From the NCBI RefSeq assembly GCF_004340785.1, contig NZ_SLXS01000002.1, positions 744,001 through 808,000 of the forward strand: a stretch of DNA of 64,000 bases, in the 5' to 3' direction. This DNA comes from Tumebacillus sp. BK434 (lineage in GTDB: Bacteria; Bacillota; Bacilli; Tumebacillales; Tumebacillaceae). Of this stretch, positions 1 through 64,000 are shown in pieces. The translations under genes were made by a program, and so were the position numbers. The first letter of the stretch is position 1, and each line of letters opens with the position of its first letter. The notes under the pieces are model-generated. The model was not told the origin of the DNA. It worked only from the letters and a program-made list of their open reading frames with translations, and did no database searches.

Positions 1-857
1 AAAAGCAGATGTTCGACGACCTGAACAACCTGCTGCGCGACACGCGTTCCAACTACGAGCAGCGCGGCACGGACGGCGATGAGCGCACGCTGAACCAACT
101 GGTCGAGATCTCGCAGCGATTGAACCAGGTGATGAACCTGCACAACAAGCTGCTCACCGACAAGCTCGATCTGCAGGGGCTGGTCTTGGAAGCGCTGGAG
201 GAAGGGATCGTGCAGGGCTTCCGTTCGAAAGTCAACTTTGAGCGCGAGTTTCTCGATCCTGTCCTGCGCGCGGGCACATCGCTGGAAAATGTGAAGCGGC
301 TGATCGAGCCGATGCTGTCGCTGAACGTGAAAAAGCGCTTCAACATTCACAAGGCGTTTGCTCCTCAGCCGGTGCCGAAGCCGGTCGATGAGGTCAAAGA
401 GAAAGAGCCGGACATTCAGGAGGAGGCTTCCGTCACGGCCGACGACCCGAAAGCCAAACTGAAAGCGATCCGGGACGAGCGGTACAAAGGCTACCTGAAG
501 ATGATCTTCGAGCCGCTGCTGCAGGAGCAGTCCCTGTCCCTGCAGGACATTATGCGTGAATTGGCTGCGGACCGGCTGTATGATGTGGTCAACTCGCGCG
601 ATTTTTATCCGTTTTTGGTGCAGCTGCACCAGATGAGTCCGATCAACTTCCGGCTCGATGCGGAGACGAAAGCGAAAATTCTGGACGGAGACGAGACGAA
701 CGTGCCGTATCTGCTGATTCAACTGCTGAATGAAGAGCCCGATTACGAACTGCTCGGCACGGTGCTCGTGTCGGCGGAAGACGAGGGGCTGCGCCTGGCA
801 GAAGAGGAGTGGACGGTGTCCAATTTCCGTTTTTACAAGGAGGGGTTGTATGTATAG
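1..857 (+). CDS. JetA/kleisin-like subunit of an SMC-type complex (5' truncated)
   Basis: The reading frame is open to the left edge. The first Met (base 9) has no visible ribosome-binding site, so the gene probably starts outside the window. The visible 282 residues are soluble, helical and acidic, with a Pro/Glu-rich linker around residues 120-145 and a C-terminal helical domain. There is no catalytic motif. It ends 8 bases inside the next gene, which in turn overlaps the SMC-like ATPase, so the three are co-translated. In MukBEF and Wadjet (JetABC) operons, the gene in this position encodes a kleisin-like bridging subunit. The assignment rests on order, size and character rather than on a diagnostic motif. 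I recall this type being named JetA family/DUF5716 but cannot confirm it here. Confidence 0.6.
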   Translation, partial: KQMFDDLNNLLRDTRSNYEQRGTDGDERTLNQLVEISQRLNQVMNLHNKLLTDKLDLQGLVLEALEEGIVQGFRSKVNFEREFLDPVLRAGTSLENVKRLIEPMLSLNVKKRFNIHKAFAPQPVPKPVDEVKEKEPDIQEEASVTADDPKAKLKAIRDERYKGYLKMIFEPLLQEQSLSLQDIMRELAADRLYDVVNSRDFYPFLVQLHQMSPINFRLDAETKAKILDGDETNVPYLLIQLLNEEPDYELLGTVLVSAEDEGLRLAEEEWTVSNFRFYKEGLYV

Positions 858-1590
858 CAAAGAGAGCGTAGAGCGGGCGATCAAGCTGTTTGTGCTGCTG
901 CTGGAAAAGGGCGAGACGGACGAGAAGGACCGCGACCTCGTGTTTGCCTATAAGGAAGACCCTGCGGCGCAGGAGATCGTCGCGCAGATGATCGAGAAAG
1001 AAGCGGGCATCAAGATTCTTGGCGTCGGGGACAAGCTGTATGTCACGCCGGCGATTGACAATAAAGTGTTCGGTTACACCAACGAAGAGCTGCGCGTGAA
1101 GCTCGGCTTGCGCTCCGACAGCGTGGCGATGGGCTTGAAGCTGTACGTGGCGTATTTCATCATCCTGGCGACGCTGGCCATGTTCTACAACTCGGACGAC
1201 CTGAACACCAAAGTCCGCCAGTACGTGCCGATCGAAGAGCTGGAAGCGTACGTGACGGAGAAGCTGCACATGGTCGGGACGGGCGAATACGGCACCTACC
1301 TGTCGCAGGAGTACGAGTTCAACTTCCAGCAGGTCGCCGAGTACTGGCAGAACATGCCGGCGTTTGACGAGACGTTGACCAATCAGCGGATGGGGCGCAA
1401 CTCGCGGGTCTCGTACCTGCTGAAAGTGTGGTCGTTCCTCGAAGAGGAAGGCTTGGCGAAAGTGGCGATGGACTCGGAGCTGCATCCGACCGACAAGCTC
1501 GACCACATGGTGCGCAAGTACTACTCGCATCAGAAGCGGAAAAACGACCTCTTGTCGCTGATTTCGCAAAAGGAGATCTTCTATGCCTAG
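850..1590 (+). CDS. MukE/JetB-like accessory subunit (DUF6063-type)
   Basis: The product is 246 residues. Its ATG at 850 lies in the stop region of the upstream gene, with AAGGAGGGG a few bases before it. The sequence looks like winged-helix modules: helical N-terminus, a short strand pair near residues 55-70 (KILGVGDKLYVTP), then helices and a Lys/Arg-rich C-terminus. One hydrophobic helix (about residues 98-112) is probably core rather than membrane. It overlaps the ATPase gene by 8 bases. In MukBEF/Wadjet-type complexes the small middle gene encodes a kleisin-binding dimeric winged-helix protein, and I infer that role here. The DUF6063 name is from memory. No enzymatic residues are visible. 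Confidence 0.6.
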   Translation: MYSKESVERAIKLFVLLLEKGETDEKDRDLVFAYKEDPAAQEIVAQMIEKEAGIKILGVGDKLYVTPAIDNKVFGYTNEELRVKLGLRSDSVAMGLKLYVAYFIILATLAMFYNSDDLNTKVRQYVPIEELEAYVTEKLHMVGTGEYGTYLSQEYEFNFQQVAEYWQNMPAFDETLTNQRMGRNSRVSYLLKVWSFLEEEGLAKVAMDSELHPTDKLDHMVRKYYSHQKRKNDLLSLISQKEIFYA

Positions 1591-4500
1591 CATCAATCGG
1601 ATTCGACTGGTCAACATCCAATATGACAAAGGCGGCAAACAGTACGCCGACGAGCTGTTTAAGCTGCACGGCAAAAACACGCTGTTCAACCTCGCCAACG
1701 GCGGCGGGAAGACGCTCTGGCTGCAGCTCGTCACCCAAGCGGCGCTGCCCGGCGCGATGTACGGATCGCGGCGGATGGTCGACCTCCTGGCCCATGAGCG
1801 CTACACCGGGCACATTTTGGTCGAGTGGAAGCTGGACAGCTTTGCGGAGCGCGAGTTTTTGCTGACCGGGTTCTGTTTTACCAAGTCTTCCGATGAGGAG
1901 GGCGAACTGAAGTTCTTTACCTACACCCATCAGTATAAGATCGCCGATGAATTCGGGATCGTGAAGATGCCGCTGGTGAACGAGGGACGGGTGATCTCCT
2001 ACGGGGACTTCTACAACCTGCTGCGCAAGGAAGGCACGGGCGGCGGGCGCAGGCTGCAGACGTTTTCGCAGCATGACCGCCGCAAGTACATCAACCAGCT
2101 CGCGCAGTACAACATCTATGAAAAAGAGTGGCTGGCGATCCGCACCACCAACGGATCGGAAGGCGGGATGGACGGATTCTTCGCCCGCTCGAAGACGGAG
2201 CAGTCGCTGCTGGAGAACCTGCTGATCCCGACGGTCGATCAGGCGCTGTTCCAAGACGAGGACGAGGCGCAGGATCTGGCTAACTCCTTTTTGCGCTACA
2301 AGGACAAGCTCTTGCGCATCCCGCAGATCGAGAAGAACCTCGAAGAGTTCCGCGTGATCGAAGAGGCAGGGCGCACCGTGCTGGACAAGGTCGAGCGCTA
2401 TTCGGAGTCTGGCAAGCTGAAGCGCGAACTGGAAGGGCAGCTCACCGCCGTCCGCGGACGTCTGGAAGAGATGGCCGGCGAACGGACGGAAGAGGCGGAA
2501 GCGCTGGAGTTGGTCGTGACCGGCCTGAAGGAGCAGATCCGCGAAGAGGAGTTCAAGCAGGCGTCGCTCGACGTGAATGCGCTTCAGGAGCAGTTCCGCA
2601 AGGCGGAGCTCGCCGTGCAGGAGTTCACGCAGCGTCTGGACGAGCTCGAAGGGGCGCAGACGGAGGCGGAGCAGCAGGTGCGTCTGCACCGCGCGGTGCC
2701 GAAGTTCCTGCAGATCAAGGAGTTCGAGAAGCGGTTGGCCCGCGATCAGGAGACGCTGTCCGGGCTGGATATGCAAAATGAAGATCTGCTCTCCGAACTG
2801 TCGACGTATCGCGGGCAATTTTTGACCTTGTGGCAAGCTCGCGTCGAGTCGTTGCAGGCGGAACTGCTCGCCAAGCAGGAAGAGAGCCAGAAGTGGAAAG
2901 ACGTCGAGCGGGAGGCGGATGAACAGCTGGTGAAGCTGGCCGACGCTTTGAACGAGCTGTCCAAGAGCAGTGGTGAGATCGAAGTCTGGTTCAAGCAGTA
3001 TGAGAAGCAGAAGCAAGCCGTCATCGAGTCGCTCGGCGAGGAGATCGCCGAAGAGCCGGTCACGCACCGCGACGATCTGCGCTGGAAGGAGATCGAGTGG
3101 ACGAACCTTGTCCGCGAGCTGGAAGCGGAGATCGAATCGTCGGAGGCAGGGATCGAAGCGGGGCAGGCGGCGATCGAAGCGGCGAAGGATGAGCTGCGCG
3201 CCGCCAAGCGCGATCAGGAGAAGACGGAAGCGAAGATCGCCGAGTATGAAGAGCGCAAGCGTCAGGTACTCGGCCGCTTGGAACTGCTCGATCTGGCCCG
3301 CGCCGACCTGCACGGGTCGAAGGCCGACTTGGAACACGCCCTGACGCAAAAACGCGAAGGCTACGCGCGCGAATACGCCAAGCTGGCTGCGAAAAAAGGC
3401 GCGGTGGAAGAGAAGATCGAGCTCTTGCAGAGCGACCATTACATCCCGAGCCAAGACCTGCTCTATTTCCAGCAGGTGCTCGGCGACTGGGGCATCAAAG
3501 CGGTGCTCGGATCGCAGTGGCTGCAGGAGCAGGAGGAGGCGCTGCGCGAGTCGTATGTGCGGGCCAACCCGATGCTGCCTTACGCGCTCCTGCTCGGCGA
3601 CGGGGAGATCAACAAGCTGCACGACCCGCGCCTCGACTGGGAAGGCGTGCGCGTGGAAAGTCTGGTGCCGCTGTTCGCCCTCTCCTCGGTGACGGAGACG
3701 GCGACGGTGACAGAAGGGCAAGTGCTGCAACTCGGGGCGGGCGGATTCATTTCGCTGCACGGCGGGTATTCGCCGTTCCTGTCGGCCGATTCGCTGAACA
3801 AGCGCCGCGCCGCGTTGGAAGCGGAAGAGCTGGACTTGATCGGCAAGATGGACGTCGTGGAAAAGTCGCGCCGCCACATCGAGCAGGTCGGCGACGACCT
3901 GAGCCGCTTTTTCGAGACGTACGGCAAAGATCCGCTGAACGGCTGGCAGACCAAGCGGGACTCCATGGTGCTGAAAGCGGCCAATCAGGAGGAAAGGATC
4001 GACGGGCAAACGCAGGCAAACGCGGAGCTACGCGCCAAAGTTGCGGAAGCGAAGAAGCGCATCAAAGAGCAGGGGGAACAGCTGGAGCAGTTGCGCGACA
4101 AGTTGCGCCTGCTCGACCCGTTCGCCGGACTCGCCGCTGAACGCAAGGACAAGGAAGCTGAGAAGAGCGGGCAGAAGGACAAGGAGGCCGCGTTCAAGGC
4201 GGAGCAGCGTGACGTGGTGAAGAAGCGCCAGGAAGCCCGCGAGAACGAAGACCGGCTGATGCCCGCGCTGTTTACGCTGGAGAACGACACGGCAGCTATG
4301 CAGAAGGAGCGCGAGAAGTACCTCGGCTCGGCCGAAGTCGAAGCGCTGCCGGCAGAAGCGGGCTTGACGTATGACAAGGTGCAGGGCAAGCTCGACTCGC
4401 TGGAAGATCTGCTCGCTCAAAAGTCGGTCGGGCGCGAGGAGCTGGTGCGCCTGATCCAGAACCACGAGGAGTCGATCCGCCAGAACCAGGCCTACATCGA

Positions 4501-6004
4501 AGAGCAGCAGGTGACCGCAGCGGAGCTCGCCGCCTTCCAAAGCGCGCCGCCGGCATCGGAGCTGACCTATTGGGAAAGCCGCCTGAAAGAGGCGCAGAAA
4601 GAGCAGAAGCAGGCCGAACAAGACCGCGCCGCGCTGCAGGCTGAGCAGAAGAAGCTCGAAGGCATGATCGAGACGGAAGAGAAGAAGGTCAAAAAGGACT
4701 ACGACCGCCCGGCTTACCAATACGGTGACGACGTCGATCTCGGCGCAGAAAAAGAGCGCCTGAAGCTGCTGCTCAGCGACCTCTGGACGCAGCGCAAGGC
4801 GAACGAAAGCGCGCTGGAGGAGACGAAGAAGTCGTTGGCGGAAGTGAAAACTTTGCTCCAAAAGGCGGAGACGCTGCTGTCTGCCTACTCGATCGAATGC
4901 GAACCGCTGGAGCTGTCGGAGGAGCGCGCGAAAAAACTGACGCATGAGCCGACCGCCGTGGTCACGGAGCTCGACAAGACACTGCAGAAGACCGCGAAGC
5001 AGACGGAGGAGCGCCGCCGCGATCTGGACGACGAGTTCTATCGCTTTGAACGCTCGATCGACAAGTATGAGTCGAAGATCGTGCAGAAGTTCATCCGCTC
5101 GGTCATCGACTCGAAGTCGGAAGGCGACATGAACGACATCGAGCAGGTGCGCCCGGTGTTCGAGAAGTGCTTTGAGATGATGAACCTCTACATCGAAAAA
5201 GCGCATCTGGAGCGTCAGGAGCTGGAAGAGGCGAAGGAAGAGCTGGTGCACCGCTGCCTGCAGCATGCCGACCGGGTCTATGACAACCTGAAAAGCATCG
5301 CGCAGTACACGAAGATCGACTACCGCGGCAAAAAGGTGCAGGCGATCGACATCCAGCTCAAAGAGAAGTGGGAGGAGCCGGAAGGGCTGCGCTTGATGAG
5401 CTCGTACCTGCATGCGCTGACCGAAGAGCTGCAGGCGAAAGTGGCGAAAGGCGAAGATGAGGACGACATTGAGAAGTGGCTCGGGATCAAGCTGTCTTCG
5501 AAGCATCTGCTCAACGTCACCGCCCCGATCGGCGAAGCGCGGATCAAAGTGTTCAAGCCGCAGCAGGTGCCGGGCGAGAAAGTCCGTTATGACCACTGGT
5601 CGGAGATCATGAAGTGGTCGGGCGGTGAACAGTACACCGGCTGTTTCGCGATGTTTATCGCCGTGCTGTCCTACTTGCGGGCGAAGATGTCGGGGATCGA
5701 GAACGCCTCCAAGGTGCTGCTGGCCGACAACCCGTTTGGCGTCGTTTCGTCGCCGCACTTGCTGCAGGTGATCTTCAAGCTGGCCCAGGCGAACAAGGTG
5801 CAGATGATCTGTCTGTCAGACCACAACAAGCAGTCGATCTATGACCTGTTCGAAGTGGTGTATTCGCTGAAGCTGGTGCCGGCCTTGGGCCGTTCGATCA
5901 TTCAGTCGACCGAACGCCGTCCGGAGAGCGTGATGGAAGCCGGGTTCTACGAGATCGATTTCGATCAGGAAGTGGAGACGGAGCAGAAATCGCTGCCGAT
6001 CTAG
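1583..6004 (+). CDS. SMC-like ATPase (MukB/JetC-type), 1473 aa
   Basis: The N-terminal head has a Walker A reading NGGGKT (about residues 38-43). Two long Glu/Lys/Ala-rich coiled-coil arms follow, separated by a non-coiled globular segment at about residues 610-735, the likely hinge. The C-terminal head carries the ABC signature WSGGEQ near residue 1345 and a Walker B VLLADNPFG near 1380. The position after the Walker B Asp is Asn rather than the usual catalytic Glu. A His-containing switch follows (CLSDHNK). Such proteins entrap and extrude DNA. In Wadjet systems they recognise small circular plasmids, which JetD then cuts. No JetD-like TOPRIM gene follows; one could lie left of the window. 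A terminator follows the stop codon. Confidence 0.8.
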   Translation: MPSINRIRLVNIQYDKGGKQYADELFKLHGKNTLFNLANGGGKTLWLQLVTQAALPGAMYGSRRMVDLLAHERYTGHILVEWKLDSFAEREFLLTGFCFTKSSDEEGELKFFTYTHQYKIADEFGIVKMPLVNEGRVISYGDFYNLLRKEGTGGGRRLQTFSQHDRRKYINQLAQYNIYEKEWLAIRTTNGSEGGMDGFFARSKTEQSLLENLLIPTVDQALFQDEDEAQDLANSFLRYKDKLLRIPQIEKNLEEFRVIEEAGRTVLDKVERYSESGKLKRELEGQLTAVRGRLEEMAGERTEEAEALELVVTGLKEQIREEEFKQASLDVNALQEQFRKAELAVQEFTQRLDELEGAQTEAEQQVRLHRAVPKFLQIKEFEKRLARDQETLSGLDMQNEDLLSELSTYRGQFLTLWQARVESLQAELLAKQEESQKWKDVEREADEQLVKLADALNELSKSSGEIEVWFKQYEKQKQAVIESLGEEIAEEPVTHRDDLRWKEIEWTNLVRELEAEIESSEAGIEAGQAAIEAAKDELRAAKRDQEKTEAKIAEYEERKRQVLGRLELLDLARADLHGSKADLEHALTQKREGYAREYAKLAAKKGAVEEKIELLQSDHYIPSQDLLYFQQVLGDWGIKAVLGSQWLQEQEEALRESYVRANPMLPYALLLGDGEINKLHDPRLDWEGVRVESLVPLFALSSVTETATVTEGQVLQLGAGGFISLHGGYSPFLSADSLNKRRAALEAEELDLIGKMDVVEKSRRHIEQVGDDLSRFFETYGKDPLNGWQTKRDSMVLKAANQEERIDGQTQANAELRAKVAEAKKRIKEQGEQLEQLRDKLRLLDPFAGLAAERKDKEAEKSGQKDKEAAFKAEQRDVVKKRQEARENEDRLMPALFTLENDTAAMQKEREKYLGSAEVEALPAEAGLTYDKVQGKLDSLEDLLAQKSVGREELVRLIQNHEESIRQNQAYIEEQQVTAAELAAFQSAPPASELTYWESRLKEAQKEQKQAEQDRAALQAEQKKLEGMIETEEKKVKKDYDRPAYQYGDDVDLGAEKERLKLLLSDLWTQRKANESALEETKKSLAEVKTLLQKAETLLSAYSIECEPLELSEERAKKLTHEPTAVVTELDKTLQKTAKQTEERRRDLDDEFYRFERSIDKYESKIVQKFIRSVIDSKSEGDMNDIEQVRPVFEKCFEMMNLYIEKAHLERQELEEAKEELVHRCLQHADRVYDNLKSIAQYTKIDYRGKKVQAIDIQLKEKWEEPEGLRLMSSYLHALTEELQAKVAKGEDEDDIEKWLGIKLSSKHLLNVTAPIGEARIKVFKPQQVPGEKVRYDHWSEIMKWSGGEQYTGCFAMFIAVLSYLRAKMSGIENASKVLLADNPFGVVSSPHLLQVIFKLAQANKVQMICLSDHNKQSIYDLFEVVYSLKLVPALGRSIIQSTERRPESVMEAGFYEIDFDQEVETEQKSLPI

Positions 6005-6011
6005 AACAGAG

Positions 6012-6046
6012 AAGAGCCATCCCATGAGGGATGGCTCTTTTATTTT
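6012..6046 (+). terminator. Rho-independent terminator after the SMC-like operon
   Basis: A 12-bp stem (AAGAGCCATCCC / GGGATGGCTCTT) with loop ATGA is followed by TTTATTTT. It ends the three-gene operon. Confidence 0.9.
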
Positions 6047-6177
6047 CCGGTCAGCCGCGTCAAGGCCTGCTGGACGGTGAGGTAAGTTTCGATGGCACGC
6101 TCATTGATACAGAAGTTAACTGTGATTGTGACTTGATTGTACTACACGTTAGACCTTTTTATCTATCCTAGTTTCGT

Positions 6178-6183
6178 TATAAT
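6178..6183 (+). promoter_or_regulatory. -10 box for the HTH-TPR regulator
   Basis: A perfect TATAAT lies 38 bases before the chosen GTG start. The -35 region is weak (CTTTTT around 6155), suggesting a regulated promoter. The box excludes the in-frame ATG at 6137 as the true start. Confidence 0.55.
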
Positions 6184-6220
6184 AGTGGTATGTGCGATTT
6201 ACGGAATTGAGGTGAAGAGG

Positions 6221-7549
6221 GTGCTGGCGCTTGATGGGGAAGCCAGAAACCGTATTATCGGGGAAAACTTGCGCCGCTACCGGCTCTTGCGCGGATTTAC
6301 GCAGGATGAAGCGGCGGAAGGGCTGTGCAGCATTTCGCAGCTGAGCAAGGTGGAAAACGGGAAGACGCATCTCAAGCCCTCTTTGTTGAAGATCTTGGCG
6401 GAGCGGCTCGGGGTGACGATGGAGCAGTTGGAGTCGGCCGACTCGCTGCATGATGAGCTGACCGAAACGCTGGAGCTGGCCAAGGCGGCGACGCTGGCCG
6501 GGCATGATGAGCGGGCGTTCGGGTATTTTCGACAGGTGATTGGGACAGCAAGGGAGCATGGGTATCGCCAGATCCTGATCGAGGCGGTATTGGGTGAATG
6601 CCGGCTGCTGAACCGCTTGAACGGCTGTGCGCAGGTGGTCGAGATGATCACCGAAGTGCTGGCGGAGACGAACGGCTGCGAGGAGCAGAAGCAGCGGGTC
6701 GAGCTGCTGATCGAGCTTGGCAAAGCGCACCGGCTGAGCGGCAACATGATGATGGCGCATGACTGCTACTGCCGGGCAGATGAGGAGTTTGAACACGTCG
6801 ACGGCAAGAATGAATCGCATCTGCGGACTTATTATGAATTGGCGGACTGCCATTTTTATATGCAGAACTATCGCACCGCGCTTCGGTATATGGAGAAGGC
6901 GGAACAGTTGTCACAGGAGCTGTCGATGCATCTGACGCGGATTCGCTGCACGTATTACAAAGCGACGATCTTGCGGAAGATGGGGCAGGCGGAGAAGGCG
7001 AAGGCGCTGTTTCTCAGCACGCTGAAAGAGGCGCAGGACAATCAGCTGCTGTTCGATGTGGCGACGATCAACAACAACCTGGGATGCCTGTACAAGGCGG
7101 CCGGGGAGTATGGGCAGGCGAATGCGCATTTTCAGCGGGCCCTGCAGGTGTATGAGCTGTTGAATCAGGAGCAGTGTCTGTGCGACCCGTATCTGAACTT
7201 GGCGGAGATCGCACTGACGCTGCAGGATGTGGCGAAGTGTCTCCGCCATCTGACGAAAGTGATGGAGATCGTGGAGCGCTCGGGCGGGACGTTCTATATG
7301 GAACGCGCCCGTGCCTTGCAGATCCGCAGCTGGGTCGAGCGGGACGCCGGGAATTTTGAGCCATACGCGGAACAGGTCGGTGAGGTGCTGGCGATCTATG
7401 AGCAGCACTCCGTGGTCGGAGAAGCGTACGAGCTGGCCGTCGAGCTGGCCGATGCGCTTTATGAGCGGAAGGATGGGCGGGCGGTCGAGTTGTACCGCAA
7501 GGCGATCCAGTTGAATGAGCATGTGATGGCATTTGGGTTTCGAAGATAG
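6221..7549 (+). CDS. XRE-type HTH regulator with TPR repeats (RRNPP-like)
   Basis: The start is GTG 6221, chosen because GAGGTG lies six bases upstream and the TATAAT at 6178 rules out upstream starts; GTG 6212 is an alternative. The product is 442 residues. A Cro/C1 helix-turn-helix sits at about residues 12-65 (GENLRRYRLLRGFTQDEAA, then SISQLSKVENGKTHLKP). The remainder is helical tetratricopeptide repeats, e.g. the TINNNLGCLYKAAGEYGQA region. This architecture belongs to the Rap/NprR/PlcR/AimR-type group, in which the TPR groove binds a signalling peptide and controls DNA binding. I see no convincing peptide-pheromone gene downstream, so peptide control is inference. A terminator follows directly. 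It stands alone between the SMC-like operon and the convergent glycosylase gene. Confidence 0.8.
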   Translation: MLALDGEARNRIIGENLRRYRLLRGFTQDEAAEGLCSISQLSKVENGKTHLKPSLLKILAERLGVTMEQLESADSLHDELTETLELAKAATLAGHDERAFGYFRQVIGTAREHGYRQILIEAVLGECRLLNRLNGCAQVVEMITEVLAETNGCEEQKQRVELLIELGKAHRLSGNMMMAHDCYCRADEEFEHVDGKNESHLRTYYELADCHFYMQNYRTALRYMEKAEQLSQELSMHLTRIRCTYYKATILRKMGQAEKAKALFLSTLKEAQDNQLLFDVATINNNLGCLYKAAGEYGQANAHFQRALQVYELLNQEQCLCDPYLNLAEIALTLQDVAKCLRHLTKVMEIVERSGGTFYMERARALQIRSWVERDAGNFEPYAEQVGEVLAIYEQHSVVGEAYELAVELADALYERKDGRAVELYRKAIQLNEHVMAFGFRR

Positions 7550-7553
7550 AGGG

Positions 7554-7590
7554 AGAGCCGGGCGCGAGGGTGAGGCGCACGGCTCTTTTT
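7554..7590 (+). terminator. Terminator after the HTH-TPR regulator gene
   Basis: AGAGCCG pairs with CGGCTCT, with an inner GCGC/GCGC pair, and is followed by TTTTT. Confidence 0.8.
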
Positions 7591-7639
7591 GATGGGGGCT
7601 GGGTGGTCGGGAGGCTGGTGGAGGAAAAGATATTAGGAT

Positions 7640-8743
7640 CTAGTGAGTGAGATTGAGGAACTGGGTCAGCCGGTGCAGGATGCTGTCGATGGTTGGCTGG
7701 TGCTCTCGTTCTTGGGACGGGTCGAAGAGCACGAGTTTGTTGATGTGGAGCGTTTTCTTCTTGCGGTCGGCCTTCAGGTCGATCGTGCCGATGATCGCGC
7801 CTCGGATCAGGATCGGGAGCGCGAAATAGCCGAATTGGCGCTGGGCCTCGGGAACGTAGCTTTCGAGGCGGAAGTAGGTGTCGAAGATTTTTTCGAGGCG
7901 AGGGCGGTGCCAGATCAGGTTGTCGAAGGGGGAGAGGAAGGTGCTGTGCGTCGGCGCTTCGGCGAAGGGGAGCAGCGCGGCATCTTCGTGGCGCATGTAG
8001 TAGGGTTCGCTGTCTCCTTCGACGGCCACTTGCAGGAACTCGCTCAGATAGGGGCGCACCGTCTCGCGCTTGAAGCGGAAGTAGTCGGCGATGTCCCGCT
8101 CGGTGGCGGCTCCCATCGCGGAGACGGCCAACTGCACATAACGGCGCACGGTGTCGGCACTGGTGATGTGCTGGTGCAGCAGGTCCTCCGGCACTTGCTC
8201 CTCTATACGGCAATAGACTTTGTGGAACTTGGCGTCGCGCAGCACGCCGATCTCGCCGCCGCGCCACAGCTGGTCGAGGGCCCGGCGCACCGGGCTGAGC
8301 TCCCAGGTGGCTTTTTGCGTTTTCGGCAGCTCCAACAAGCCGGCCGCCTGCTGCCCGGTCATCGTGCCGTGCTGCTCGATCGCTGCGAGCAGTTGGTCGT
8401 GCAGCGGCGTGCGCTCGACGCGGGTCTCCCGGAAGCGGCGCAGGAACGGTTGCATGTAGGCATGCTCCTGCATCGGCAGTACGGACAGCGCGTGCAGGTA
8501 GTGCTCGAACAGCTGCTTTTGCTCATAGAACTGTTGGAACCATGAGATCTGAAACTCCGCCATCCGCGACCAGAAGATCAGATGCTGGCTGCGGGTGACG
8601 ACGTTGAGCGTGTCGAGCTGCACACAGCCCAACTGTTCGAAAATCTGCAGCGCTGCTTCCGGCGTGGAAGCGGTGGGTGTGTGGTACAAGCCTTGCTTGT
8701 GCAAAGCCAGGCGCTGAACCTCCTGTTTGCTGAGCGTATGCAA
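7640..8743 (-). CDS. YcaQ-family winged-helix protein (crosslink-repair DNA glycosylase-like)
   Basis: With a TTG start at 8743 the product is 367 residues. It begins LHTLSKQEVQRLALHKQGL, which matches the usual N-terminus of the HTH_42/YcaQ family. GGAGG lies five bases upstream of this TTG. The ATG at 8785 is possible but would place the start inside the stem of a terminator-like hairpin and has a poor ribosome-binding site. Family features include the QLDTLNVVTRSQHLIFWSR stretch, successive winged-helix domains, and the central SPFDNLIWHRPR segment. Characterised relatives (E. coli YcaQ, Streptomyces AlkZ) unhook interstrand DNA crosslinks or bulky alkyl adducts. AlkZ-type members protect producers of DNA-damaging natural products. 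Substrate here is unknown. Confidence 0.8.
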   Translation of the reverse strand: MHTLSKQEVQRLALHKQGLYHTPTASTPEAALQIFEQLGCVQLDTLNVVTRSQHLIFWSRMAEFQISWFQQFYEQKQLFEHYLHALSVLPMQEHAYMQPFLRRFRETRVERTPLHDQLLAAIEQHGTMTGQQAAGLLELPKTQKATWELSPVRRALDQLWRGGEIGVLRDAKFHKVYCRIEEQVPEDLLHQHITSADTVRRYVQLAVSAMGAATERDIADYFRFKRETVRPYLSEFLQVAVEGDSEPYYMRHEDAALLPFAEAPTHSTFLSPFDNLIWHRPRLEKIFDTYFRLESYVPEAQRQFGYFALPILIRGAIIGTIDLKADRKKKTLHINKLVLFDPSQEREHQPTIDSILHRLTQFLNLTH

Positions 8744-8781
8744 AAAATCCTCCCCTTTGTGATTCGTTAAGGGGAGGATTT
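8741..8781 (-). terminator. Terminator-like hairpin that also holds the next gene's ribosome-binding site
   Basis: On the minus strand a 13-bp perfect stem with an 11-base loop is followed by TTTTTTG. It lies just after the stop codon of the acidic-protein gene. The 3' arm contains GGGGAGG, which is the ribosome-binding site for the TTG start at 8743. Termination and translation initiation therefore share one structure. Confidence 0.7.
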
Positions 8782-8807
8782 CCATTTACGGGGCCAATCT
8801 CCTGCCC

Positions 8808-9272
8808 CTACAGCGTTTCTTTTTTCTTGCGCGGCTTGGTCTTGCGCTTGGCGAGGCGGACTCTGACGATCGTTTCGGTCAAGGTATGCTTGGAGATCAT
8901 GTCCGGAGTCAGCTTGCCTTGCGCGGTGAGGATCGAATAGTCAAACGGCGTTTTCAGCTCGTCTTTGGCGATCAAAAGCTCTTGGGCCAGCGCGTCTTTG
9001 TCAAAGTTGTCTTTGACATACGCTTTTTTGGAAAGCACTGCGAACTCGCCGTTTGGCAGCGGCAGCACCATGTCATCTTCTTCCGAGTCTTCGAAAAACT
9101 GCTCGATCTCTTCGAACAGGAGCTTGTTTTCTTCTTTGCGCTCTTTTTCGATCTCTTTGTTTTGGAAATATCGGAGGATCTTATCTTCTAATTGAAGCTT
9201 GCGCGTTGCTTGCGCTTCTTCTTCTACGCTCAAGTCTTTCAGTTCCAAGTCTTTCATCTCAACATCAGCCAT
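8808..9272 (-). CDS. Acidic protein of unknown function, 154 aa
   Basis: I do not recognise this gene. The start chosen is ATG 9272 (MADVEMKDLELKDLSVEEE), preceded by GGGAGTGAG. An upstream in-frame ATG at 9302 lies too close to a -10-like TATGAT. The N-terminal half is a strongly charged helix rich in Glu and Lys (about residues 15-65, likely coiled coil). The middle has a short conserved-looking patch (MVLPLPNGEFAVLSKKAYV), and the C-terminus is basic (RLAKRKTKPRKKKETL), which could contact nucleic acid. There is no signal peptide or membrane segment. It is transcribed away from the RiPP locus and toward the YcaQ-like gene, to which a terminator-like hairpin couples it. Confidence 0.6.
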   Translation of the reverse strand: MADVEMKDLELKDLSVEEEAQATRKLQLEDKILRYFQNKEIEKERKEENKLLFEEIEQFFEDSEEDDMVLPLPNGEFAVLSKKAYVKDNFDKDALAQELLIAKDELKTPFDYSILTAQGKLTPDMISKHTLTETIVRVRLAKRKTKPRKKKETL

Positions 9273-9361
9273 GCCTGTCTCACTCCCGTTTTCAGAGTAC
9301 ATGTTCCATCATAACATAACGGAGAGACCCTAGGAATGAAAGACGGTTCAAAAAATAGGTC

Positions 9362-9389
9362 TTGTAAAATTATAGAATTCAGATAATAT
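9362..9389 (+). promoter_or_regulatory. Promoter of the first RiPP precursor
   Basis: -35 TTGTAA (9362-9367), 16-base spacer, -10 TAATAT (9384-9389) within GATAATATAAAG. The same arrangement with the same spacing recurs before the second precursor (10960-10987). Confidence 0.7.
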
Positions 9390-9436
9390 AAAGGTGAGGT
9401 AGTTGAATTATTCGAAAATTAAGGAGGTTACTATTA

Positions 9437-9592
9437 ATGGCGAAGAAGGATTTGTTTGATCTGGATCTGACGGTAGACAGCATCGTAGCACCGGAGGGCA
9501 CCAACACCACCGCGTACCCGTGGCCGGCATCTGTCAACTGCTCCTGGGCTCCGGCGAAAGACGAAGTAGGTCCGGAAGCACAAGTTTGCTAA
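9437..9592 (+). CDS. Lantibiotic-like precursor peptide 1, 51 aa
   Basis: ATG 9437 follows AAGGAGG at good spacing. The leader reads MAKKDLFDLDLTVDSI, containing the F-x-L-D box typical of class I lantibiotic leaders (nisin FNLDL, epidermin FNLDV), which LanB and LanC recognise. The C-terminal half contains ASVNCSWAPAKDEVGPEAQVC. Ser32 and Cys35 are in an S-x-x-C arrangement, Ser36 follows the Cys, and the last residue is Cys51. It shares the leader and the C-terminal APAKDE...PE-QVC pattern with the second precursor at 11034. A terminator-like hairpin separates it from lanC, giving the usual precursor-over-enzyme expression ratio. Modification, ring pattern and activity are inference; no leader cleavage site is obvious. 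Confidence 0.8.
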   Translation: MAKKDLFDLDLTVDSIVAPEGTNTTAYPWPASVNCSWAPAKDEVGPEAQVC

Positions 9593-9598
9593 CCGATG

Positions 9599-9637
9599 AG
9601 GCACCATAGGCTGCGGCCGCTGGTGCCTTTCTGTTTC
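9599..9637 (+). terminator. Attenuator between precursor 1 and the LanC gene
   Basis: AGGCACCA / TGGTGCCT stem (9599-9606 with 9621-9628) is followed by TTCTGTTT. The weak U-tract suggests partial read-through into the LanC gene, which has its own AAGGAGG at 9639-9645. Confidence 0.75.
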
Positions 9638-9650
9638 CTAAGGAGGCTGG

Positions 9651-10904
9651 ATGATGCGGGAGAAGATACTGAACATCGTGCGCGACATCGGACGTCGCGC
9701 CTCTGACCTGCAGCGGTTCGAAGCGATCCGGTCGCGGCCGTTCTGGATCGGCTATGACTTCGCCAACGGCTGGGCGGGCATCTGTCCGCTGCTCGGCGAG
9801 CTGGATCGCTTGGAACCGGAGGCAGGATGGGATGAGTTGGGGCATGAGCTGCTGCAGGCGATGCAAAAAGAGATGGCAGAGCGCCAACTGCCATCGCTGT
9901 CGCTGTGGCTAGGCGCGGCCGGGGTGGCGATGGCCGTGAGGAGCTTGTCGCGCGGCGGAACGCGGTATGTGCAGTTTACGGATCAGCTGCATGGCTTGTT
10001 GCTGCGCTCGCTGGATGCACAACTTCAGGAGCAGCGCGGGCGCCTTGGGCACAGCGTGCAGGCGGCCGATTTTGAACTGGTGCTCGGGATGAGCGGCGTC
10101 GGCCGCTATCTGCTCTTGTCGGCGGAGCGGCCGGAGATGAAAGCGGCGCTACTGGGCGTGCTGGACTATCTGGTCGCACTGACGAAGCCGGTCGAGGTCG
10201 AGGGAGTCGAAGTGCCGGGCTGGTACATTCGCTTTGATCAATTGGCGACGCCGGCAGAACGGCATCTGTCGCCGCAAGGGCACTTGAATCTCGGCCTGTC
10301 GCACGGCATCCCCGGCGTGCTCGGCTTGCTGGCGCTGGCGCTGGAGGCGGGGATCGAAGTGCCCGGCCAGCGCGAGGCGATCGACCGCATCGCCGACTGG
10401 CTGATCGCATGGCGGCAGACCGATGAGACGGGCAGCTTTTGGCCGACGCATGTCACATGGGAAGATCTCCACGCCGGACGCGTGCTGAAACCGCATTACC
10501 GCGAAGGCTGGTGCTACGGCGCTCCCGGCGTGGCGCGCACGCTGTGGCTGGCCGGTCGGGCGGTGGGGAGAAGCGCGTGGCAGGAACTGGCGGTGGAGTC
10601 GTATCGCGAGACGTTCCGCCGTCCGGAAGCGCTGTGGGATGCGCCCAAGCCGAATTTTTGCCACGGGCGGGCCGGGCTGCTGCATTTGACCGCCGCGATG
10701 GCTGCCGACAGCGGCGCCGGGGATCTGGCGGCACAGGCCGACCGGTTGCGGGAGTGGGTGCTGGACAAGTACGCTCCGGACTCTGTGTTTGGCTACGGCG
10801 AGGAAGCAGGACTCTTGAACGGCGCGGCCGGCATTGCGCTGGTGCTGCTCGGCACGCTCGGGGAAACGAGCACCGATTGGGACACTGCGTTTTTGATTCG
10901 CTAG
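9651..10904 (+). CDS. LanC-like lanthionine cyclase, 417 aa
   Basis: The product is full length for the family. All signature residues are visible: a His in LSHGIPG (His218), the zinc ligand Cys in GWCYG (Cys288), and the adjacent Cys-His ligands in CHGRAG (Cys337, His338). A C-terminal LLNGAAGIAL motif is also present. NisC has equivalent residues at nearly the same spacing. These enzymes add Cys thiols to dehydroalanine/dehydrobutyrine in precursor peptides to form thioether rings. The gene lies between two precursors whose leaders carry an F-x-L-D box, so those are the likely substrates. No LanB/LanM dehydratase, LanT exporter, LanP protease or immunity gene is present in the window. Dehydration must be supplied in trans, or the locus is reduced. 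Confidence 0.9.
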   Translation: MMREKILNIVRDIGRRASDLQRFEAIRSRPFWIGYDFANGWAGICPLLGELDRLEPEAGWDELGHELLQAMQKEMAERQLPSLSLWLGAAGVAMAVRSLSRGGTRYVQFTDQLHGLLLRSLDAQLQEQRGRLGHSVQAADFELVLGMSGVGRYLLLSAERPEMKAALLGVLDYLVALTKPVEVEGVEVPGWYIRFDQLATPAERHLSPQGHLNLGLSHGIPGVLGLLALALEAGIEVPGQREAIDRIADWLIAWRQTDETGSFWPTHVTWEDLHAGRVLKPHYREGWCYGAPGVARTLWLAGRAVGRSAWQELAVESYRETFRRPEALWDAPKPNFCHGRAGLLHLTAAMAADSGAGDLAAQADRLREWVLDKYAPDSVFGYGEEAGLLNGAAGIALVLLGTLGETSTDWDTAFLIR

Positions 10905-10959
10905 GTAATTATAAATGCAAAATCGGTATAGGTAACAATGCCTATATGATGATTGGGAC

Positions 10960-10987
10960 TTGTTTAATATCAGAAAAGTGATACTAT
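10960..10987 (+). promoter_or_regulatory. Promoter of the second RiPP precursor
   Basis: -35 TTGTTT (10960-10965), 16-base spacer, -10 TACTAT (10982-10987) within GATACTATAAAG. It matches the precursor-1 promoter position by position, and the untranslated leaders that follow are also similar. Confidence 0.8.
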
Positions 10988-11033
10988 AAAGACAAGAAGT
11001 TAAATTACTAGAAAGTAAACGGAGGGACTATCA

Positions 11034-11186
11034 ATGAAAAAAGATCTGTTCGAACTCGACCTGACTGTAACCAGCATCGGCGGCGCAATTGAACCGGACA
11101 CCATCGGCACCATCGGCGCGACCATCAAGTGTTCCCTGGCTCCGGCTAAAGACGAAGGTATCGCTCCGGAAATCCAAGTTTGCTAG
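11034..11186 (+). CDS. Lantibiotic-like precursor peptide 2, 50 aa
   Basis: ATG 11034 follows ACGGAGGG. The leader MKKDLFELDLTVTSI is almost the same as in precursor 1 and contains the F-x-L-D box. A GG pair follows at residues 16-17. The C-terminal half contains ATIKCSLAPAKDEGIAPEIQVC: Thr30 and Cys33 in T-x-x-C, Ser34 right after Cys33, and terminal Cys50. Compared with precursor 1 the middle is highly divergent, but both Cys, the S/T-x-x-C-S element and the APAKDE/QVC tail are kept. That is the pattern expected of a two-ring thioether peptide. It has its own promoter and a strong terminator, separate from lanC. Two-peptide synergy is possible but unproven. Confidence 0.8.
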   Translation: MKKDLFELDLTVTSIGGAIEPDTIGTIGATIKCSLAPAKDEGIAPEIQVC

Positions 11187-11207
11187 TTTTTTAAGTTCAG
11201 CTTAACG

Positions 11208-11243
11208 AAAAGCGGCCTTTTCCAAAAAGGGTCGCTTTTTTTC
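11208..11243 (+). terminator. Terminator after precursor 2
   Basis: A long A/T- and GC-mixed stem (AAAAGCGGCCTTTT paired with AAAAGGGTCGCTTTT, one G-U) is followed by a seven-base T run. Confidence 0.85.
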
Positions 11244-11303
11244 TTGTATCAGGAATGATAGAATTTATAGCGTTGATTCCTGATAGAGAACGGGAGATAG
11301 TGA

Positions 11304-12953
11304 ATGACGACATTGACGATCGATCAAATAGAACAAGTACAGGCACAAGCGCAGCAGGAAGAGATGCCGCGCGCTTTGGCGGTCCTCCGCGAGCGGATGG
11401 CGGCGACAGGCGATGCGAAAAACGCGGCGAAAATGGCCGAGCTGTCGGAGAAATGGGAGCAGGGCGCGTTTGCGATCGCCTTCTGCGGGCACTTTTCCGC
11501 CGGGAAATCGAGCATGATCAATAAACTGCTCGGCGCGGACATCTTGCCGTCCTCGCCGATTCCGACCTCGGCGAACATCGTCGAGATCAAAGGCGGGGCG
11601 GAAAAGAAAGCGCTCGCCTACCTCACCGATGGCGACGCGATCGAATTCGACCTCGACACAGAGCTGGAGCAGATCAAGAACTACGCGGCCGACGGCAACA
11701 AAGTGGTGAAGATCGAGATCACCCACCCGAGCGAACTGCTCGGCGAGCACGTCTCGGTGATGGACACGCCGGGGATCGACTCGACCGACGATGCGCATAA
11801 AGTATCTACCGAGTCGGCGCTGCATCTGGCCGATGTGATTTTTTATGTCATGGACTACAACCACGTCCAGTCCGAACTGAACTTTTCGTTCACCAAGACG
11901 CTGAAAGACCGCGGCAAGCCGGTCTATCTCGTCGTCAACCAGATCGACAAGCACATGGACTTCGAGCTTGATTTTGATGAGTACCGGGACAGCGTCATCG
12001 AAGGCTTTGCCACCTGGGGCATCGAGCCGGACGGGCTGTTCTTCACCTCGCTGATGGAAGAAGACCATGACGAGAACATGTTCGATCAGCTGCAGGACAA
12101 GCTCCGCGAGCTGTTTGCGGATAAAGGCGACCTGCTCACGAACAGCGTGGTCGCATCCGGCCTTTACCTGATCGAAGAACACGCCAAAGTGCAGGCTGCC
12201 AATCACGCCGAACGCAAGGGTGAACTGCGCGAGTTCTTGGAGAGCTTCGGCGACTATGAGCAGATCATCGCTGAGGCGTCGGTGCTGGAATTGGAGTACG
12301 AAGCATGGCGCACCGCGCCGGCCAACCTCGAAGACGACATGAAAAAGGCGATCGGCACCTTGCTCGACAACGCCAAGATCACGCCGTTCCAGACCACCGA
12401 GAAAGCGGGCGCGTACATCGCCTCCCGCCGTCCGGGCTTCAAAGTCGGCTTCCTCTTCGGCACGGCCAAGAAGACGCAGGACGAGATCGAGCAACGTCTG
12501 CAGGCGCTGTACGCCGATCTCAAAGAGCAGGTGCAGACGAACATCGACTGGCACATTCGCGGGATCTTGATCAAGGAAGTCGAGCAGTACAACCTGCACG
12601 ACGAAGCGTACAACAATGCGGTGACCAACGAGTTTCAGGTTGCATTCCAACCGGAGCTGCTCGCGAACGCAGTCAAAGAAGGCGGCTTGTCCTCCGAAGA
12701 ATACATGTACCAGTACGCGAAAGACATCGCGGCGGAGATCAAGACGCTGTACCGCCTCGAAGCGCAGCGCTTCATCGAGATGGGCGTCGCGCTCGCCAAC
12801 TCCCGCTTGGAAGCGGACGGCGCGGTGCATCGCGACGTGATCGCCAAAGGGCAGCAGATCTTGGCGGCGCAAAAAGAAATCGACGAGCTGGAACAGGCGG
12901 AGCAAGGCGACATGCAGGCCTTGATCGGCATTTTGTCAGGGAAGGAAGCGTAA
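11304..12953 (+). CDS. Dynamin-like GTPase, first of an adjacent pair (549 aa)
   Basis: GTPase motifs are clear: P-loop GHFSAGKSS (about residues 62-70), switch II DTPGID (about 153-158) and NQID as the guanine-specificity motif (about 212-215). The long C-terminal half is helical, as in bacterial dynamin-like proteins that bind, tether or fuse membranes. In Bacillus, DynA (YpbR) is one chain with two dynamin modules in tandem. Here a second dynamin-like gene starts four bases after this stop codon, so the pair resembles a split DynA or a DynA/DynB operon. DynA helps repair phage- or antibiotic-damaged membranes. There is no signal peptide or clear membrane helix. The start ATG is preceded by GGGAGA. 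Confidence 0.85.
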   Translation: MTTLTIDQIEQVQAQAQQEEMPRALAVLRERMAATGDAKNAAKMAELSEKWEQGAFAIAFCGHFSAGKSSMINKLLGADILPSSPIPTSANIVEIKGGAEKKALAYLTDGDAIEFDLDTELEQIKNYAADGNKVVKIEITHPSELLGEHVSVMDTPGIDSTDDAHKVSTESALHLADVIFYVMDYNHVQSELNFSFTKTLKDRGKPVYLVVNQIDKHMDFELDFDEYRDSVIEGFATWGIEPDGLFFTSLMEEDHDENMFDQLQDKLRELFADKGDLLTNSVVASGLYLIEEHAKVQAANHAERKGELREFLESFGDYEQIIAEASVLELEYEAWRTAPANLEDDMKKAIGTLLDNAKITPFQTTEKAGAYIASRRPGFKVGFLFGTAKKTQDEIEQRLQALYADLKEQVQTNIDWHIRGILIKEVEQYNLHDEAYNNAVTNEFQVAFQPELLANAVKEGGLSSEEYMYQYAKDIAAEIKTLYRLEAQRFIEMGVALANSRLEADGAVHRDVIAKGQQILAAQKEIDELEQAEQGDMQALIGILSGKEA

Positions 12954-12957
12954 GGAA

Positions 12958-14928
12958 ATGGAAGACTTCAGATCAAAATTGGGCGCTACGGCGATCCGAC
13001 TGCGCAGCGCCGCAGATGCTGTACAGCAGATCACCGGCTTTAAAGGCATCGCCGCCGGGATGAATCAGCGGGCGGAGCGCCTGGAGAAAAACCTGTTTAC
13101 CGTCGCGCTGTTCGGCGCGTTTTCGGCGGGCAAATCCTCGTTTGCCAACGCCTTGATGGGCGAGATGGTCTTGCCCGTGTCACCGAATCCGACGACGGCA
13201 GCGATCAACAAGATCCTGCCGCCGACCGAGAGCTATCCGCACGGCGCAGTGCGCGTGAAGATCAAGTCGGCAGCAGACATCACCGCCGACGTGCAGCAGT
13301 CGCTGGCTGTGTTTGGGCTGTCCGCACCCGATCTGCACGGCTCGCTCGACGTGATCGCTTCGCTCGATCCGACGCAGGTGCAGCCGAACGCCAAGCCGCA
13401 TTTTTCGTTCCTGAAGGCGGTGGCGAAAGGCCTCGCGCCGATCGAAGAGCATCTCGGCAACGAAGTGATCGTCGATCTCAAGGAGTTCAAGTCGTTTGTC
13501 GCCAAGGAGGAGAAAGCGTGCTTCGTCGAGTGGATCGAGCTCTACTACGACTGCCCGCTGACCCGTCAAGGCATCACGCTGGTCGACACGCCGGGAGCGG
13601 ACTCGATCAACGCGCGCCATACCGGCGTGGCGTTTAACTACATCAAGAATGCCGATGCGGTGCTGTTCGTCACCTATTACAACCATGCGTTCTCCAACGC
13701 GGACCGCGAGTTCCTGATCCAACTCGGCCGCGTGAAAGACACCTTTGAGATGGACAAGATGTTTTTCGTCGTCAACGCCTCCGACTTGGCGAAAGACGAG
13801 GAAGAGCTGCACGGCGTCGTGCAGCACGTTCGCAAGAACCTCGTCTCCTGCGGGATCTCCATGCCGCGCATCTATCCGGTCTCCTCGCAGACCGCCCTCT
13901 TGGCCCGCCTGCACGAAAAAGGCGAGCTGAAAGGCTCGGCGGAAAAAGTGTATCGCCAGCGCACCGCGTCCGGCGACGGCGAGCTGATGGCGGCCGCAGC
14001 GGCGCTGCAGCTGTCCGGGATCACCGCGTTTGAAAAAGACTTCCTGTCCTTCACGATCTCCGAGCTCACGCAGATCGCCGTCGGCTCGGCGGAAGCGGAG
14101 ATCAAGCGCGCGCTCAGCGCGCTGGAAGAGCTGATCGCTTCGGCGACCGAAGACGAGTCGGTGCGAAGCGAGAAGCTGCAGGCCGCCGAGACGGCGAAGG
14201 CGCAAGCGCAGGCGGCGATCCAGGCGCTCGATGCGTCTTCTGAGCAGACGGCGCTGCTGAAGGAAGTCGACGAGCTGGTCTATTATGTCCGCCAGCGGCT
14301 GTTCTTCCGCTTCGGCAACCTGTTCAAAGAGTCGTTCAACCCGGCTGTGCTGCAAGACGACGGGCGCGATCTGAAAGCGGCGCTGCGCAGCTCGCTCGAC
14401 GAACTGGCGCGCTTCATCGGCTTCGATCTTGGGCAGGAGATGCGGGCGACAGCGCTGCGCGTCGAAAAGTTCCTCAACCAAAACGGCAAGCGCATCCATG
14501 AACGACTGCGCGCCGGTGTGGTCGAGGCGGGCGCGAAGACGCTGTTCGAAGCGTACGAGGCGCGCGCGTTCGACACGCTGGAATTTGGCGATACCTTGTC
14601 GCAGTACAACCCGGCCGATTATGGCAAGGAGCTGGGGTTGTTCAAGAGCGCCAAGGACTTCTTTGAAAAGAACGGGCGCCAGGCGATGCAGGACGCTTTG
14701 GAAAAAGCGATGCAGGCGCCGGTGCAAGCTTATCTGGACGGCGCAGGCGACCGTTTCAAAACGGAGTACGGCAAGGAGCTGAACGCTTTGGTCGGCAAGC
14801 TGCAGGCGGAGATCGGGGCACAGGTGGAAGAATATTTTGCCGGTCTGTTTGAAGCGCTTTCGGCGCAGGTCGATGTGGTACAATTGAGCGGGGTGCGCGA
14901 ACAGCTCGCAGGTTTGACGCAAGCATAG
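12958..14928 (+). CDS. Dynamin-like GTPase, second of the pair (656 aa)
   Basis: The P-loop is GAFSAGKSS (about residues 45-53) and switch II is DTPGAD (about 209-214). The specificity motif appears as NASD (about 272-275) rather than N/TKxD. The C-terminal region is helical and rich in Ala, Glu and Lys, with a possible paddle-like amphipathic stretch near residues 560-590. It starts four bases after the first dynamin gene with GGAAG as ribosome-binding site, so the two subunits are made together and probably hetero-assemble, like the D1 and D2 halves of B. subtilis DynA. The altered guanine-specificity motif may mean lower nucleotide specificity or turnover in this half. Confidence 0.85.
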   Translation: MEDFRSKLGATAIRLRSAADAVQQITGFKGIAAGMNQRAERLEKNLFTVALFGAFSAGKSSFANALMGEMVLPVSPNPTTAAINKILPPTESYPHGAVRVKIKSAADITADVQQSLAVFGLSAPDLHGSLDVIASLDPTQVQPNAKPHFSFLKAVAKGLAPIEEHLGNEVIVDLKEFKSFVAKEEKACFVEWIELYYDCPLTRQGITLVDTPGADSINARHTGVAFNYIKNADAVLFVTYYNHAFSNADREFLIQLGRVKDTFEMDKMFFVVNASDLAKDEEELHGVVQHVRKNLVSCGISMPRIYPVSSQTALLARLHEKGELKGSAEKVYRQRTASGDGELMAAAAALQLSGITAFEKDFLSFTISELTQIAVGSAEAEIKRALSALEELIASATEDESVRSEKLQAAETAKAQAQAAIQALDASSEQTALLKEVDELVYYVRQRLFFRFGNLFKESFNPAVLQDDGRDLKAALRSSLDELARFIGFDLGQEMRATALRVEKFLNQNGKRIHERLRAGVVEAGAKTLFEAYEARAFDTLEFGDTLSQYNPADYGKELGLFKSAKDFFEKNGRQAMQDALEKAMQAPVQAYLDGAGDRFKTEYGKELNALVGKLQAEIGAQVEEYFAGLFEALSAQVDVVQLSGVREQLAGLTQA

Positions 14929-14945
14929 AGGAAGGGGTTGTCCTT

Positions 14946-15149
14946 GTGGTAAAACGTTTTATTGCCAGTTGGCTGGGCTTGGCTGTTGTCTTCTTTTTGG
15001 TCAGCTACCTGGCTGCCGCTGAAAAGCCGGATACGTTTGGCGAAATTTACGGCATCCTGTACATTTGGCTCTTGTGGATGTTCCCAGTGGCCTGCCTGAT
15101 TGAGTTGGGCATCAACCTGGTGAAAAAGCGCAAGAACAAGAATAAATAA
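14946..15149 (+). CDS. Small two-helix membrane protein, 67 aa
   Basis: GTG start at 14946 with GGAAGGGG upstream. Two membrane helices are visible (about residues 6-24 and 37-56), with a basic tail KKRKNKNK at the C-terminus, so both ends are probably cytoplasmic. It begins 17 bases after the second dynamin gene and is followed by a terminator, so it is the last gene of that operon. I do not recognise a family. A membrane anchor or partner for the dynamin pair is a reasonable guess from position only. Confidence 0.65.
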   Translation: MVKRFIASWLGLAVVFFLVSYLAAAEKPDTFGEIYGILYIWLLWMFPVACLIELGINLVKKRKNKNK

Positions 15150-15162
15150 CCTACATCGAAAG

Positions 15163-15192
15163 CACACTTCCGGCGACGGAGGTGTGTTTTTT
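15163..15192 (+). terminator. Terminator after the dynamin operon
   Basis: CACACTTCC / GGAGGTGTG (one T-G pair), then TTTTTT. Confidence 0.85.
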
Positions 15193-15274
15193 GTTGGGAT
15201 GGCTAGACAGGGTTGGCATCAAAGTGATATCATATGTATATAAAGTTTAGACAATTCAAAGGGGGTACCTCTTC

Positions 15275-16126
15275 ATGCAAGAGAAGAAGACGATGGCATG
15301 GAACGGCTTTTTGGGGCTGTTGATCATGGTGCTGCTGTTCGTCGTGAGCGGCATCGGGCTGATCAGCGCGACGCCGGGCGGTTTTATCGTGTGCGTGCTG
15401 GCGGCGATTGCGGCGCTGGTGGTGTGGACCGGTCTGTTCATCGTGCAGCCGAATCAGGCGCGTGCGATGGTGTTTTTCGGGAACTACAAAGGGTCGGTGC
15501 GCGAACCGGGCTTTTTCTGGACGATCCCGTTTACCTCGAAGCCTAACGTGTCGCTGAAAGTGCGCAACTTCAACTCGAAGCAGCTGAAAGTCAACGATGT
15601 GGTCGGCAACCCGATCGAGATCGCAGCGGTCATCGTGTTTAAAGTGACCGATTCGGCCAAGGCGCTGTTTGAAGTGGATAACTATATGGAGTTCGTGGAG
15701 ATTCAGAGCGAGACGGCGTTGCGCCACATCGCGTCCCTGCATCCGTACGACAACTATGACTCGGGCGGCACGACGCTTCGCGGCAACACCGATGAGATCG
15801 CGGTGGAACTGCAGAACGACCTGCAGGCACGCCTGGCGGTGGCCGGCGTGGAAGTGATGGAAGCGCGTTTGACCCATCTCGCCTATTCGCCGGAGATCGC
15901 CGGGGCGATGCTGCAGCGGCAACAGGCGGCGGCGATCGTCGCGGCGCGCGAGAAGATCGTGGAAGGCGCGGTCGGCATGGTGCAGATGGCAATCGACAAG
16001 CTGAAGGCGGACGGGGTCATCGATCTTGATGAAGAGCGCAAAGCGGCGATGATCAACAACCTGATGGTGGCGATCGTCTCCGAGAAACCGTCCCAGCCGA
16101 TCGTCAACGCGGGGTCTATCTACTAG
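15275..16126 (+). CDS. SPFH (stomatin/prohibitin/flotillin-type) membrane protein, 283 aa
   Basis: Two hydrophobic helices at the N-terminus (about residues 10-32 and 37-56) precede an SPFH domain (about 57-240). It contains [12 protein letters not shown] and a long helical end rich in Ala and Glu ([20 protein letters not shown]). SPFH proteins oligomerise into ring-like membrane scaffolds. It sits ten bases upstream of a ribbon-helix-helix gene. That pairing resembles SPFH-plus-small-RHH pairs annotated elsewhere, and the small protein could regulate or bind it. Length is normal. Its exact cellular role cannot be read from sequence. Confidence 0.85.
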
Positions 16127-16136
16127 GTCCGGCGCG

Positions 16137-16298
16137 ATGACCAAAAAAAAGCAGTTCCCGCTGCGCCTCGACCCCAAGCTCTATGAGGCGCTGGAACGCT
16201 GGGCGAACGACGAGTTTCGCAGTGTGAACAGCCATGTGGAATACCTGTTGCGGGAAGCGGTCAAGAAAGCGGGCCGCTTAAAAGAAGAAGGGAACTGA
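16137..16298 (+). CDS. Ribbon-helix-helix (Arc-type) DNA-binding protein, 53 aa
   Basis: The ATG at 16137 lies ten bases after the SPFH stop codon. The sequence reads as one beta strand ([12 protein letters not shown]) followed by two helices ([12 protein letters not shown] and [16 protein letters not shown]), the MetJ/Arc ribbon-helix-helix fold of small dimeric repressors. A basic N-terminus supports DNA binding. It could autoregulate the SPFH operon, although no toxin-like partner is seen. A strong terminator overlaps its last codons. Confidence 0.75.
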
Positions 16299-16322
16299 TC
16301 GTCATGATCAGTTCCCTTTTGT
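16288..16322. terminator. Convergent terminator between the RHH and haemoglobin genes
   Basis: GGGAACTGATC / GATCAGTTCCC stem with loop GTCAT. T-rich on the plus strand (TTTTGTTATT) and close to the stop codons of both converging genes. Confidence 0.85.
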
Positions 16323-16708
16323 TATTCGGCAGTGTTCACCATGTGGTGGGCGGTCTGGATGAAGCGGTCGTAGATATAGTCGGCGACCGGGCCTTCAAGG
16401 CCGATCTCATCCATCGCTTCGCGCATGCAGCCGAGCCAGAATTTTGCCCGCTCGGGCGTGACGGCAAACGGCATGTGGCGGGCACGGAGCATCGGGTGGC
16501 CGTACTTGTCGGAATACAGCTGCGGGCCGCCGAAGAATTGGGTCAGGAACAGGTACTGCTTGTCGGCCGTCTCGGTCAGGTCGGCCGGGAACATGTCTTT
16601 CAGGCCGGGGTGCTCGCCGACCCGTTTGTAGAAAGCATCGACCAGACGACGGATCGTCTCGCCTCCGCCGATCATTTCATAGATGGTCTTTTGCGGATTG
16701 TCCAACAT
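16322..16708 (-). CDS. Truncated haemoglobin, group II (YjbI/trHbO type), 128 aa
   Basis: The start is ATG 16708 (MLDNPQKTIYEMIGG) with AAAGGAG five bases upstream; an in-frame ATG at 16750 lacks this. The length is typical of truncated haemoglobins. Diagnostic features are YEMIGGGETIRRLVDAFYKRV, the FPADLTETADKQYLFLTQFFGGP segment, and YSDKYGHPMLRARHMPF, whose RHMPF holds the proximal haem-binding His. Group II proteins bind O2, NO or peroxide and are linked to redox protection. In Bacillus yjbI lies beside yjbH and spx-related genes, but not here. It is monocistronic, facing the RHH gene. Confidence 0.9.
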   Translation of the reverse strand: MLDNPQKTIYEMIGGGETIRRLVDAFYKRVGEHPGLKDMFPADLTETADKQYLFLTQFFGGPQLYSDKYGHPMLRARHMPFAVTPERAKFWLGCMREAMDEIGLEGPVADYIYDRFIQTAHHMVNTAE

Positions 16709-16810
16709 AGAAAGCTCCTTTCGAAAACAGCTTCCTCTACATTTTAACACAGCGGGCGGGGGATGATGTGAGGGATGGTTGATATGTAAGCGGTTGCATT
16801 GTTTCTGGAC

Positions 16811-16851
16811 TCAAATATTTGATTGACTAAAACATTTACGGGCTATATCAT
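16811..16851 (+). promoter_or_regulatory. marR promoter with a palindromic operator candidate
   Basis: -35 TTGACT (16823-16828), 17-base spacer, -10 TATCAT (16846-16851). Directly upstream of the -35 box is a perfect 12-bp palindrome, TCAAATATTTGA (16811-16822), a likely binding site for the MarR protein encoded next. Confidence 0.7.
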
Positions 16852-16874
16852 AATCCAAGGGGAGGCGATACTGC

Positions 16875-17309
16875 GTGCGCAATACTGTCGAAGAACAATT
16901 ACTCAGGTTGTTTCGCAAACTGAGCGCCGAATATCGCCATGAACTCAACCGCGATCTGTCCGGCCCGCAAGTGCAGGTCTTGGAAGCGCTCGATCGGAAC
17001 GGACCGCTGAAAGTATCCGATCTCGCAGAGCGGCTCTATGTGACGGTCGGCGCGATCACGCTGTTGGCCGACCGCCTGAACAAAGGCGGCTATCTGACTC
17101 GGGAGCGTTCGGAAAAGGACCGCCGTGTGGTGATGCTGGCGATTACCGAACCGGGACGCGAGCTGCTGGATCAGGCTAAAGTGATTCGAAAGCGGTTGTT
17201 TACGAAGTATTTTGGCATCCTATCGGAAGAGGACACTGCTGATCTCATTCGGGTGTTGACCAAAATCACAGAGCAGTTTGAGGAGGGGAATCATGGAGGA
17301 ACTCGATAG
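16875..17309 (+). CDS. MarR-family transcriptional regulator, 144 aa
   Basis: GTG start at 16875 with GGGGAGG upstream. It has the winged-helix core of MarR proteins: LSGPQVQVLEALDRNGPLKVSDLAERL, then VTVGAITLLADRLNKGGYLTRERSEKDRRVVML, with the wing Asp-Arg-Arg typical of the family. MarR dimers repress efflux or detoxification genes and release DNA on binding small phenolic or lipophilic ligands. Its gene overlaps the MFS exporter by 17 bases, so the exporter is the probable target, with autorepression through the palindrome at 16811. No conserved oxidation-sensing Cys is seen. Confidence 0.9.
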   Translation: MRNTVEEQLLRLFRKLSAEYRHELNRDLSGPQVQVLEALDRNGPLKVSDLAERLYVTVGAITLLADRLNKGGYLTRERSEKDRRVVMLAITEPGRELLDQAKVIRKRLFTKYFGILSEEDTADLIRVLTKITEQFEEGNHGGTR

Positions 17310-18918
17310 AAGGACAAAGATCATGATCATGATCGCGATCATGGCGAGCATGCTGTTCGCATCGCTCAACCAGACGATCGTCGGCACCGCGTTGCCGCGC
17401 ATCATCGCCGAGCTCGGCGGGATGGAATATTATTCGTGGGTCTTTACGATCTACATGCTGACGTCGAGCGTTACCGGCCTGCTGGTCGGCAAGCTGTCCG
17501 ACATGTACGGACGCAAGCCGTTCATCCTGGTCGGTCTCGGGCTGTTTATGCTCGGCGCGTTTTTGACGGGCACCTCTCAAGATATCATTCAAATGATCTT
17601 ATACCGCGGTTTGCAGGGCTTTGGCGGCGGCTTTATCATGTCGACCGCATTCTCGGCGGTCGGCGACTTGTTCCCGCCGCGTGAACGCGGGAAATGGCAA
17701 GGGCTGATGGGGGCCGTGTTCGGCATGTCGGCTGTCATCGGGCCGTTCCTCGGCGGCTGGATTGTCGACAACACCGACTGGAAATGGGTGTTCTGGGTCA
17801 ACCTGCCGATCGGCGTGATCGCCTTCCTGCTGATCCTGCGCCTGTTCCCGAAGAAGGCGGGCAAGGTGGAAGGTCGCGTCGACTATGCCGGCGCTATTTT
17901 TGCCACCGGCTTCCTCGTGCCGCTGCTGCTGGCGTTCTCGTGGGGCGGCTCGAAGTACGAATGGGGCTCCGGGATGATCATCGGGCTGTTTTTCGGCGCG
18001 TTCGTCTCCCTGCTGCTGTTCATCTGGGCGGAAAGCCGCGCCGAGCAGCCGGTGTTGCCGCTCGCGCTCTTTAAGAACGGCATCTTCAACGTCGTCAACC
18101 TGATCGGCTTCCTGAGCGGTGTGGCGATGTTCGGCTCGATCATGTACATTCCGTTGTTTGTGCAAGGCGTAGTCGGCACGTCGGCGACCGCTTCCGGGCT
18201 CGTCACGATGCCGATGATGGTCTCGATGGTGGCTTGTTCGGCGCTGTCCGGGCAGATCACGTCCAGAACGGGCAAATACAAGTTCATGGCGCTGATCGGT
18301 TCCGTGGTGCTGGCACTGGGGATGTTCCTGCTCACGCGCATGTCCACCGAAACGACCAACCTGGTGGCTTCGATCGACATGATCGTCGTCGGCGCAGGCC
18401 TCGGCTTCTCGATGCCGATCCTGATGCTGGCGGTGCAGAACGCAACGTCACAGAGCCTGATCGGTGTCACGTCTTCTGCGGTGCAGCTGTTCCGTCAGAT
18501 CGGCGGTACGGTCGGCGTCGCGATCATGGGCACCTTGATGAACCACCGGATTCAAGATGAGCTCAGCAAAATTCTGCCGGATCAGGTCAAGCAATTCCTT
18601 GCCGCTCCGCAGATGGCTGAGCATGCGAAAGACTTGACCAACCCGCAGCTGCTGGTCGCTCCGGCGCAGTTGGCACAGATCCGCCACGCGCTGCCGGAAC
18701 AGGCCCAGCCGATCTTCGATCAGCTGATCACCGCGCTGAAAACGGCGCTGGTCGCCGGCCTCGACGAAGTGTTCCTCGTCGGGTTTGTCATCTCGCTTGC
18801 GGCGCTGCTGATCACCTTCTTCCTGAAGGAGATCCCGCTGCGCACTTCGAACAAAGATCCGGAACCTGCGGGTCCGGAAAACAACAACAACCCGGAATTG
18901 CAACCGTCCGGCTCCTGA
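17293..18918 (+). CDS. MFS multidrug exporter, DHA2 (EmrB/QacA-type), 541 aa
   Basis: The start is ATG 17293 with GAGGAGGGG upstream, overlapping marR. About fourteen membrane helices can be counted. Motif A is visible as GKLSDMYGRKP, and the N-terminal SLNQTIVGTALPRI matches the DHA2 'D1-like' segment with Asn in place of the common Asp. A large loop at about residues 415-475 (HRIQDELSKILPDQ) and a short polar tail end the protein. Such pumps expel lipophilic drugs or dyes using the proton gradient. Control is probably by the overlapping MarR gene. A terminator overlaps the stop codon. Confidence 0.9.
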   Translation: MEELDRRTKIMIMIAIMASMLFASLNQTIVGTALPRIIAELGGMEYYSWVFTIYMLTSSVTGLLVGKLSDMYGRKPFILVGLGLFMLGAFLTGTSQDIIQMILYRGLQGFGGGFIMSTAFSAVGDLFPPRERGKWQGLMGAVFGMSAVIGPFLGGWIVDNTDWKWVFWVNLPIGVIAFLLILRLFPKKAGKVEGRVDYAGAIFATGFLVPLLLAFSWGGSKYEWGSGMIIGLFFGAFVSLLLFIWAESRAEQPVLPLALFKNGIFNVVNLIGFLSGVAMFGSIMYIPLFVQGVVGTSATASGLVTMPMMVSMVACSALSGQITSRTGKYKFMALIGSVVLALGMFLLTRMSTETTNLVASIDMIVVGAGLGFSMPILMLAVQNATSQSLIGVTSSAVQLFRQIGGTVGVAIMGTLMNHRIQDELSKILPDQVKQFLAAPQMAEHAKDLTNPQLLVAPAQLAQIRHALPEQAQPIFDQLITALKTALVAGLDEVFLVGFVISLAALLITFFLKEIPLRTSNKDPEPAGPENNNNPELQPSGS

Positions 18919-18936
18919 TGGAGCCGGGCTTTTTTT
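18908..18936 (+). terminator. Terminator overlapping the MFS stop codon
   Basis: CCGGCTCC-TGAT-GGAGCCGG then a seven-base T run. The TGA stop is in the loop. Confidence 0.9.
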
Positions 18937-18937
18937 G

Positions 18938-18967
18938 TTGACAAGAGCTACGCAATTTGAATATGAT
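18938..18967 (+). promoter_or_regulatory. SigA promoter of the ArsR-DUF2087 gene
   Basis: Consensus -35 TTGACA (18938-18943), 18-base spacer, -10 TATGAT (18962-18967), immediately after the MFS terminator. Confidence 0.8.
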
Positions 18968-19001
18968 CTAATTAGAAGTATATCGAAGGAGTTGTGTGAA
19001 G

Positions 19002-19568
19002 ATGCAGCTGGACAAAATGCTGGAGTTTCACAAGGCGCTGGCCGATGCCAACCGGCTGAAGATCGTCATGCTGCTGGCGGCGGGATCGCTGAGCGGGCAG
19101 GAGATCGCCGAGAAGCTGGGGCTGACCCCGGCGACGGTGACGCATCATATGAACCTGTTGCGCAACGCGATGGTCGTCAAAGGGGTGCGGGAGAAGAACA
19201 CGATCTATTTTGAACTGTTGGAGAAAGAACTGCAGACCAAGTTGCAGTCGATCATGAGGAGGGTGGAACAAGTGAAGCGAACGAGCAGCAGCGAACGGGA
19301 GAAAGTGGTGCAAAACTTCTTTGATGCGGACGGGAAGCTGAAGAACATCCCGTCACAGCGGAAGAAAAAATTGTTTGTGTTTGAGCATCTGCTGCAAGGG
19401 CTGGAAATCGGGCATCCTTACACCGAAAAAGAAATTGACGAGTACATCAATCGTTTCCATGAGGATCATTGCACGATTCGCCGGGAGTTTGTGATGAACC
19501 ATTACATGTACCGTGAGAACGGGGTGTACACGCTGAATCCGCCGGAGCTGTGGGCGAAGATTGAGTAA
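19002..19568 (+). CDS. ArsR-type HTH regulator fused to a DUF2087 domain, 188 aa
   Basis: ATG 19002 gives MQLDKMLEFHKALADANRLKIV, a standard ArsR winged-helix start; GTG 18996 is an alternative nearer the AAGGAG. The N-terminal domain (about residues 1-85) contains LSGQEIAEKLGLTPATVTHHMNLL as recognition helix-turn-helix. The C-terminal domain (about 105-188) has the DUF2087 pattern: IPSQRKKKLFVFEHLLQGLE, YTEKEIDEYINRFHEDHCTIRREFV and YMYRENGVYTLN. It lacks the metal-binding Cys pair of arsenic sensors. DUF2087 proteins are often small cytosolic regulators with unknown ligands. It is monocistronic between two terminators. Confidence 0.85.
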   Translation: MQLDKMLEFHKALADANRLKIVMLLAAGSLSGQEIAEKLGLTPATVTHHMNLLRNAMVVKGVREKNTIYFELLEKELQTKLQSIMRRVEQVKRTSSSEREKVVQNFFDADGKLKNIPSQRKKKLFVFEHLLQGLEIGHPYTEKEIDEYINRFHEDHCTIRREFVMNHYMYRENGVYTLNPPELWAKIE

Positions 19569-19600
19569 GCTGGCGAAACGATTTTGCTGAACCGGTAAAG

Positions 19601-19637
19601 AAAAGGCAGAGCTCCGCATGCGGAGCTCTGCCTTTTT
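19601..19637. terminator. Convergent terminator (ArsR-DUF2087 / GMC operon)
   Basis: A perfect palindromic stem AAAAGGCAGAGCTCCG with its complement, then TTTTT on the plus strand and an A-tract preceding it that serves the minus strand. Confidence 0.9.
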
Positions 19638-19668
19638 CCTGTCTGCATCGCGGCCTGAATGCCAAGAA

Positions 19669-21297
19669 TTAATGCTCGCGCGTGCGGAACTGCTCTTGGA
19701 TGTAGGCGGCCGTTCGGGCGGCGAGGGCCATGACGGTGTTGGTCGGGTTGGCGCCGCCGGAGGTGACGAAGGAAGCGGCGGAGCAGATGTAGAGGTTGGG
19801 GATGTCATGCGTCTGGCACCACTCGTTGGTGACAGACGTCTGCGGATCGCGCCCCATGCGGCAGCCGCCCATCAGGTGGGCGGTGTCCTCGACGACGAAC
19901 TCCGGCGTCCCGTTGGCCGCTTTGATGATCTCTTGCATCATGTAGACCGCATGGTCGATCAGCTTGCGGTCATTCTCGCCGTAGGAAAATGTCACCTTGG
20001 GCAGCGGCAGCCCGTACTCGTCTTTCTCATCGGTCAAGGTGACCCGATTGTCAGGATGGGGCAACACCTCGCCGACCAGCGTCACCCGGCCGTAGTGGTT
20101 GTAGTCGATCATCGTTTCGCGCAGCCGTTTGCCCCAGATGCCCGCCTGCGTCGCCAGCCCTTTGCTCATCGCCACCGGGCGCGAACCGTGCGCATGCAAG
20201 GTATAGCCGCGCCGAAAGCCCCGGTCGAGCCGCGTCTCGTACAGTTCCTGCGTCGTCGCCAGCACCGGCGTGCCTTTGTACAGCCGGATCTCCTGCTCGA
20301 ATCGCCCGTACACGTCGTGCGAGGAGTGCGGCATGATGAAGCGTCCGACCGTGCCGCTGGAGTTGGCCAGCCCGTCCGGGTGGCCTTTGGTCGCCGAAGC
20401 GAGCAACAGGCGGGGTGTCTCGACCACAAAGGAGGCGAGGATGATCACTTTCCCGCGCTGGCGGTAGTCCACGCCGTCATGCTGGAAGATGATGCTCTGC
20501 GCTTTGCCCGTCTCATCGAGCTCGACCTGCGTCACCATGCAGTCGGTCAAGATCTCCGCCCCGGCGGCGATCGCTTTCGGGATGTGATGCACGAGGCCGG
20601 AGTATTTGGCGTTCGGCATGCAGCCTTGGTTGCAGAAGCCCCGATTGATGCAGGGCGGACGCCCGTCGAACGGCGCGGAGTTGATCGCCAGCGGCGCGAC
20701 CACGCTTTTCATCCCCAGCTCTGCACAGCCGATCCGAAACATCTCCGCATTGGCCGACAACGGCTCCCGCTCCGGCATCGGGTACGGCCCGTTGAACGGC
20801 CCCCACGGAAACTTCTTCGGCCCGGACACGCCGATCGAACGCTCGATGTAGTCGTAATAGGGCGCCAGATCGCGATACGAGATCGGCCAGTCCGCGCCGA
20901 CCCCATCCCGCGTCATCGTCTCAAAGTCGCTTTCATGAAACCGCAAAAACACGCCCGTAAAATGCGTCGTGCCACCGCCGACCCCGCGCCCGGAGTTGTT
21001 GTGCCCCATGCGAAGCGGGTTCTGCCCGTCGACGATGCGCGTGTCCTGCCAGCCGAGATGCCCCATCGCCAGTTCGTCGGAGGCGAAGTCGGACTGCGGG
21101 TTCCAGAACGGCCCGGCTTCAATCACCACGACGCGCAGTCCGGCCCGGCTCAGCTCATAGGCCAGCACACCGCCGGCCGCGCCCGCGCCGACGATGACCA
21201 CATCCGCTTCGTCCGGATATTTGCGGTGGTCGAGGTCATCGAAGCGATGCCCTTCATAATGGCAGACGTTATGATGGATGGGGTCGTGGCTACGCAT
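19669..21297 (-). CDS. GMC-family oxidoreductase, gluconate 2-dehydrogenase large-subunit type, 542 aa
   Basis: The FAD-binding Rossmann motif is clear at about residues 32-62 (DVVIVGAGAAGGVLAYELSR, then VVVIEAGP). The C-terminal catalytic region has HLMGGCRMG and a final NPTNTVMALAARTAAYI segment typical of GMC oxidases/dehydrogenases. Such enzymes oxidise sugar acids or polyols and pass electrons to a cytochrome or quinone. The gene overlaps by eight bases a gluconate 2-dehydrogenase subunit-3-like gene, which follows a small membrane protein. The three look like one membrane-associated dehydrogenase complex. No Tat signal is visible on this subunit and no cytochrome c subunit is present. 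Substrate is uncertain. Confidence 0.85.
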   Translation of the reverse strand: MRSHDPIHHNVCHYEGHRFDDLDHRKYPDEADVVIVGAGAAGGVLAYELSRAGLRVVVIEAGPFWNPQSDFASDELAMGHLGWQDTRIVDGQNPLRMGHNNSGRGVGGGTTHFTGVFLRFHESDFETMTRDGVGADWPISYRDLAPYYDYIERSIGVSGPKKFPWGPFNGPYPMPEREPLSANAEMFRIGCAELGMKSVVAPLAINSAPFDGRPPCINRGFCNQGCMPNAKYSGLVHHIPKAIAAGAEILTDCMVTQVELDETGKAQSIIFQHDGVDYRQRGKVIILASFVVETPRLLLASATKGHPDGLANSSGTVGRFIMPHSSHDVYGRFEQEIRLYKGTPVLATTQELYETRLDRGFRRGYTLHAHGSRPVAMSKGLATQAGIWGKRLRETMIDYNHYGRVTLVGEVLPHPDNRVTLTDEKDEYGLPLPKVTFSYGENDRKLIDHAVYMMQEIIKAANGTPEFVVEDTAHLMGGCRMGRDPQTSVTNEWCQTHDIPNLYICSAASFVTSGGANPTNTVMALAARTAAYIQEQFRTREH

Positions 21298-21889
21298 CTT
21301 TTCTCGCCTCCCACGGGTCGGTCAACCCCAGCTCGCTGCGCACATACCCGCGCGGATAGGCCGGGCCGCCATAGCCGATCTCCGACCAGACGGTCGGGTG
21401 CGAGTAATAAGCGCTGACCGACTCCGACAGCATCTTTTGAAAAAACGGCTGGCCCGGCACCTGCATCCCGTCCGTTTCCGGCAAGCTCAAGGTGGCATGT
21501 TCCAGCCCGACCAACAGCGCCGTCTGCTGCTCCGGTCGCAGCTTGGCAAACGCACAGCCATGTTCCGCCTGCGCCAGCTTGTCCAGCGCGGCGAGGCCCT
21601 GTTTGACCAGCTGCGCAAACGGAGGCACGCCCGCTTTGCGCTGCGCCTCGCCGATGTCGCTGCCCAGCTTACTGTCGAAGTGTTTGACGACCGCATCGAG
21701 CAGTTCGCGGCGGCTGTCATCGACAAACAGGGCGGCCATCGCGCGGATCATCTCGGCCTGCTCCCCGGTCAGCTTTTGAAAATTCCCTGGGACCTCCAGC
21801 CGTTTTTGCACGATCTCCCGCGTATGGTCGTCCCAGTGCTCCTGTTCGTTCAGTACGTTATAGTTCGGATAATGCGTTCTGCGTTCCAT
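21290..21889 (-). CDS. Gluconate 2-dehydrogenase subunit 3 family protein, 199 aa
   Basis: The product is helical and contains the family hallmarks: LTGEQAEMIRAMAALFVDD near residues 40-60 and the C-terminal SAYYSHPTVWSEIGYGGPAYPRGYV, which includes the 'Y-x-H-P-x-x-W-x-E-I-G-Y-x-G-P' signature. In gluconate 2-dehydrogenases subunit 3 accompanies the flavoprotein and may assist its export or assembly. It lacks a Tat signal peptide, so the complex may stay cytoplasmic or membrane-attached. It overlaps the GMC gene by eight bases and follows the small membrane-protein gene. Confidence 0.85.
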   Translation of the reverse strand: MERRTHYPNYNVLNEQEHWDDHTREIVQKRLEVPGNFQKLTGEQAEMIRAMAALFVDDSRRELLDAVVKHFDSKLGSDIGEAQRKAGVPPFAQLVKQGLAALDKLAQAEHGCAFAKLRPEQQTALLVGLEHATLSLPETDGMQVPGQPFFQKMLSESVSAYYSHPTVWSEIGYGGPAYPRGYVRSELGLTDPWEARKDA

Positions 21890-21914
21890 CTGTCCGCCTC
21901 CTGATGTCTTCCGC

Positions 21915-22313
21915 TTACGACCAATAGAGCAAAATCAGTCCGAGCAGACTGGCAATCGTGATCAGCCCGGGCAAAGCGGCCGGCGGGCCGACAAGAAAGT
22001 TGCGCACTTCATAGCCGCCGACGCGCTCGCCGACGCCGCGCACGTGCATGTAGGAGCCGAATGCGCCGGCGACGAGCGAGGCGCCCATCAGCACCGCAAG
22101 CGCCACGCGCAGCCAGTCGGCATTGTAAAAGGCCAGCGTCACCAAAGCCAGTCCGTCGACCGGCGTGGCGAGCACCGGAATCCACATCGACCAGTGCCGG
22201 AAATTTTGCCGATAGTGGAACAACGTCACCTGTATGAAGATCATGAAAAACATCAGGCCCAAGAGCAGCATCACAATCCGCTCCAGCGGCCAGCCGATCC
22301 AACCTGTCATCAT
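21915..22313 (-). CDS. Four-helix membrane protein of the oxidoreductase operon, 132 aa
   Basis: The start chosen is ATG 22313 (MMTGWIGWPLERIVMLL); an upstream in-frame ATG at 22349 would add 12 residues. Four membrane helices are visible: about residues 9-32, 43-62, 66-90 and 105-130. I see no haem-ligating motif beyond scattered His. Placed first in the operon, ahead of the subunit-3 and GMC genes, it may anchor the dehydrogenase or hand electrons to quinone. That is inference from position. Confidence 0.65.
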   Translation of the reverse strand: MMTGWIGWPLERIVMLLLGLMFFMIFIQVTLFHYRQNFRHWSMWIPVLATPVDGLALVTLAFYNADWLRVALAVLMGASLVAGAFGSYMHVRGVGERVGGYEVRNFLVGPPAALPGLITIASLLGLILLYWS

Positions 22314-22376
22314 CTCAGCAACACACCTCCACTGCCCTAGGATTGCCAAAAGTTCTTCTGAATAGAAGACTCTTCC

Positions 22377-22405
22377 TTGCGAAGACTAGACCTACACACT
22401 ATAAT
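22377..22405 (+). promoter_or_regulatory. SigA promoter of trmB
   Basis: -35 TTGCGA (22377-22382), 17-base spacer, -10 TATAAT (22400-22405). Confidence 0.7.
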
Positions 22406-22447
22406 TCAGAAGAAACCAGAAAAAGAGACAAAGGTGAGATCGAGAAC

Positions 22448-23125
22448 ATGCGCATTCGGGGACGTGACAAGCTCATCCAGCAATACCAAATGCATAAAGA
22501 AGCAGGACGGATTGTCGAGATGGCGAGCAACCATAAAGGCAAATGGCGGGAGCTGTTTGGCAACGACAATCCGCTGTATATTGAGATCGGCACCGGACGG
22601 GGCCGCTTCATCTCGACGCTGGCGGCGCAGAATCCGGACATCAACTATGTCGGCATCGAGCTGGAGCATGAACTGCTCGGCAAAGTCGGCAAAAAGGCGG
22701 AAGAGCTGGAGGTCGGCAAGAACCTGCTCCTGACCCCGGCCGATGCGGCGCGCCTGGTCGAATTTTTCGAACCGGGGGAAGTGAACCGCATCTACCTCAA
22801 CTTCTCCGACCCGTGGCCGAAGTCGCGCCACGCCAAGCGCCGCTTGACCTACCGCGACTTCCTGCAGTCGTACCGCACGGTGCTGCGCGCAGACGGTGCG
22901 GTGCATTTTAAGACGGACAACCGCGATCTGTACGAGTTCTCCTTGAACGAGTTCGCCGAAGACGACTGGAAGCTGTCGGCGATCACGCTCGACCTGCACA
23001 ACAGCCCGTGGATGGAAGGCAACGTGATGACGGAGTACGAAGAGAAGTTCTCCTCGCAGGGCATGCCGATCTACCGCTTGGAAGCGAGACCTTATCCGAA
23101 ACGCCCGGAATACCCCTCCAACTAG
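22448..23125 (+). CDS. trmB: tRNA (guanine-N7-)-methyltransferase
   Basis: The ATG at 22448 starts MRIRGRDKLIQQYQMH, the usual TrmB beginning, with AAAGGTGAG upstream. The 225 residues include the SAM-binding motif LYIEIGTGRGRFISTLA, the acidic motif YVGIELEHELL, and the catalytic/tRNA-binding run LNFSDPWPKSRHAKRRLT followed by HFKTDN and TEYEEKF near the C-terminus. It makes m7G46 in the variable loop of tRNAs. It is monocistronic, with a SigA promoter and a terminator overlapping the stop codon. Confidence 0.95.
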   Translation: MRIRGRDKLIQQYQMHKEAGRIVEMASNHKGKWRELFGNDNPLYIEIGTGRGRFISTLAAQNPDINYVGIELEHELLGKVGKKAEELEVGKNLLLTPADAARLVEFFEPGEVNRIYLNFSDPWPKSRHAKRRLTYRDFLQSYRTVLRADGAVHFKTDNRDLYEFSLNEFAEDDWKLSAITLDLHNSPWMEGNVMTEYEEKFSSQGMPIYRLEARPYPKRPEYPSN

Positions 23126-23138
23126 AGGGGTATTTTTT
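23109..23138 (+). terminator. Terminator overlapping the trmB stop codon
   Basis: AATACCCCTC / GAGGGGTATT then a T run. The TAG stop lies at the loop edge. Confidence 0.9.
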
Positions 23139-23200
23139 ATTTCGGGAAAATGTTTTAAAATAGATAATAATATGGTAAAAGAAAAGGGGGCTTGTTCCAG

Positions 23201-24409
23201 ATGGCCGATGCGAAGCGAACTGCAAAGCTTTTCGCCGTGCTGGTGCTGGCGGGAGTGCTGCTTCCGGCGCATTCGGCTGCAGAGTTGCAAAGCCAGTTTT
23301 TGATCCACGATGGGGAGGAGCCGGTGGAGCAGGAAGTTCATCCTGACCGGTTCTTGCTCAAAGTGCGCGCCGACAAAACGCACAAGGTGCTGGCGAAGTA
23401 CGGGCTGACCTTGAAAAAGAAAATCGGGCGCTCCGACTGGAAGCTGGTCGCTGTGCCGGACGGGGAGGCGCTCGTCTACGCGGCGAAGCTGACGAAGGAC
23501 AGAGACGTGCTGGCGGCCGAACCGGACTATGTGATGCGGATGAGCGAGGCACCGAACGACCCGTCGTACGATAGCCAGTACCATTTGCAAAGCCTGCAGT
23601 TGGAGCGGGCATGGGGGTTACGTAAAAGTGCAGGTCAAGACGTGACCGCGCAGACGGTGGCGATCCTCGACACCGGCGTCGACCTGCTGCATCCCGACTT
23701 GGCGGCGCAGATCGTCAGCGGGTATGATGCGGTCAACGACGACTGGCAGGCTGACGATGACCAAGGGCACGGCACACACTGCGCCGGAATCGCGGCGGCG
23801 ATCGGCAACAACGGGGTGCTGGGCACCGGGGTGAACCCGCAAGCGAAGATCATGCCGGTGAAAGTGCTGGATGCGCACGGGCAGGGCTATACGTCAGACA
23901 TCCTCGACGGGATGTATTTTGCTGTCGATGCAGGGGCGGACGTCTTAAACCTGGCGTTTGACGGCGGCGGCTACCAGCTGGCGTTTCAAGATGCGGTCAA
24001 CTACGCGTGGAGCAGCGATCGGCTGGTGGTGGCGGCGGCTGGCAATCGGAGCTCCTATCAGTACGCCTATCCTGCCGCGTACAGCAATGTGATCTCGGTC
24101 GCCTCGACGGACGGCAGCGATGCCCTCTCCTATTTTTCCAACCGCGGCACGTGGGTCGATCTGGCGGCGCCCGGCGCGTCGATCTATTCGACCCGGCGGG
24201 GCGGCGGGATGACCACCATGTCCGGCACGTCGATGGCTGCTGCCGAGGTGGCCGGGCTGGCGACACTGATCCGGGCGGCCTATCCGGACGCGTCCAATGA
24301 AGAGCTGCGCGACCGCTTGTTCTCCGGAGCGGAGCAGGTCGCAGGGGCTGGTTCAAGTTTTTGGTACGGACGTGTGAATGCATACAACTCCCTGCAGCCT
24401 TTTTATTGA
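23201..24409 (+). CDS. Secreted subtilisin-like serine protease 1 (S8), 402 aa
   Basis: ATG 23201 follows AAAGGGGG. A signal peptide (about residues 1-26, basic start then hydrophobic core ending AHSAA) and an I9-type propeptide (about 45-113) precede the mature domain. The triad is complete: Asp157 in AILDTGVD, His190 in GHGTHCAG, Ser344 in GTSMAAAEVAG, with oxyanion Asn282 in AAAGN. The family's PHVAG is changed to AEVAG. It is the first of five consecutive subtilases and sequence-divergent from numbers 4 and 5. It should be an active extracellular endopeptidase. It appears monocistronic, with a terminator at 24530. Confidence 0.9.
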   Translation: MADAKRTAKLFAVLVLAGVLLPAHSAAELQSQFLIHDGEEPVEQEVHPDRFLLKVRADKTHKVLAKYGLTLKKKIGRSDWKLVAVPDGEALVYAAKLTKDRDVLAAEPDYVMRMSEAPNDPSYDSQYHLQSLQLERAWGLRKSAGQDVTAQTVAILDTGVDLLHPDLAAQIVSGYDAVNDDWQADDDQGHGTHCAGIAAAIGNNGVLGTGVNPQAKIMPVKVLDAHGQGYTSDILDGMYFAVDAGADVLNLAFDGGGYQLAFQDAVNYAWSSDRLVVAAAGNRSSYQYAYPAAYSNVISVASTDGSDALSYFSNRGTWVDLAAPGASIYSTRRGGGMTTMSGTSMAAAEVAGLATLIRAAYPDASNEELRDRLFSGAEQVAGAGSSFWYGRVNAYNSLQPFY

Positions 24410-24529
24410 TGCAGGAATAGCATATATCCTTAAATCGGCCATATATTGAATCCTGTAAGTCGTCACAGCGACTACATAAACAGAGAGAGATGGGAAGCCC
24501 TAACATGCAAAACTGGTGATCGTCCGAAG

Positions 24530-24564
24530 AAAAAGCGCCTTGCTGATGAAGCAGGGTGCTTTTT
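24530..24564 (+). terminator. Terminator between subtilases 1 and 2
   Basis: A 15-bp stem with two G-U pairs and loop GATGA; the 3' arm ends in TTTTT. The 120 bases before it contain only small hairpins (e.g. GTCG/CGAC around 24465). A TATAAT at 24578-24583 then gives a possible new start for subtilase 2. Confidence 0.75.
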
Positions 24565-24621
24565 CATTCATTTTATGTATAATTGAATTGTAACAAATTA
24601 AACAAAAAGGGAGGAAGTCAA

Positions 24622-25761
24622 ATGAAAAAACAATGGTACGGAGCGCTGGGTGCAACGCTTGCGCTCGGATTGGCGCTGTCTGCAGCGGCACCGGTGCAGG
24701 CTGCGTCTGTCACCTATGTCGAGCAAGGCAAAGACAGCATTCTGGTCAAAGTGAAGCATGGCAAAAATGCGGACCAGATCGCAGCCAAAGCGGGCGTGCA
24801 AAAAGGCAAGCGGCTCGGCAAGAGCGACTGGCACGTCTTTCAAGTACCGGCGGGCAAGCTCTCGTTCTGGCTGGACAAGCTGAAGCAAAACGGAGATGTG
24901 GAACTGGTGGAAGCCGATCAGGAAGTGAGCATCCTGACGACGACGCCGAACGACCCGAATTTTAGCAGCCAGTGGTATCTCAATAAAATTCAAGCCCCGC
25001 AGGCGTGGGACTTCACGCAGGGCTCGTCGATGCGCAAGATCGCGATCCTCGACACCGGAGTGGACGTGGATCATCCCGATCTGATCGGGAAGGTCCTGAC
25101 CGGCTATGACTTTGTCAACGGCGACACCAATGCGGATGACGACCAAGGGCATGGCACGGCGGTGGCCGGTGTGGCGGCTGCGTACGGCAACAACAGTATC
25201 GGTACGGCCGGCGTGGACTGGAACGCGAAGATCTTGCCGGTCAAAGTGCTGAACGCATCCGGCTCCGGCACCACGTCGAACATCATCAACGGCATCTACT
25301 ACGCGGCCGATCAGGGAGCGAACGTGATCAACCTGTCGCTGGCCGGCGGCAGCTATTCGTCGGCGATGCAAGCGGCAATCAACTATGCCTATAACGCAGG
25401 CGCGATCATTGTCGCGGCGGCGGACGACTATGCCAACCCGTCGTATCCGGCCGGGTATGCCAACGTGGTTGGCGTGACGGCGACCTCGTCCACAGACGTT
25501 CCGTCGATCAACGCCAGCTACATCGACATCGGCGCGCCGGGCATCAACATCACCACGACCAAGATGGGCGGCGGGATCGCGACCTATTCTGGCGCTTCCT
25601 ACTCGGCCGCGATCGTCTCCGGCGTGATGACGCTCGGCTGGTCGTGCAACCTCTCCTACAGCAACACGACCGTGCAAAACCGCGTCCTGACCCAGGTCGA
25701 CCCGATCGCAGGCGCTGCGTTTGGCCGTGTCAACGCATTCAAAACGGTATACGGATTCTAA
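24622..25761 (+). CDS. Secreted subtilase 2 with altered oxyanion hole (S8-like), 379 aa
   Basis: ATG 24622 follows GGGAGGAAG. The signal peptide ends near PVQAA (residue 28) and a propeptide spans about 30-105. Asp144 (AILDTGVD) and His177 (GHGTAVAG) are present, and Ser326 remains in SGASYSAA, where the canonical motif is SGTSMA. At the oxyanion position the usual AAAGN has become AAADD, putting Asp269 where Asn is expected. The Asn side chain stabilises the tetrahedral intermediate, so activity should be strongly reduced. The gene is followed 23 bases later by a catalytically dead paralogue, with no terminator between, so both are made from one transcript. Confidence 0.85.
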   Translation: MKKQWYGALGATLALGLALSAAAPVQAASVTYVEQGKDSILVKVKHGKNADQIAAKAGVQKGKRLGKSDWHVFQVPAGKLSFWLDKLKQNGDVELVEADQEVSILTTTPNDPNFSSQWYLNKIQAPQAWDFTQGSSMRKIAILDTGVDVDHPDLIGKVLTGYDFVNGDTNADDDQGHGTAVAGVAAAYGNNSIGTAGVDWNAKILPVKVLNASGSGTTSNIINGIYYAADQGANVINLSLAGGSYSSAMQAAINYAYNAGAIIVAAADDYANPSYPAGYANVVGVTATSSTDVPSINASYIDIGAPGINITTTKMGGGIATYSGASYSAAIVSGVMTLGWSCNLSYSNTTVQNRVLTQVDPIAGAAFGRVNAFKTVYGF

Positions 25762-25784
25762 ACTGAACCAGGAGGAGAGCGAAG

Positions 25785-26930
25785 ATGTTGAAAAACAAAA
25801 TGACCCAAACGTTGCTTGCGCTGGCGGTGTTGTCGTCAGCAGCCGTCTTTACGACGGCTCCGGTGCAGGCGGAGGAAGAGGAGAAAGTCATCTATGCGGA
25901 TGACCGCTTGATCGTACAGATCGAAGATGGTATCAATCCAAAAGAGGTGGCGGCCGAGTACGGCATCGAAACGGTGCAGCCGCTCGGGGAAGGCGTGGAG
26001 AACTGGCACATCTTCTATGTAAAGCCGGGGGAAGTTGATTACTGGCTGGACAAGCTTCGCGACGCCAAGTACATCAAGCTGATCGAGCGCGACATCAAGA
26101 TCTTCCCGAAATTGTTGTATCCCGACCCGGAATATAAATATCAATGGCACCAGGAGTTTATCGGCGCCGACAAGCTCTGGAAATACGACCATACGTATCG
26201 CACGATCGCCTTTATCGACAGCGGGGTGGACTACAGCCACGCCGACCTGAGGAGCAGAATCATACCGGGGTACGACTTTGTCAACCGCGACACGATCGCC
26301 GACGACGAGTTGGGCAGCGGCACGCACGTCGCGGGGATCGCAGCCGCCGCGCACAACTTTACCGGCGGCAAAGGGGTCGATGCCAGCGCCTACATCATGC
26401 CGCTGAAAGTGTTGGACAAGGACGGGTCCACCTATACGTCGACGATCACCGAGGCGATCTATTGGGCGGCAAATCACGGGGCGCATGTGATCAGCATCAC
26501 GCCGGGCACGACGACCGGGCGCACGTCCTCCATGGAGTCGGCCGTCAACTACGCCTGGCAAAAGGGCAGCTTCCTCGTCGCCAACGCCGGCAACAACAGC
26601 AGCTCGACGCCGCGCTATCCGGCCGCCTATGCCAACGTCTTCTCCGTGGCTGCGACCGACCCGGACGACAAGATCTGGTACCGCAGCAACCGCGGGCTGT
26701 GGGTGGACCTCGCAGCGCCCGGCACGTACATCTACTCGACAAGGCTTGGCGGTGGCATGGAGCACAAAACTGGAACGGAACAGGCCGCAGCGGTGACGGC
26801 AGGCGCGGCCTCGCTGCTCTGGCAAGGCAACATGAGCAACCTGCAAGTGCGTAACAAGCTGATCGAACTGGCCATCCCGATCCCGTACACCGGCACCTAT
26901 TGGGAATACGGGCGTCTCAACCTGATCTAA
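25785..26930 (+). CDS. Secreted subtilisin-like pseudoprotease 3, 381 aa
   Basis: The S8 fold is clear throughout, with a signal peptide ending near PVQAE (residue 30), a propeptide and a mature domain. Asp145 is kept (AFIDSGVD) and the oxyanion Asn270 is kept (ANAGN). The catalytic His is Ser178, because GHGTHVAG has become GSGTHVAG. The catalytic Ser is Glu332, because GTSMA has become GTEQA. Both changes are ordinary missense codons (AGC, GAA) in an otherwise intact frame with good ribosome-binding site. The protein is therefore expected to be made and exported but unable to cleave. It shares an operon with subtilase 2. A binding, chaperone, inhibitor or decoy role is possible. Confidence 0.88.
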   Translation: MLKNKMTQTLLALAVLSSAAVFTTAPVQAEEEEKVIYADDRLIVQIEDGINPKEVAAEYGIETVQPLGEGVENWHIFYVKPGEVDYWLDKLRDAKYIKLIERDIKIFPKLLYPDPEYKYQWHQEFIGADKLWKYDHTYRTIAFIDSGVDYSHADLRSRIIPGYDFVNRDTIADDELGSGTHVAGIAAAAHNFTGGKGVDASAYIMPLKVLDKDGSTYTSTITEAIYWAANHGAHVISITPGTTTGRTSSMESAVNYAWQKGSFLVANAGNNSSSTPRYPAAYANVFSVAATDPDDKIWYRSNRGLWVDLAAPGTYIYSTRLGGGMEHKTGTEQAAAVTAGAASLLWQGNMSNLQVRNKLIELAIPIPYTGTYWEYGRLNLI

Positions 26931-26966
26931 CCGCTGCGTCGGGTGCGATAAATCGCAAGATCTGAC

Positions 26967-26997
26967 AAACACCCCTTGTTCCAGGGGTGTTTTTTTA
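26967..26997 (+). terminator. Terminator after subtilase 2-3 operon
   Basis: AAACACCCCT / AGGGGTGTTT followed by TTTTTATTG. A small perfect hairpin (TGCGAT-AA-ATCGCA) precedes it at 26944-26957. Confidence 0.9.
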
Positions 26998-27183
26998 TTG
27001 TGTTTTTTAGTATTTTAAAAATTAAACATAAAATTATGGGATTCGGAAGAATCTACTAACAAAAATTGTCGTTTTATAGATAAATAAATAATAAAATTCT
27101 TAGATAAGAACGAAAAACGTTGAAAACAAGCGATTTGCGAAGAAAACGGCTTCAATGGCATAGGTATTTGAATAACTCGGCAT
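26998..27183 (+). other. AT-rich intergenic stretch upstream of subtilase 4
   Basis: This part of the 337-base gap holds no gene. It is very A/T-rich against a GC-rich background, with A- and T-tracts like an UP element or regulator-binding region. It contains an inverted repeat TTCTTA-GA-TAAGAA at 27097-27110. Confidence 0.6.
27097..27110. promoter_or_regulatory. Inverted repeat, operator candidate
   Basis: TTCTTA and TAAGAA are perfectly inverted with a two-base spacer, 74 bases upstream of the -35 box of subtilase 4. The binding protein is unknown. Confidence 0.4.
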
Positions 27184-27212
27184 TTGTATTAGTAAATAAC
27201 AACGAATACAAT
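27184..27212 (+). promoter_or_regulatory. SigA promoter of subtilase 4
   Basis: -35 TTGTAT (27184-27189), 17-base spacer, -10 TACAAT (27207-27212); predicted +1 near 27219. Confidence 0.75.
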
Positions 27213-27219
27213 GAAACCA

Positions 27220-27237
27220 GAAGGTGACAAAACCTTC
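27220..27237 (+). promoter_or_regulatory. 5'-terminal mRNA stem-loop (subtilase 4)
   Basis: GAAGGT-GACAAA-ACCTTC, a 6-bp stem and 6-base loop starting at the predicted transcript 5' end. It resembles the stabilising stem-loop of the B. subtilis aprE leader. Subtilase 5 has the same structure with another sequence. Confidence 0.65.
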
Positions 27238-27267
27238 ACACAATATAAATAAAGGGGGCCATTAAAA

Positions 27268-28458
27268 ATGGCGAAGTTCAACAAGCTTTCTGGTGCGTTC
27301 GTAGCAGTAGCTCTGACCGTATCCCTGCTGCCGGCAGCAAGCGTATCCGCTGCACAAGCGGACGTAAAACCGGCGAAAAAGATCGAAAACGTGACCGGCA
27401 CTGACCAGATCATCGTTAAGTTTGCCGCTGGCAAATCTGACGTTGCTCAAGCAGTTGCTGCAGCACACGGCGCTGACGTGAAGAAGACCCTCTCCACCGG
27501 CGCAAAAGTTCTGAAAGTAAAAGGCAAAAAAGCGGAAGACGTGCTGGCTCAGCTGCAAGCTGACGCAAGCGTTGAGTTCGCAGAACTCGACCACATCTAC
27601 ACCATCGACTATACGCCGAACGACCCGTCCTACGGTTCCCAATACCACCTGCCGAAGATCCAAGCTCCGCAAGCTTGGGACTACAACCAAGGTTCTACCG
27701 CGGTTAAAATCGCAATCGTAGACACCGGTGTTGACCTCTCGCATCCGGACCTGTCCAGCAAAATCGTTGCTGGTTACAACTTCGTAAGCGGCACCACCAA
27801 CGCGAACGACGACCACGGTCACGGCACGCACTGTGCAGGGATCGCGACCGCTTCCACCAACAACAGCACCAACGGCGCTGGCGTTGACTGGAACGCTCGC
27901 ATCATGCCGGTGAAGGTTCTGAACTCCGCTGGTTCCGGCTACACTTCCGACATCGAAGCTGGCGTGCGCTGGGCTGCTGATAACGGCGCGAAAGTTATCT
28001 CCATGTCCCTGGGCGGCGGCGCTTACTCCTCCACCTTCCAATCGGCAATCACCTACGCATGGGGCAAAGGCGCTGTCATCGTAGCTGCTGCTGGTAACAA
28101 CGGCAACACCACCGTTCAATACCCGGCGAACTACAACGACGTACTGTCCGTTGCTGCTACCACCAGCACTGACGCGAAAGCTTCCTTCTCCACCTACGGC
28201 ACTTGGGTAGACATCGCGGCACCGGGCAACGCTATCTACTCCACCGCTAAAGGCGGCGGCATGACCACCATGTCCGGCACCTCGATGGCGACTCCGGTTG
28301 TAGCAGGTGTTGCAGGTCTGGTCTGGAATCGTTTCGGCACTTCCGCTTCCCCGGCGACCATCGTCAACAAGATCACATCGACTGCTGATGCGATCGCGGG
28401 CACCGGTTCCTACTGGATCTACGGCCGCGTCAACGCTTACAAAGCGGTTACGATGTAA
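27268..28458 (+). CDS. Secreted subtilisin-like serine protease 4 (S8, thermitase-like), 396 aa
   Basis: The ribosome-binding site is AAAGGGGG. The signal peptide is about residues 1-29 (LLPAASVSAA) and the I9-type propeptide about 45-112 (QIIVKFAAGKSDVAQAVAA). The catalytic set is intact: Asp152 in AIVDTGVD, His185 in GHGTHCAG, Asn277 in AAAGNNG, Ser339 in GTSMATPVVAG. The mature part resembles thermitase/alkaline proteases. It is nearly collinear with subtilase 5, pointing to recent duplication. Compared with its neighbours it uses more codons ending in T, such as GCT and GTT, consistent with high expression. It has its own promoter, leader stem-loop and terminator. Confidence 0.93.
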   Translation: MAKFNKLSGAFVAVALTVSLLPAASVSAAQADVKPAKKIENVTGTDQIIVKFAAGKSDVAQAVAAAHGADVKKTLSTGAKVLKVKGKKAEDVLAQLQADASVEFAELDHIYTIDYTPNDPSYGSQYHLPKIQAPQAWDYNQGSTAVKIAIVDTGVDLSHPDLSSKIVAGYNFVSGTTNANDDHGHGTHCAGIATASTNNSTNGAGVDWNARIMPVKVLNSAGSGYTSDIEAGVRWAADNGAKVISMSLGGGAYSSTFQSAITYAWGKGAVIVAAAGNNGNTTVQYPANYNDVLSVAATTSTDAKASFSTYGTWVDIAAPGNAIYSTAKGGGMTTMSGTSMATPVVAGVAGLVWNRFGTSASPATIVNKITSTADAIAGTGSYWIYGRVNAYKAVTM

Positions 28459-28477
28459 TCTCCGATACTATTACAGC

Positions 28478-28515
28478 AAGAGGCTCCCTGAATTTCAGGG
28501 GGCCTCTTCTTTTTA
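28478..28515 (+). terminator. Terminator after subtilase 4
   Basis: AAGAGGCTCCCTG / CAGGGGGCCTCTT, loop AATTT, then a T-rich tract. Confidence 0.9.
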
Positions 28516-28618
28516 TAAACGAATTCGATAATTTTAAAAAAATATATGAAAAAATTAGATTTTTGGTAAAAACGGGCGGAAAAGTGTGATTACTTTCTTA
28601 TATCGGACTTCTGGTGAT

Positions 28619-28648
28619 TTGTTTTCACTGTCACTTTCACTCTATACT
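28619..28648 (+). promoter_or_regulatory. SigA promoter of subtilase 5
   Basis: -35 TTGTTT (28619-28624), 18-base spacer, -10 TATACT (28643-28648); predicted +1 near 28655. Confidence 0.65.
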
Positions 28649-28658
28649 CAACTTGTAA

Positions 28659-28676
28659 GCGGAACACGAATTCCGC
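28659..28676 (+). promoter_or_regulatory. 5'-terminal mRNA stem-loop (subtilase 5)
   Basis: GCGGAA-CACGAA-TTCCGC, again a 6-bp stem and 6-base loop a few bases from the predicted +1. All six base pairs differ or are compensated relative to the subtilase 4 stem, while the downstream AAATAAAGGGGGCCAT is shared. Confidence 0.65.
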
Positions 28677-28702
28677 GAAAACAAATAAAGGGGGCCATAA
28701 AA

Positions 28703-29896
28703 ATGGCGAAACTGAACAAAGTATCCGGCGCAATCCTGGCGATTGCAATGGGCGCAGCTCTGCTGCCGGCAGCTGGTGTATCGGCTGCACAACCGGAAGC
28801 AAAACCGGAAGTACAACCGCAAGCGGTGGCAGGTCTCTCCGACCAGATCATCGTCAAGTTCAAAGCGGGCAAATCGGACGTATCGGCAGCGGTTGCATCG
28901 AACGCTGGCGCAAACGTGAAGAAATCCCTGAAGAACGGCGACAAAGTCCTGAAAGTGAAAAACGGCAAAGCTTCGGAAGCGCTGGCAAAACTGCAAGCTG
29001 ACCCGAACGTGGAATACGCTGAGATCGACCATGTCATGTCGATCAACGTAACGCCGAATGATCCGTCCTACGCTTCCCAATACCACCTGCCGAAGATCCA
29101 AGCTCCGCAAGCTTGGGACTACCAAAAAGGTTCCACCGCGGTAAAAATCGCGATCGTAGACACCGGTGTTGACCTCACGCATCCGGACCTGTCCGGCAAA
29201 ATCATTGCGGGTTACAACTTCGTCAGCGGCAACACCAACGCGAACGATGACCAAGGTCACGGCACGCACTGCGCAGGGATCGCGACCGCTTCCACCAACA
29301 ACAGCAAAAACGGTGCTGGCGTGGACTGGAACGCTCGCATCATGCCGGTGAAGGTTCTGAACTCCGCCGGTTCTGGCTATACCTCTGACATCATCGACGG
29401 CGTCTACTGGGCAGCTGACCACGGCGCGAACGTCATCTCGATGTCTCTTGGCGGCGGCGCTTTCTCCTCCACCTTCCAAACGGCCATCAACTACGCATGG
29501 AGCAAAGGCGCTGTGATCGTAGCTGCTGCCGGCAACAACGGCAACACCGCCGTTCAATACCCGGCGAACTACTCGAACGTGCTGTCTGTCGCTGCGACCA
29601 CCAGCACCGACGCAAAAGCTTCCTTCTCCACGTACGGCACTTGGGTAGACATCGCAGCACCGGGCAACGCCATCTACTCCACCGCTCGTGGCGGCGGCAT
29701 GACCACCATGTCCGGTACTTCGATGGCGACTCCGGTCGTGGCAGGCGTGGCAGGTCTGGTCTGGGCACGCTACGGCACTTCCGCTTCCCCGGCGACCATC
29801 GTCAACAAGATCAACAGCACGGCTGACAAGATCACCGGCACCGGTTCCTACTGGATCAACGGCCGCGTCAACGCATACAAAGCGGTCACCCTGTAA
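28703..29896 (+). CDS. Secreted subtilisin-like serine protease 5 (S8, thermitase-like), 397 aa
   Basis: ATG 28703 follows AAAGGGGGCC, as in subtilase 4; longer in-frame starts precede the promoter. The signal peptide ends near GVSAA (residue 29). The propeptide spans about 46-113. The active site is complete: Asp153, His186 in GHGTHCAG, Asn278 in AAAGNNG, Ser340 in GTSMATPVVAG. Most of the mature region is identical or conservatively changed relative to subtilase 4, so the two are recent tandem paralogues. Differences concentrate in the propeptide and a few surface loops, which may shift processing or substrate preference. It has its own promoter, leader stem-loop and terminator. Confidence 0.93.
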   Translation: MAKLNKVSGAILAIAMGAALLPAAGVSAAQPEAKPEVQPQAVAGLSDQIIVKFKAGKSDVSAAVASNAGANVKKSLKNGDKVLKVKNGKASEALAKLQADPNVEYAEIDHVMSINVTPNDPSYASQYHLPKIQAPQAWDYQKGSTAVKIAIVDTGVDLTHPDLSGKIIAGYNFVSGNTNANDDQGHGTHCAGIATASTNNSKNGAGVDWNARIMPVKVLNSAGSGYTSDIIDGVYWAADHGANVISMSLGGGAFSSTFQTAINYAWSKGAVIVAAAGNNGNTAVQYPANYSNVLSVAATTSTDAKASFSTYGTWVDIAAPGNAIYSTARGGGMTTMSGTSMATPVVAGVAGLVWARYGTSASPATIVNKINSTADKITGTGSYWINGRVNAYKAVTL

Positions 29897-29918
29897 GCGA
29901 TCTGCAAGTCAGATACTG

Positions 29919-29957
29919 GCACCTCTTCCCCGCATGGGCGAAGAGGTGCTTTTTGTT
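29919..29957 (+). terminator. Terminator after subtilase 5
   Basis: GCACCTCTTC / GAAGAGGTGC followed by TTTTTGTTT. Confidence 0.9.
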
Positions 29958-30018
29958 TAATCAAGAATGAAGTAATTTTGCCAACATCTGCGTCTAATTA
30001 GGGGGAGGGGGAGTGACC

Positions 30019-30963
30019 ATGAAAGCATTGAAAATCACGGCGGCGGTGATCCTCGGTCTGCTGATCCTATCGGCTTCAATCAGCGCCTACACCTGGATCA
30101 ACCGTGAAACGCGCCAGTATGATGAGCATAAAACGTTCGCGGGAGAGAAGGTCGGCTCGGTGCAGGTGCAGACCGACAGCGCTGACCTGCATCTGCTGCC
30201 CTCAAATGATGACAGCGTACATATCGACTTTACAGGCAAAGTGATCCAAGGCGGCTTCGGCGACCATGATTACCAATTGGTTGCCGGCTTGGAAGGTGAT
30301 GTGCTGAAGGTGGAACTGCGGCGGGAAGGCAAGTTCCAGATCGGCATCTATGACGCGCGCAACGTGCGTTTCGAGGTCCGCCTGCCGGAAAAACTCTATG
30401 CACAGCTGGCGGTCACCGCAGCTTCGGCCGATTTGCAGCTCGCCGGTCTGCGCGCGGAACAAATGACGGTGCAAAGCTCCTCTGGCGACATTCAAGCGAA
30501 AGACTTGAAAGGGCAGAAGATGCAATTCATCAGTTCCTCTGGCGACCAGGTGCTGCAAAATCTGTCCGGGGAGCTGGTGCTGGAGAGCGCGTCGGGCGAT
30601 ATTGGTCTGCGCACCTGGTCGGGCAGCCAAGCGGTTGCGAAGGCGAGCTCCGGCAACCTGAGCTTGCTTGACATGTCGGGCCCAGTGCGCGCTCATGCTT
30701 CGTCGGGCGATATCCGCCTCGCGATGACCGCGCTGCAAGAAGGGCTCGACCTGCGGACAGATTCGGGCGATGTGCGGCTCGCTTTGCCGGACAGCGCCTA
30801 TTTCAAACTGCGCTTCAACACGTCGTCCGGCTCGGCGGCAGTCGATTTTCCGATGACGGTCAAAGCGCGCGACGATCACCAACTGGTGGCGGAGATCGGC
30901 GACAGCGGGCCGGAAGTGCGCATCGCAACGTCGAGCGGAGATCTGAGCATCAGCACACGCTAG
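30019..30963 (+). CDS. DUF4097 (LiaG-like) beta-helical surface protein, 314 aa
   Basis: ATG 30019 follows GGGGGAGGGGG. An N-terminal signal-anchor helix spans about residues 5-25. The rest is a repetitive beta structure in which 'SSGDI/SASGDI' recurs about every 18-20 residues (QSSSGDIQAKD, ESASGDIGLRT, HASSGDIRLAM, TDSGDVRLAL, ATSSGDLSIS). This is typical of DUF4097, found in LiaG and in PspC-linked proteins of the envelope-stress response. No liaFSR-type partner is adjacent. The protein probably sits on the outer face of the membrane. Its role is unknown. Confidence 0.8.
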   Translation: MKALKITAAVILGLLILSASISAYTWINRETRQYDEHKTFAGEKVGSVQVQTDSADLHLLPSNDDSVHIDFTGKVIQGGFGDHDYQLVAGLEGDVLKVELRREGKFQIGIYDARNVRFEVRLPEKLYAQLAVTAASADLQLAGLRAEQMTVQSSSGDIQAKDLKGQKMQFISSSGDQVLQNLSGELVLESASGDIGLRTWSGSQAVAKASSGNLSLLDMSGPVRAHASSGDIRLAMTALQEGLDLRTDSGDVRLALPDSAYFKLRFNTSSGSAAVDFPMTVKARDDHQLVAEIGDSGPEVRIATSSGDLSISTR

Positions 30964-31107
30964 CAACTGCGGCGGTCGTCATGGGCGGCCGCCTCTTTTT
31001 GCACCTGACCGCCAAAAGGCCATTTCTTCCTGCGAATCCGATAATACGCAGCAATGCATGATAGCAAAAATTCAGAAAATTGAGTATAATAAAAGCAAAG
31101 GAGGGGG

Positions 31108-31749
31108 ATGCTGTTGACGGAGAAGATCCGGGAAGCCGAATACTGCGATGTCAACTTGGAATTGAAGCGGGCAGACCTCGAGCAGTTCATGGGGAAGCTG
31201 GCGCAGAGCGGCGCCTCGATGCATTGGCGGGACGGACGGGACGGAGTGATCCTCACCGTTGCCACCCCGGTGCAGCGGCAGGAGTTCTGCTTCGCGCAAA
31301 AGGCCGGCACCTTCATCTTGACCGGCACGTATCACCTGCAGGACGCCGGGCTGATCCACGCGTTTCAATTCACCTTGATCCGAGCCAAAGGGTGTGCGGT
31401 GATCAAACATTTCACCGAAGGCCCGATCCTGATTTCCAAAATTAAAAACGGGGAGGCGCAATCGATTATGGAACTCAACGGACCACGCAAAAAAGTTGTG
31501 TACGAGAAGCCGATTCATGTGACGAGCGAAGATGTGATGCAAGCGTTCAAAAGCCGGGCGATCGCCGAGCGGATTCCGGTGTTGCGGCTGGAGCTGGACT
31601 ACGAGCTGGTCTCGCTGCAAGACGCGATGAGCGCGCAGAATCACGAGGAGATCGGCCGCGTGAAAGCACGTCTCGAAGAACTGCGGCGCGAACTGATCAT
31701 GTACGAAGTATTTCCACAAAAAATCTCTGGAGGTAAACAGCCGAAGTGA
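31108..31749 (+). CDS. Conserved-looking cytosolic protein of unknown function, 213 aa
   Basis: I do not recognise this gene. ATG 31108 is only three bases from AGGAGG; TTG 31114 (MTEKIREAEYC) has better spacing and may be the true start. A TATAAT lies at 31083-31088. The first half (about residues 10-115) alternates beta strands with Trp, Cys and Gly-rich turns (SMHWRDGRDGVILTVATP). The second half is helical and charged (EEIGRVKARLEELRRELIMYEVF). There is no signal peptide or membrane helix. A very strong terminator follows. Confidence 0.65.
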   Translation: MLLTEKIREAEYCDVNLELKRADLEQFMGKLAQSGASMHWRDGRDGVILTVATPVQRQEFCFAQKAGTFILTGTYHLQDAGLIHAFQFTLIRAKGCAVIKHFTEGPILISKIKNGEAQSIMELNGPRKKVVYEKPIHVTSEDVMQAFKSRAIAERIPVLRLELDYELVSLQDAMSAQNHEEIGRVKARLEELRRELIMYEVFPQKISGGKQPK

Positions 31750-31778
31750 TGGAGCCGACAATTGAATGCCAGCTGAAG

Positions 31779-31833
31779 AGGCGACAGGGAATGTCCGCAA
31801 CTCGTTGACGAGTAGGATCCCTGTCGCCTTTTT
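31779..31833. terminator. Extended convergent terminator
   Basis: GGCGACAGGGA pairs with TCCCTGTCGCC across an inner perfect hairpin (ACTCGT-TG-ACGAGT), followed by TTTTT. It lies between two converging genes. Confidence 0.85.
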
Positions 31834-31838
31834 GTCTG

Positions 31839-32750
31839 TCAGGCTTCGAGCTGTGCTTTCGTCTCCGCATACAGCGCGGAGATAAATTTTTTGATGTTCA
31901 GGCGGCATTTCGTCGTCCGCTCGCCTTCTTCGAGCTCCGTCATCCGCAGCCTGACTTCCTGAAACTCGAACAGGCGCGGCGCATAGTGTTCAAACGTCGG
32001 GTTGGCGTAATCGGTCAGCCCGATCGACGCGATATGCCCGAGCGCTTGCAAGATCGTTCGCCGCAGCCGTTGCTCCATCGCTTTGATCTCGCGCTGCAGC
32101 TGTTCGGCGCACGTCGTTGGGCTGTCGCTTTGCAGGACCGACTGGTACAGCTCTTTGAGTGTCGGCAGGTCGTGGGCGAGTTGATGTCCGAGCGACTCCT
32201 GGCGGCGCAGATAGTGTAAGATGCGCGCGAGGTCGGACGCGCCCGCTTCGCCGGAGATGCCGAGCCGGGAGAGCAGGTCGCTGGCGCAGGCGTCGAACGT
32301 GCGGACGGTGGTCTGCATGGCGACGGCCGGCTGTGCGGCGTCGAGGGCGGACAGCGAGCGGCGAATCGAGGTCAGGGACTGTTCCAACTGGCGGTGTTCG
32401 GCGACACGGCGCAGGACGGACAAGACTTCAAAGCGGTTGACCGGCTTGTGGATAAACGTGTCGACGCCGCTCAGGTAGGCTTCGGCGACCATTTCTTTGT
32501 TTTCGACCTGCGAGATCATCACAAACCGTCCGGCATAGCCCTGTTCACGCAGGGCGCGGATCGTTTCAATCCCGTCGCGGCCGGGCATCAGCAGGTCGAT
32601 CAACACGATGTCCGCCTCTGCCACATCGCCGATCGTGACTTGGGAGCCGCAGGCGGCGACTCCGATGATCACGCCCAGCTCTTCACTGGTGACGATCCTC
32701 TCCAGCATGCGCCTTGTCGCCGCATCATCTTCGATCAGAAAATAGCGCAT
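31839..32750 (-). CDS. glnL: GlnL (YcbB)-type response regulator, 303 aa
   Basis: The receiver domain (about residues 1-120) has the acidic pair EDD at 7-9, phospho-acceptor Asp52 in VLIDLLMPGRDG, and Lys in FIHKPVNR. The C-terminal half lacks a classical winged helix. It matches the YcbB domain, ending CRLNIKKFISALYAE with HQLAHDLPTL and IGLTDYANPTFEHYAPRLFEF before it. B. subtilis GlnL activates glutamine uptake/glutaminase genes when its kinase GlnK senses glutamine. It lies six bases after the kinase gene and downstream of a glutamine-type ABC transporter, which fits. It lacks its own promoter, so it is expressed with the kinase. Confidence 0.85.
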   Translation of the reverse strand: MRYFLIEDDAATRRMLERIVTSEELGVIIGVAACGSQVTIGDVAEADIVLIDLLMPGRDGIETIRALREQGYAGRFVMISQVENKEMVAEAYLSGVDTFIHKPVNRFEVLSVLRRVAEHRQLEQSLTSIRRSLSALDAAQPAVAMQTTVRTFDACASDLLSRLGISGEAGASDLARILHYLRRQESLGHQLAHDLPTLKELYQSVLQSDSPTTCAEQLQREIKAMEQRLRRTILQALGHIASIGLTDYANPTFEHYAPRLFEFQEVRLRMTELEEGERTTKCRLNIKKFISALYAETKAQLEA

Positions 32751-32756
32751 CGCGAG

Positions 32757-34049
32757 TTACCTTCCTTTCTCTTTGATCAGCAGTGCATAGGTCGGCATGC
32801 GCATGATGAAGCGTGTCAGACCGTCTTCTTGCACGAGGGTCAGCGACCCGCCGAGCATCGCCGCCAAGTCCTGGCAGTGCGACAGCCCGATGCCGGTCGA
32901 GGGGTTGCCCAAGGAATCATACTTGGTGGTGTAGCCAGGCTGATATATATATTCGGAGTCTTCTGCCGATATTCCGGGTCCGTCGTCCCACACGTGCCAT
33001 TCGATGCTGCAATCGTGCAGCAGTACCTCCAGCCCCACCCGCCCCTTGTGCGGGATCGCTTCTACGGCGTTGGCGGTGAGGTTGTTCAGGATCGAGAGCA
33101 GGGGGTAGATGCGCGTCGTGCCGAGGTTGATGTCGGTGTGCGTGCTGAACTCGATCTCTTTGCCGAGCATTTCGGCGTATTTGGCGTTGGCGCCGATCAC
33201 CAGCTCGTTCAACTGCATGAGCGGCATGCGGTCGCGCAGCGACTCCTGCTTGATCAGCTTGTCGAGCCCGGCGAGGATGCGCTGGGAGTCTTTTTTCAGC
33301 TCATGCACCTCTTCGGCGATGAACAGCGCGCGGTGGGAGAAGGCGGGGGCGAGCTGCCCTTTTTTCTCCAGTTCCATCAGCTGTTTGTACAGCCCATAGG
33401 AGCTGCGCGTGATCTCCTCGATGTGCAGCATCGATTTTTGCAGATAGAAGCCTTCTTCATATAAGGAGGAATTGATCAGCAGCAGGCGGTCGATCTGCTG
33501 TTGCTGCTGCTGGCCGAGCGCCCGCACTTGGCGGATCATCAGCATGTTGTACAAGCCGACGACAAAAAAGGAGCGGAGCGCGCCGAACAGCAGGAGTACG
33601 AGCAAGATGTGCGGACCGAGCGAATGGTCGGCGCCCAGCGCATTGCGGGTCAACAGCTCGCCGATGTTCCCGAGCAGGTCGCCCAGCGTCCCGGTGATGC
33701 CGACGAGCAAAGGGTTGTCCAGCCGTTTGCGCAGGTTGGTCACGGCGAGAAACGAAGCGAACAGCAGGTAGTAGACGGTGGAGGGCAGATGGTCGGGCAG
33801 GTAGCTCCAGAACGTGCCGCCATGCTGGGTGACGTCGAGCAGCGAGCGGAAGAGGAGCAAAAACAGCCCGACGGCCACCCCGGTCTGAAACGGCCGGAGC
33901 TGGCGAAACCAGATCAAGCCGAAGAAATAGACGCAGGTGCCCAGCGAAAAGCGGAACTGCGAACCGAACGGGTTCATCTTCAGCTCGCCAAAAAAGGCGG
34001 TCGCCGCCATGATCAGGACGAGCAGGAGCAGACGATTCATGATCGTCAT
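32757..34049 (-). CDS. glnK: GlnK (YcbA)-type sensor histidine kinase, 430 aa
   Basis: ATG 34049 (MTIMNRLLLLVLIM) follows AAAGGGGTG; an upstream in-frame ATG is less likely. About six hydrophobic helices occupy residues 1-190. The dimerisation helix carries the phospho-acceptor in EEVHELKKDSQRI. The GHKL ATPase has NNLTANAVEA (N box), DDGPGIS (G1) and STGIGLSHC (G2). This layout matches the GlnK/CitA-like class with SpoOB-type dimer helices. Overlapping placement with glnL shows one two-component system. A terminator (34099-34141) separates it from the permease gene upstream, so it may have its own promoter or depend on read-through. Confidence 0.85.
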   Translation of the reverse strand: MTIMNRLLLLVLIMAATAFFGELKMNPFGSQFRFSLGTCVYFFGLIWFRQLRPFQTGVAVGLFLLLFRSLLDVTQHGGTFWSYLPDHLPSTVYYLLFASFLAVTNLRKRLDNPLLVGITGTLGDLLGNIGELLTRNALGADHSLGPHILLVLLLFGALRSFFVVGLYNMLMIRQVRALGQQQQQQIDRLLLINSSLYEEGFYLQKSMLHIEEITRSSYGLYKQLMELEKKGQLAPAFSHRALFIAEEVHELKKDSQRILAGLDKLIKQESLRDRMPLMQLNELVIGANAKYAEMLGKEIEFSTHTDINLGTTRIYPLLSILNNLTANAVEAIPHKGRVGLEVLLHDCSIEWHVWDDGPGISAEDSEYIYQPGYTTKYDSLGNPSTGIGLSHCQDLAAMLGGSLTLVQEDGLTRFIMRMPTYALLIKEKGR

Positions 34050-34098
34050 CGGGACACCCCTTTCTGGTACAGCGCGTCTCATCAGAATGTATGTTCAG

Positions 34099-34141
34099 AA
34101 AAAAACGCCGATTCCCATCAGTTTATCATGGGAATGGCGTT
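34099..34141 (-). terminator. Terminator after the ABC transporter operon
   Basis: On the minus strand AACGCCATTCCCAT pairs with ATGGGAAT-C-GGCGTT, then a T run. It lies between the second permease gene and glnK. Confidence 0.85.
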
Positions 34142-34145
34142 GCGT

Positions 34146-34799
34146 TCAGGTGCTGAGCCGTTTTTCCAGACGGCGCGCCACCAGCGAAAGCGGGTAGTTG
34201 ACCGCAAAATAGAGGAAGGCGGCAAAGAGTATCGCCGGAAACACGTAGGAGACGTGCTGGGCGTAGACGATCGACGTGCTGTGCAACAGCTCCGGCAAGG
34301 CGATCACGGTGGCGAGCGACGTGTCTTTGAGCAGCGAGATGAACTGCGACACCGTCGGCGGGATCATCCGGCGCAACGCCTGCGGGAGCAGGATGTAGCG
34401 CATGGTCTGCACGTAGGTCAGGCCGGAGGAGCGCGCCGCTTCGGTCTGACCTTTGTCGATCGAGTTGAGTCCGCTGCGCACGATCTCCGAGATCATCGCC
34501 GATTCGAAGATGACCAAGGCCCAGATCACGGCGACTTTCGGCGTCAGGGAGATCTGGAACGGCTCGAGGCCGAAGTACATGAAGACGATGATCAACAAGA
34601 GCGGCAGATTGCGGATCGCTTCCACCCACAGGAACAGCGCTTGTGAAAGCACGGGGATCTTCATGTAGCGCAGTATGGCGATCAGGATGGCAACCGCGAA
34701 AGACAGCACGATCGAGATCGCAGCCACTTCCAGCGTGAGCAGGAAGCCTTTGAGCATAAAGCTGACAAATTCAGATTGGTACGTTCCGGCAAAGTCCAT
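34146..34799 (-). CDS. Amino-acid ABC transporter permease 2 (HisMQ/GlnP type), 217 aa
   Basis: Five membrane helices and the conserved permease loop are visible: EAARSSGLTYVQTMRYILLPQALRRMIPP contains the E-A-A...G...P motif that contacts the ATPase. A KDTSLATVIALPEL segment follows, typical of the HisM/GlnP family. It starts 16 bases after permease 1. Together the two unlike permeases form the membrane pore of a polar amino-acid importer. It is the last gene before a terminator, followed by glnK-glnL. Confidence 0.9.
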   Translation of the reverse strand: MDFAGTYQSEFVSFMLKGFLLTLEVAAISIVLSFAVAILIAILRYMKIPVLSQALFLWVEAIRNLPLLLIIVFMYFGLEPFQISLTPKVAVIWALVIFESAMISEIVRSGLNSIDKGQTEAARSSGLTYVQTMRYILLPQALRRMIPPTVSQFISLLKDTSLATVIALPELLHSTSIVYAQHVSYVFPAILFAAFLYFAVNYPLSLVARRLEKRLST

Positions 34800-34815
34800 C
34801 GTTCAATCCCTCCTT

Positions 34816-35487
34816 CTAGTTCGACCGCGCCATGCGGCGTTCGAGGTAGTTGACGAAGATGGAAAGCGGAATGGTCATGGTCAGGTAGAGCAGGGCGACG
34901 ATGATGTACGGCGAGAAGGTGTCGAACGAGTCGCTGATCACGAGGTCAGCGTTGTACATCAGGTCGAGCCCGGCCACGATGCCGAGCACCGAAGAGTTTT
35001 TGACCAGGTTGAGAAACTGGTTGCCCAGCGGCGGGATGACGATCTTGATCGCCTGGGGGAGCACGATGTAACGCATCGTCTGCAGGTAGGACAGCCCCGA
35101 GGAGCGCGCCGCTTCGCTCTGGCCTCGCGGGACCGCCTGGATGCCGGCGCGCACCGCTTCGGCGATAAACGCCGAGGTGTAGATGGCGAGACCGATCGTC
35201 CCGGCCGCAAAGCCGTCGAGGTCGATGTTCAAGGCGGGCAGGCCGGAGTAAAAGACATAGACGAGAATCAGGATCGGAATGTTGCGGATCACTTCCACAT
35301 AGGCCGCGCCAAGCCAGTTCAGCAGCCTGACCGGCGCGATGCGGAACACGGCGATGATGACGCCGAGGAGAAAAGAGCCGATCAAGGCGTAAAACGACGC
35401 CAAGAGCGTATTTTTATAGCCGATCAAAAAGTAATCCGAAAAGTACTCAGTCAAGATCGCAGGATCAAAAAACTCCATAGCGGTCAC
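34816..35487 (-). CDS. Amino-acid ABC transporter permease 1 (HisMQ/GlnP type), 223 aa
   Basis: Five predicted helices are visible. The ATPase-coupling loop reads SEAARSSGLSYLQTMRYIVLP, followed by QAIKIVIPPLGNQFLNLVKNSSVLG, diagnostic of the family. It shares the coupling loop with permease 2, showing an old duplication. A small terminator-like hairpin lies between it and the upstream binding-protein gene, which would reduce permease relative to binding-protein production. Substrate is likely glutamine or glutamate from the GlnK/GlnL neighbourhood. Confidence 0.9.
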   Translation of the reverse strand: MTAMEFFDPAILTEYFSDYFLIGYKNTLLASFYALIGSFLLGVIIAVFRIAPVRLLNWLGAAYVEVIRNIPILILVYVFYSGLPALNIDLDGFAAGTIGLAIYTSAFIAEAVRAGIQAVPRGQSEAARSSGLSYLQTMRYIVLPQAIKIVIPPLGNQFLNLVKNSSVLGIVAGLDLMYNADLVISDSFDTFSPYIIVALLYLTMTIPLSIFVNYLERRMARSN

Positions 35488-35495
35488 CTCGCTTT

Positions 35496-35522
35496 TACAA
35501 AAAGAAGGAGCCGAAGCTCCTT
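35496..35522 (-). terminator. Attenuator between binding-protein and permease genes
   Basis: On the minus strand AAGGAGC-TTCG-GCTCCTT is followed by CTTTTTG. The stable UUCG tetraloop hairpin is suited to partial termination or mRNA protection after the binding-protein cistron. Confidence 0.65.
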
Positions 35523-35556
35523 GCTTTCAAGATTGCTTGCTTCCAAGCTCCATTTC

Positions 35557-36390
35557 TTACTTCGGGTCTTCTTTGAACCATTTCTTGTAGATCTTGTTGT
35601 ATTCGCCGGAGTCTTTCAGCCCCTTGAGGAAATCGTTCAAAGTCTTGGTGAACTCGTCGTCGCCTTTCTTGGAGGCGATGCCGTACGGCTCATCGGAGAA
35701 CGGGTCGCCAGCCAGCACGTAGTTGGGGTCTTGGGCAGCCATGCCGAGCAGAATCGAGTTGTCGGTGGTCAGCGCGTCGCCTTTGCCCGATTTCAACGCG
35801 GTGAACGCTTCGGCGTAGTTGGCGAACTCCAGCACTTTCACGCCCGGCGCTTTTTCTTTGACGTTTTTGCCGGAGGTGGCACCTTTGACGGCGAGCACCG
35901 TCTTGCCGTCCAGCTTGTCGACGCCGGTGATGTCAGAGCCTTTTTTCACGAGCAGCGATTGCCCGGCCTGGAAGTAGACATCGGAGAAGTTGACTTCTTC
36001 TCTGCGCTTTTCGGTGATCGTCATTGTGGCGATGATGATGTCGATGTCGCCTTTGTTCAGCATCGGGATGCGGGTCGAAGAGGTGACTTCCTTGAATTCG
36101 ATCTTGTTTTCGTCGCCCGTCAGTTCCTTGGCCAGCGCTTTGGCGATGTCGATGTCGAAGCCTGCGACCTTGCCGCTCGCCGGGTCTTTTAGGCCAAACA
36201 GGTTGGTGTCGTATTTGACGCCGGCGACCAGCTTGTCGCGGTCTTTGATCGCTGTAAGCGTGGCAGATGCGGACGGCGTGTCACCGCCATTGTCTTTCGG
36301 AGCGGACGAATCGGAGCCGCAGCCGACCAGCAAGGCGGCGGTGAGCGACGAGACGAACACGGTGGAGAAGATCTTTTTCCATTTGGTCAT
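35557..36390 (-). CDS. Amino-acid ABC transporter substrate-binding lipoprotein (GlnH type), 277 aa
   Basis: The lipoprotein signal ends at the lipobox LLVGC (Cys24), followed by a Ser/Asp/Gly linker. The solute-binding domain (SBP family 3) is recognisable by GKVAGFDIDIAKALAKEL, DIDIIIATMTITEKRREEVNFS (with the substrate-contacting Arg), and GDALTTDNSIL. The C-terminal GEYNKIYKKWF is also typical. It captures the substrate outside the membrane and delivers it to the two permeases. It follows the ATPase gene by 15 bases in one operon. Confidence 0.92.
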   Translation of the reverse strand: MTKWKKIFSTVFVSSLTAALLVGCGSDSSAPKDNGGDTPSASATLTAIKDRDKLVAGVKYDTNLFGLKDPASGKVAGFDIDIAKALAKELTGDENKIEFKEVTSSTRIPMLNKGDIDIIIATMTITEKRREEVNFSDVYFQAGQSLLVKKGSDITGVDKLDGKTVLAVKGATSGKNVKEKAPGVKVLEFANYAEAFTALKSGKGDALTTDNSILLGMAAQDPNYVLAGDPFSDEPYGIASKKGDDEFTKTLNDFLKGLKDSGEYNKIYKKWFKEDPK

Positions 36391-36405
36391 ACTGAGTTAC
36401 CTCCT

Positions 36406-37134
<729 letters not shown>

Positions 37135-37279
37135 GAGGACACCCCCTGGCACTATTCATACTAGACTGAAAACTACGTCATCTTTATAAAAACCTACAGA
37201 AAGATATGTAAGAAATTTTTTCAGGAAAAACGGGGACACTACGTCAAGCACAGCTTTTCGCAAAAGGAGCGTGGGGCGG

Positions 37280-37546
37280 ATGACGATGAAGTTCGTAAAC
37301 GATCTCTACAACCACTACCGGGAGCAACTGGTCGGCGATGAGGAAGATGTGGTGATCATCGTCTCCGGCATCTTAGAAGAGCTGGAAAAAGACCACCTGA
37401 TGGAGATCATTGGCGAGATGAGCCGCCAGGAATTGTACGAGATGCTCGGCCGCTATATGGTCGAACAGCTGCGCGACAAGATGGAGCGGGACGGCGTCGG
37501 CAAACATGACGGAGGGCCGGAGCTGACGGGCGGTGACATTCATTGA
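37280..37546 (+). CDS. Small cytosolic protein (DUF6154-like), 88 aa
   Basis: ATG 37280 or 37286 is likely; AAAAGGAG lies upstream. The sequence is acidic and all-helical: MKFVNDLYNHYREQLVGDEEDVVI, then a middle helix and YEMLGRYMVEQLRDKM. It resembles the small DUF6154 family of Bacillales, a name recalled rather than checked. There is no catalytic motif, and function is unknown. It ends upstream of the cation exporter gene, from which it is separated by about 120 bases. Confidence 0.65.
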   Translation: MTMKFVNDLYNHYREQLVGDEEDVVIIVSGILEELEKDHLMEIIGEMSRQELYEMLGRYMVEQLRDKMERDGVGKHDGGPELTGGDIH

Positions 37547-37665
37547 GCGTGCAGGGACGGGGGGAGGAGGACATTGTTGCCCGTGTCCAACAACGTTTCC
37601 GTAGACTAAAACGGGGTGCAGAGGGTACCATCTTACATGCAGAGTCAAATGAGATGGGAGCGGAG

Positions 37666-38562
37666 ATGATGGATGACAAACAAGCGATGATGAAGCAGGG
37701 CGAACGCGGCGCCTGGATCAGCATCGTAGCGTATCTGGTACTGTCTGCACTCAAATTGTTCGTCGGATACGTTTCCGACTCGAAGGCGCTGTTTGCCGAC
37801 GGTCTGAACAACTCGACCGACATCGTGGCGTCTGTCGCTGTGCTGGTCGGACTGCGCATCGCCCGCAAGCCGCCCGATGAAGATCATAAGTACGGCCATT
37901 ACCGCGCGGAGACGGTGGCGACATTCATCGCCGCGCTGATCATGGCGGGCGTTGGCATCAACGTGCTGTGGGATGCGATCCAGAGCATGGTGAACCGCAA
38001 TTTTGAAGTGCCGAATCCCATTTCGATGTGGGTGGCGCTGTTCTCAGCCGGCGTGATGCTGATCGTCGCGCAATACAATCTGCGGCTGGGCAAGCGCATC
38101 AAATCGTCTGCCGTGCTGGCGGCCGCAGCGGATAACCGCTCCGACGCGTTCGTGTCGATCGGGGCGTTCGTCGGCATCTTGGGCGCACAGTTCGGGCTGC
38201 ACTGGCTCGACCCGATCGCAGCTCTGTTCGTCGCGGTGATCATTTTGAAAACTGCTTATGAGATTTTCCGGGAAGCGGCGCACGCGCTGACCGACGGGTA
38301 CGATGAAGCGCATCTGAAAGTGCTGGAAGACATGATTTTAGACGTGCCGCAGGTGCATTCGATCATCGACATCAAAGCGCGCACGTACGGCAGCAACGTA
38401 TATGTCGACGCTGTGATCGGTGTCGATGCTGAGCTTACCGTAGGCGAGTCTCACGATATCACCGAGCAGATCGAGCAGCTCTTATTTGATAAAGAACAGA
38501 TCGAATATGTGCACATTCATGTGGAACCGGTGGCTAAATCGGCCGGCAAAGGGCACCCTTAG
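37666..38562 (+). CDS. Cation diffusion facilitator (CDF) metal exporter, 298 aa
   Basis: ATG 37666 or 37669 follows GGGAGCGG. Membrane helices occupy about residues 15-200. Metal-site residues are visible in FADGLNNSTDIVAS (Asn and Asp of helix 2), HKYGHYRAET, and AAADNRSDAFVS (helix 5 Asp). The cytoplasmic C-terminal domain carries SIIDIKARTYGSNVYVDAVIGVD and IEYVHIHVEP. Such proteins exchange Zn2+, Mn2+ or Fe2+ for protons. The N-D rather than H-D helix 2 site is more like Mn exporters (MneP/MneS type), a tentative inference. A terminator follows. Confidence 0.88.
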   Translation: MMDDKQAMMKQGERGAWISIVAYLVLSALKLFVGYVSDSKALFADGLNNSTDIVASVAVLVGLRIARKPPDEDHKYGHYRAETVATFIAALIMAGVGINVLWDAIQSMVNRNFEVPNPISMWVALFSAGVMLIVAQYNLRLGKRIKSSAVLAAAADNRSDAFVSIGAFVGILGAQFGLHWLDPIAALFVAVIILKTAYEIFREAAHALTDGYDEAHLKVLEDMILDVPQVHSIIDIKARTYGSNVYVDAVIGVDAELTVGESHDITEQIEQLLFDKEQIEYVHIHVEPVAKSAGKGHP

Positions 38563-38579
38563 GGGTGTCCTCTTTTTTT
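38550..38579 (+). terminator. Terminator after the CDF gene
   Basis: AGGGCACCC / GGGTGTCCT (one G-U) followed by CTTTTTTT; it overlaps the stop codon. Confidence 0.85.
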
Positions 38580-38689
38580 CGCCAACCACAAATTTTGTCG
38601 AATCAAGCATCTATTTGTCGAAATCGTTTATACTATAAAGTAATGAATCATATCGGATGACGAAATGTAACTACAAGGGGTAGCTTGCC

Positions 38690-39826
38690 ATGGTAACGAT
38701 TGAGAAGTTCCGTGCATATATGATGCTGCATAGCCAAGAATTTACCTACCGCTGGTGGAACGACCGCCACGAGGAGAATCAGAATTTCTTTTATCATATG
38801 GATGACAAGTTTTACGAGACGGTGTTGCGACAAGAAGCGGAGGAGCTTCTGAACATCGTCTTTCAGTCGTTTTCCGGAAACAACACGGCGAACATGATCG
38901 AATGGGCCAAAGCCTGCTCCTTAAAACGGGCGATGCAAGGGGTGCCGGTCGATGAAGCGGTGGAACGGTTTCGGATGTTCCGGCATACATTGCTCACCTA
39001 CTTCATCGACTATGCGGAGCGGGAGCATCTGCCCAGCCGCGAGAGCCTCGAACTGGCGGAAGCGTTCAACAATCAATGCGAACTGGCGCTGCAAAACTAC
39101 ATGACCCATTACATGGCGATCAAAGAGCGCTACTTCAGCGAGCAGAAGCGCCGCCTCGACACGGAACGGCTGGCCTCGATCGGCCAGATGGCGGCCGGTG
39201 TCGCCCATGAGGTGCGCAACCCGCTGACCTCGACGCGCGGCTTCCTGCAGCTGTTGATGGAGACGCAGCCGCACCACTTTTTGACTTTGGCGATGCAGGA
39301 GCTCGACCGCGGGATCATGACGATCAACACGATGCTCGATGTCGCCAAGCCGAACAAACCCCAGGCGCCGAAGCGGCCCGTCTCGTTGCATTATGTGCTG
39401 ACCTCGGTGGCGGAGCTGTTTGCCGACAGCCTGTATGACAAGAAGTTCGTGCTGGAAGTGGCAGATGAGGACGTGCTGATCGAAGGCAGCGCAGAGACGC
39501 TGAAGCAGGCCTTTTTCAACGTGATCAAAAACGCCGTCGAAGCGGTGAAGGATGCGGAGGAACCGACGATCATCCTGCGCCATAAACGCGAGGCAGACAC
39601 GCTGGTCGTCGAAGTGGAGGACAATGGGGAAGGCATTCCGGAGGAGCTTTTGCATCTGCTTGGCACGCCGTTTTTCTCGCGGAAAGACGGCGGTGTGGGA
39701 CTTGGGCTGACCATGGTCTTCAACACGATGCATGATCATTATGCGCAGGTGGAGGTAACTGGCAAACAAGGCGCAGGGGTGCGGTTCCGCTTCCTATTCC
39801 CGCTGCAGAAACCTCCGGTCACATGA
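38690..39826 (+). CDS. Orphan histidine kinase with RsbRD-type N-domain, 378 aa
   Basis: There is no membrane helix. The N-terminal about 150 residues are all-helical and resemble the RsbRD sensor domain (HSQEFTYRWWNDRHEE, later LELAEAFNNQCELALQNYM). The H box is GVAHEVRNPLTSTRGFLQLL, very like that of the Bacillus sporulation kinases. The ATPase has NVIKNAVEAV (N), VEDNGEGIPEE (G1) and GVGLGLTMV (G2). No response regulator is adjacent. I infer that it feeds a remote regulator such as Spo0F, together with the similar kinase at 48103. The signal is cytosolic and unknown. Confidence 0.88.
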   Translation: MVTIEKFRAYMMLHSQEFTYRWWNDRHEENQNFFYHMDDKFYETVLRQEAEELLNIVFQSFSGNNTANMIEWAKACSLKRAMQGVPVDEAVERFRMFRHTLLTYFIDYAEREHLPSRESLELAEAFNNQCELALQNYMTHYMAIKERYFSEQKRRLDTERLASIGQMAAGVAHEVRNPLTSTRGFLQLLMETQPHHFLTLAMQELDRGIMTINTMLDVAKPNKPQAPKRPVSLHYVLTSVAELFADSLYDKKFVLEVADEDVLIEGSAETLKQAFFNVIKNAVEAVKDAEEPTIILRHKREADTLVVEVEDNGEGIPEELLHLLGTPFFSRKDGGVGLGLTMVFNTMHDHYAQVEVTGKQGAGVRFRFLFPLQKPPVT

Positions 39827-39843
39827 TTGTAATAAATCTACAA

Positions 39844-39872
39844 TTGCAATTTCAGCCCGTTTTGCCCATACT
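39844..39872 (+). promoter_or_regulatory. Possible murC promoter
   Basis: -35 TTGCAA (39844-39849), 17-base spacer, -10 CATACT (39867-39872). The -10 match is moderate. Confidence 0.4.
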
Positions 39873-39935
39873 AAGACTGTTGTCCCCAATTTGCCCGTCG
39901 CGGCGTTTGGGAGAGGATCATGGGAGGTACGTCCA

Positions 39936-41300
39936 GTGCAGAAAATTCACTTCGTGGGAATCAAAGGCTCAGGGATCAGTGCGCTCGCACAAGTGTACGC
40001 ACGCATGGGCTGCGAGGTGACCGGTTCGGACACAGACGCGGTCTTTTTCACGGATGAACTGCTGCGCCAGGCTGGCATCACGCAGGTCACCGGCCCGTCT
40101 GAGCAAAACGTGCAAGATGCAGATATCGTCTGCCACTCTCCGGCTTACGGAGATGATCATATCGAGATCAAAAAAGCAAAGGAACTCGGCATCGAAGTGC
40201 TGACCTATCCGCAGCTGCTCGGCCGTCTGATGGATGGGCGCGCAGAATCGGCGATCACCGTCTCCGGAACGCACGGAAAGACGACCACCACTTCGATGAT
40301 CGCGAACATGCTGCTTTTTTCCAAGCTCGATCCGCTGGCCATCATCGGCAGCAAGAACTACAACATCGGTTCCAATGGCCGCTACGGCTTCGGCCACATG
40401 GTGGCGGAGGCTTGCGAGTATCGCCGCAGCTTCCACAACTATGCGCCGAAGATTGCGATCATCAACAACATCGACTTCGATCACCCGGACTATTTTTCCG
40501 GCATCGACGATGTGTTCGAAGCCTTCCAGACTTTCGTGGACAAAGTGCCGGCAGACGGCGCCTTGATCACGTGGGGCGACCAGGCGCTGTGCAGACAGCT
40601 GGTCTCCAAAGGTAAGGTTCACTATTTCGGTTTGAATCATACGAATGACATCTATGCGACGGACGTCAATGAAGAGCGCGGCACGCTGAGCTTCCTCGCG
40701 TGGGAGCGCGGGCAGCTGCTCGGCGCAGTCAAGGTCCGCGCGATCGGCGAGCACAACGTCTTGAACGTGCTGGCGGCGATCACCTTGTCGCGGATTCTGG
40801 AGATTCCGTTTGCGGCGGTGCAGGAGTCGTTCGCCGAGTTTGGCGGGGTCTACCGCCGCTTCGACTACCTCGGCCGCATCGGCGGGCTGGAAGTGTACGA
40901 TGACTACGCCCACCATCCGAGCGAGATCGAAGCGACGCTGAAAGCGGTGAAACGCTCGTTCCCGCACGATCACCTGCTCACCGTGTTCCAGCCGCACACC
41001 ATTTCGCGGACGATGGCGTTCCTCGATGAATTTGCCGACGCCTTGATGCTGTCGGATGAAGTGATGCTGGTCAAGGTCTACCAGTCGGCGCGCGAAACGG
41101 GCGACCGGGCGGAAGAGCTGACCAACCTGCTCGCCGAGAAGATCGCTGAGCGCGGCAAGACGGTGCATCTGGTCAACACGCTGGAAGAAGGCACCGAATG
41201 GATTCTCAAACAGCGCGCCAGCCAGGCCGGCCTTGTGCTGACGATGGGCGCCGGCGACATTCGCGGGATCGGCGAACAATTGATTTCCGTACATGCATAA
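39936..41300 (+). CDS. murC: UDP-N-acetylmuramate--L-alanine ligase
   Basis: GTG 39936 follows GGGAGG with eight-base spacing and gives the expected start VQKIHFVGIKGSGISALAQV. Features: the N-terminal Rossmann UDP-binding motif, ATP-binding P-loop SGTHGKTTTTSMIA (about residues 108-121), EACEYRRSF, NNIDFDHPDYF (metal binding), and DDYAHHPSEIEATL in the C-terminal domain. It adds L-Ala to UDP-MurNAc in the cytosolic phase of peptidoglycan synthesis. At 454 residues it is close to normal MurC length. A Mpl-type recycling ligase is the main alternative, but the residue pattern reads as MurC. Confidence 0.88.
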   Translation: MQKIHFVGIKGSGISALAQVYARMGCEVTGSDTDAVFFTDELLRQAGITQVTGPSEQNVQDADIVCHSPAYGDDHIEIKKAKELGIEVLTYPQLLGRLMDGRAESAITVSGTHGKTTTTSMIANMLLFSKLDPLAIIGSKNYNIGSNGRYGFGHMVAEACEYRRSFHNYAPKIAIINNIDFDHPDYFSGIDDVFEAFQTFVDKVPADGALITWGDQALCRQLVSKGKVHYFGLNHTNDIYATDVNEERGTLSFLAWERGQLLGAVKVRAIGEHNVLNVLAAITLSRILEIPFAAVQESFAEFGGVYRRFDYLGRIGGLEVYDDYAHHPSEIEATLKAVKRSFPHDHLLTVFQPHTISRTMAFLDEFADALMLSDEVMLVKVYQSARETGDRAEELTNLLAEKIAERGKTVHLVNTLEEGTEWILKQRASQAGLVLTMGAGDIRGIGEQLISVHA

Positions 41301-41317
41301 CGCAATTATCGATGATG

Positions 41318-41352
41318 AAACCGGGGCGGCCGCTCCGGTTTCTTTTTTTTTG
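41318..41352 (+). terminator. Terminator after murC
   Basis: GAAACCGG...CCGGTTTC with an inner GCGGCCGC palindrome and a nine-base T run. Confidence 0.9.
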
Positions 41353-41411
41353 CTGCAAGTGAAACGGATGCTGGAGTCGCGACCACCAATAGACAGAGAG
41401 GGGGCGAGGGC

Positions 41412-41960
41412 GTGAGAGGTGAGACGGAACGGATCTTCCGTGATCTGTACAACGAGCATTACGGAGATGTGTACCGCTTCGTCATGCAATCGGTGAAGCG
41501 CAAGGAAGAGGTCGAAGATCTCGTTCAAGATATTTTTATCCAAGCCTATCGCAATTTTGAAAAATTTCGCGGGGAATGCGGCTATAAAACCTGGCTGTTT
41601 GCCATCGCCCACAACCAGCTCAATTCGATGTGGCGCAAGTTCTTCCGGCGCAAGCAGATCGCCGAGCAGTATGAGCAGGATCTAACAGCGCAAACGTACA
41701 CGATGGAGGAGGAGTGGGAGCAGCGTCTGCTGACCGCCGAGCTCTATGCGGCGCTGGAGCAGCTGTCTGACGCTTATCGGGAAGTGATGGTGCTGCGTTA
41801 CCTGCATGACTTTTCGGTCGCCGACACGGCGATCATCATGAACACCAACGACACGCGGGTGCGCGTGCTGACCCATCGCGCGATCATCAAGCTGCGGGAA
41901 ATCTGGGAGCGGGGAGGAGAACGGAAATGCAAGATCGAGCCGGACTGCCTGAAAGCTTAG
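41412..41960 (+). CDS. ECF-type RNA polymerase sigma factor, 182 aa
   Basis: GTG start with GAGGGGGCGAGG upstream. Region 2 is visible in FRDLYNEHYGDVYRFVMQSV and VEDLVQDIFIQAYRNFEKFRG. Region 4 shows YAALEQLSDAYREVMVLRYLHDFSVADTAIIMNTNDTRVRVLTHRA, a sigma-4.2 helix-turn-helix. It lacks sigma-3, as expected for the extracytoplasmic-function group. The next gene overlaps by 34 bases and encodes a one-helix membrane protein that is likely its anti-sigma factor. The pair probably reports an envelope signal. It may autoregulate, but no -35/-10 is evident. Confidence 0.88.
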   Translation: MRGETERIFRDLYNEHYGDVYRFVMQSVKRKEEVEDLVQDIFIQAYRNFEKFRGECGYKTWLFAIAHNQLNSMWRKFFRRKQIAEQYEQDLTAQTYTMEEEWEQRLLTAELYAALEQLSDAYREVMVLRYLHDFSVADTAIIMNTNDTRVRVLTHRAIIKLREIWERGGERKCKIEPDCLKA

Positions 41961-43225
41961 AAAGGGCGTTTGAGCATGTGAAAAGCGAACCGGGCGACTT
42001 CGAGCTGGCCAGCAAGCGGGCCGCTGCCTGGGCGACGGTGCAGCAGAAAGGGCGGCGCGGGCAGTGGCTGGACCGATGGAAGCTGTTCATCGCCGGGCTG
42101 GCCGGGGTGGCGGTGGCCGCACTGGCGGTGCTGATCCCGGTGCAAGTCAGCCACTGGCAGACGGAGGGGCAGCCGGGAGCCGTGCCTCCCCGCTACTCGC
42201 AGGATGCCTATCAGCAAAAAGTCGATCACTACCGCTCGCTGGGCTTCGAGGTGGTGCATGTGAATCTGGAGAGCGGCCTTGACCTCGTTTACGATGACCG
42301 CACGGTATATGCGTTTGAGGATGGCAGGCGGACGAAGCTGTTCGAGATCGACCGCGATGACCGCGTCGCTTATCTGGACGCGCACGGAGCGTACATCGCG
42401 CTGTACTCCACGTCCGCTAAGTCTGCCAAGGGAGAGGATCGGGATGATCTGTATCTCTTGAATACCCAAACGCTTGCGACGCAGAAGATCGACACGACCG
42501 GCGAGGTGATGTGGGCGCAGGCATGGAACGTGCTGCCGGCGAAACTGCTGTATGCACAGCGCGATCCGCACAGCAAAAAACAGCAGATCGTGGCGGCGGA
42601 ATGGAAGACCGGTCAGGTGGAAGTGCTGCTCGAAACCGGCGAGCGCTATTACAACCGCGCGCGCAATTACTACCAGTCGGTTGTGATCGACAACGGCTAT
42701 GGGATTGAACTGCTCGTCGAAGGCGACACCGGGCGCGAATGGCGCGAGATCGCCCGTTCGCAGGACGGTTCGCTGCAAACGTACGACATCGACGGCGACT
42801 TCGTTCATTATTTCGACAAAAGTGCGTTCTACCGCTACAGCATTCGGGAGCGGCAGACCATCCCGATCTTGCAGACGGGCGGCGAACCGCAGATCATCCG
42901 CTATGGCAGCAGCGACTATGCCTATCTGATCTCCGTTTACAAGGAGAACGAGCCGTATGAACCGCTGACCTCCTCGAAGATGCGCTACGGCACGCTGGAG
43001 CTGTGGAGAGCCGGGCGGGACGGGGAAGCTCCGCACAAGCTGTGGTCGAAAGCGGACGTGGCGCACATCGACCGGCACCTGTTCGAACTGACGACCACGG
43101 GAATCGCACCGCATCAGCAAGCGGACTGGATCGAGCTGAAGGCGGGGAGCAGCGACAACTGGCGCCTGCTGGTCAACCGCAAGACGGATGAAGTCAAAGA
43201 GGTGCCCGTCAACCAGCAAAACTAG
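41927..43225 (+). CDS. Membrane-anchored anti-sigma-like protein with beta-rich exterior, 432 aa
   Basis: The N-terminal about 48 residues are cytosolic and helical (LPESLERAFEHVKSEPGDFELA), as in anti-sigma domains. One membrane helix follows (about 53-72). The large outside region is beta-rich with repeated motifs (VYAFEDGRRTKLFEIDRDD, DLYLLNTQTLATQKID) resembling a propeller-like sensor. It overlaps the sigma gene, the normal arrangement for a sigma/anti-sigma pair. I see no ZAS-type His-Cys-Cys zinc motif. The outside domain may sense an envelope ligand; none can be named. Confidence 0.75.
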   Translation: MQDRAGLPESLERAFEHVKSEPGDFELASKRAAAWATVQQKGRRGQWLDRWKLFIAGLAGVAVAALAVLIPVQVSHWQTEGQPGAVPPRYSQDAYQQKVDHYRSLGFEVVHVNLESGLDLVYDDRTVYAFEDGRRTKLFEIDRDDRVAYLDAHGAYIALYSTSAKSAKGEDRDDLYLLNTQTLATQKIDTTGEVMWAQAWNVLPAKLLYAQRDPHSKKQQIVAAEWKTGQVEVLLETGERYYNRARNYYQSVVIDNGYGIELLVEGDTGREWREIARSQDGSLQTYDIDGDFVHYFDKSAFYRYSIRERQTIPILQTGGEPQIIRYGSSDYAYLISVYKENEPYEPLTSSKMRYGTLELWRAGRDGEAPHKLWSKADVAHIDRHLFELTTTGIAPHQQADWIELKAGSSDNWRLLVNRKTDEVKEVPVNQQN

Positions 43226-43232
43226 CGCAGAC

Positions 43233-43265
43233 AACACCCTTCGGACGCAGCGAAGGGTGTTTTTT
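43233..43265 (+). terminator. Terminator after the anti-sigma gene
   Basis: AACACCCTTCG / CGAAGGGTGTT then TTTT. Confidence 0.9.
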
Positions 43266-43364
43266 CTAGGAAATTGCAGGGAAGGGGATGCAAGATTGGA
43301 GGAACTTTTCTATAATGAAATTGATGTCCGATTATATAACCGCTGATAAAGGGGATCTCGATAT

Positions 43365-44900
43365 ATGCAACAGTTCAAGGAAAGCATGCTGAAACTGATC
43401 ATCGAAACATCGACCAACCTGCCGTCTGACGTCCGCAAAGCGGTCATGAAGGCGCGTCTGGAGGAGGAGCTGGGCAACCGCTCGTCGCTCGCGCTCGACA
43501 CGATCGCCGAAAACATCGTCATGGCGCAGGAAGAAGAGCAGCCGATCTGCCAAGATACCGGCATGCCGACGTTCCATCTGCACGTGCCGGTCGGCGCGAA
43601 CCAGATCATCATGAAGCAGCAGATCAAAGAAGCGATCGCCGAAGCGACCAAGCTTGGCAAACTCCGCCCGAACTCGGTCGATTCGCTGACCGGCGAAAAC
43701 TCCGGCGACAACCTCGGCCCGGGCACGCCGGTGATCCACTTCGAACAATGGGAGCGCGATGATGTCGAAGTGCAGCTGATCCTCAAAGGCGGCGGCTGTG
43801 AAAACAAAAACATCCAATACTCGCTGCCGACCGAACTCGATGGCCTCGGCAAGGCCGGCCGTGACCTCGACGGCATCCGCAAGTGCATCTTGCACGCAGT
43901 CTACCAGGCCCAAGGCCAAGGCTGCTCCGCCGGTTTCATCGGCGTCAGCATCGGCGGCGACCGCACGTCCGGCTACACGCTGGCCAAAGATCAGCTGTTC
44001 CGCCGCACCGACGATGTCAACCCGAACCCGGATCTCGCCAAGCTCGAAGACTACATCATGGAGACGGCGAACCACCTCGGCGTCGGCACGATGGGCTTTG
44101 GCGGCAAAGTGTCCCTGCTCGGTTGCAAGATCGGCGTGATGAACCGTCTCCCGGCTTCCTTCTACGTCTCGGTGGCGTACAACTGCTGGGCGTTCCGTCG
44201 CCTCGGCGTCGTGCTCGACGCGGCGTCCGGCTCGATCAAAGAATGGCAGTTCAAAGAAGCGGTCGACCCGATCGTCGTCTCGAAGCAAGAGCCGGCAGAA
44301 GATGAAGACGGCACCCGCACCGTCGTGCTGCAGGCGCCGATCACCGAAGCGCAGGTGCGCGATCTGAAAGTCGGCGACGTTGTCATCATCAACGGCGAGA
44401 TGCACACCGGCCGCGACGCGTTCCACAAATACATGATGGAGCCGGAGCACACCTCCCCGGTCGATCTGAACGGCGGCGTGATCTACCACTGCGGCCCGGT
44501 CATGATGAAAGATCAAAAAGGCGAATGGCATGTTAAAGCGGCCGGCCCGACCACGTCTTCCCGCGAGGAGCCGTACCAGGCTGACATCATCAAGAAATTC
44601 GGCCTGCGCGCCGTCATCGGCAAAGGCGGCATGGGTCCGAAGACGCTGAAAGGCCTGCAGGAGCACGGCGCGGTCTACCTGAACGCGATCGGCGGCGCGG
44701 CGCAGTACTACGCCCGCTGCGTGAAAAAAGTCAAAGGCGTCGACCTGATGGAATTCGGCGTGCCGGAAGCGATGTGGCACCTCGAAGTCGAAGGCTTCGC
44801 GGCGATCGTCACCATGGACTCGCACGGCAACTCCCTGCATGCAGACATCGACAACCTTTCCCTGAACAAGCTCTCCGATTTTGCAGAGAAAGTATTTTAA
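43365..44900 (+). CDS. fumA: Fumarate hydratase, class I (iron-sulfur), 511 aa
   Basis: Single-chain class I fumarase. The N-terminal (alpha) part has the three [4Fe-4S]-ligand contexts ICQDTGMP (about residue 60), LKGGGCENKN (about 143) and GQGCSAGFIGV (about 185). The C-terminal (beta) part contains INGEMHTGRDAFHKYM, YHCGPVM, TSSREEPYQ and IGKGGMG. It converts fumarate to malate in the citric acid cycle and is oxygen-sensitive. The length is normal for fused class I enzymes. It is monocistronic, with a TATAAT about 50 bases upstream and a strong terminator. Confidence 0.92.
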   Translation: MQQFKESMLKLIIETSTNLPSDVRKAVMKARLEEELGNRSSLALDTIAENIVMAQEEEQPICQDTGMPTFHLHVPVGANQIIMKQQIKEAIAEATKLGKLRPNSVDSLTGENSGDNLGPGTPVIHFEQWERDDVEVQLILKGGGCENKNIQYSLPTELDGLGKAGRDLDGIRKCILHAVYQAQGQGCSAGFIGVSIGGDRTSGYTLAKDQLFRRTDDVNPNPDLAKLEDYIMETANHLGVGTMGFGGKVSLLGCKIGVMNRLPASFYVSVAYNCWAFRRLGVVLDAASGSIKEWQFKEAVDPIVVSKQEPAEDEDGTRTVVLQAPITEAQVRDLKVGDVVIINGEMHTGRDAFHKYMMEPEHTSPVDLNGGVIYHCGPVMMKDQKGEWHVKAAGPTTSSREEPYQADIIKKFGLRAVIGKGGMGPKTLKGLQEHGAVYLNAIGGAAQYYARCVKKVKGVDLMEFGVPEAMWHLEVEGFAAIVTMDSHGNSLHADIDNLSLNKLSDFAEKVF

Positions 44901-44906
44901 GCATAG

Positions 44907-44941
44907 AAAAACCTTCTCCCCGCGCAGGGGAGAAGGTTTTT
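44907..44941. terminator. Convergent terminator (fumarase / unknown secreted protein)
   Basis: AAAAACCTTCTCCCC-GCGCA-GGGGAGAAGGTTTTT, symmetric with U-tracts on both strands. Confidence 0.9.
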
Positions 44942-44943
44942 CG

Positions 44944-45609
44944 TTATTGTTGGCGAGTGAGCAGGAAGCGGTGCAACGGTTGCCCTGATTCGTGACCTTC
45001 GCTGACTTGCTGCATCGGCGTAACGGTGAACGGATAGCCGGTGCCGGCTTTGATCGGATACATGCCCCGCGTGTGATGAGGGACGTCGAGGACGGTGTAG
45101 TAGTCCCCCTCCGTCTTGTAGTCGATCTTGGTCAGGACAGGTGTACCTTCCACGTATACATAAGCACAGGGCTCCTGCGGGATCATGACGGATAAAACAT
45201 ACGGTGTCAGCACGTTGTGCAGGTCTTCCAGATCAAGGTCGCCGTTCTGGTTACCGTTTTTGATTTCGCTGTAGCTGACGTCATAGTAGGATGCATCTGT
45301 CTGTCGAGTGATGCGGGCGCTCACACGTCTGCCTTCTGCGTTGGGCTGAGAGATCAGTTCCAGCGCGAGATGGCGCATCGTTCCGTCCGGCCGATACGCC
45401 ATGCGAAGCTCCTGCACATAGTAGCGCCCCGGAGGCAACTGCTGCTTGATGGCGAACAGCTCGTCTTGCAGCGAGATTTGCGTGATATTTTGCGAGCGGG
45501 CGGCCACTTCGGCATGATGTCCCGCATCGGCCGGGAAGAAGGTGAAAAACCCGACCACCAACACACCGATCATGAATAAAAATTTCCAAAAAGCTGCAGG
45601 GTCTTTCAT
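44944..45609 (-). CDS. Secreted or membrane-anchored protein of unknown function, 221 aa
   Basis: ATG 45609 (MKDPAAFWKFLFMIGVLVVGFFTFF) follows GGGGGGAG. One hydrophobic helix (about residues 8-25) serves as signal or anchor. The outside region is beta-rich without Cys pairs (PPGRYYVQELRMAYRPDG, ARITRQTDASYYDVSYSEI, VMIPQEPCAYVYVEGTPVL). I recognise no family. It is divergent from the small YkvA-like gene and convergent with fumarase. Confidence 0.6.
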   Translation of the reverse strand: MKDPAAFWKFLFMIGVLVVGFFTFFPADAGHHAEVAARSQNITQISLQDELFAIKQQLPPGRYYVQELRMAYRPDGTMRHLALELISQPNAEGRRVSARITRQTDASYYDVSYSEIKNGNQNGDLDLEDLHNVLTPYVLSVMIPQEPCAYVYVEGTPVLTKIDYKTEGDYYTVLDVPHHTRGMYPIKAGTGYPFTVTPMQQVSEGHESGQPLHRFLLTRQQ

Positions 45610-45661
45610 ACACTCCCCCCTCTTGGTTATAATGGTAGCAGAAAAAGGAGGGCGTGCGAAG

Positions 45662-45901
45662 ATGAACAAACCTAATTTTTTCCAAAACGTAAGAGGCATG
45701 TTTCAGGACAAGCACACGCCGACGCGCGACAAGCTGCTGCTCGCAGGCGGGGTGCTCTACATGATTTCGCCGATCGACCTGATCCCTGACTTTCTGTTCA
45801 TCGTAGGCTACACCGACGATTTTGCCTGCCTGATCGGCACGGCAACGCTCTTTTACAAAACGTACAACCGCTACGTCAAACGCAACCGCATCGTCGGCTG
45901 A
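45662..45901 (+). CDS. YkvA/DUF1232 family small membrane protein, 79 aa
   Basis: ATG 45662 follows AAAGGAGGGCG. The DUF1232 core is clear: YMISPIDLIPDFLFIVGYTDDF, with the S-P-x-D-L-I-P-D signature of this membrane-associated domain, and a basic C-terminus. A TATAAT lies at 45629-45634. Function is unknown in general; many members sit near metal- or transport-related genes. It is divergently placed from the unknown secreted protein. Confidence 0.85.
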   Translation: MNKPNFFQNVRGMFQDKHTPTRDKLLLAGGVLYMISPIDLIPDFLFIVGYTDDFACLIGTATLFYKTYNRYVKRNRIVG

Positions 45902-45911
45902 CAGGTCCGAG

Positions 45912-45940
45912 TTGCAGGAAGCATCTCTTGACGTTATAAT
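45912..45940 (+). promoter_or_regulatory. SigA promoter of the T-box/argS transcript
   Basis: -35 TTGCAG (45912-45917), 17-base spacer, consensus -10 TATAAT (45935-45940). Predicted +1 near 45947, just ahead of Stem I. Confidence 0.75.
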
Positions 45941-45946
45941 AAAAGG

Positions 45947-46202
45947 CAATATTAGGTCTGTGATGAGGAGAGTATCCGCTTGCCGAACACAAAGCGAGCC
46001 AGGGACGGTGGAAGCCTGGCGGGGAAGCAGACGGAGAAGCGCACCTCGGAGACGCCGCCTGAACATGCAAGTGGTAGGGCGTGCCGGGTCTGCCCGTTAC
46101 AGCAGACGCATAAGTTGGCCCGTATCAGCGACGGGCAACAAGAGTGGCACCGCGGGAGCAACGCTCTCGTCTCTTTTCCAAGAAGAGACGAGAGCTTTTT
46201 TA
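45947..46202 (+). promoter_or_regulatory. T-box riboswitch of argS (specifier CGC, Arg)
   Basis: The conserved T-box AGAGTGGCACCGCGGG lies at 46141-46156, followed by a strong terminator (GCTCTCGTCTCTT / AAGAGACGAGAGC, 46163-46195, then Ts). Stem I is foldable: GAGG near 45964 pairs with CCUC near 46044, and UCCGCUUGC pairs with GCAGACGGA. The apical GCCAGG/CCTGGC helix holds GACGGTGGAAG. The specifier loop has AGTA on the 5' side and GAAG-CGC-A on the 3' side, giving codon CGC at 46040-46042 (Arg). Uncharged tRNA-Arg pairs with CGC and with TGGC, allowing read-through into argS. Confidence 0.93.
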
Positions 46203-46242
46203 TTTGCTTGGACTATTCTGATAAATAAGGTGAGTGAATTCA

Positions 46243-47958
46243 ATGCCGTACAAACACAAGATTGCCGAGCAATTGGCAACGATCGTCCAACTCGATCTGG
46301 AAACTGTAACAAAAATGCTGGAAACCCCGAAAGACCCCAAGATGGGCGACCTCGCGTTTCCGTGCTTCCAACTGGCGAAGACCTTGCGCAAAGCGCCGCC
46401 GGTGATCGCCGCAGAAGTGGCGGAGCAACTGACTCCGGCGCTGCAAGCGGCCGGTGTGCCGGTCGCGAACGTGCAGGTGGTTGGCGCGTACATCAACTTC
46501 TTCCTCGACCAGCAGGCGGTGGCGGCCGATGTGATCGCTGCGATCTTGACGCAGCAAGCCAAGTATGGCCAGCACGACCTGGGCGGTGGCGCGAACGTGA
46601 CGATCGACCTGTCGTCGCCTAACATCGCAAAGCCGTTCTCGATGGGCCATTTGCGCTCGACAGTCATCGGGAACGCGCTGGCGAATCTATTGGAAAAGCT
46701 GGGCTATCAGCCGATTCGGATCAACCATTTGGGCGACTGGGGCACCCAGTTCGGCAAGCTGATCGTCGCCTACAAAACATGGGGCAGCGAAGAAGCGGTC
46801 CGCCAGAATCCGATCCCGGAACTGCTCCGCCTCTACGTCAAGTTCCATGACGAAGCGAAAGAGCATCCGGAGCTGGAAGATCAAGGCCGCGAATGGTTCA
46901 AAAAGCTGGAGGACGGCGATGCGGAAGCAGCTCAGCTCTGGCAGTGGTTCCGCGACGAGTCGTTGAAAGAATTTAACAAGACGTATGAGCTGATGGGCAT
47001 CAAGTTCGACTCGCTGCACGGCGAAGCGTTCTACAACGACAAGATGGACCGCGTCATCCGCGAGCTGGAGGAAAAAGGGCTGCTCGTGGAGGACGAAGGG
47101 GCGATGGTCGTCAAGCTCGACGAATATGACATGCCGCCGTGCCTGATCAAAAAGTCGGACGGCGCGACCTTGTACGCCACGCGCGACCTGGCGGCGGCGC
47201 TTTACCGCCAGGACACCTACCAGTTCGCCAAAGCACTCTACGTGGTCGGCGGCGAACAGCGTCTGCACTTCCGCCAGGTGTTTAAAGTGCTGGAGAAGAT
47301 GGGCTACGAGTTCGCCAAAGAAATGCACCACATCCCGTTTGGCATGATGCTCAAAGACGGCAAGAAGATGTCGACCAGAAAAGGCAAAGTCATCCTGCTC
47401 GACGAAGTGCTGCAAAACGCGATCGATGACGTGAAAAAAGTCATCGCCGAAAAGAACCCGACGCTGGAGAATGCGGACAAGGTGGCCGAACAGGTCGGCG
47501 TGGGCGCGATCATTTTCCACGACTTGAAGAACTTCCGCCTGAACGACATCAACTTCTCGCTGGAAGAGATGCTGACCTTCGAAGGCGAGACCGGCCCTTA
47601 CGTGCAGTACACGCATGCGCGCGCCAACTCGATCCTGCGCAAGGCGGGCTATCAGGAAAACGCGAACGTCAACCTGCCGGAAGGGGCGCTGGACGCTCCG
47701 GAAGCTTGGGCGGTCGTCACGCTGCTCCTGAACTTCCCGAATGTCGTGCTGCGCGCCGGAGCTGAGTTCGATCCGTCGGCGCTGGGCAAATACGTCATCG
47801 ATCTCGCGCAGGCGTTTAACAAGTTTTACGCAAACGTCCGCGTGCTGGCCGAAGAGGAAGCGGTGCAGCAGGCGCGCCTGCAACTGGTCGCGGCGACGGC
47901 GACCGTGCTCAAGGAAGGCCTGCGCCTGTTAGGTCTGGAAGCACCGGCTGAGATGTAA
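46243..47958 (+). CDS. argS: Arginyl-tRNA synthetase
   Basis: ATG 46243 with AAGGTGAG eight bases upstream; the GTG at 46234 is too near that site. Class I synthetase features: N-terminal Add-1 domain (about residues 1-90), the HIGH region as SPNIAKPFSMGHLRSTVIGN (about 122-141), the KMSKS region as GKKMSTRKG, and a helical anticodon-binding C-terminus ending LRLLGLEAPAEM. Length 571 is normal. Control is by the upstream T-box whose specifier codon reads Arg. Confidence 0.96.
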   Translation: MPYKHKIAEQLATIVQLDLETVTKMLETPKDPKMGDLAFPCFQLAKTLRKAPPVIAAEVAEQLTPALQAAGVPVANVQVVGAYINFFLDQQAVAADVIAAILTQQAKYGQHDLGGGANVTIDLSSPNIAKPFSMGHLRSTVIGNALANLLEKLGYQPIRINHLGDWGTQFGKLIVAYKTWGSEEAVRQNPIPELLRLYVKFHDEAKEHPELEDQGREWFKKLEDGDAEAAQLWQWFRDESLKEFNKTYELMGIKFDSLHGEAFYNDKMDRVIRELEEKGLLVEDEGAMVVKLDEYDMPPCLIKKSDGATLYATRDLAAALYRQDTYQFAKALYVVGGEQRLHFRQVFKVLEKMGYEFAKEMHHIPFGMMLKDGKKMSTRKGKVILLDEVLQNAIDDVKKVIAEKNPTLENADKVAEQVGVGAIIFHDLKNFRLNDINFSLEEMLTFEGETGPYVQYTHARANSILRKAGYQENANVNLPEGALDAPEAWAVVTLLLNFPNVVLRAGAEFDPSALGKYVIDLAQAFNKFYANVRVLAEEEAVQQARLQLVAATATVLKEGLRLLGLEAPAEM

Positions 47959-48013
47959 TGTTTTAAAAAATGGAGCCCACAGTTCATCCATTGTATACAA
48001 AAATTAGAAATAC

Positions 48014-48041
48014 GAAGGAGTTCGTGTAAAATATGACGAAT
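48014..48041 (+). promoter_or_regulatory. Candidate SigH promoter for the PAS kinase
   Basis: GAAGGAGTT (48014-48022), a 12-base spacer, then GACGAAT (48035-48041). SigH sites follow RnAGGAwWW-N11/12-RnnGAAT. One -35 position (G in place of A/T) deviates. In Bacillus kinA has a SigH promoter. Confidence 0.45.
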
Positions 48042-48102
48042 GTCTTTTAATGCGGGGTGGTTCTTGCTTGTGAGTGCATGCCCCGCTTCTGGGAGGGATT
48101 CG

Positions 48103-49245
48103 ATGAACTTCTTGGTACCCGGTGTGCAATGGGCGATAGTGGCTGTTTGTCTGGCAGCAGCGGCGTATTTTTACAATAGAGCACGGAAACTGGAAAAACA
48201 GGGCGATGCGGAGCAAGGCGGGGCGTTGCTCCAAGCCCGCTACCATTATGTGATTGAAGCGGACCCGCGGGCGATCCTGTTGTTCCAGCCTGACCTGACG
48301 CTGGTCGAGATCAACCAAATGGGACGCGACTGGCTGAAAGGGACACAGACGGAGCTGTACGGCAAGACGATGCTGGAGGTGATCACGCGCCTGCAGCCGG
48401 ATCTGCCGCAGGATCTGCTGGACAAGATCATGCATAAGGCTGCGATCGAACTGAAAGTCGGCGAGCGCATCTTGAGCGATTTTGAATGGACGGAGCTGTT
48501 TGATGAACAGGGCGGAAGAGTCGGCGGCGTGCTGTGCTTCCGCGATGTGACGGAGGAGAAGAAGTTTCAGCGCGAGATCATCCAGTCGGAGAAGCTCGCC
48601 GTGGTCGGCCAACTGGCGGCTGCGATGGCGCACGAGATTCGCAATCCGCTGACCTCGATCAAAGGCTTCCTGCAGCTGCTGCATCGATTAAAGACGATGG
48701 AGCAGGAAGGCGAGATCAAAGAGTACACGCGGATCATGGTCGAAGAGGTCGACCGGATGGAGAAGATCATCCGCGACTTCCTGCTGATGACCAAGCCGAG
48801 CGATGTGATCCGCGAGACGATCTCGCTGAACACGGTGATCGAGCGGGTGCTGGTGCTGGTGCAGAACCAGGCGATCCTGCGCAACATTCACGTCCACACC
48901 GACCTGTGCGAACTGCCTCCGGTGCTGATGCACAAGGAAGCGATCCAGCAAGTGGTGCTCAACCTGATGCAGAACGCGCTCGAGGCGATGAACGTCGGCG
49001 GGACGCTGACCGTGCGCACGGAAGAAGAAGACAAATATGTGAAGCTGCAGGTGATCGACACCGGCATCGGCATGACGGACGAGGAGATCCAAAACCTCGG
49101 CAGCCCCTTCTATTCCACGAAAACGGAAGGCACCGGCCTCGGACTGACCGTCTCCTCCAAGATCATCAAAGAGCACCGCGGTCAACTGGACGTCCAATCG
49201 GAAAAAGGCGTGGGGACGACGATCACGATCCGGCTGCCGAAGTAA
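48103..49245 (+). CDS. Orphan PAS-domain histidine kinase, sporulation-kinase-like, 380 aa
   Basis: ATG 48103 follows GGGAGGG. One membrane helix at about residues 8-26, then a PAS domain (about 45-165) with LLFQPDLTLVEINQMGRDWL and VGGVLCFRDVTEEKKFQ. The H box reads AAAMAHEIRNPLTSIKGFLQLL, the pattern of Bacillus KinA-KinE. The ATPase carries NLMQNALEAM (N box), VIDTGIGMTDEE (G1) and GTGLGLTVSSK (G2). No response regulator is near. With the candidate SigH promoter upstream, a role in sporulation phosphorelay input is plausible but inferred. Confidence 0.88.
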   Translation: MNFLVPGVQWAIVAVCLAAAAYFYNRARKLEKQGDAEQGGALLQARYHYVIEADPRAILLFQPDLTLVEINQMGRDWLKGTQTELYGKTMLEVITRLQPDLPQDLLDKIMHKAAIELKVGERILSDFEWTELFDEQGGRVGGVLCFRDVTEEKKFQREIIQSEKLAVVGQLAAAMAHEIRNPLTSIKGFLQLLHRLKTMEQEGEIKEYTRIMVEEVDRMEKIIRDFLLMTKPSDVIRETISLNTVIERVLVLVQNQAILRNIHVHTDLCELPPVLMHKEAIQQVVLNLMQNALEAMNVGGTLTVRTEEEDKYVKLQVIDTGIGMTDEEIQNLGSPFYSTKTEGTGLGLTVSSKIIKEHRGQLDVQSEKGVGTTITIRLPK

Positions 49246-49255
49246 AAAAGACCGC

Positions 49256-49287
49256 AAAAAAGGCTTGGGAGCGATCCCAAGCCTTTT
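49256..49287. terminator. Convergent terminator (PAS kinase / peptidase)
   Basis: AAAAGGCTTGGGA-GCGA-TCCCAAGCCTTTT, symmetric for both strands. Confidence 0.9.
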
Positions 49288-49289
49288 AC

Positions 49290-50885
49290 TTATGACTGTA
49301 CGAATTGGCTGACGAAGTAGTTCGGCGTGAGCTTCTCGCCGGTTGCCTTTTCGATCTTCTCGTTCCAAGACCAGCGGGCGCCAGGCTTGAAGAACTTGGT
49401 GGTCAGCCACTCGCCGATGCGAGTGTCGCCAACGATGGAGGCGACGCCAAGGTCGCGTTCGATCGACGCTTGCAGCTGCGACGCGGTCAACTCGCCCAGC
49501 ATGTAGTTCTGGTAGTAGACCGGCACGACCGCGAGATGGATCTTCGCCGCCCAATCCGGCTGGTGGCGGTCTTCCGGACGGTTGACGAGCTGGAAGCGCT
49601 CCACATAGTCCCACCACAGTGTGTTCAGATCCTGATCCGGGTTCTTGTACATGTCGCGCTCGAAGTGCGTCATCACGAGATTCCAGCGCACGAAGATCAG
49701 CATCGTGCGGGTCAACTGCTTGGCAAACGCTGCTTGCAGCCCTTGCGCTTCTGCTGCCGGCACGCCGGCGATCTGAATCAGGAAGTCCGCATTTTTGGTC
49801 AGGCGGCCGAACAGCATCGCGATCGCTTCGGTGGTCAGCGTGTGCGCCGCATCGCGCAGCACGTAGGGCAGGCTCGGGTCGTTGTAGTAGTCATAGACCG
49901 CATGGCCCGCTTCGTGCAGCATCGTGGACATCCAGTAGTCGTTGTTGCGCACGTTGCACAGCATGCGCGTATCGCCTTCGCGGTCGATGTTCGTGCAGTA
50001 GGCGTGCTGGTATTTGCCTTCGCGCTCATACAGGTCGGAGTTGTCGATGATCTTCTGCATGTCGGTCAGACCCACGCTGTCAAAATACGTCTTGGTCAGC
50101 GCGACCACATCCTGACCTTCGAAATATTTGTCCAGATCGACGTCATTGGTCACCGGCACCTCTTGGAAGAACGGGTCGGAGTAATGCCACGGACGCATCT
50201 GCGACGGATCGATGCCATAGCGCTGCGACAGTTCCGCATCCAGCTCCTGCTTCATCTCGGCAAACGGGGCCAGCGTCTGGCGCTCCAGCTCGCCGAGCAG
50301 GTTGAACAGTTCGGTCTCATCCAGCTCCTGCAAGGTCAGGTTCATCGTGTAGAAGTTGTCATAGCCGAGCTTCTTCGCCAAGCCGTTGCGGAAGCGGATG
50401 ACATCCAGCACCTTGCCGGACACCTCGGCGCCGATCTGCTTGGAGCCTTCCCACACCGCTTTGCGCTTCGCGTTGTCGGTCTCCAGACGCATCATGTCGC
50501 TGATCTCGTTGTCCGACTTTTTCTCGCCGTCGATCGTCGCGCGGAAGGTGTTGAAGATCCCTTCGACCTCGGTCTCCATCGCGACCAGTTTCTCGATGTC
50601 GGCATCGTCCATCTGCTGCTGCTCGTATTGGTTGTACAAGATGAGCAGCTGGCGGGCGAGCAGCGGGTCGGTCACGGCACCGCTCTCTTTCAGCCGCTTC
50701 AGTTCCGCGAAGTCTTCGCGGTTGGCGAGCAGCTTCATGTACTCCGCTTTGATCGAGCTGTAGCGCGCATCCGCTTCCGGATCGCCGGTCGTGGTCGCGG
50801 CCCAGTAGGCCAGGTTCGAGTCGATCGTCAGCTGACGGTATTTCGGAATCACGCGATCAAGAAAATTTTGCATTTCAGTGTTCAA
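49290..50885 (-). CDS. M2/M3-like zinc metallopeptidase, 531 aa
   Basis: The zinc site is HEAGH in STMLHEAGHAVYDYYND (about residues 335-340), with the third ligand likely Glu in LTTEAIAMLFGRL. This HExxH...E pattern and the 'SLPYVLRDAAH' context fit clan MA(E) gluzincins of the M2 (ACE-like) or M3 (oligopeptidase) type. A long helical N-terminal half caps the active site. No signal peptide is present, so it is probably a cytosolic peptidase of short peptides. Its ATG at 50885 has GGGGGA upstream. It is monocistronic. Confidence 0.85.
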   Translation of the reverse strand: MNTEMQNFLDRVIPKYRQLTIDSNLAYWAATTTGDPEADARYSSIKAEYMKLLANREDFAELKRLKESGAVTDPLLARQLLILYNQYEQQQMDDADIEKLVAMETEVEGIFNTFRATIDGEKKSDNEISDMMRLETDNAKRKAVWEGSKQIGAEVSGKVLDVIRFRNGLAKKLGYDNFYTMNLTLQELDETELFNLLGELERQTLAPFAEMKQELDAELSQRYGIDPSQMRPWHYSDPFFQEVPVTNDVDLDKYFEGQDVVALTKTYFDSVGLTDMQKIIDNSDLYEREGKYQHAYCTNIDREGDTRMLCNVRNNDYWMSTMLHEAGHAVYDYYNDPSLPYVLRDAAHTLTTEAIAMLFGRLTKNADFLIQIAGVPAAEAQGLQAAFAKQLTRTMLIFVRWNLVMTHFERDMYKNPDQDLNTLWWDYVERFQLVNRPEDRHQPDWAAKIHLAVVPVYYQNYMLGELTASQLQASIERDLGVASIVGDTRIGEWLTTKFFKPGARWSWNEKIEKATGEKLTPNYFVSQFVQS

Positions 50886-50983
50886 CGTATATCCCCCTCG
50901 ATATAATTAGATTCTGTAGAAGTGATACCCTATTGTACCATGATTTCTCAGGGGATTTTCAGGAAAAAAGGAGGGGACAAAAG

Positions 50984-51535
50984 GTGTTCGATCCCACGAT
51001 CTACGATAATCTGAAAGTGGTCTTTGAAGGGGCCTTGTACGATCTCGACCGCGCCGGGCGCATCCTGGTCACGGGCCGGGACGATCTGGTCAATCTCGCC
51101 ACGATGTCGCGCTCCTTTGTGATGCAAGTGGAAAGGCCGGAAAACGCCACCTGTGCAGCGAAACTTGAACTGTCCTCGACCTTGGTCGATTTTGCTTCGG
51201 AGCTGCGGCGCATGCGGCTGGCCGAGGAAGTGCCGGGCTCGATGCTGACCTTGACTTTTGAACTGCCGGAGCGGATGATCGTGAACAGCGCGGCGCTGGA
51301 TGAACATTTTCAAACGGTCTGGGCGGAAGTCGCCGATGTCGTGCATGAGCGTCTCGCCCCGTTCGAACCCAATCCGGAAAAGCAGAGCCGGGAAGAGACG
51401 CAAGAGGGCATCTACCGCATCACGCTCTATTTTAAAGGCAAGATCGATGAGGACAACATCGAGGATGTGGTGCCGCTCTTGGAGCATATGATCTCCACCT
51501 TGGAAACGATCGAAGACGCAGGGAACTCGCGCTAG
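50984..51535 (+). CDS. Cytosolic protein of unknown function, 183 aa
   Basis: GTG 50984 follows AAAGGAGGGG. I do not recognise the family. The protein is acidic, with alternating beta strands (RILVTGRDDLVNL, MLTLTFELPERMIV, YRITLYFKGKIDED) and helices, and no signal or membrane segment. It is transcribed divergently from the peptidase gene. A terminator overlaps its stop codon. Confidence 0.6.
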   Translation: MFDPTIYDNLKVVFEGALYDLDRAGRILVTGRDDLVNLATMSRSFVMQVERPENATCAAKLELSSTLVDFASELRRMRLAEEVPGSMLTLTFELPERMIVNSAALDEHFQTVWAEVADVVHERLAPFEPNPEKQSREETQEGIYRITLYFKGKIDEDNIEDVVPLLEHMISTLETIEDAGNSR

Positions 51536-51549
51536 GCGAGTTCTTTTTT
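51523..51549 (+). terminator. Terminator after the 183-aa gene
   Basis: GAACTCGC-GCTAG-GCGAGTTC then TTTTTT; the stop codon is in the loop. Confidence 0.88.
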
Positions 51550-51682
51550 AATATATGCGTCAGATGTTCGGCCTTCCGTTTATATAAATTACGTCAATAA
51601 TTTCTTAATGATATTTCATCATGCATCCTATATAATAAATCTTGGTTCGAATACCTTTTTACTAGATGGAGGCTGTTCCAAG

Positions 51683-52510
51683 ATGAAACTGAATCGTTCT
51701 TTCCTGATCACCGCAACTTCTGCCGCTCTGGCGCTGACGTTGTTCGCTGGCGTTGAAACGGCGCAACCGGACATGGTGCAGGCTGCCGGCAAGACTGTCA
51801 TGTTTGACAACTCGCATTGCAACACCTGCGGCAACGCAGACTGGGTGATCAACGGCGCGTACTCCGACTTTGCGCAAGCGCTGCGCAATGCAGGCTACAA
51901 CGTCGTGGAGAACAAAAATCCGATCACGTCCACCGTCCTGACCGGCGTGGACGTGCTGATTCTGCCGGAGCCGAACACGAACTTCACTGCGACGGAGAAG
52001 ACGGCGATCAACAATTTTGTTTTGACGAGCGGCAAAGGTCTCTACGTGATTGCAGACCATGCCAACTCCGACCGCAACAACGACGGTTGGGACTCGGTTG
52101 AGATCTTCAACGGCTATTTGCTGGGCCAGTACTCGTCGACCAACGAATGGGTCGGCGCGAAATTCGGTTTCCGCGTCAACGAAGTCGATGTGACGCAAGA
52201 GCCGATCACCGACATCCGCGCGCATGCGATCACCACCGGCGTCACTTCGGTCGCAGCTTGGAACGGCGCCACGTTCACGATCACGAACTCCAGCTACGCG
52301 AAAGGCGTCGCGTACCTGACCAACAATACTTCTCCGTACGTGGTCGCTTCGCAGCTGCCATCCGGCGGCCGCGTCTCGGCGATCGGCGACTCTTCGCCGT
52401 ACAACGACGGCACCGGCTTGACTTCGGTGGCGAACTATAATTCTTGGCCGCTTTACAGCATTTCCAAGCTCGCGGTGAACACCGTGAAGTGGCTGGCAAA
52501 AGACCTGTAA
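51683..52510 (+). CDS. Secreted protein with C-x-x-C GATase-like domain (paralogue A), 275 aa
   Basis: ATG 51683 follows GGAGG. A signal peptide spans about residues 1-35. The single mature domain begins KTVMFDNSHCNTCGNADWVI (Cys pair C-x-x-C). It then shows a Rossmann-like alternation with VDVLILPEPNTNF, GLYVIADH and GGRVSAIGDSSPYNDGTG. This looks like a glutamine-amidotransferase-like (ThuA/DUF4350-type) fold, a recalled resemblance. Almost the whole domain recurs in the next gene. It may be a secreted hydrolase or ligand-binding protein; I cannot name a substrate. A TATAAT lies near 51632. Confidence 0.7.
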   Translation: MKLNRSFLITATSAALALTLFAGVETAQPDMVQAAGKTVMFDNSHCNTCGNADWVINGAYSDFAQALRNAGYNVVENKNPITSTVLTGVDVLILPEPNTNFTATEKTAINNFVLTSGKGLYVIADHANSDRNNDGWDSVEIFNGYLLGQYSSTNEWVGAKFGFRVNEVDVTQEPITDIRAHAITTGVTSVAAWNGATFTITNSSYAKGVAYLTNNTSPYVVASQLPSGGRVSAIGDSSPYNDGTGLTSVANYNSWPLYSISKLAVNTVKWLAKDL

Positions 52511-52514
52511 GCCC

Positions 52515-52537
52515 ACACACCAACACACCAACACACC
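52515..52537. repeat. Three direct copies of ACACACCA between the paralogues
   Basis: ACACACCA twice and a third copy ending ACACACCG, in the 42-base gap between the two paralogous secreted-protein genes, just before GGGAGG of the second. Confidence 0.8.
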
Positions 52538-52552
52538 GGGAGGCACCCTGAC

Positions 52553-53908
52553 ATGAAAATGAACAAAGTATTTGGCATCACCATGCTGGCCACCGCGCTG
52601 GTCACGACGGCCGCGCTGCCGATCGGCGGCACGCCGGCAAAAGCTGCCAGCAACATCGTGATCAATGAAGTGATGTGGAACCAGACCAGCGGCGGCGAAT
52701 GGGTCGAACTGTACAACCCGACCTCTGCGGCGATCGACATCTCCGGGCTCCTGCTGTCCGACAACGAAGGCACCGACACCGCAGAAGGCGAATACTGGTT
52801 CCCGGCCGGCACCACGATTCCGGCCGGCGGGTATCTGACGGTCGGCGCTTCCACCTCTTCGGCCACGCTGAAGTGGACGTCGACGGGACCTGCGCTGTCT
52901 AACTCCGGCGACGGCGTACATCTCGTGCGCGACAGCAACCGCGACGGCATGTGGACCGCTGCCGACAAGATCGACGGTTTCGAGTTCACCTCGGCCTGGG
53001 GCGGCAACGGCAACGGCTATTCGCTGGAGCGCAAATCGGCGGACGGCACGTCCACCGCTCAGGCGACCTGGGGCCAGTCGACCGCGCTCGGCGGCACGCC
53101 GAATGCGAAAAACTCGATCAGCACCGATGGCGCTCCGGGCGGCGGTGACGGCGGCGGCACGACACCTCCGCCGGATCCGACCGGCAAAGTCGTCCTGTTT
53201 GACAACGCGCACTGCAACACCTGCGGCAACGCAGACTGGGTGATCAACGGCGCGTACTCCGATTTTGCCACGGCGCTGCGCAATGCGGGCTACACCGTGC
53301 GCGAAAACACGGCGGCGATCACTTCGACCGTGCTGACCGGTGTGGACGTGCTGGTGCTGCCGGAGCCGAACACCAACTTCACGGCGACCGAGAAGACGGC
53401 GATCAACGACTTTGTGCTGAACAAAGGCAAAGGCGTCTATATCATCGCCGACCACATCGTGTCTGACCGCAACAACGACGGGTGGGATTCGGTAGAGATC
53501 TTCAACGGCTACCTGCAAGGCCAGTACAACGCGACCAACGAGTGGATCGGCAAATCGTTCGGTTTCCGCGTCAACGAAAATGACATCACGCAAGAGCCGA
53601 TGACCGACGTGCGCCAGCACGCGATCACCAGCGGCGTGACGAGCGTGGCAGCGTGGAACGGCGCGACGTTTACGATCACCAACTCCGCGTACGCGCAAGG
53701 CCTTGTCTACCTGACCGACACGGCGGCAGGCCCGTACGTGGTCGCTTCGCAGCTGCCGTCCGGCGGCCGCGTCTCGGCGATCGGCGACTCCTCGCCGTAC
53801 AACGACGGCACCGGCCTGACCTCGGTGGCAAACTATAACTCTTGGCCGCAATACAGCCATGCCAAGCTCGCGGTAAACACCGTGAAGTGGCTGGCGAAAG
53901 ATCTGTAA
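52553..53908 (+). CDS. Secreted lamin-tail domain protein fused to the C-x-x-C domain (paralogue B), 451 aa
   Basis: GGGAGGCACC precedes the ATG. After a signal peptide (to about residue 33, TPAKAAS) comes a lamin-tail (LTD) beta domain at about 34-185. Its features are NIVINEVMWNQ, GGEWVELYNPTSAAIDISGL, YWFPAGTTIPAGGYL and ALSNSGDGVHLVRD. A Gly/Pro/Thr linker (GGGDGGGTTPPPDP) leads to a second domain (about 207-451) that is nearly the same as the entire mature part of paralogue A, including CNTCGNADW. LTDs often accompany extracellular nucleases or phosphoesterases, so a role in extracellular DNA or phosphate use is possible but not shown. The gap to paralogue A is 42 bases with no terminator, so they are co-transcribed. 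Confidence 0.78.
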   Translation: MKMNKVFGITMLATALVTTAALPIGGTPAKAASNIVINEVMWNQTSGGEWVELYNPTSAAIDISGLLLSDNEGTDTAEGEYWFPAGTTIPAGGYLTVGASTSSATLKWTSTGPALSNSGDGVHLVRDSNRDGMWTAADKIDGFEFTSAWGGNGNGYSLERKSADGTSTAQATWGQSTALGGTPNAKNSISTDGAPGGGDGGGTTPPPDPTGKVVLFDNAHCNTCGNADWVINGAYSDFATALRNAGYTVRENTAAITSTVLTGVDVLVLPEPNTNFTATEKTAINDFVLNKGKGVYIIADHIVSDRNNDGWDSVEIFNGYLQGQYNATNEWIGKSFGFRVNENDITQEPMTDVRQHAITSGVTSVAAWNGATFTITNSAYAQGLVYLTDTAAGPYVVASQLPSGGRVSAIGDSSPYNDGTGLTSVANYNSWPQYSHAKLAVNTVKWLAKDL

Positions 53909-53916
53909 GCATCGAA

Positions 53917-53949
53917 AAGAACCTCCGCTTCGCGCGGAGGTTCTTTTTG
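53917..53949 (+). terminator. Terminator after the LTD gene
   Basis: AAGAACCTCCGC-TTCGC-GCGGAGGTTCTT then TTTT. Confidence 0.9.
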
Positions 53950-54059
53950 TTGCGCGAAGAACTGCTGCGGCCGCCAAAAAGGATTCACAGTTTTTGACGC
54001 GAATTGGTCATCATAGAGAGGGAAACAGAGAGGGTAGCAGCAAAGGAGAGATCGTGGAC

Positions 54060-54830
54060 ATGAGCAGATTCAAAGAACAGGTAGCGGTGATCACCGGAGC
54101 GTCGAACGGCATTGGAGCGGCGAGCGCGGTTGCGCTGGCACGGGAAGGGTTCCAGGTGGCGCTGGGGGCGCGCAGCACGGAAAAATTGGCAGCTGTGGCG
54201 CAGGCGATCGAAGCGGAGACCGGTGTGCAGCCGTTTGTGATGGAACTGGATGTGCGCAAAGCGGACAGCGTGAAAGCGTTTGTCGCGGCGGTGGCGGAGC
54301 AATACGGCCGCATCGACGTGTTGCTGAACAACGCCGGGCTGGCCAAAGGCGTGACCCCGGTGATTGAGGAAGCAGACTCCGAGAATTGGGATCAGATGAT
54401 CGACACCAACGTCAAAGGTCTGCTGCTGATGACCCGTGAGACCGTACCGCATATGATCAAAGGCGGCAACGGCCACGTGATCAACCTCGGCTCGATCGCC
54501 GGGCGCGAAGCGTATGCGGGCGGCGCGGTGTACTGCGCGACGAAATTCGCTGTGCGCGCGATCACCGATGCCCTGCGTCAGGAGCTGCTCGGGCAGCCGA
54601 TCCGCGTGACGACCGTCGATCCGGGCCTCGTCAACACCGGCTTCTCGATGGTGCGCCTCGGCGATCAGGAGAAGGCGGATGCGGTCTATGCCGGGATGAC
54701 CCCGCTGGTGGCGGAAGATATCGCTGACTGCGTGGTGTTTGCGGCGACCCGTCCGCAGCATGTGAACATCGACGCGATCATCGTCAAACCGACCGATCAG
54801 GCGGGCGCAGGGAAGGTAGCACGCCGCTAA
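54060..54830 (+). CDS. Short-chain dehydrogenase/reductase (classical SDR), 256 aa
   Basis: ATG 54060 gives MSRFKEQVAVITGASNGIG; GTG 54054, five bases from AAAGGAG, is an equally likely start. The cofactor motif is TGASNGIG, the active-site Ser is in NLGSIAG, and the Tyr-x-x-x-Lys is YCATK, with NNAG between. An Arg at the end of the second strand (GARST) suggests NADP(H). The family covers many alcohol/ketone or 3-oxoacyl reductases; the best match in style is the YdfG/serine-3-dehydrogenase group. It is monocistronic, and substrate is unknown. Confidence 0.88.
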   Translation: MSRFKEQVAVITGASNGIGAASAVALAREGFQVALGARSTEKLAAVAQAIEAETGVQPFVMELDVRKADSVKAFVAAVAEQYGRIDVLLNNAGLAKGVTPVIEEADSENWDQMIDTNVKGLLLMTRETVPHMIKGGNGHVINLGSIAGREAYAGGAVYCATKFAVRAITDALRQELLGQPIRVTTVDPGLVNTGFSMVRLGDQEKADAVYAGMTPLVAEDIADCVVFAATRPQHVNIDAIIVKPTDQAGAGKVARR

Positions 54831-54909
54831 GGTTTGTGGTAAATTAATGATAGTAGAATTATGTCGTTTTATGAAGATGATTTAGGAACGTAAAAAAGGG
54901 GAGACTTCC

Positions 54910-55977
54910 ATGCGCCATGTGCCGATCGATATGGTGCAGCCCGGCAACGTGCTCGCAAGATCGATCTATACAGCTGACGGACGTCCGCTCTTGAACAAAG
55001 ACGTGCAGCTGACGGTGGGAATGCTCAGCACCTTGCGCCGCCTCGGCGTGACGATGATGTACATACAGGACAAGCGTTTCCAGGACGTCGTGGTCGAAGA
55101 GGTCGTGTCGGAAGAGACGAGGCGTGAGGCGCTCGGCAATCTGGCCGTTGCTGTGCAATGCATTCAGGGCGGCAAAGAATTCGATACCAAAGTGATGTCG
55201 CAGACGACCAGCGGGATCATCGACGAGCTGATCAAGAACAGGAATGTCCTCGTTAACTTGAGCGACATTCGCACGTTGGACAACCGTCTGTTCGTCCACT
55301 CGCTCAACGTCTGCATCCTGTCGCTGGTCGTCGGCATCAGCATGCGGTTCAACCGCAGCCAACTGGCCGACTTGGCGATCGGTGCCTTGTTTCACGACAT
55401 CGGCAAGGTCGAAGCGCCGGAGTCGGTGAAGAAATCGGAGGATGCGGATCTGCCCTCCGGCTTGTCGAACGACGAGAAGCACACGTGGCGGGGCTACAAG
55501 CGTCTGCGCAAGAAGAATGACATCTCGATCGTGGCGGCGCACTGCGCGCTGCAGCACCACGAGAATCTGGAAGGCACCGGCTACCCGCGGGGGCTGAAGG
55601 ACGATGAGATTCATCCGTTTGCGAAGATCGTCGCCGTCGCCAACGAGTATGACAACCTGATCTCCGGCGATGATGATCGCATGCCGATGTTGCCGCACGA
55701 AGCGACGGAGCTGTTGATGAGCCTCGCCGGAAAGAGATTCGACCGCGAAGTGGTGATCCAGTTCCTGCGCGCCGTCGCCGTCTTCCCGACCGGGATCTCG
55801 GTGCGCCTCGACACCGGACAGGTCGGCGTCATCGTCGCCCAGCACAAAGGGCTGCCGACGCGCCCGGTCGTCCGCGTGTTCACGAAAGAGGACGGCGAAT
55901 GGGAATCCCACAACGTCGAAGAAGTCGATTTGGCGCAGGAGACGACCGTGTTTATTAAAAAGGTAATGCAGGAATAA
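54910..55977 (+). CDS. HD-GYP domain cyclic-di-GMP phosphodiesterase-like protein, 355 aa
   Basis: The N-terminal about 110 residues (MRHVPIDMVQPGNVLARSIY) form a small regulatory domain common before Bacillales HD-GYP proteins. The HD domain starts with FVHSLNVCILSL and includes FHDIGK (about residues 161-166) and HHENLEGTGYPRGL, the GYP loop, followed by EIHPFAKIVAVANEYDNL. These metal-binding and GYP residues support hydrolysis of c-di-GMP to pGpG or GMP. There is no receiver domain or membrane helix. A terminator follows. Confidence 0.9.
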   Translation: MRHVPIDMVQPGNVLARSIYTADGRPLLNKDVQLTVGMLSTLRRLGVTMMYIQDKRFQDVVVEEVVSEETRREALGNLAVAVQCIQGGKEFDTKVMSQTTSGIIDELIKNRNVLVNLSDIRTLDNRLFVHSLNVCILSLVVGISMRFNRSQLADLAIGALFHDIGKVEAPESVKKSEDADLPSGLSNDEKHTWRGYKRLRKKNDISIVAAHCALQHHENLEGTGYPRGLKDDEIHPFAKIVAVANEYDNLISGDDDRMPMLPHEATELLMSLAGKRFDREVVIQFLRAVAVFPTGISVRLDTGQVGVIVAQHKGLPTRPVVRVFTKEDGEWESHNVEEVDLAQETTVFIKKVMQE

Positions 55978-56012
55978 TCGCCTACGTATGGAATACGATG
56001 GAAGCTGTTGGG

Positions 56013-56039
56013 AAAGGCCACCGAAACGGTGGCTTTTTT
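56013..56039 (+). terminator. Terminator after the HD-GYP gene
   Basis: GCCACCG-AAA-CGGTGGC then a six-base T run. Confidence 0.88.
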
Positions 56040-56139
56040 GCTGAGAAGGTAAAGGTTTGCCGGAATGGATTGCTGGGATGAATTTCTGGGATCGTATGCA
56101 GGAATCGTCGCTTTTTGCTGGGAAAGGGTGGATTTCTAA

Positions 56140-56748
56140 ATGGCGTTTTGGCATGGATTTCTGCTGGCGCTTGGGCTGATTTTGCCGCTTGGGGTGCAGA
56201 ATGTGTTTCTTTTTACGCAGGGGGCGGTGCAGAGGAGTTACCTGCGGGCGCTGCCGGCGGTGGTGATGGCCGCGCTGTGCGACGCGCTGTTGATCCTGCT
56301 GGCGGTGCTCGGCGTTTCGATGCTGGTGTTGCAGGTCGATCTGGTGCGCTATGTCTTGCTCGTCGCCGGGATCTTGTTCCTGCTCTACATGGCGTGGATG
56401 ACGTGGCGCGGGGCGGACAAGGCGGCGCTCGCCGAAGACGGAACGAACCGGGCAGCGATGACCTGGCGGAAGCAGGTGGTGTTTGCCGCATCGGTGTCGC
56501 TGCTCAACCCGCATGCGATTCTCGACACGATCGGGGTGATCGGGACGAGCTCGCTGCAGTACGCCGGTGCGGAAAAAGTGTGGTTTACCCTGTCCTGCAT
56601 GCTGGTATCCTGCCTGTGGTTCGCCGGGCTTGCACTGGCCGGGCGCGTGGTCGGCAAGATCAATCCGCGCCTGCTGCCGGTGATGAGCCGCGTCTCGGCG
56701 GTGATCATGCTGGTCAGCGCGGTATATCTCGGCGTGAGTTTGATCTGA
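56140..56748 (+). CDS. LysE/ArgO-family amino-acid exporter, 202 aa
   Basis: Six hydrophobic helices are visible. The LysE/ArgO start motif is FLLALGLILPLGVQNVFLFTQGA, and the central SLLNPHAILDTIGVIG holds the Asn-Pro-His of ArgO/LysE. The pattern is that of ArgO (YggA), which exports arginine and, in relatives, lysine. The length is standard. It ends 13 bases before the response-regulator gene with no terminator, so it may share a transcript with the two-component/ABC block. Confidence 0.88.
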   Translation: MAFWHGFLLALGLILPLGVQNVFLFTQGAVQRSYLRALPAVVMAALCDALLILLAVLGVSMLVLQVDLVRYVLLVAGILFLLYMAWMTWRGADKAALAEDGTNRAAMTWRKQVVFAASVSLLNPHAILDTIGVIGTSSLQYAGAEKVWFTLSCMLVSCLWFAGLALAGRVVGKINPRLLPVMSRVSAVIMLVSAVYLGVSLI

Positions 56749-56761
56749 GGAGGGATCGCAG

Positions 56762-57469
56762 ATGCTCGGAACGATTTTGGTAGTCGATGATGAAGAGACC
56801 TTGCGCGGGATCGTGCGCAATTACTTGGAGCAGGAAGGGTACGCTGTACTGGAGGCGAACGACGGAGCAGGAGCGCTCGCCGTCTTGCGCCGCTCGGCGG
56901 TCGATCTGGTGCTGCTCGACTGGATGATGCCGGGGATGAGCGGGCTCGAGGTCTGCCGCAAGCTGCGCGAGTTTTCGGAAGTGCCGGTGATCTTTTTGAC
57001 GGCGAAGACGGAGGAGCTGGACAAACTGCTCGGGCTGGAACTCGGCGCGGATGACTATATCACCAAGCCGTTTTCGATGCGCGAGCTGGCCGCGCGGATT
57101 CGCGTGGTACTGAGACGCCTGCAGAGGGCGCAAGGCGAAGCGGTGCCTTTGCCGGAGAAGAACGAGCAGTTGGTGCGCGGGCGGCTGACGGTCGATCTGG
57201 CCCGGCATGCGGCGCTTTTAGACGGCGTGCCGGTGACGCTGACGCCGACCGAGTTCAAGCTGCTCGTCACGCTGGCCGCGTCGCCGGGGCGGGTGTACAG
57301 CCGCTTGCAACTGCTCGAGATCGCCCTGGGTGAAGAGTACGCCGGATACGAGCGGTCGATCGACACGCACATCTCCAACTTGCGCAAAAAGCTGGAGCGC
57401 GACCCGGGGCAGCCGGAGCTGATCGTGACCGTCTTTGGCGTCGGCTATAAGTTCGGTGAGCCGACATGA
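56762..57469 (+). CDS. OmpR/PhoB-family response regulator, 235 aa
   Basis: The receiver domain has DDEE at about residues 9-12, phospho-acceptor Asp53 in VLLDWMMPG, Thr in IFLTAKTEE and Lys in DDYITKPF. The winged-helix C-terminus has LTPTEFKLLVTLAASPGRVYSR and YERSIDTHISNLRKKLERDP. It overlaps the kinase gene by four bases (ATGA), so they are a pair. The likely target is the ABC exporter that follows. Confidence 0.93.
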   Translation: MLGTILVVDDEETLRGIVRNYLEQEGYAVLEANDGAGALAVLRRSAVDLVLLDWMMPGMSGLEVCRKLREFSEVPVIFLTAKTEELDKLLGLELGADDYITKPFSMRELAARIRVVLRRLQRAQGEAVPLPEKNEQLVRGRLTVDLARHAALLDGVPVTLTPTEFKLLVTLAASPGRVYSRLQLLEIALGEEYAGYERSIDTHISNLRKKLERDPGQPELIVTVFGVGYKFGEPT

Positions 57470-58467
57470 CACTGCGCAAACGGTTGATGCGGGCGTACGG
57501 TGCCTTGTTTACGGCCGGTGTTTTGGCGGCGGTGTGGCTCGGCTATGCGGCCGGAGAGAGGACTGGCGGCGGGCAGGATCTGCCGGTTGTGCTCTTGGTG
57601 CTGTGGATGCTTGGTATCTCCCTTGTGTATCTGGTGGCGCTGTGGATCTCCCGCCCGCTGGAAGCGCTGGCAGAGCAGGCGGAAAAGCAGCGGGAAATCC
57701 GCGGTCCGTGGCAGGTGCAGGGGCTGGCCGAGCTGGAACTGCTGACCGGCAAGTTGAACCACATGGAGCTGGAACTCTCGCGGGGCTCGCACTCGCGGGA
57801 CCAACTGGTCGCCGATGTGGCGCATGAGCTGCGCACGCCGCTCGCCATCCTGCGCGGGCAACTGGAGTCGATGCTGGAAGGCAGAGCAGAGCTGGTGCCG
57901 GAGCAGCTGTTGCCGATGCTCGATGAGACGACGCGCTTGACCCGGCTGGTACAGGACCTGCAGCAGCTGTCGTTGGCGAAGGCAGGCGCCTTGCCCTTGC
58001 TGCGGACGTGGGTGCCGTTTGCGGAGCTGCTGCAGGAGATCACCGGCGTGCTGGAGCTGGAGGCGGAGCTGAAAGGCACGGAGCTTCTGGTCAGCGGCTA
58101 TGTGGAGGAAGAGGTGTACTGCGACCGGGTGCGGATCAAGCAGGTGCTGATCAACCTGATCGGCAATGCGATCCGCTATACGCCGGATGGCGGCCGGGTC
58201 GAGGTGCAGGTGCGCCGCGGCCAAGGGAAACTCCATGTCGCCGTCCGCGACAACGGACCGGGGATTCCGCCGGAGAATCTGCCGTATCTGTTCGAGCGCT
58301 TTTACCGCGTGGAAGGATCGCGCAGCCGGCAGTCGGGCGGCATGGGTCTCGGGCTCGCCATCGCGAAGGAGTTCGCCGTCGCGCACGGCGGGTCGCTCGG
58401 GGTGCAAAGCGAGCCGGGCGAAGGGACGACGTTTACGCTGACCCTGCCGTTGTTTCCGACGTCTTGA
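57466..58467 (+). CDS. Sensor histidine kinase with very short extracellular loop, 333 aa
   Basis: Two membrane helices (about residues 8-27 and 39-62) are separated by only about ten residues (AGERTGGGQD), so no outside sensor domain exists. The H box is VADVAHELRTPLAILRGQLE. The ATPase contains NLIGNAIRYTPDGG (N), VRDNGPGIPPE (G1) and GGMGLGLAIAKEF (G2). The loop length is that of intramembrane-sensing kinases such as BceS, which read signals through an ABC transporter or the membrane. An FtsX-type ABC pair lies 73 bases downstream. Confidence 0.9.
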   Translation: MTLRKRLMRAYGALFTAGVLAAVWLGYAAGERTGGGQDLPVVLLVLWMLGISLVYLVALWISRPLEALAEQAEKQREIRGPWQVQGLAELELLTGKLNHMELELSRGSHSRDQLVADVAHELRTPLAILRGQLESMLEGRAELVPEQLLPMLDETTRLTRLVQDLQQLSLAKAGALPLLRTWVPFAELLQEITGVLELEAELKGTELLVSGYVEEEVYCDRVRIKQVLINLIGNAIRYTPDGGRVEVQVRRGQGKLHVAVRDNGPGIPPENLPYLFERFYRVEGSRSRQSGGMGLGLAIAKEFAVAHGGSLGVQSEPGEGTTFTLTLPLFPTS

Positions 58468-58540
58468 CAACTTCTTGATATCTTCCTGACAGGTTGTGCA
58501 CACCGCTTTGCTACTGTGTAGGGAAAGGAGGTAGAGGCAG

Positions 58541-59242
58541 ATGATCGAAGTGCAAAAGCTCTGGAAAGTGTACGGAAAAGGCGATACGGCGGTCGAAGCG
58601 CTGCGCGAGGTGTCGCTGACCGTGGCGCCAGGCGAGATGATCGCGGTGATGGGCCCGTCGGGATGCGGCAAGACGACCTTGCTCAACTGCATGTCGGGGA
58701 TCGATACGGTGACGTCGGGCACGGTGCGGTTCGATGGGCAGGATGTGCAGATGATGCACGAGGTGCAGCGCGACCGCTGGCGAGCGGAGCAGATGGGGTT
58801 CGTGTTTCAGACCTACAACCTGATTCCTGTCCTGTCGGCGGTGGAAAATGTGGAACTGCCGCTGCTGACCCAAGGCATGCCGGTGAAGATAGCACGCAAG
58901 CGGGCTGAAGAAGCGCTGACCCGCGTCGGCTTGCAGGAGCGGGCGCACCATCGGCCAAGCGAACTGTCGGGCGGCCAACACCAGCGGGTGGCGCTGGCGA
59001 GGGCGATCGTCAACCGGCCGCACGTGATCTGGGCGGATGAACCGACCGGCGCGCTGGATCGGGTGACGACCGAGCTGGTGCTCGATCTGTTTGACCATCT
59101 GAACCGGGTGGACGGCATCTCGTTCGTCATCGTCACGCACAACCCAGAAGTGGCGGAACGGGCGCACCGGGTGATCTACATGGACAGCGGTCAGATCGTG
59201 CAAGAGCGGGTGACGAAGCGCGAGAGGAGGGAACCGCGATGA
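58541..59242 (+). CDS. ABC transporter ATP-binding protein (MacB/LolD/FtsE type), 233 aa
   Basis: AAAGGAGG precedes the ATG. Walker A is GPSGCGKTT, the signature is LSGGQHQRVALARAI, Walker B is VIWADEPTGALD, followed by VIVTHNPE. The ADEPTGALD form is typical of the MacB/BceA/LolD group that powers FtsX-type permeases. Its stop overlaps the start of the 911-residue permease by four bases. Together they likely remove or sense a membrane-active compound, or act in envelope maintenance. Confidence 0.92.
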   Translation: MIEVQKLWKVYGKGDTAVEALREVSLTVAPGEMIAVMGPSGCGKTTLLNCMSGIDTVTSGTVRFDGQDVQMMHEVQRDRWRAEQMGFVFQTYNLIPVLSAVENVELPLLTQGMPVKIARKRAEEALTRVGLQERAHHRPSELSGGQHQRVALARAIVNRPHVIWADEPTGALDRVTTELVLDLFDHLNRVDGISFVIVTHNPEVAERAHRVIYMDSGQIVQERVTKRERREPR

Positions 59243-61974
59243 TCGTGACACTCTTGCTCGGCCTGCCGCTGCTCTGGATGTTGTGGCAGCTGTATCGGAC
59301 AGCAAGGCGGGCTCCGCATCTGCGGCGGATGGCGTGGCGCAATCTGGTGCTGCACAAGAGCACGGCTGCGCTGACCGTCTTGGGCGCGATGATCGGAACA
59401 GCGCTGATCACCTCCGCCCTGCTATTCCAGCACTCGATGGTGCAGAGCGGCGAGCACGCGCTGGAACGGCAGTTTGGCCGCATCGGGTACGATGCGCAGG
59501 CCGGGTCCGGCGTAGTGCCGGAGCGCGTGGTGGCCGACCTGCGCGAGCAGGTTGAGCAGGGGCAGTTGAGCGACGTGACGGGGGTGCTGCCGACGGCGGC
59601 GCTGGTGTCGGAGCTGCACACGACCGATGCAACGGGCGCAACGCTGTTGATGCGGCCGGGGGTCTATCTGCACGGATTCGACCACGAGCAGGCGCGGCAG
59701 TTTGATCAAGCGGCGATGGCAGGCGTGCCGGAGATCGGGGTGGACGAGATCGTGCTGTCCGAGCCGGTGGCAGAGCAACTGGAAGTGACGGCGGGCAGCC
59801 GGGTCGCGAGCGGAAGTGCTGTGTTTCTCGTGAAAGCGGTGGTGCCGGAGCAGGGGCTGACCGGGTATCGCGGCAGCGGGCATGCGGCGGGCACCGCACT
59901 GGTCAGTCTGGACACTGCGCGCAAGCTGGCCGGGGTGCCGGAGGGGGCGTACACCAACGTTTTGCTCTCGTATCCGACCTATCTGTTTGGATCGGGGCGA
60001 TTGGACAGTACCATTCCCGTTTTATCCGGCACCGGTCTCGGCCTGCAAGACAGGGCGGTGCGCGGCGAAGCGGAGTGGAGACTCGACAAATCGAGGAAGT
60101 TGCTGCCGATCTTCACGATCGCTTCGTGGACGGCGATCCTGATCGGCGTGATGCTGATCCTGAACATCTTCCACATGATCGCCGAAGAGCGCAGGCAGGA
60201 GCTCGGCGTACTGCGAGCGCTGGGCATGACGCGCGTCGACCTTGGCGCACTGCTGCGGCTGGAAGGGGAGTTTTATGCGCTGCTCTCCGGGGGTGTTGGA
60301 CTCTTGGCCGGGCTGGGTCTCGCATATGAGATCATGCTGTCGATGGGCGGCTTGTTTGCCAGTGCTGTGGCGCAGGAGGAAGGGCTGCAGGTGGACTACC
60401 AGTTGCTGGTGGGTGCGGAGCCACTGCTTCAAGGCTTTTCGATCGGGGTGCTCTTGATCCTGCTGTGCTCGCGGCGGGTGTCGAAGCGGGCGTCCGACCT
60501 CACGATCGTCGAAGCGCTGTATGCAGCCGGGGACACGCGCCGCGAGCGGATCGGCAAAGGCAAGCTGTCCCTCTCGCGCACCGCGGTGCGGCTGGTCACG
60601 GCGGTGCTGACGGCCGTGCTGTTTTTACTGACGCTGACCGACGCGTTTCGGACGGGGCTCAGGGAGACGTTTTCAGGTACGTTTCCTTTGTGGTTGTTTG
60701 CGATCGGGTTTGCGTTGACGCTGTCCTGCGCCATGCTTGTGACCGCCGCTTTTGGGCCGTTGTCAGGAGTGATCGACAAGACGCTCGCTCCCTTTGGGCG
60801 CCTGGTGGCGGTGCTGCGGATGGCGCTGCGTTACCCGATGTTGGAGAAGACACGGACGACGCTTTTGGTGCTGATGTTTGCGCTGGTGTTTTTTCTGACC
60901 TCGCTGTCCGGGGTGTTCAGTGAGACGATGGCGGCACAGTTTGGCGAGCGGGATGTTCGTTTGCTCACCGGCGGCTATGATCTGGTGGCGACGGCGGAAG
61001 GAAAACGAATAACAACGGAGCAGTTGAAACAGCAGCTGCAAGATTCGCCGCATGTGGAAACGAGCAGTGTCGCGGCCGTGGCGGCGGTGTGGCAGACCGC
61101 TTTGTTTGGCGAAGACGATCCCGGTTTTGAGCGGACGGAGTACCCGAATCTCAACGGGATCGATGCCGCGTTTGCCGGGCAGACCACGCTGCAGCTGCGC
61201 GAGCGCGACCCGGCGTATGCTTCTGACCGGGAGGCGTGGCTGGCGGTGGCGAATGATCCTGGCGTGATGATCGTCTCCGAACAGGACATGCAGTGGGCTG
61301 AACTGCCTAAGAAGCGCATCATCGGGGTGGCGGCGTATGAGGTGGAGAGCATCTCGTTTCTGGCCTCATCGGGCGTGTTTGTCAAACAAAGCGAAGTCGA
61401 ACGCCTGGCGACCGATCCGCAGCGGATCGCCACCGAACTGTTGATTCGCCTGCAGAACGAACAGGCCGCTGCACAGACGGTGAAAGGGATTGAAAAAGCG
61501 TTGACACAGCAAGGCATCTATCCCATGCGCAATGTGCAGGCGGAGTTGCATCTGAACAGCTCGTTTGTGCGGATGCTGTTCACGACGTTTGAAGGCTTCT
61601 GCCTGCTGGCGGCGTTGATCGGGATCGGAGGCCTTGCGATCATCATGATGCGGGTGATCCGCGAACGCCGTCAGGGGATCGGGATGCTGCGGGCGATCGG
61701 CGTGCGGCCGGGGCTGATCTATTGGAGCATCATGGTCGAAGGTGCGCTGATCGGCATGCTGGGCATCTTGATCGGTTCGCTTTGCGGAAGCTACGTCGGC
61801 GCGGTGATGATCGAGCTGTTTGCTGAAGACGAACCGATCACGCTGCTGTTCCCGTATGCCAAGATCGGGCTGTATGTCGGCGGGACGCTGCTCATCGCGT
61901 TGCTCGGGACGATGCTCCCGGCCTGGCAAGCGTTCAAACTGCCGCCGGCAGAAGCGACGAAATATTTAGGCTAG
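59239..61974 (+). CDS. FtsX-type ABC permease (DUF214 duplication), 911 aa
   Basis: The protein has two FtsX-like cores. Core 1 helices lie near residues 46-68, 293-320, 345-372 and 395-410. Core 2 helices lie near 455-475, 485-510, 545-565, 780-805, 830-855 and 875-895. The canonical E-R-x-x-E-x-G-x-L-x-A-x-G is seen as EERRQELGVLRALGMTR (about 315) and ERRQGIGMLRAIGVRP (about 808). Large extracellular domains occupy about 70-290 and 570-775. The size and duplication match LolE/MacB-like or DUF214 permeases rather than ten-helix BceB. The GTG/ATG-overlap with the ATPase shows one complex. Confidence 0.88.
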   Translation: MIVTLLLGLPLLWMLWQLYRTARRAPHLRRMAWRNLVLHKSTAALTVLGAMIGTALITSALLFQHSMVQSGEHALERQFGRIGYDAQAGSGVVPERVVADLREQVEQGQLSDVTGVLPTAALVSELHTTDATGATLLMRPGVYLHGFDHEQARQFDQAAMAGVPEIGVDEIVLSEPVAEQLEVTAGSRVASGSAVFLVKAVVPEQGLTGYRGSGHAAGTALVSLDTARKLAGVPEGAYTNVLLSYPTYLFGSGRLDSTIPVLSGTGLGLQDRAVRGEAEWRLDKSRKLLPIFTIASWTAILIGVMLILNIFHMIAEERRQELGVLRALGMTRVDLGALLRLEGEFYALLSGGVGLLAGLGLAYEIMLSMGGLFASAVAQEEGLQVDYQLLVGAEPLLQGFSIGVLLILLCSRRVSKRASDLTIVEALYAAGDTRRERIGKGKLSLSRTAVRLVTAVLTAVLFLLTLTDAFRTGLRETFSGTFPLWLFAIGFALTLSCAMLVTAAFGPLSGVIDKTLAPFGRLVAVLRMALRYPMLEKTRTTLLVLMFALVFFLTSLSGVFSETMAAQFGERDVRLLTGGYDLVATAEGKRITTEQLKQQLQDSPHVETSSVAAVAAVWQTALFGEDDPGFERTEYPNLNGIDAAFAGQTTLQLRERDPAYASDREAWLAVANDPGVMIVSEQDMQWAELPKKRIIGVAAYEVESISFLASSGVFVKQSEVERLATDPQRIATELLIRLQNEQAAAQTVKGIEKALTQQGIYPMRNVQAELHLNSSFVRMLFTTFEGFCLLAALIGIGGLAIIMMRVIRERRQGIGMLRAIGVRPGLIYWSIMVEGALIGMLGILIGSLCGSYVGAVMIELFAEDEPITLLFPYAKIGLYVGGTLLIALLGTMLPAWQAFKLPPAEATKYLG

Positions 61975-62032
61975 GGATTTTTTGTGATATGCTAAGGAGA
62001 GGGGGTAAGTCACGAGAGGAGCTCAGCAGGCA

Positions 62033-62926
62033 ATGGCAGGCACAACGACAACAGGACAGATGACGCGGGAGACCGCGATTCAATTATATGAAGCGATCGA
62101 GCACCGGCATTCGCTGCGATCGTACACAGGTGAACCGCTGCCACAAGCGGAGCGGGAGCACCTGCTGCAGTTTTTGCAAAACGGCTGGGAGCCGTACCCG
62201 GGTGCCCGGACGCGGGCGGTGCTGCTCGAAGGCACGGAGACGACAGCGAAGATTTTCAAAGGCTTTCTCGGCAGTTACGGCGCGGTGAAGGGCGCTCCGG
62301 CGATGATCTGCATGATCGCAAATGTGGAAGACCCGTATTTTTATGAAGCGACCGGCTACATGGGCGAGCAATGTGTGCTGTACGCGACCCGGCTCGGTTT
62401 TGACACCTGCTGGATCGGCGGGTTCTTCCGGCCGGAAGTGGCGGGCGAATTGATCGGTCTGGCCAAAGGCGAGCGGGTGCTGGCCGTGTCGCCGGTCGGC
62501 TATGCGAAGAAGGACGGGATGAGCTCGCTGTATGAAGGCTTGTTCAAGTTCGGCACGAAGCGCGGGGCGCGCAAGCCGCTGGAGCAGATCTCGTATCTGG
62601 AAGACGTGGTGCCGCCGCGCTGGTTTGACCGCGGACTGGAAGCGGTGCAGGTGGCGCCGTCGTCGTACAACAAGCAGCCGTGGCATGTGTTTTATCACAA
62701 GGACGGGCGCATCTCAGTCTCCAGCATCGAGGAGTATAAGGACAAGAAGCCGGTCTATCGGGGCGCGCCGAATTCGAGCCGCCTCTGCTGCGGGATCGCG
62801 ATGCTGCATCTGAAAGCGGCGACGCGGGCGCTGGGGATCGAAGGGCACTGGATTCCCGGGGAGGAGCCGGGCAATCCGATCGCCGTCTATTATGTGCCAG
62901 AGAATGTGCAGAACGAGCTGGAGTGA
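62033..62926 (+). CDS. Nitroreductase-superfamily protein, 297 aa
   Basis: GAGGAG lies 11 bases before the ATG. The N-terminal EAIEHRHSLRSYTGEPLP is the FMN-binding start of nitroreductases. The middle has YMGEQCVLYATRLGFDTCWIGGFF, and the second half APSSYNKQPWHVFY, both family motifs, so two nitroreductase half-domains are joined in tandem (TM-nitroreductase-like). It likely binds FMN and reduces a quinone, nitro or related compound with NAD(P)H; substrate unknown. The next gene begins 10 bases later, so the two may be in one operon. Confidence 0.82.
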   Translation: MAGTTTTGQMTRETAIQLYEAIEHRHSLRSYTGEPLPQAEREHLLQFLQNGWEPYPGARTRAVLLEGTETTAKIFKGFLGSYGAVKGAPAMICMIANVEDPYFYEATGYMGEQCVLYATRLGFDTCWIGGFFRPEVAGELIGLAKGERVLAVSPVGYAKKDGMSSLYEGLFKFGTKRGARKPLEQISYLEDVVPPRWFDRGLEAVQVAPSSYNKQPWHVFYHKDGRISVSSIEEYKDKKPVYRGAPNSSRLCCGIAMLHLKAATRALGIEGHWIPGEEPGNPIAVYYVPENVQNELE

Positions 62927-62936
62927 GGTGAGCGGC

Positions 62937-63758
62937 ATGGAGCATCTGCTGTTTGAAGTAAACGAGGGCATCGCGACAATCGTGTTGAATCGACCGGAGG
63001 CGCGGAATGCGTTCTCCATTCCGATGATCGAAGCATGGGTGAAGGCGCTGGAGGAGTGCCGCGACCGCGAGGACATCCGCGTCGTCGTGCTGACGGCGAA
63101 CGGAAAGGCGTTTTGCGCGGGCGGCGACGTGAAGGCGATGCGCGAAGGGCGGGGCTTTTTGGAGCCGGGCGAGTCGGAGCTTGATACGCACAGCACGGGC
63201 TTGGCGCGGAAAAATTCGCTCTGGAAGCTGATCCAGCGCGTGCCGCTGACGCTGGAGCAAGTCGACAAGCCGGTGATCGCGGCGGTGAACGGCGATGCGA
63301 TCGGGGCGGGCTGCGACATGGCCTTAATGTGCGACATGCGCGTGGCGGCCGATACGGCGCGCTTTGCCGAGGCGTACGTGAAGCTTGGCATCGTGCCGGG
63401 CGACGGCGGAGCGTATTTCCTGCCGCGGCTGGTCGGGATGCCCAAGGCGCTGGAACTGTTGCTGACCGGCGACCTGATCGATGCCGGGGAAGCGCTGCGC
63501 ATCGGATTGGTCAACCGCGTCGTGCCGGCGGAGCAGCTGATGGAAGAGACCTACAAGCTGGCACGCAAGATCGCCGCCCAACCGCCGGTTGCGGTGCAAC
63601 TGATCAAGCGAGCGGCGTATCAGAGCGTGAATGCCGATCTGCGCACTGCGCTGGATCTCGTGTCGTCGCATATGGCGATCGCGACCGAGACGGAAGATTA
63701 TCGGGAAGCGATGCAGGCGATGTTTGAGAAGCGGCAAGGTGTTTTCAAAGGGAGATAG
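62937..63758 (+). CDS. Enoyl-CoA hydratase/isomerase family protein, 273 aa
   Basis: ATG 62937 follows GAGTGAGGTGAG. Crotonase motifs: LNRPEARNAFSIPMI near residue 18, CAGGDVKAM (oxyanion hole strand, about 63-71), AVNGDAIGAGCDMALMCDMRVAADTARFAEAYVKLGIVPGDGGAYFLPRLVG, which includes the second oxyanion Gly and an acid-base Glu/Asp. The length is standard. It probably hydrates or isomerises an acyl-CoA in fatty-acid or amino-acid degradation. No other acyl-CoA gene is nearby, so the pathway is undefined. Confidence 0.9.
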   Translation: MEHLLFEVNEGIATIVLNRPEARNAFSIPMIEAWVKALEECRDREDIRVVVLTANGKAFCAGGDVKAMREGRGFLEPGESELDTHSTGLARKNSLWKLIQRVPLTLEQVDKPVIAAVNGDAIGAGCDMALMCDMRVAADTARFAEAYVKLGIVPGDGGAYFLPRLVGMPKALELLLTGDLIDAGEALRIGLVNRVVPAEQLMEETYKLARKIAAQPPVAVQLIKRAAYQSVNADLRTALDLVSSHMAIATETEDYREAMQAMFEKRQGVFKGR

Positions 63759-63820
63759 CGTCTCAAGGTACCTGTTTGACTAAGACTGGCGCCAAGTTTC
63801 ATATTTAATAGCGTTGCTTT

Positions 63821-63853
63821 AAAAGACTTCCTGTCGAAGACAGGAAGTCTTTT
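63821..63853. terminator. Convergent terminator at the right end
   Basis: AAAAGACTTCCTGTC-GAA-GACAGGAAGTCTTTT, symmetric; between the hydratase gene and the minus-strand gene at the edge. Confidence 0.9.
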
Positions 63854-63860
63854 CCGATTG

Positions 63861-64000
63861 CTACCACTGTTGCAACGCGCGTTCAGCATGTTCGCGCTGG
63901 TTGTAGGCGCGGGCGATGGCGGCTGATGCGGCGGCGAGGTGGTGCCAGCGGGCGGGGTGGGAAGAGTATTTGGTTTCCAGCCAGAGGCCCCAGATCATTT
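63861..64000 (-). CDS. 3' end of a minus-strand gene (partial, unknown)
   Basis: The minus strand is open from the right edge to a TAG at 63861-63863. The last residues read WGLWLETKYSSHPARWHHLA and end REHAERALQQW. The frame includes one Met near the edge, so the gene may extend beyond the window. The convergent terminator eight bases after the stop supports a real gene. No family can be assigned from this piece. Confidence 0.55.
   Translation of the reverse strand, partial: MIWGLWLETKYSSHPARWHHLAAASAAIARAYNQREHAERALQQW

What the first reader, a model, noticed from the sequence alone, without database searches (positions are those of the whole stretch)
9362..11243. LanC cyclase with two lantibiotic-like precursors but no dehydratase
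A complete LanC (His218, Cys288, Cys337, His338) sits between two 50/51-residue peptides with class I F-x-L-D leaders. Both keep the same core: S/T-x-x-C-S, then APAKDE, then a terminal QVC. No LanB, LanM, LanT, LanP or immunity gene is seen in 9 kb upstream or 53 kb downstream. Either a remote dehydratase serves it or the pathway is unusual. The implied rings (S/T-x-x-C, and a Ser-to-C-terminal-Cys ring of about 15 residues) differ from the common nisin-type patterns I know.
Basis: partly seen in the sequence, partly recalled or inferred. Interest (0 to 1): 0.85.

Follow-up and report, generated by a model that had tools for sequence, protein, structure and literature searches.

The report
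Lantibiotic cyclase unlinked from its dehydratase
A soil-type Tumebacillus genome carries a lantibiotic ring-forming enzyme with two peptide genes at one place and its most likely partner enzyme, a dehydratase with its own peptide gene, about 160 kb away; one related species keeps the same split and another lacks both halves, which may explain part of the 'orphan' cyclases that neighbourhood-based mining cannot classify.

Summary
In detail: an intact class I-type LanC (9651-10904) lies between two homologous FxLD-leader precursors (9437-9592, 11034-11186), with no LanB in the window. It is not a pathway without a dehydratase. The same contig carries a full-length LanB 163 kb upstream (C2:590786-593923) with its own elgicin-like precursor and no LanC; the two loci complement each other. 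T. avium keeps both (LanC 79%, LanB 80% identical), same order and orientation, 179 kb apart; dN/dS is 0.26 and 0.19. A third species of the genus lacks both: at the LanC site a frame-broken leader is fused to the last ~21 codons of LanC, and LanB is absent, although it keeps the complete second LanB-LanT-LanC cluster. Precursors with the D-[LMF]-F-[DE]-L-D leader of these loci make up 7 of 24 pattern-found FxLD short ORFs here, 4 of 13 in T. avium, 0 of 16 in the third species. Best reading: one class I lanthipeptide system whose dehydratase and cyclase genes are unlinked and serve dispersed precursors in trans. Confounder: a class V-like kinase/HopA1-LanC locus has the same distribution, but has its own cyclase and candidate precursor. 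No biochemistry was done.

The parts
9363..9390 (+). promoter-like element of precursor A (TTGTAA-16-TAATAT); precursor B has TTGTTT-16-TACTAT at 10960-10987
   Evidence: read by eye from the sequence; the consensus scan reported no promoter-like site in 9280-11310, so this is weak
9437..9592 (+). precursor A (lanA1), 51 aa, leader KKDLFDLDLTV, core with SVNCSWAPAKDE and terminal QVC
   Evidence: 64% identical to the T. avium peptide; weak hits only to curated models: NF038155 FDLD class I lanthipeptide E=0.088 and Pfam Gallidermin E=0.062, both below cut-off
9651..10904 (+). lanC, class I-type lanthionine cyclase, 417 aa, with H218, C288, C337, H338
11034..11186 (+). precursor B (lanA2), 50 aa, leader KKDLFELDLTV, core with TIKCSLAPAKDE and terminal QVC; no counterpart beside lanC in T. 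avium
   Evidence: no hit to Pfam or NCBIfam models
11207..11240 (+). terminator-like hairpin after precursor B; the matching sequence is kept in the third species

Best explanation
The locus is half of a class I lanthipeptide pathway whose genes are split between two distant places. The LanB at C2:590786-593923, 163 kb away on the same strand, glutamylates Ser/Thr of the precursors at both loci and eliminates the glutamate; it would recognise them by the D-[LMF]-F-[DE]-L-D leader. The LanC in the window then adds the Cys thiols to form (methyl)lanthionine rings: predicted ring 1 between the S/T and C of [ST]xxC, ring 2 probably between the Ser after that Cys and the C-terminal Cys. LanC would also serve the elgicin-like precursor beside LanB, and perhaps further scattered precursors with the same leader. 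Export and leader removal would be by proteins encoded elsewhere. Shown: gene content, conservation of both loci and of their arrangement in a second species, purifying selection, absence of both in a third species with a lanC remnant. Inferred: the partnership itself, recognition by leader type, ring pattern, export and activity.
For: Complementarity: the LanB locus has a precursor matching the elgicin/penisin family (NF033457, E=3.2e-8, 33.5 bits, under its cut-off of 40) and no LanC; the window locus has LanC and precursors and no LanB. Among 14 genomes of the order, 6 have some match to each enzyme at E<=1e-20, but outside the own genome only T. avium has a close one: LanC 79% (others 40-45%) and LanB 80% (others 38-48%). 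Same order and orientation, 178.6 kb against 162.9 kb start to start. dN/dS: LanC 0.26 and LanB 0.19, like the enzymes of the complete cluster (0.24, 0.22). G012: colinear lanC site with a leader remnant joined to a stretch like LanC residues 396-416 (score 57, against 53 for the paralogous LanC and 33 for the next in about 337 kb of other G012 sequence); no LanB or recognisable remnant at the other site. Leader type: D-type in 7 of 24, 4 of 13 and 0 of 16 pattern-found short ORFs of the three genomes. The LanB aligns end to end with a solved LanB-type protein (9g04, E=9.5e-152) and also matches NisB.
Against: Three genomes of the genus and one joint absence are a single event; whether G012's lineage ever had the LanB is not shown. 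A class V-like kinase/HopA1-LanC locus shows the same presence and absence, so the distribution alone does not single out LanB. The LanB of the complete cluster could also act in trans. No operator shared by the two loci was seen by eye, and the histidine kinase after LanB has homologues in all 6 relatives searched, with or without this LanB, so co-regulation is unsupported. Trees place both orphan enzymes next to G320, but with support 84/87 (LanC) and only 50 (LanB), and the LanB rows have deviant composition. The distance comparison over 15 clusters gives r=0.90 for this LanB, 0.88 for the C3 LanB and 0.74 for the C4 LanB, with rank correlation 0.80 for all three, so it barely discriminates. 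No LanT or protease was recognised at either locus. No expression or mass data.
Confidence: 0.72

Rival explanations
1. The LanB of the complete class I cluster on contig C4 (LanB, LanT, LanC, at least 6 precursors) dehydrates the window precursors in trans; the orphan LanC is an auxiliary cyclase of that system.
For: A full LanB and a LanT are there, its precursors share the F[DE]LD core of the leader, and class I enzymes can tolerate leader variation (general knowledge).
Against: G012 keeps a C4-type cluster (LanB 69%, LanC 60% identical) but has only a broken lanC remnant and no D-type precursor among 16 short ORFs. The C4 LanB fits the orphan LanC's distances least well of the three LanBs tested, r=0.74, though rank correlation does not differ. 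C4 precursors have N or M where these have D.
Confidence: 0.12
2. The kinase and HopA1-LanC proteins about 35 kb away (C2:714.3-718.3k, class V-like) dehydrate the window precursors, and the orphan LanC closes the rings.
For: Nearest recognised dehydrating machinery on the contig, and the same presence/absence as the orphan LanC: HopA1 in 2 of 14 genomes, this one and T. avium.
Against: It has its own cyclase domain in the same 775-aa protein and a 170-aa candidate precursor with an unrelated leader next to it. The window peptides carry the FxLD leader known for LanB substrates (recalled).
Confidence: 0.06
3. The window locus is a decaying leftover of a cluster and makes nothing.
For: No transporter or dehydratase recognised next to it; in G012 the same locus is in fact a remnant.
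Against: LanC is intact in two species at 79% identity with dN/dS 0.26, and the precursor keeps its core. A second precursor is kept here.
Confidence: 0.06
4. LanC acts without dehydration (another reaction, or on other peptides), so the small ORFs are not lanthipeptide precursors.
For: No dehydratase beside it.
Against: The conserved Cys, Cys, His and His of LanC are present; the peptides have Ser/Thr and Cys in fixed spacing and an FxLD leader.
Confidence: 0.04

Closest known systems
Class I lanthipeptides with clustered lanA-lanB-lanT-lanC (nisin; elgicin/penisin family)
   Same: LanB and LanC homologues, FxLD leader, Ser/Thr and Cys in the core; the LanB-side precursor resembles the elgicin/penisin model, below its cut-off
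   Different: lanB and lanC are 163 kb apart, each with its own precursor gene; no lanT or lanP recognised at either place
Prochlorosins/synechococsins (class II, one LanM, precursors scattered; passages seen in PMC10783134 and PMC11251773)
   Same: Precursor genes scattered over the genome and presumably modified in trans
   Different: Two separate class I enzymes, unlinked from each other; C-C-H ligands rather than C-C-C; two leader types beside two LanB systems in one genome
Unclustered lanthipeptide proteases (paenilan; PMC8960859, passages seen)
   Same: A needed maturation enzyme is encoded far from the cluster (about 551 kb there)
   Different: Here the separated genes would be the two core ring-forming enzymes
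Unclassified LanC-like proteins of Walker et al. 2020 (PMC7268733, section 5 read): 3052 unclassified by neighbours within seven genes, 1392 of them left after removing likely non-lanthipeptide proteins and contig ends
   Same: By the same rule this LanC would have no LanB or LanM within seven genes
   Different: Here a candidate partner is identified by comparative genomics

Membership tests
LanC cyclases (class I) | LANC_like domain as a stand-alone protein | tested here: met
   PF05147 E=2e-52, residues 33-415 of 417
LanC cyclases (class I) | zinc ligands C, C, H and the catalytic His (roles recalled) | tested here: met
   C288, C337, H338, H218 present and kept in T. avium; the same motifs align in 8byk
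Class I lanthipeptide precursor | F[DNE]LD-type leader motif | tested here: met
   FDLD and FELD
Class I lanthipeptide precursor | match to a curated precursor model over its cut-off | tested here: not met
   A: NF038155 13.6 bits against 20, Gallidermin 14.1 against 21; B: none
Class I lanthipeptide precursor | core with Ser/Thr and Cys that can form rings | tested here: met
   [ST]xxCS and a terminal Cys in 3 of 3 peptides
Class I lanthipeptide gene cluster | LanB encoded next to LanC | tested here: not met
   no PF04738/PF14028 match in the window; the only one on this contig is 163 kb away
Class I lanthipeptide pathway | a full-length LanB (both domains) in the genome | tested here: met
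   C2:590786-593923, both domains; further ones on C4 and C3
Class I lanthipeptide pathway | Ser/Thr dehydration and thioether rings on the peptides | not testable with these tools
   needs mass spectrometry
Class II/III/IV (LanM, LanKC, LanL) | LanC domain fused to a dehydratase or kinase domain | tested here: not met
   417 aa, LanC domain only; LanM, LanL and LanKC models match only partially and far below cut-off

The most novel reading that the evidence does not exclude
Tumebacillus runs two parallel, leader-addressed class I lanthipeptide systems in one cell. One is a clustered LanB-LanT-LanC that reads leaders without the D (mostly ME[NK]...F[DE]LDVQV), whose precursors are partly scattered over the genome. 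The other is an unlinked LanB and LanC pair that reads D-[LMF]-F-[DE]-L-D leaders at four or more scattered loci. This would be a class I counterpart of the prochlorosin system in which even the two enzymes are dispersed, and one species has lost the dispersed set while keeping the clustered one.
Probability: 0.4. Interest if true: 0.75.

Novelty: new variant of a known kind. Interest (0 to 1): 0.58.

Why it matters
Mining tools classify LanC proteins by what lies within a few genes. A conserved, selected arrangement with lanB and lanC 160-180 kb apart shows that such 'orphan' cyclases can be functional halves of class I pathways, and suggests how to pair them: same leader type, same phyletic pattern, joint absence. 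It also offers a natural pair of LanB/LanC systems in one cell for testing what in the leader addresses a precursor to its enzymes.

Tried and rejected
Considered and rejected: a LanB hidden in the window; assembly artefact (LanB and LanC are on one contig, and the arrangement recurs in the single-contig T. avium genome); the C3 LanB next to a radical SAM maturase as the partner (it scores E=1e-210 with our LanB query in the own genome, but T. avium, which has the LanC, shows only the orphan and the cluster LanB); ABC transporters in the window as LanT.

Led nowhere: LanC against plasmids gave 84 records, all under 60% identity; the LanB-side precursor has no plasmid match; the first scan of genome contigs found no relative, the second only T. 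avium, and such scans may leave out near relatives of the window's genome; comparison of upstream regions by eye gave no convincing operator shared by the two loci; 18 of 398 genomes drawn from the class have a LanC match at E<=1e-60, none near the T. avium one (best other 9.0e-117 against 5.7e-279). Of the 14 regions around these LanCs fetched, 13 show a LanB ORF beside LanC (in two ORFs in G065, shortened in G112) and G372 shows a fragment only. T. avium stretches L178 and L179 were fetched and not analysed.

Rows dropped before the leader counts. This genome, 4 of 28 hits: C1:256115 (44-aa ORF, no Shine-Dalgarno, motif mid-ORF), C4:392516 (no start), C5:120946 and C7:127783 (long ORFs). T. 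avium, 1 of 14: 4969584 (30-aa ORF, no Shine-Dalgarno). G012, 9 of 25: the remnant at 959971; 297613 (81 to 162 aa, no Shine-Dalgarno); 584807, 1714686, 1716731, 3036772, 3093775 and 3431738 (long ORFs or no start) and 3666201 (no start). Two of the dropped G012 hits, 3093775 and 3666201, do read D-L-F-D-L-D, in a 270- to 515-aa ORF and in a frame without a start. The pattern misses some real peptides (MEMMFDLD at L014:17285, MENHFDLD in L044). One of the 7 D-type ORFs here (C6:135672) has no Cys.

Not tested: whether the split LanB of C1 occurs in T. avium; PF04738 or PF05147 profile searches of G012 (only protein queries); LanP genes anywhere.

Papers: search listings; passages of PMC7268733, PMC11251773, PMC8960859, PMC12328550, PMC10783134; outline with abstract (36) and section 5 (67) of PMC7268733. 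I saw no report of unlinked class I lanB and lanC in the listings; these cover only open-licence papers, and one search returned none.

Full report
What is there. The window holds a 417-aa LanC-type cyclase (9651-10904) between two small genes of 51 and 50 codons whose products share a KKDLF[DE]LDLTV leader and a core with [ST]xxCS, APAKDE and a terminal QVC. The cyclase matches LANC_like with E=2e-52 and aligns with a solved LanC-like protein and with NisC. The two peptides are related beyond chance: score 114 against at most 37 in 2000 shuffles. Neither reaches the cut-off of a curated precursor model.

The genome. The window is C2:744001-808000 of a 32-contig genome, 97.85% complete, in the same genus as T. 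avium. Three LanC-domain proteins were found: this one, one in a complete LanB-LanT-LanC cluster on C4, and one fused to a HopA1 domain next to an LxmK-like kinase about 35 kb upstream. LanB domains are on C4 (complete cluster), at C2:590.8k, at C3:190k beside a radical SAM maturase, and on C1 in a split form. So dehydratases exist, but not in the window.

The complementary locus. The LanB at C2:590786-593923 is 1045 aa, has both dehydratase domains and aligns with a solved LanB-type protein over residues 9-1041. Just upstream lies a 54-aa precursor, MANDLFDLDFQV..., that matches the elgicin/penisin lantibiotic family at E=3.2e-8, below the model's cut-off. A histidine kinase and an ABC transporter follow; in T. 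avium a response regulator and two ABC-2 permeases are also seen. None of the three LanC-domain proteins lies there. One locus lacks exactly what the other has.

Conservation. In 14 genomes of the order, 6 have some match to each enzyme at E<=1e-20, but outside the own genome only one has a close one, the same for both: LanC 79% (others 40-45%), LanB 80% (others 38-48%). Its LanB carries an in-frame low-complexity insert between the domains. T. avium has one precursor beside LanC and the elgicin-like one beside LanB. Order and orientation are the same; the distance is 178.6 kb against 162.9 kb. By a simple Nei-Gojobori count dN/dS between the species is 0.26 for LanC and 0.19 for LanB, like the enzymes of the complete cluster (0.24, 0.22); it is 0.34 for precursor A and 0.14 for the LanB-side precursor, on 50 and 54 codons, and 0.11 to 0.20 for four neighbouring genes.

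Absence in a third species. G012 (unnamed, one contig, listed as 100% complete) is the only other genome of the genus held. It keeps the complete cluster (LanB 69%, LanC 60% identical to those of C4) but not these genes: each protein query finds only its cluster enzyme. Its lanC site is colinear with ours: between the same neighbours, a leader whose reading frame is broken at the start is joined to a stretch like the last 21 codons of LanC, about 1.35 kb being absent. That fragment scores 57; in about 337 kb of other G012 sequence held (674,000 residues in six frames, not the whole genome) the best ungapped match is 53, the paralogous LanC, and then 33. At the other site the kinase, regulator and transporter are kept, and LanB and its precursor are absent without a recognisable remnant. 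So lanC was present in the ancestor and lost; for lanB, loss and absence from the start cannot be told apart. In G010 of the neighbouring genus the lanC site is simply empty, 67 bases between the neighbours.

Scattered precursors. A search for the back-translated leader motif gave 28 hits here, 14 in T. avium and 25 in G012; the reversed-pattern control gave 7, 5 and 3. Of these, 24, 13 and 16 lie in short ORFs that read as FxLD peptides; the dropped rows are listed in Tried and rejected. The residue before [LMF]F is D in 7 of 24, 4 of 13 and 0 of 16. The D-type ORFs are those of the two loci, two solitary ones that T. avium shares (C2:363k and C2:346k), and two on C6 not seen in T. avium, one of them without Cys. 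For both solitary peptides neighbouring genes were located in G012 (for 363k on both sides but with rearrangement, for 346k on one side), and a loose leader scan of the 260 kb read there found no such peptide. At the 346k place G012 has a stretch resembling, by eye, the ribosome-binding site and start of that gene, with no coding remnant above chance. This fits one LanB that reads D-type leaders at several places. It rests on three genomes and one event.

Results against a simple reading. The HopA1 domain is also found only here and in T. avium (2 of 14 genomes), so presence and absence alone cannot choose between LanB and that system. I prefer LanB because the window peptides carry LanB-type leaders and because the HopA1 locus has its own cyclase and its own candidate precursor of 170 aa. 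The kinase after LanB has homologues in all 6 relatives searched, so it is not a dedicated regulator. The trees put both orphan enzymes next to G320 with support 84/87 and 50. The distance comparison gives r=0.90 for this LanB, 0.88 for C3 and 0.74 for C4, and the same rank correlation, 0.80, for all three. These are compatible with the pairing but do not prove it.

Literature. Walker et al. 2020 (PMC7268733) sorted LanC proteins by neighbours within seven genes and left 3052 unclassified, 1392 of them after removing likely non-lanthipeptide proteins and contig ends (section 5 read); they also mention a Tumebacillus class I cluster with 10 precursors (passage). Dispersed precursors are known for class II prochlorosins (passages) and unclustered proteases for several lanthipeptides (passages). 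In the searches named in Tried and rejected I saw no description of unlinked class I lanB and lanC.

Verdict. A new variant of a known kind: class I lanthipeptide biosynthesis with unlinked dehydratase and cyclase genes, conserved in two species. The pairing is well supported by gene content and conservation, but not proven.

Noticed in passing
L015:6322-10339 (G000:C2:714322-718339); T. avium counterpart L176: Class V-like lanthipeptide locus with an LxmK-like kinase (below the model's cut-off), one 775-aa HopA1-LanC fusion protein and a 170-aa candidate precursor rich in Cys, Pro and Thr at its end.
   Followed up: partly
L083:6482-8003 (G000:C4:474.5-476.0k); L092; L093: Eight FxLD peptides in tandem with no obvious modification-enzyme ORF in the 14 kb listed; similar arrays in T. 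avium and G012.
   Followed up: partly
L012:7906-12513 (G000:C3:189.4-194.0k): Full LanB beside a radical SAM/SPASM maturase, with no LanC; no counterpart of this LanB seen in T. avium.
   Followed up: no
L013 (G000:C1:342.6-352.4k): LanB N-terminal and C-terminal domains in separate frames and a further elimination-domain protein, as in thiopeptide-like loci.
   Followed up: no
L042:8102-11500: T. avium orphan LanB (1132 aa against 1045) has an in-frame ASDV/PSAV repeat expansion in the linker between its two domains.
   Followed up: no
L137:9700-9880 (G012): Tandem repeats of 8 to 9 bp at the place where LanB lies in the other species.
   Followed up: no
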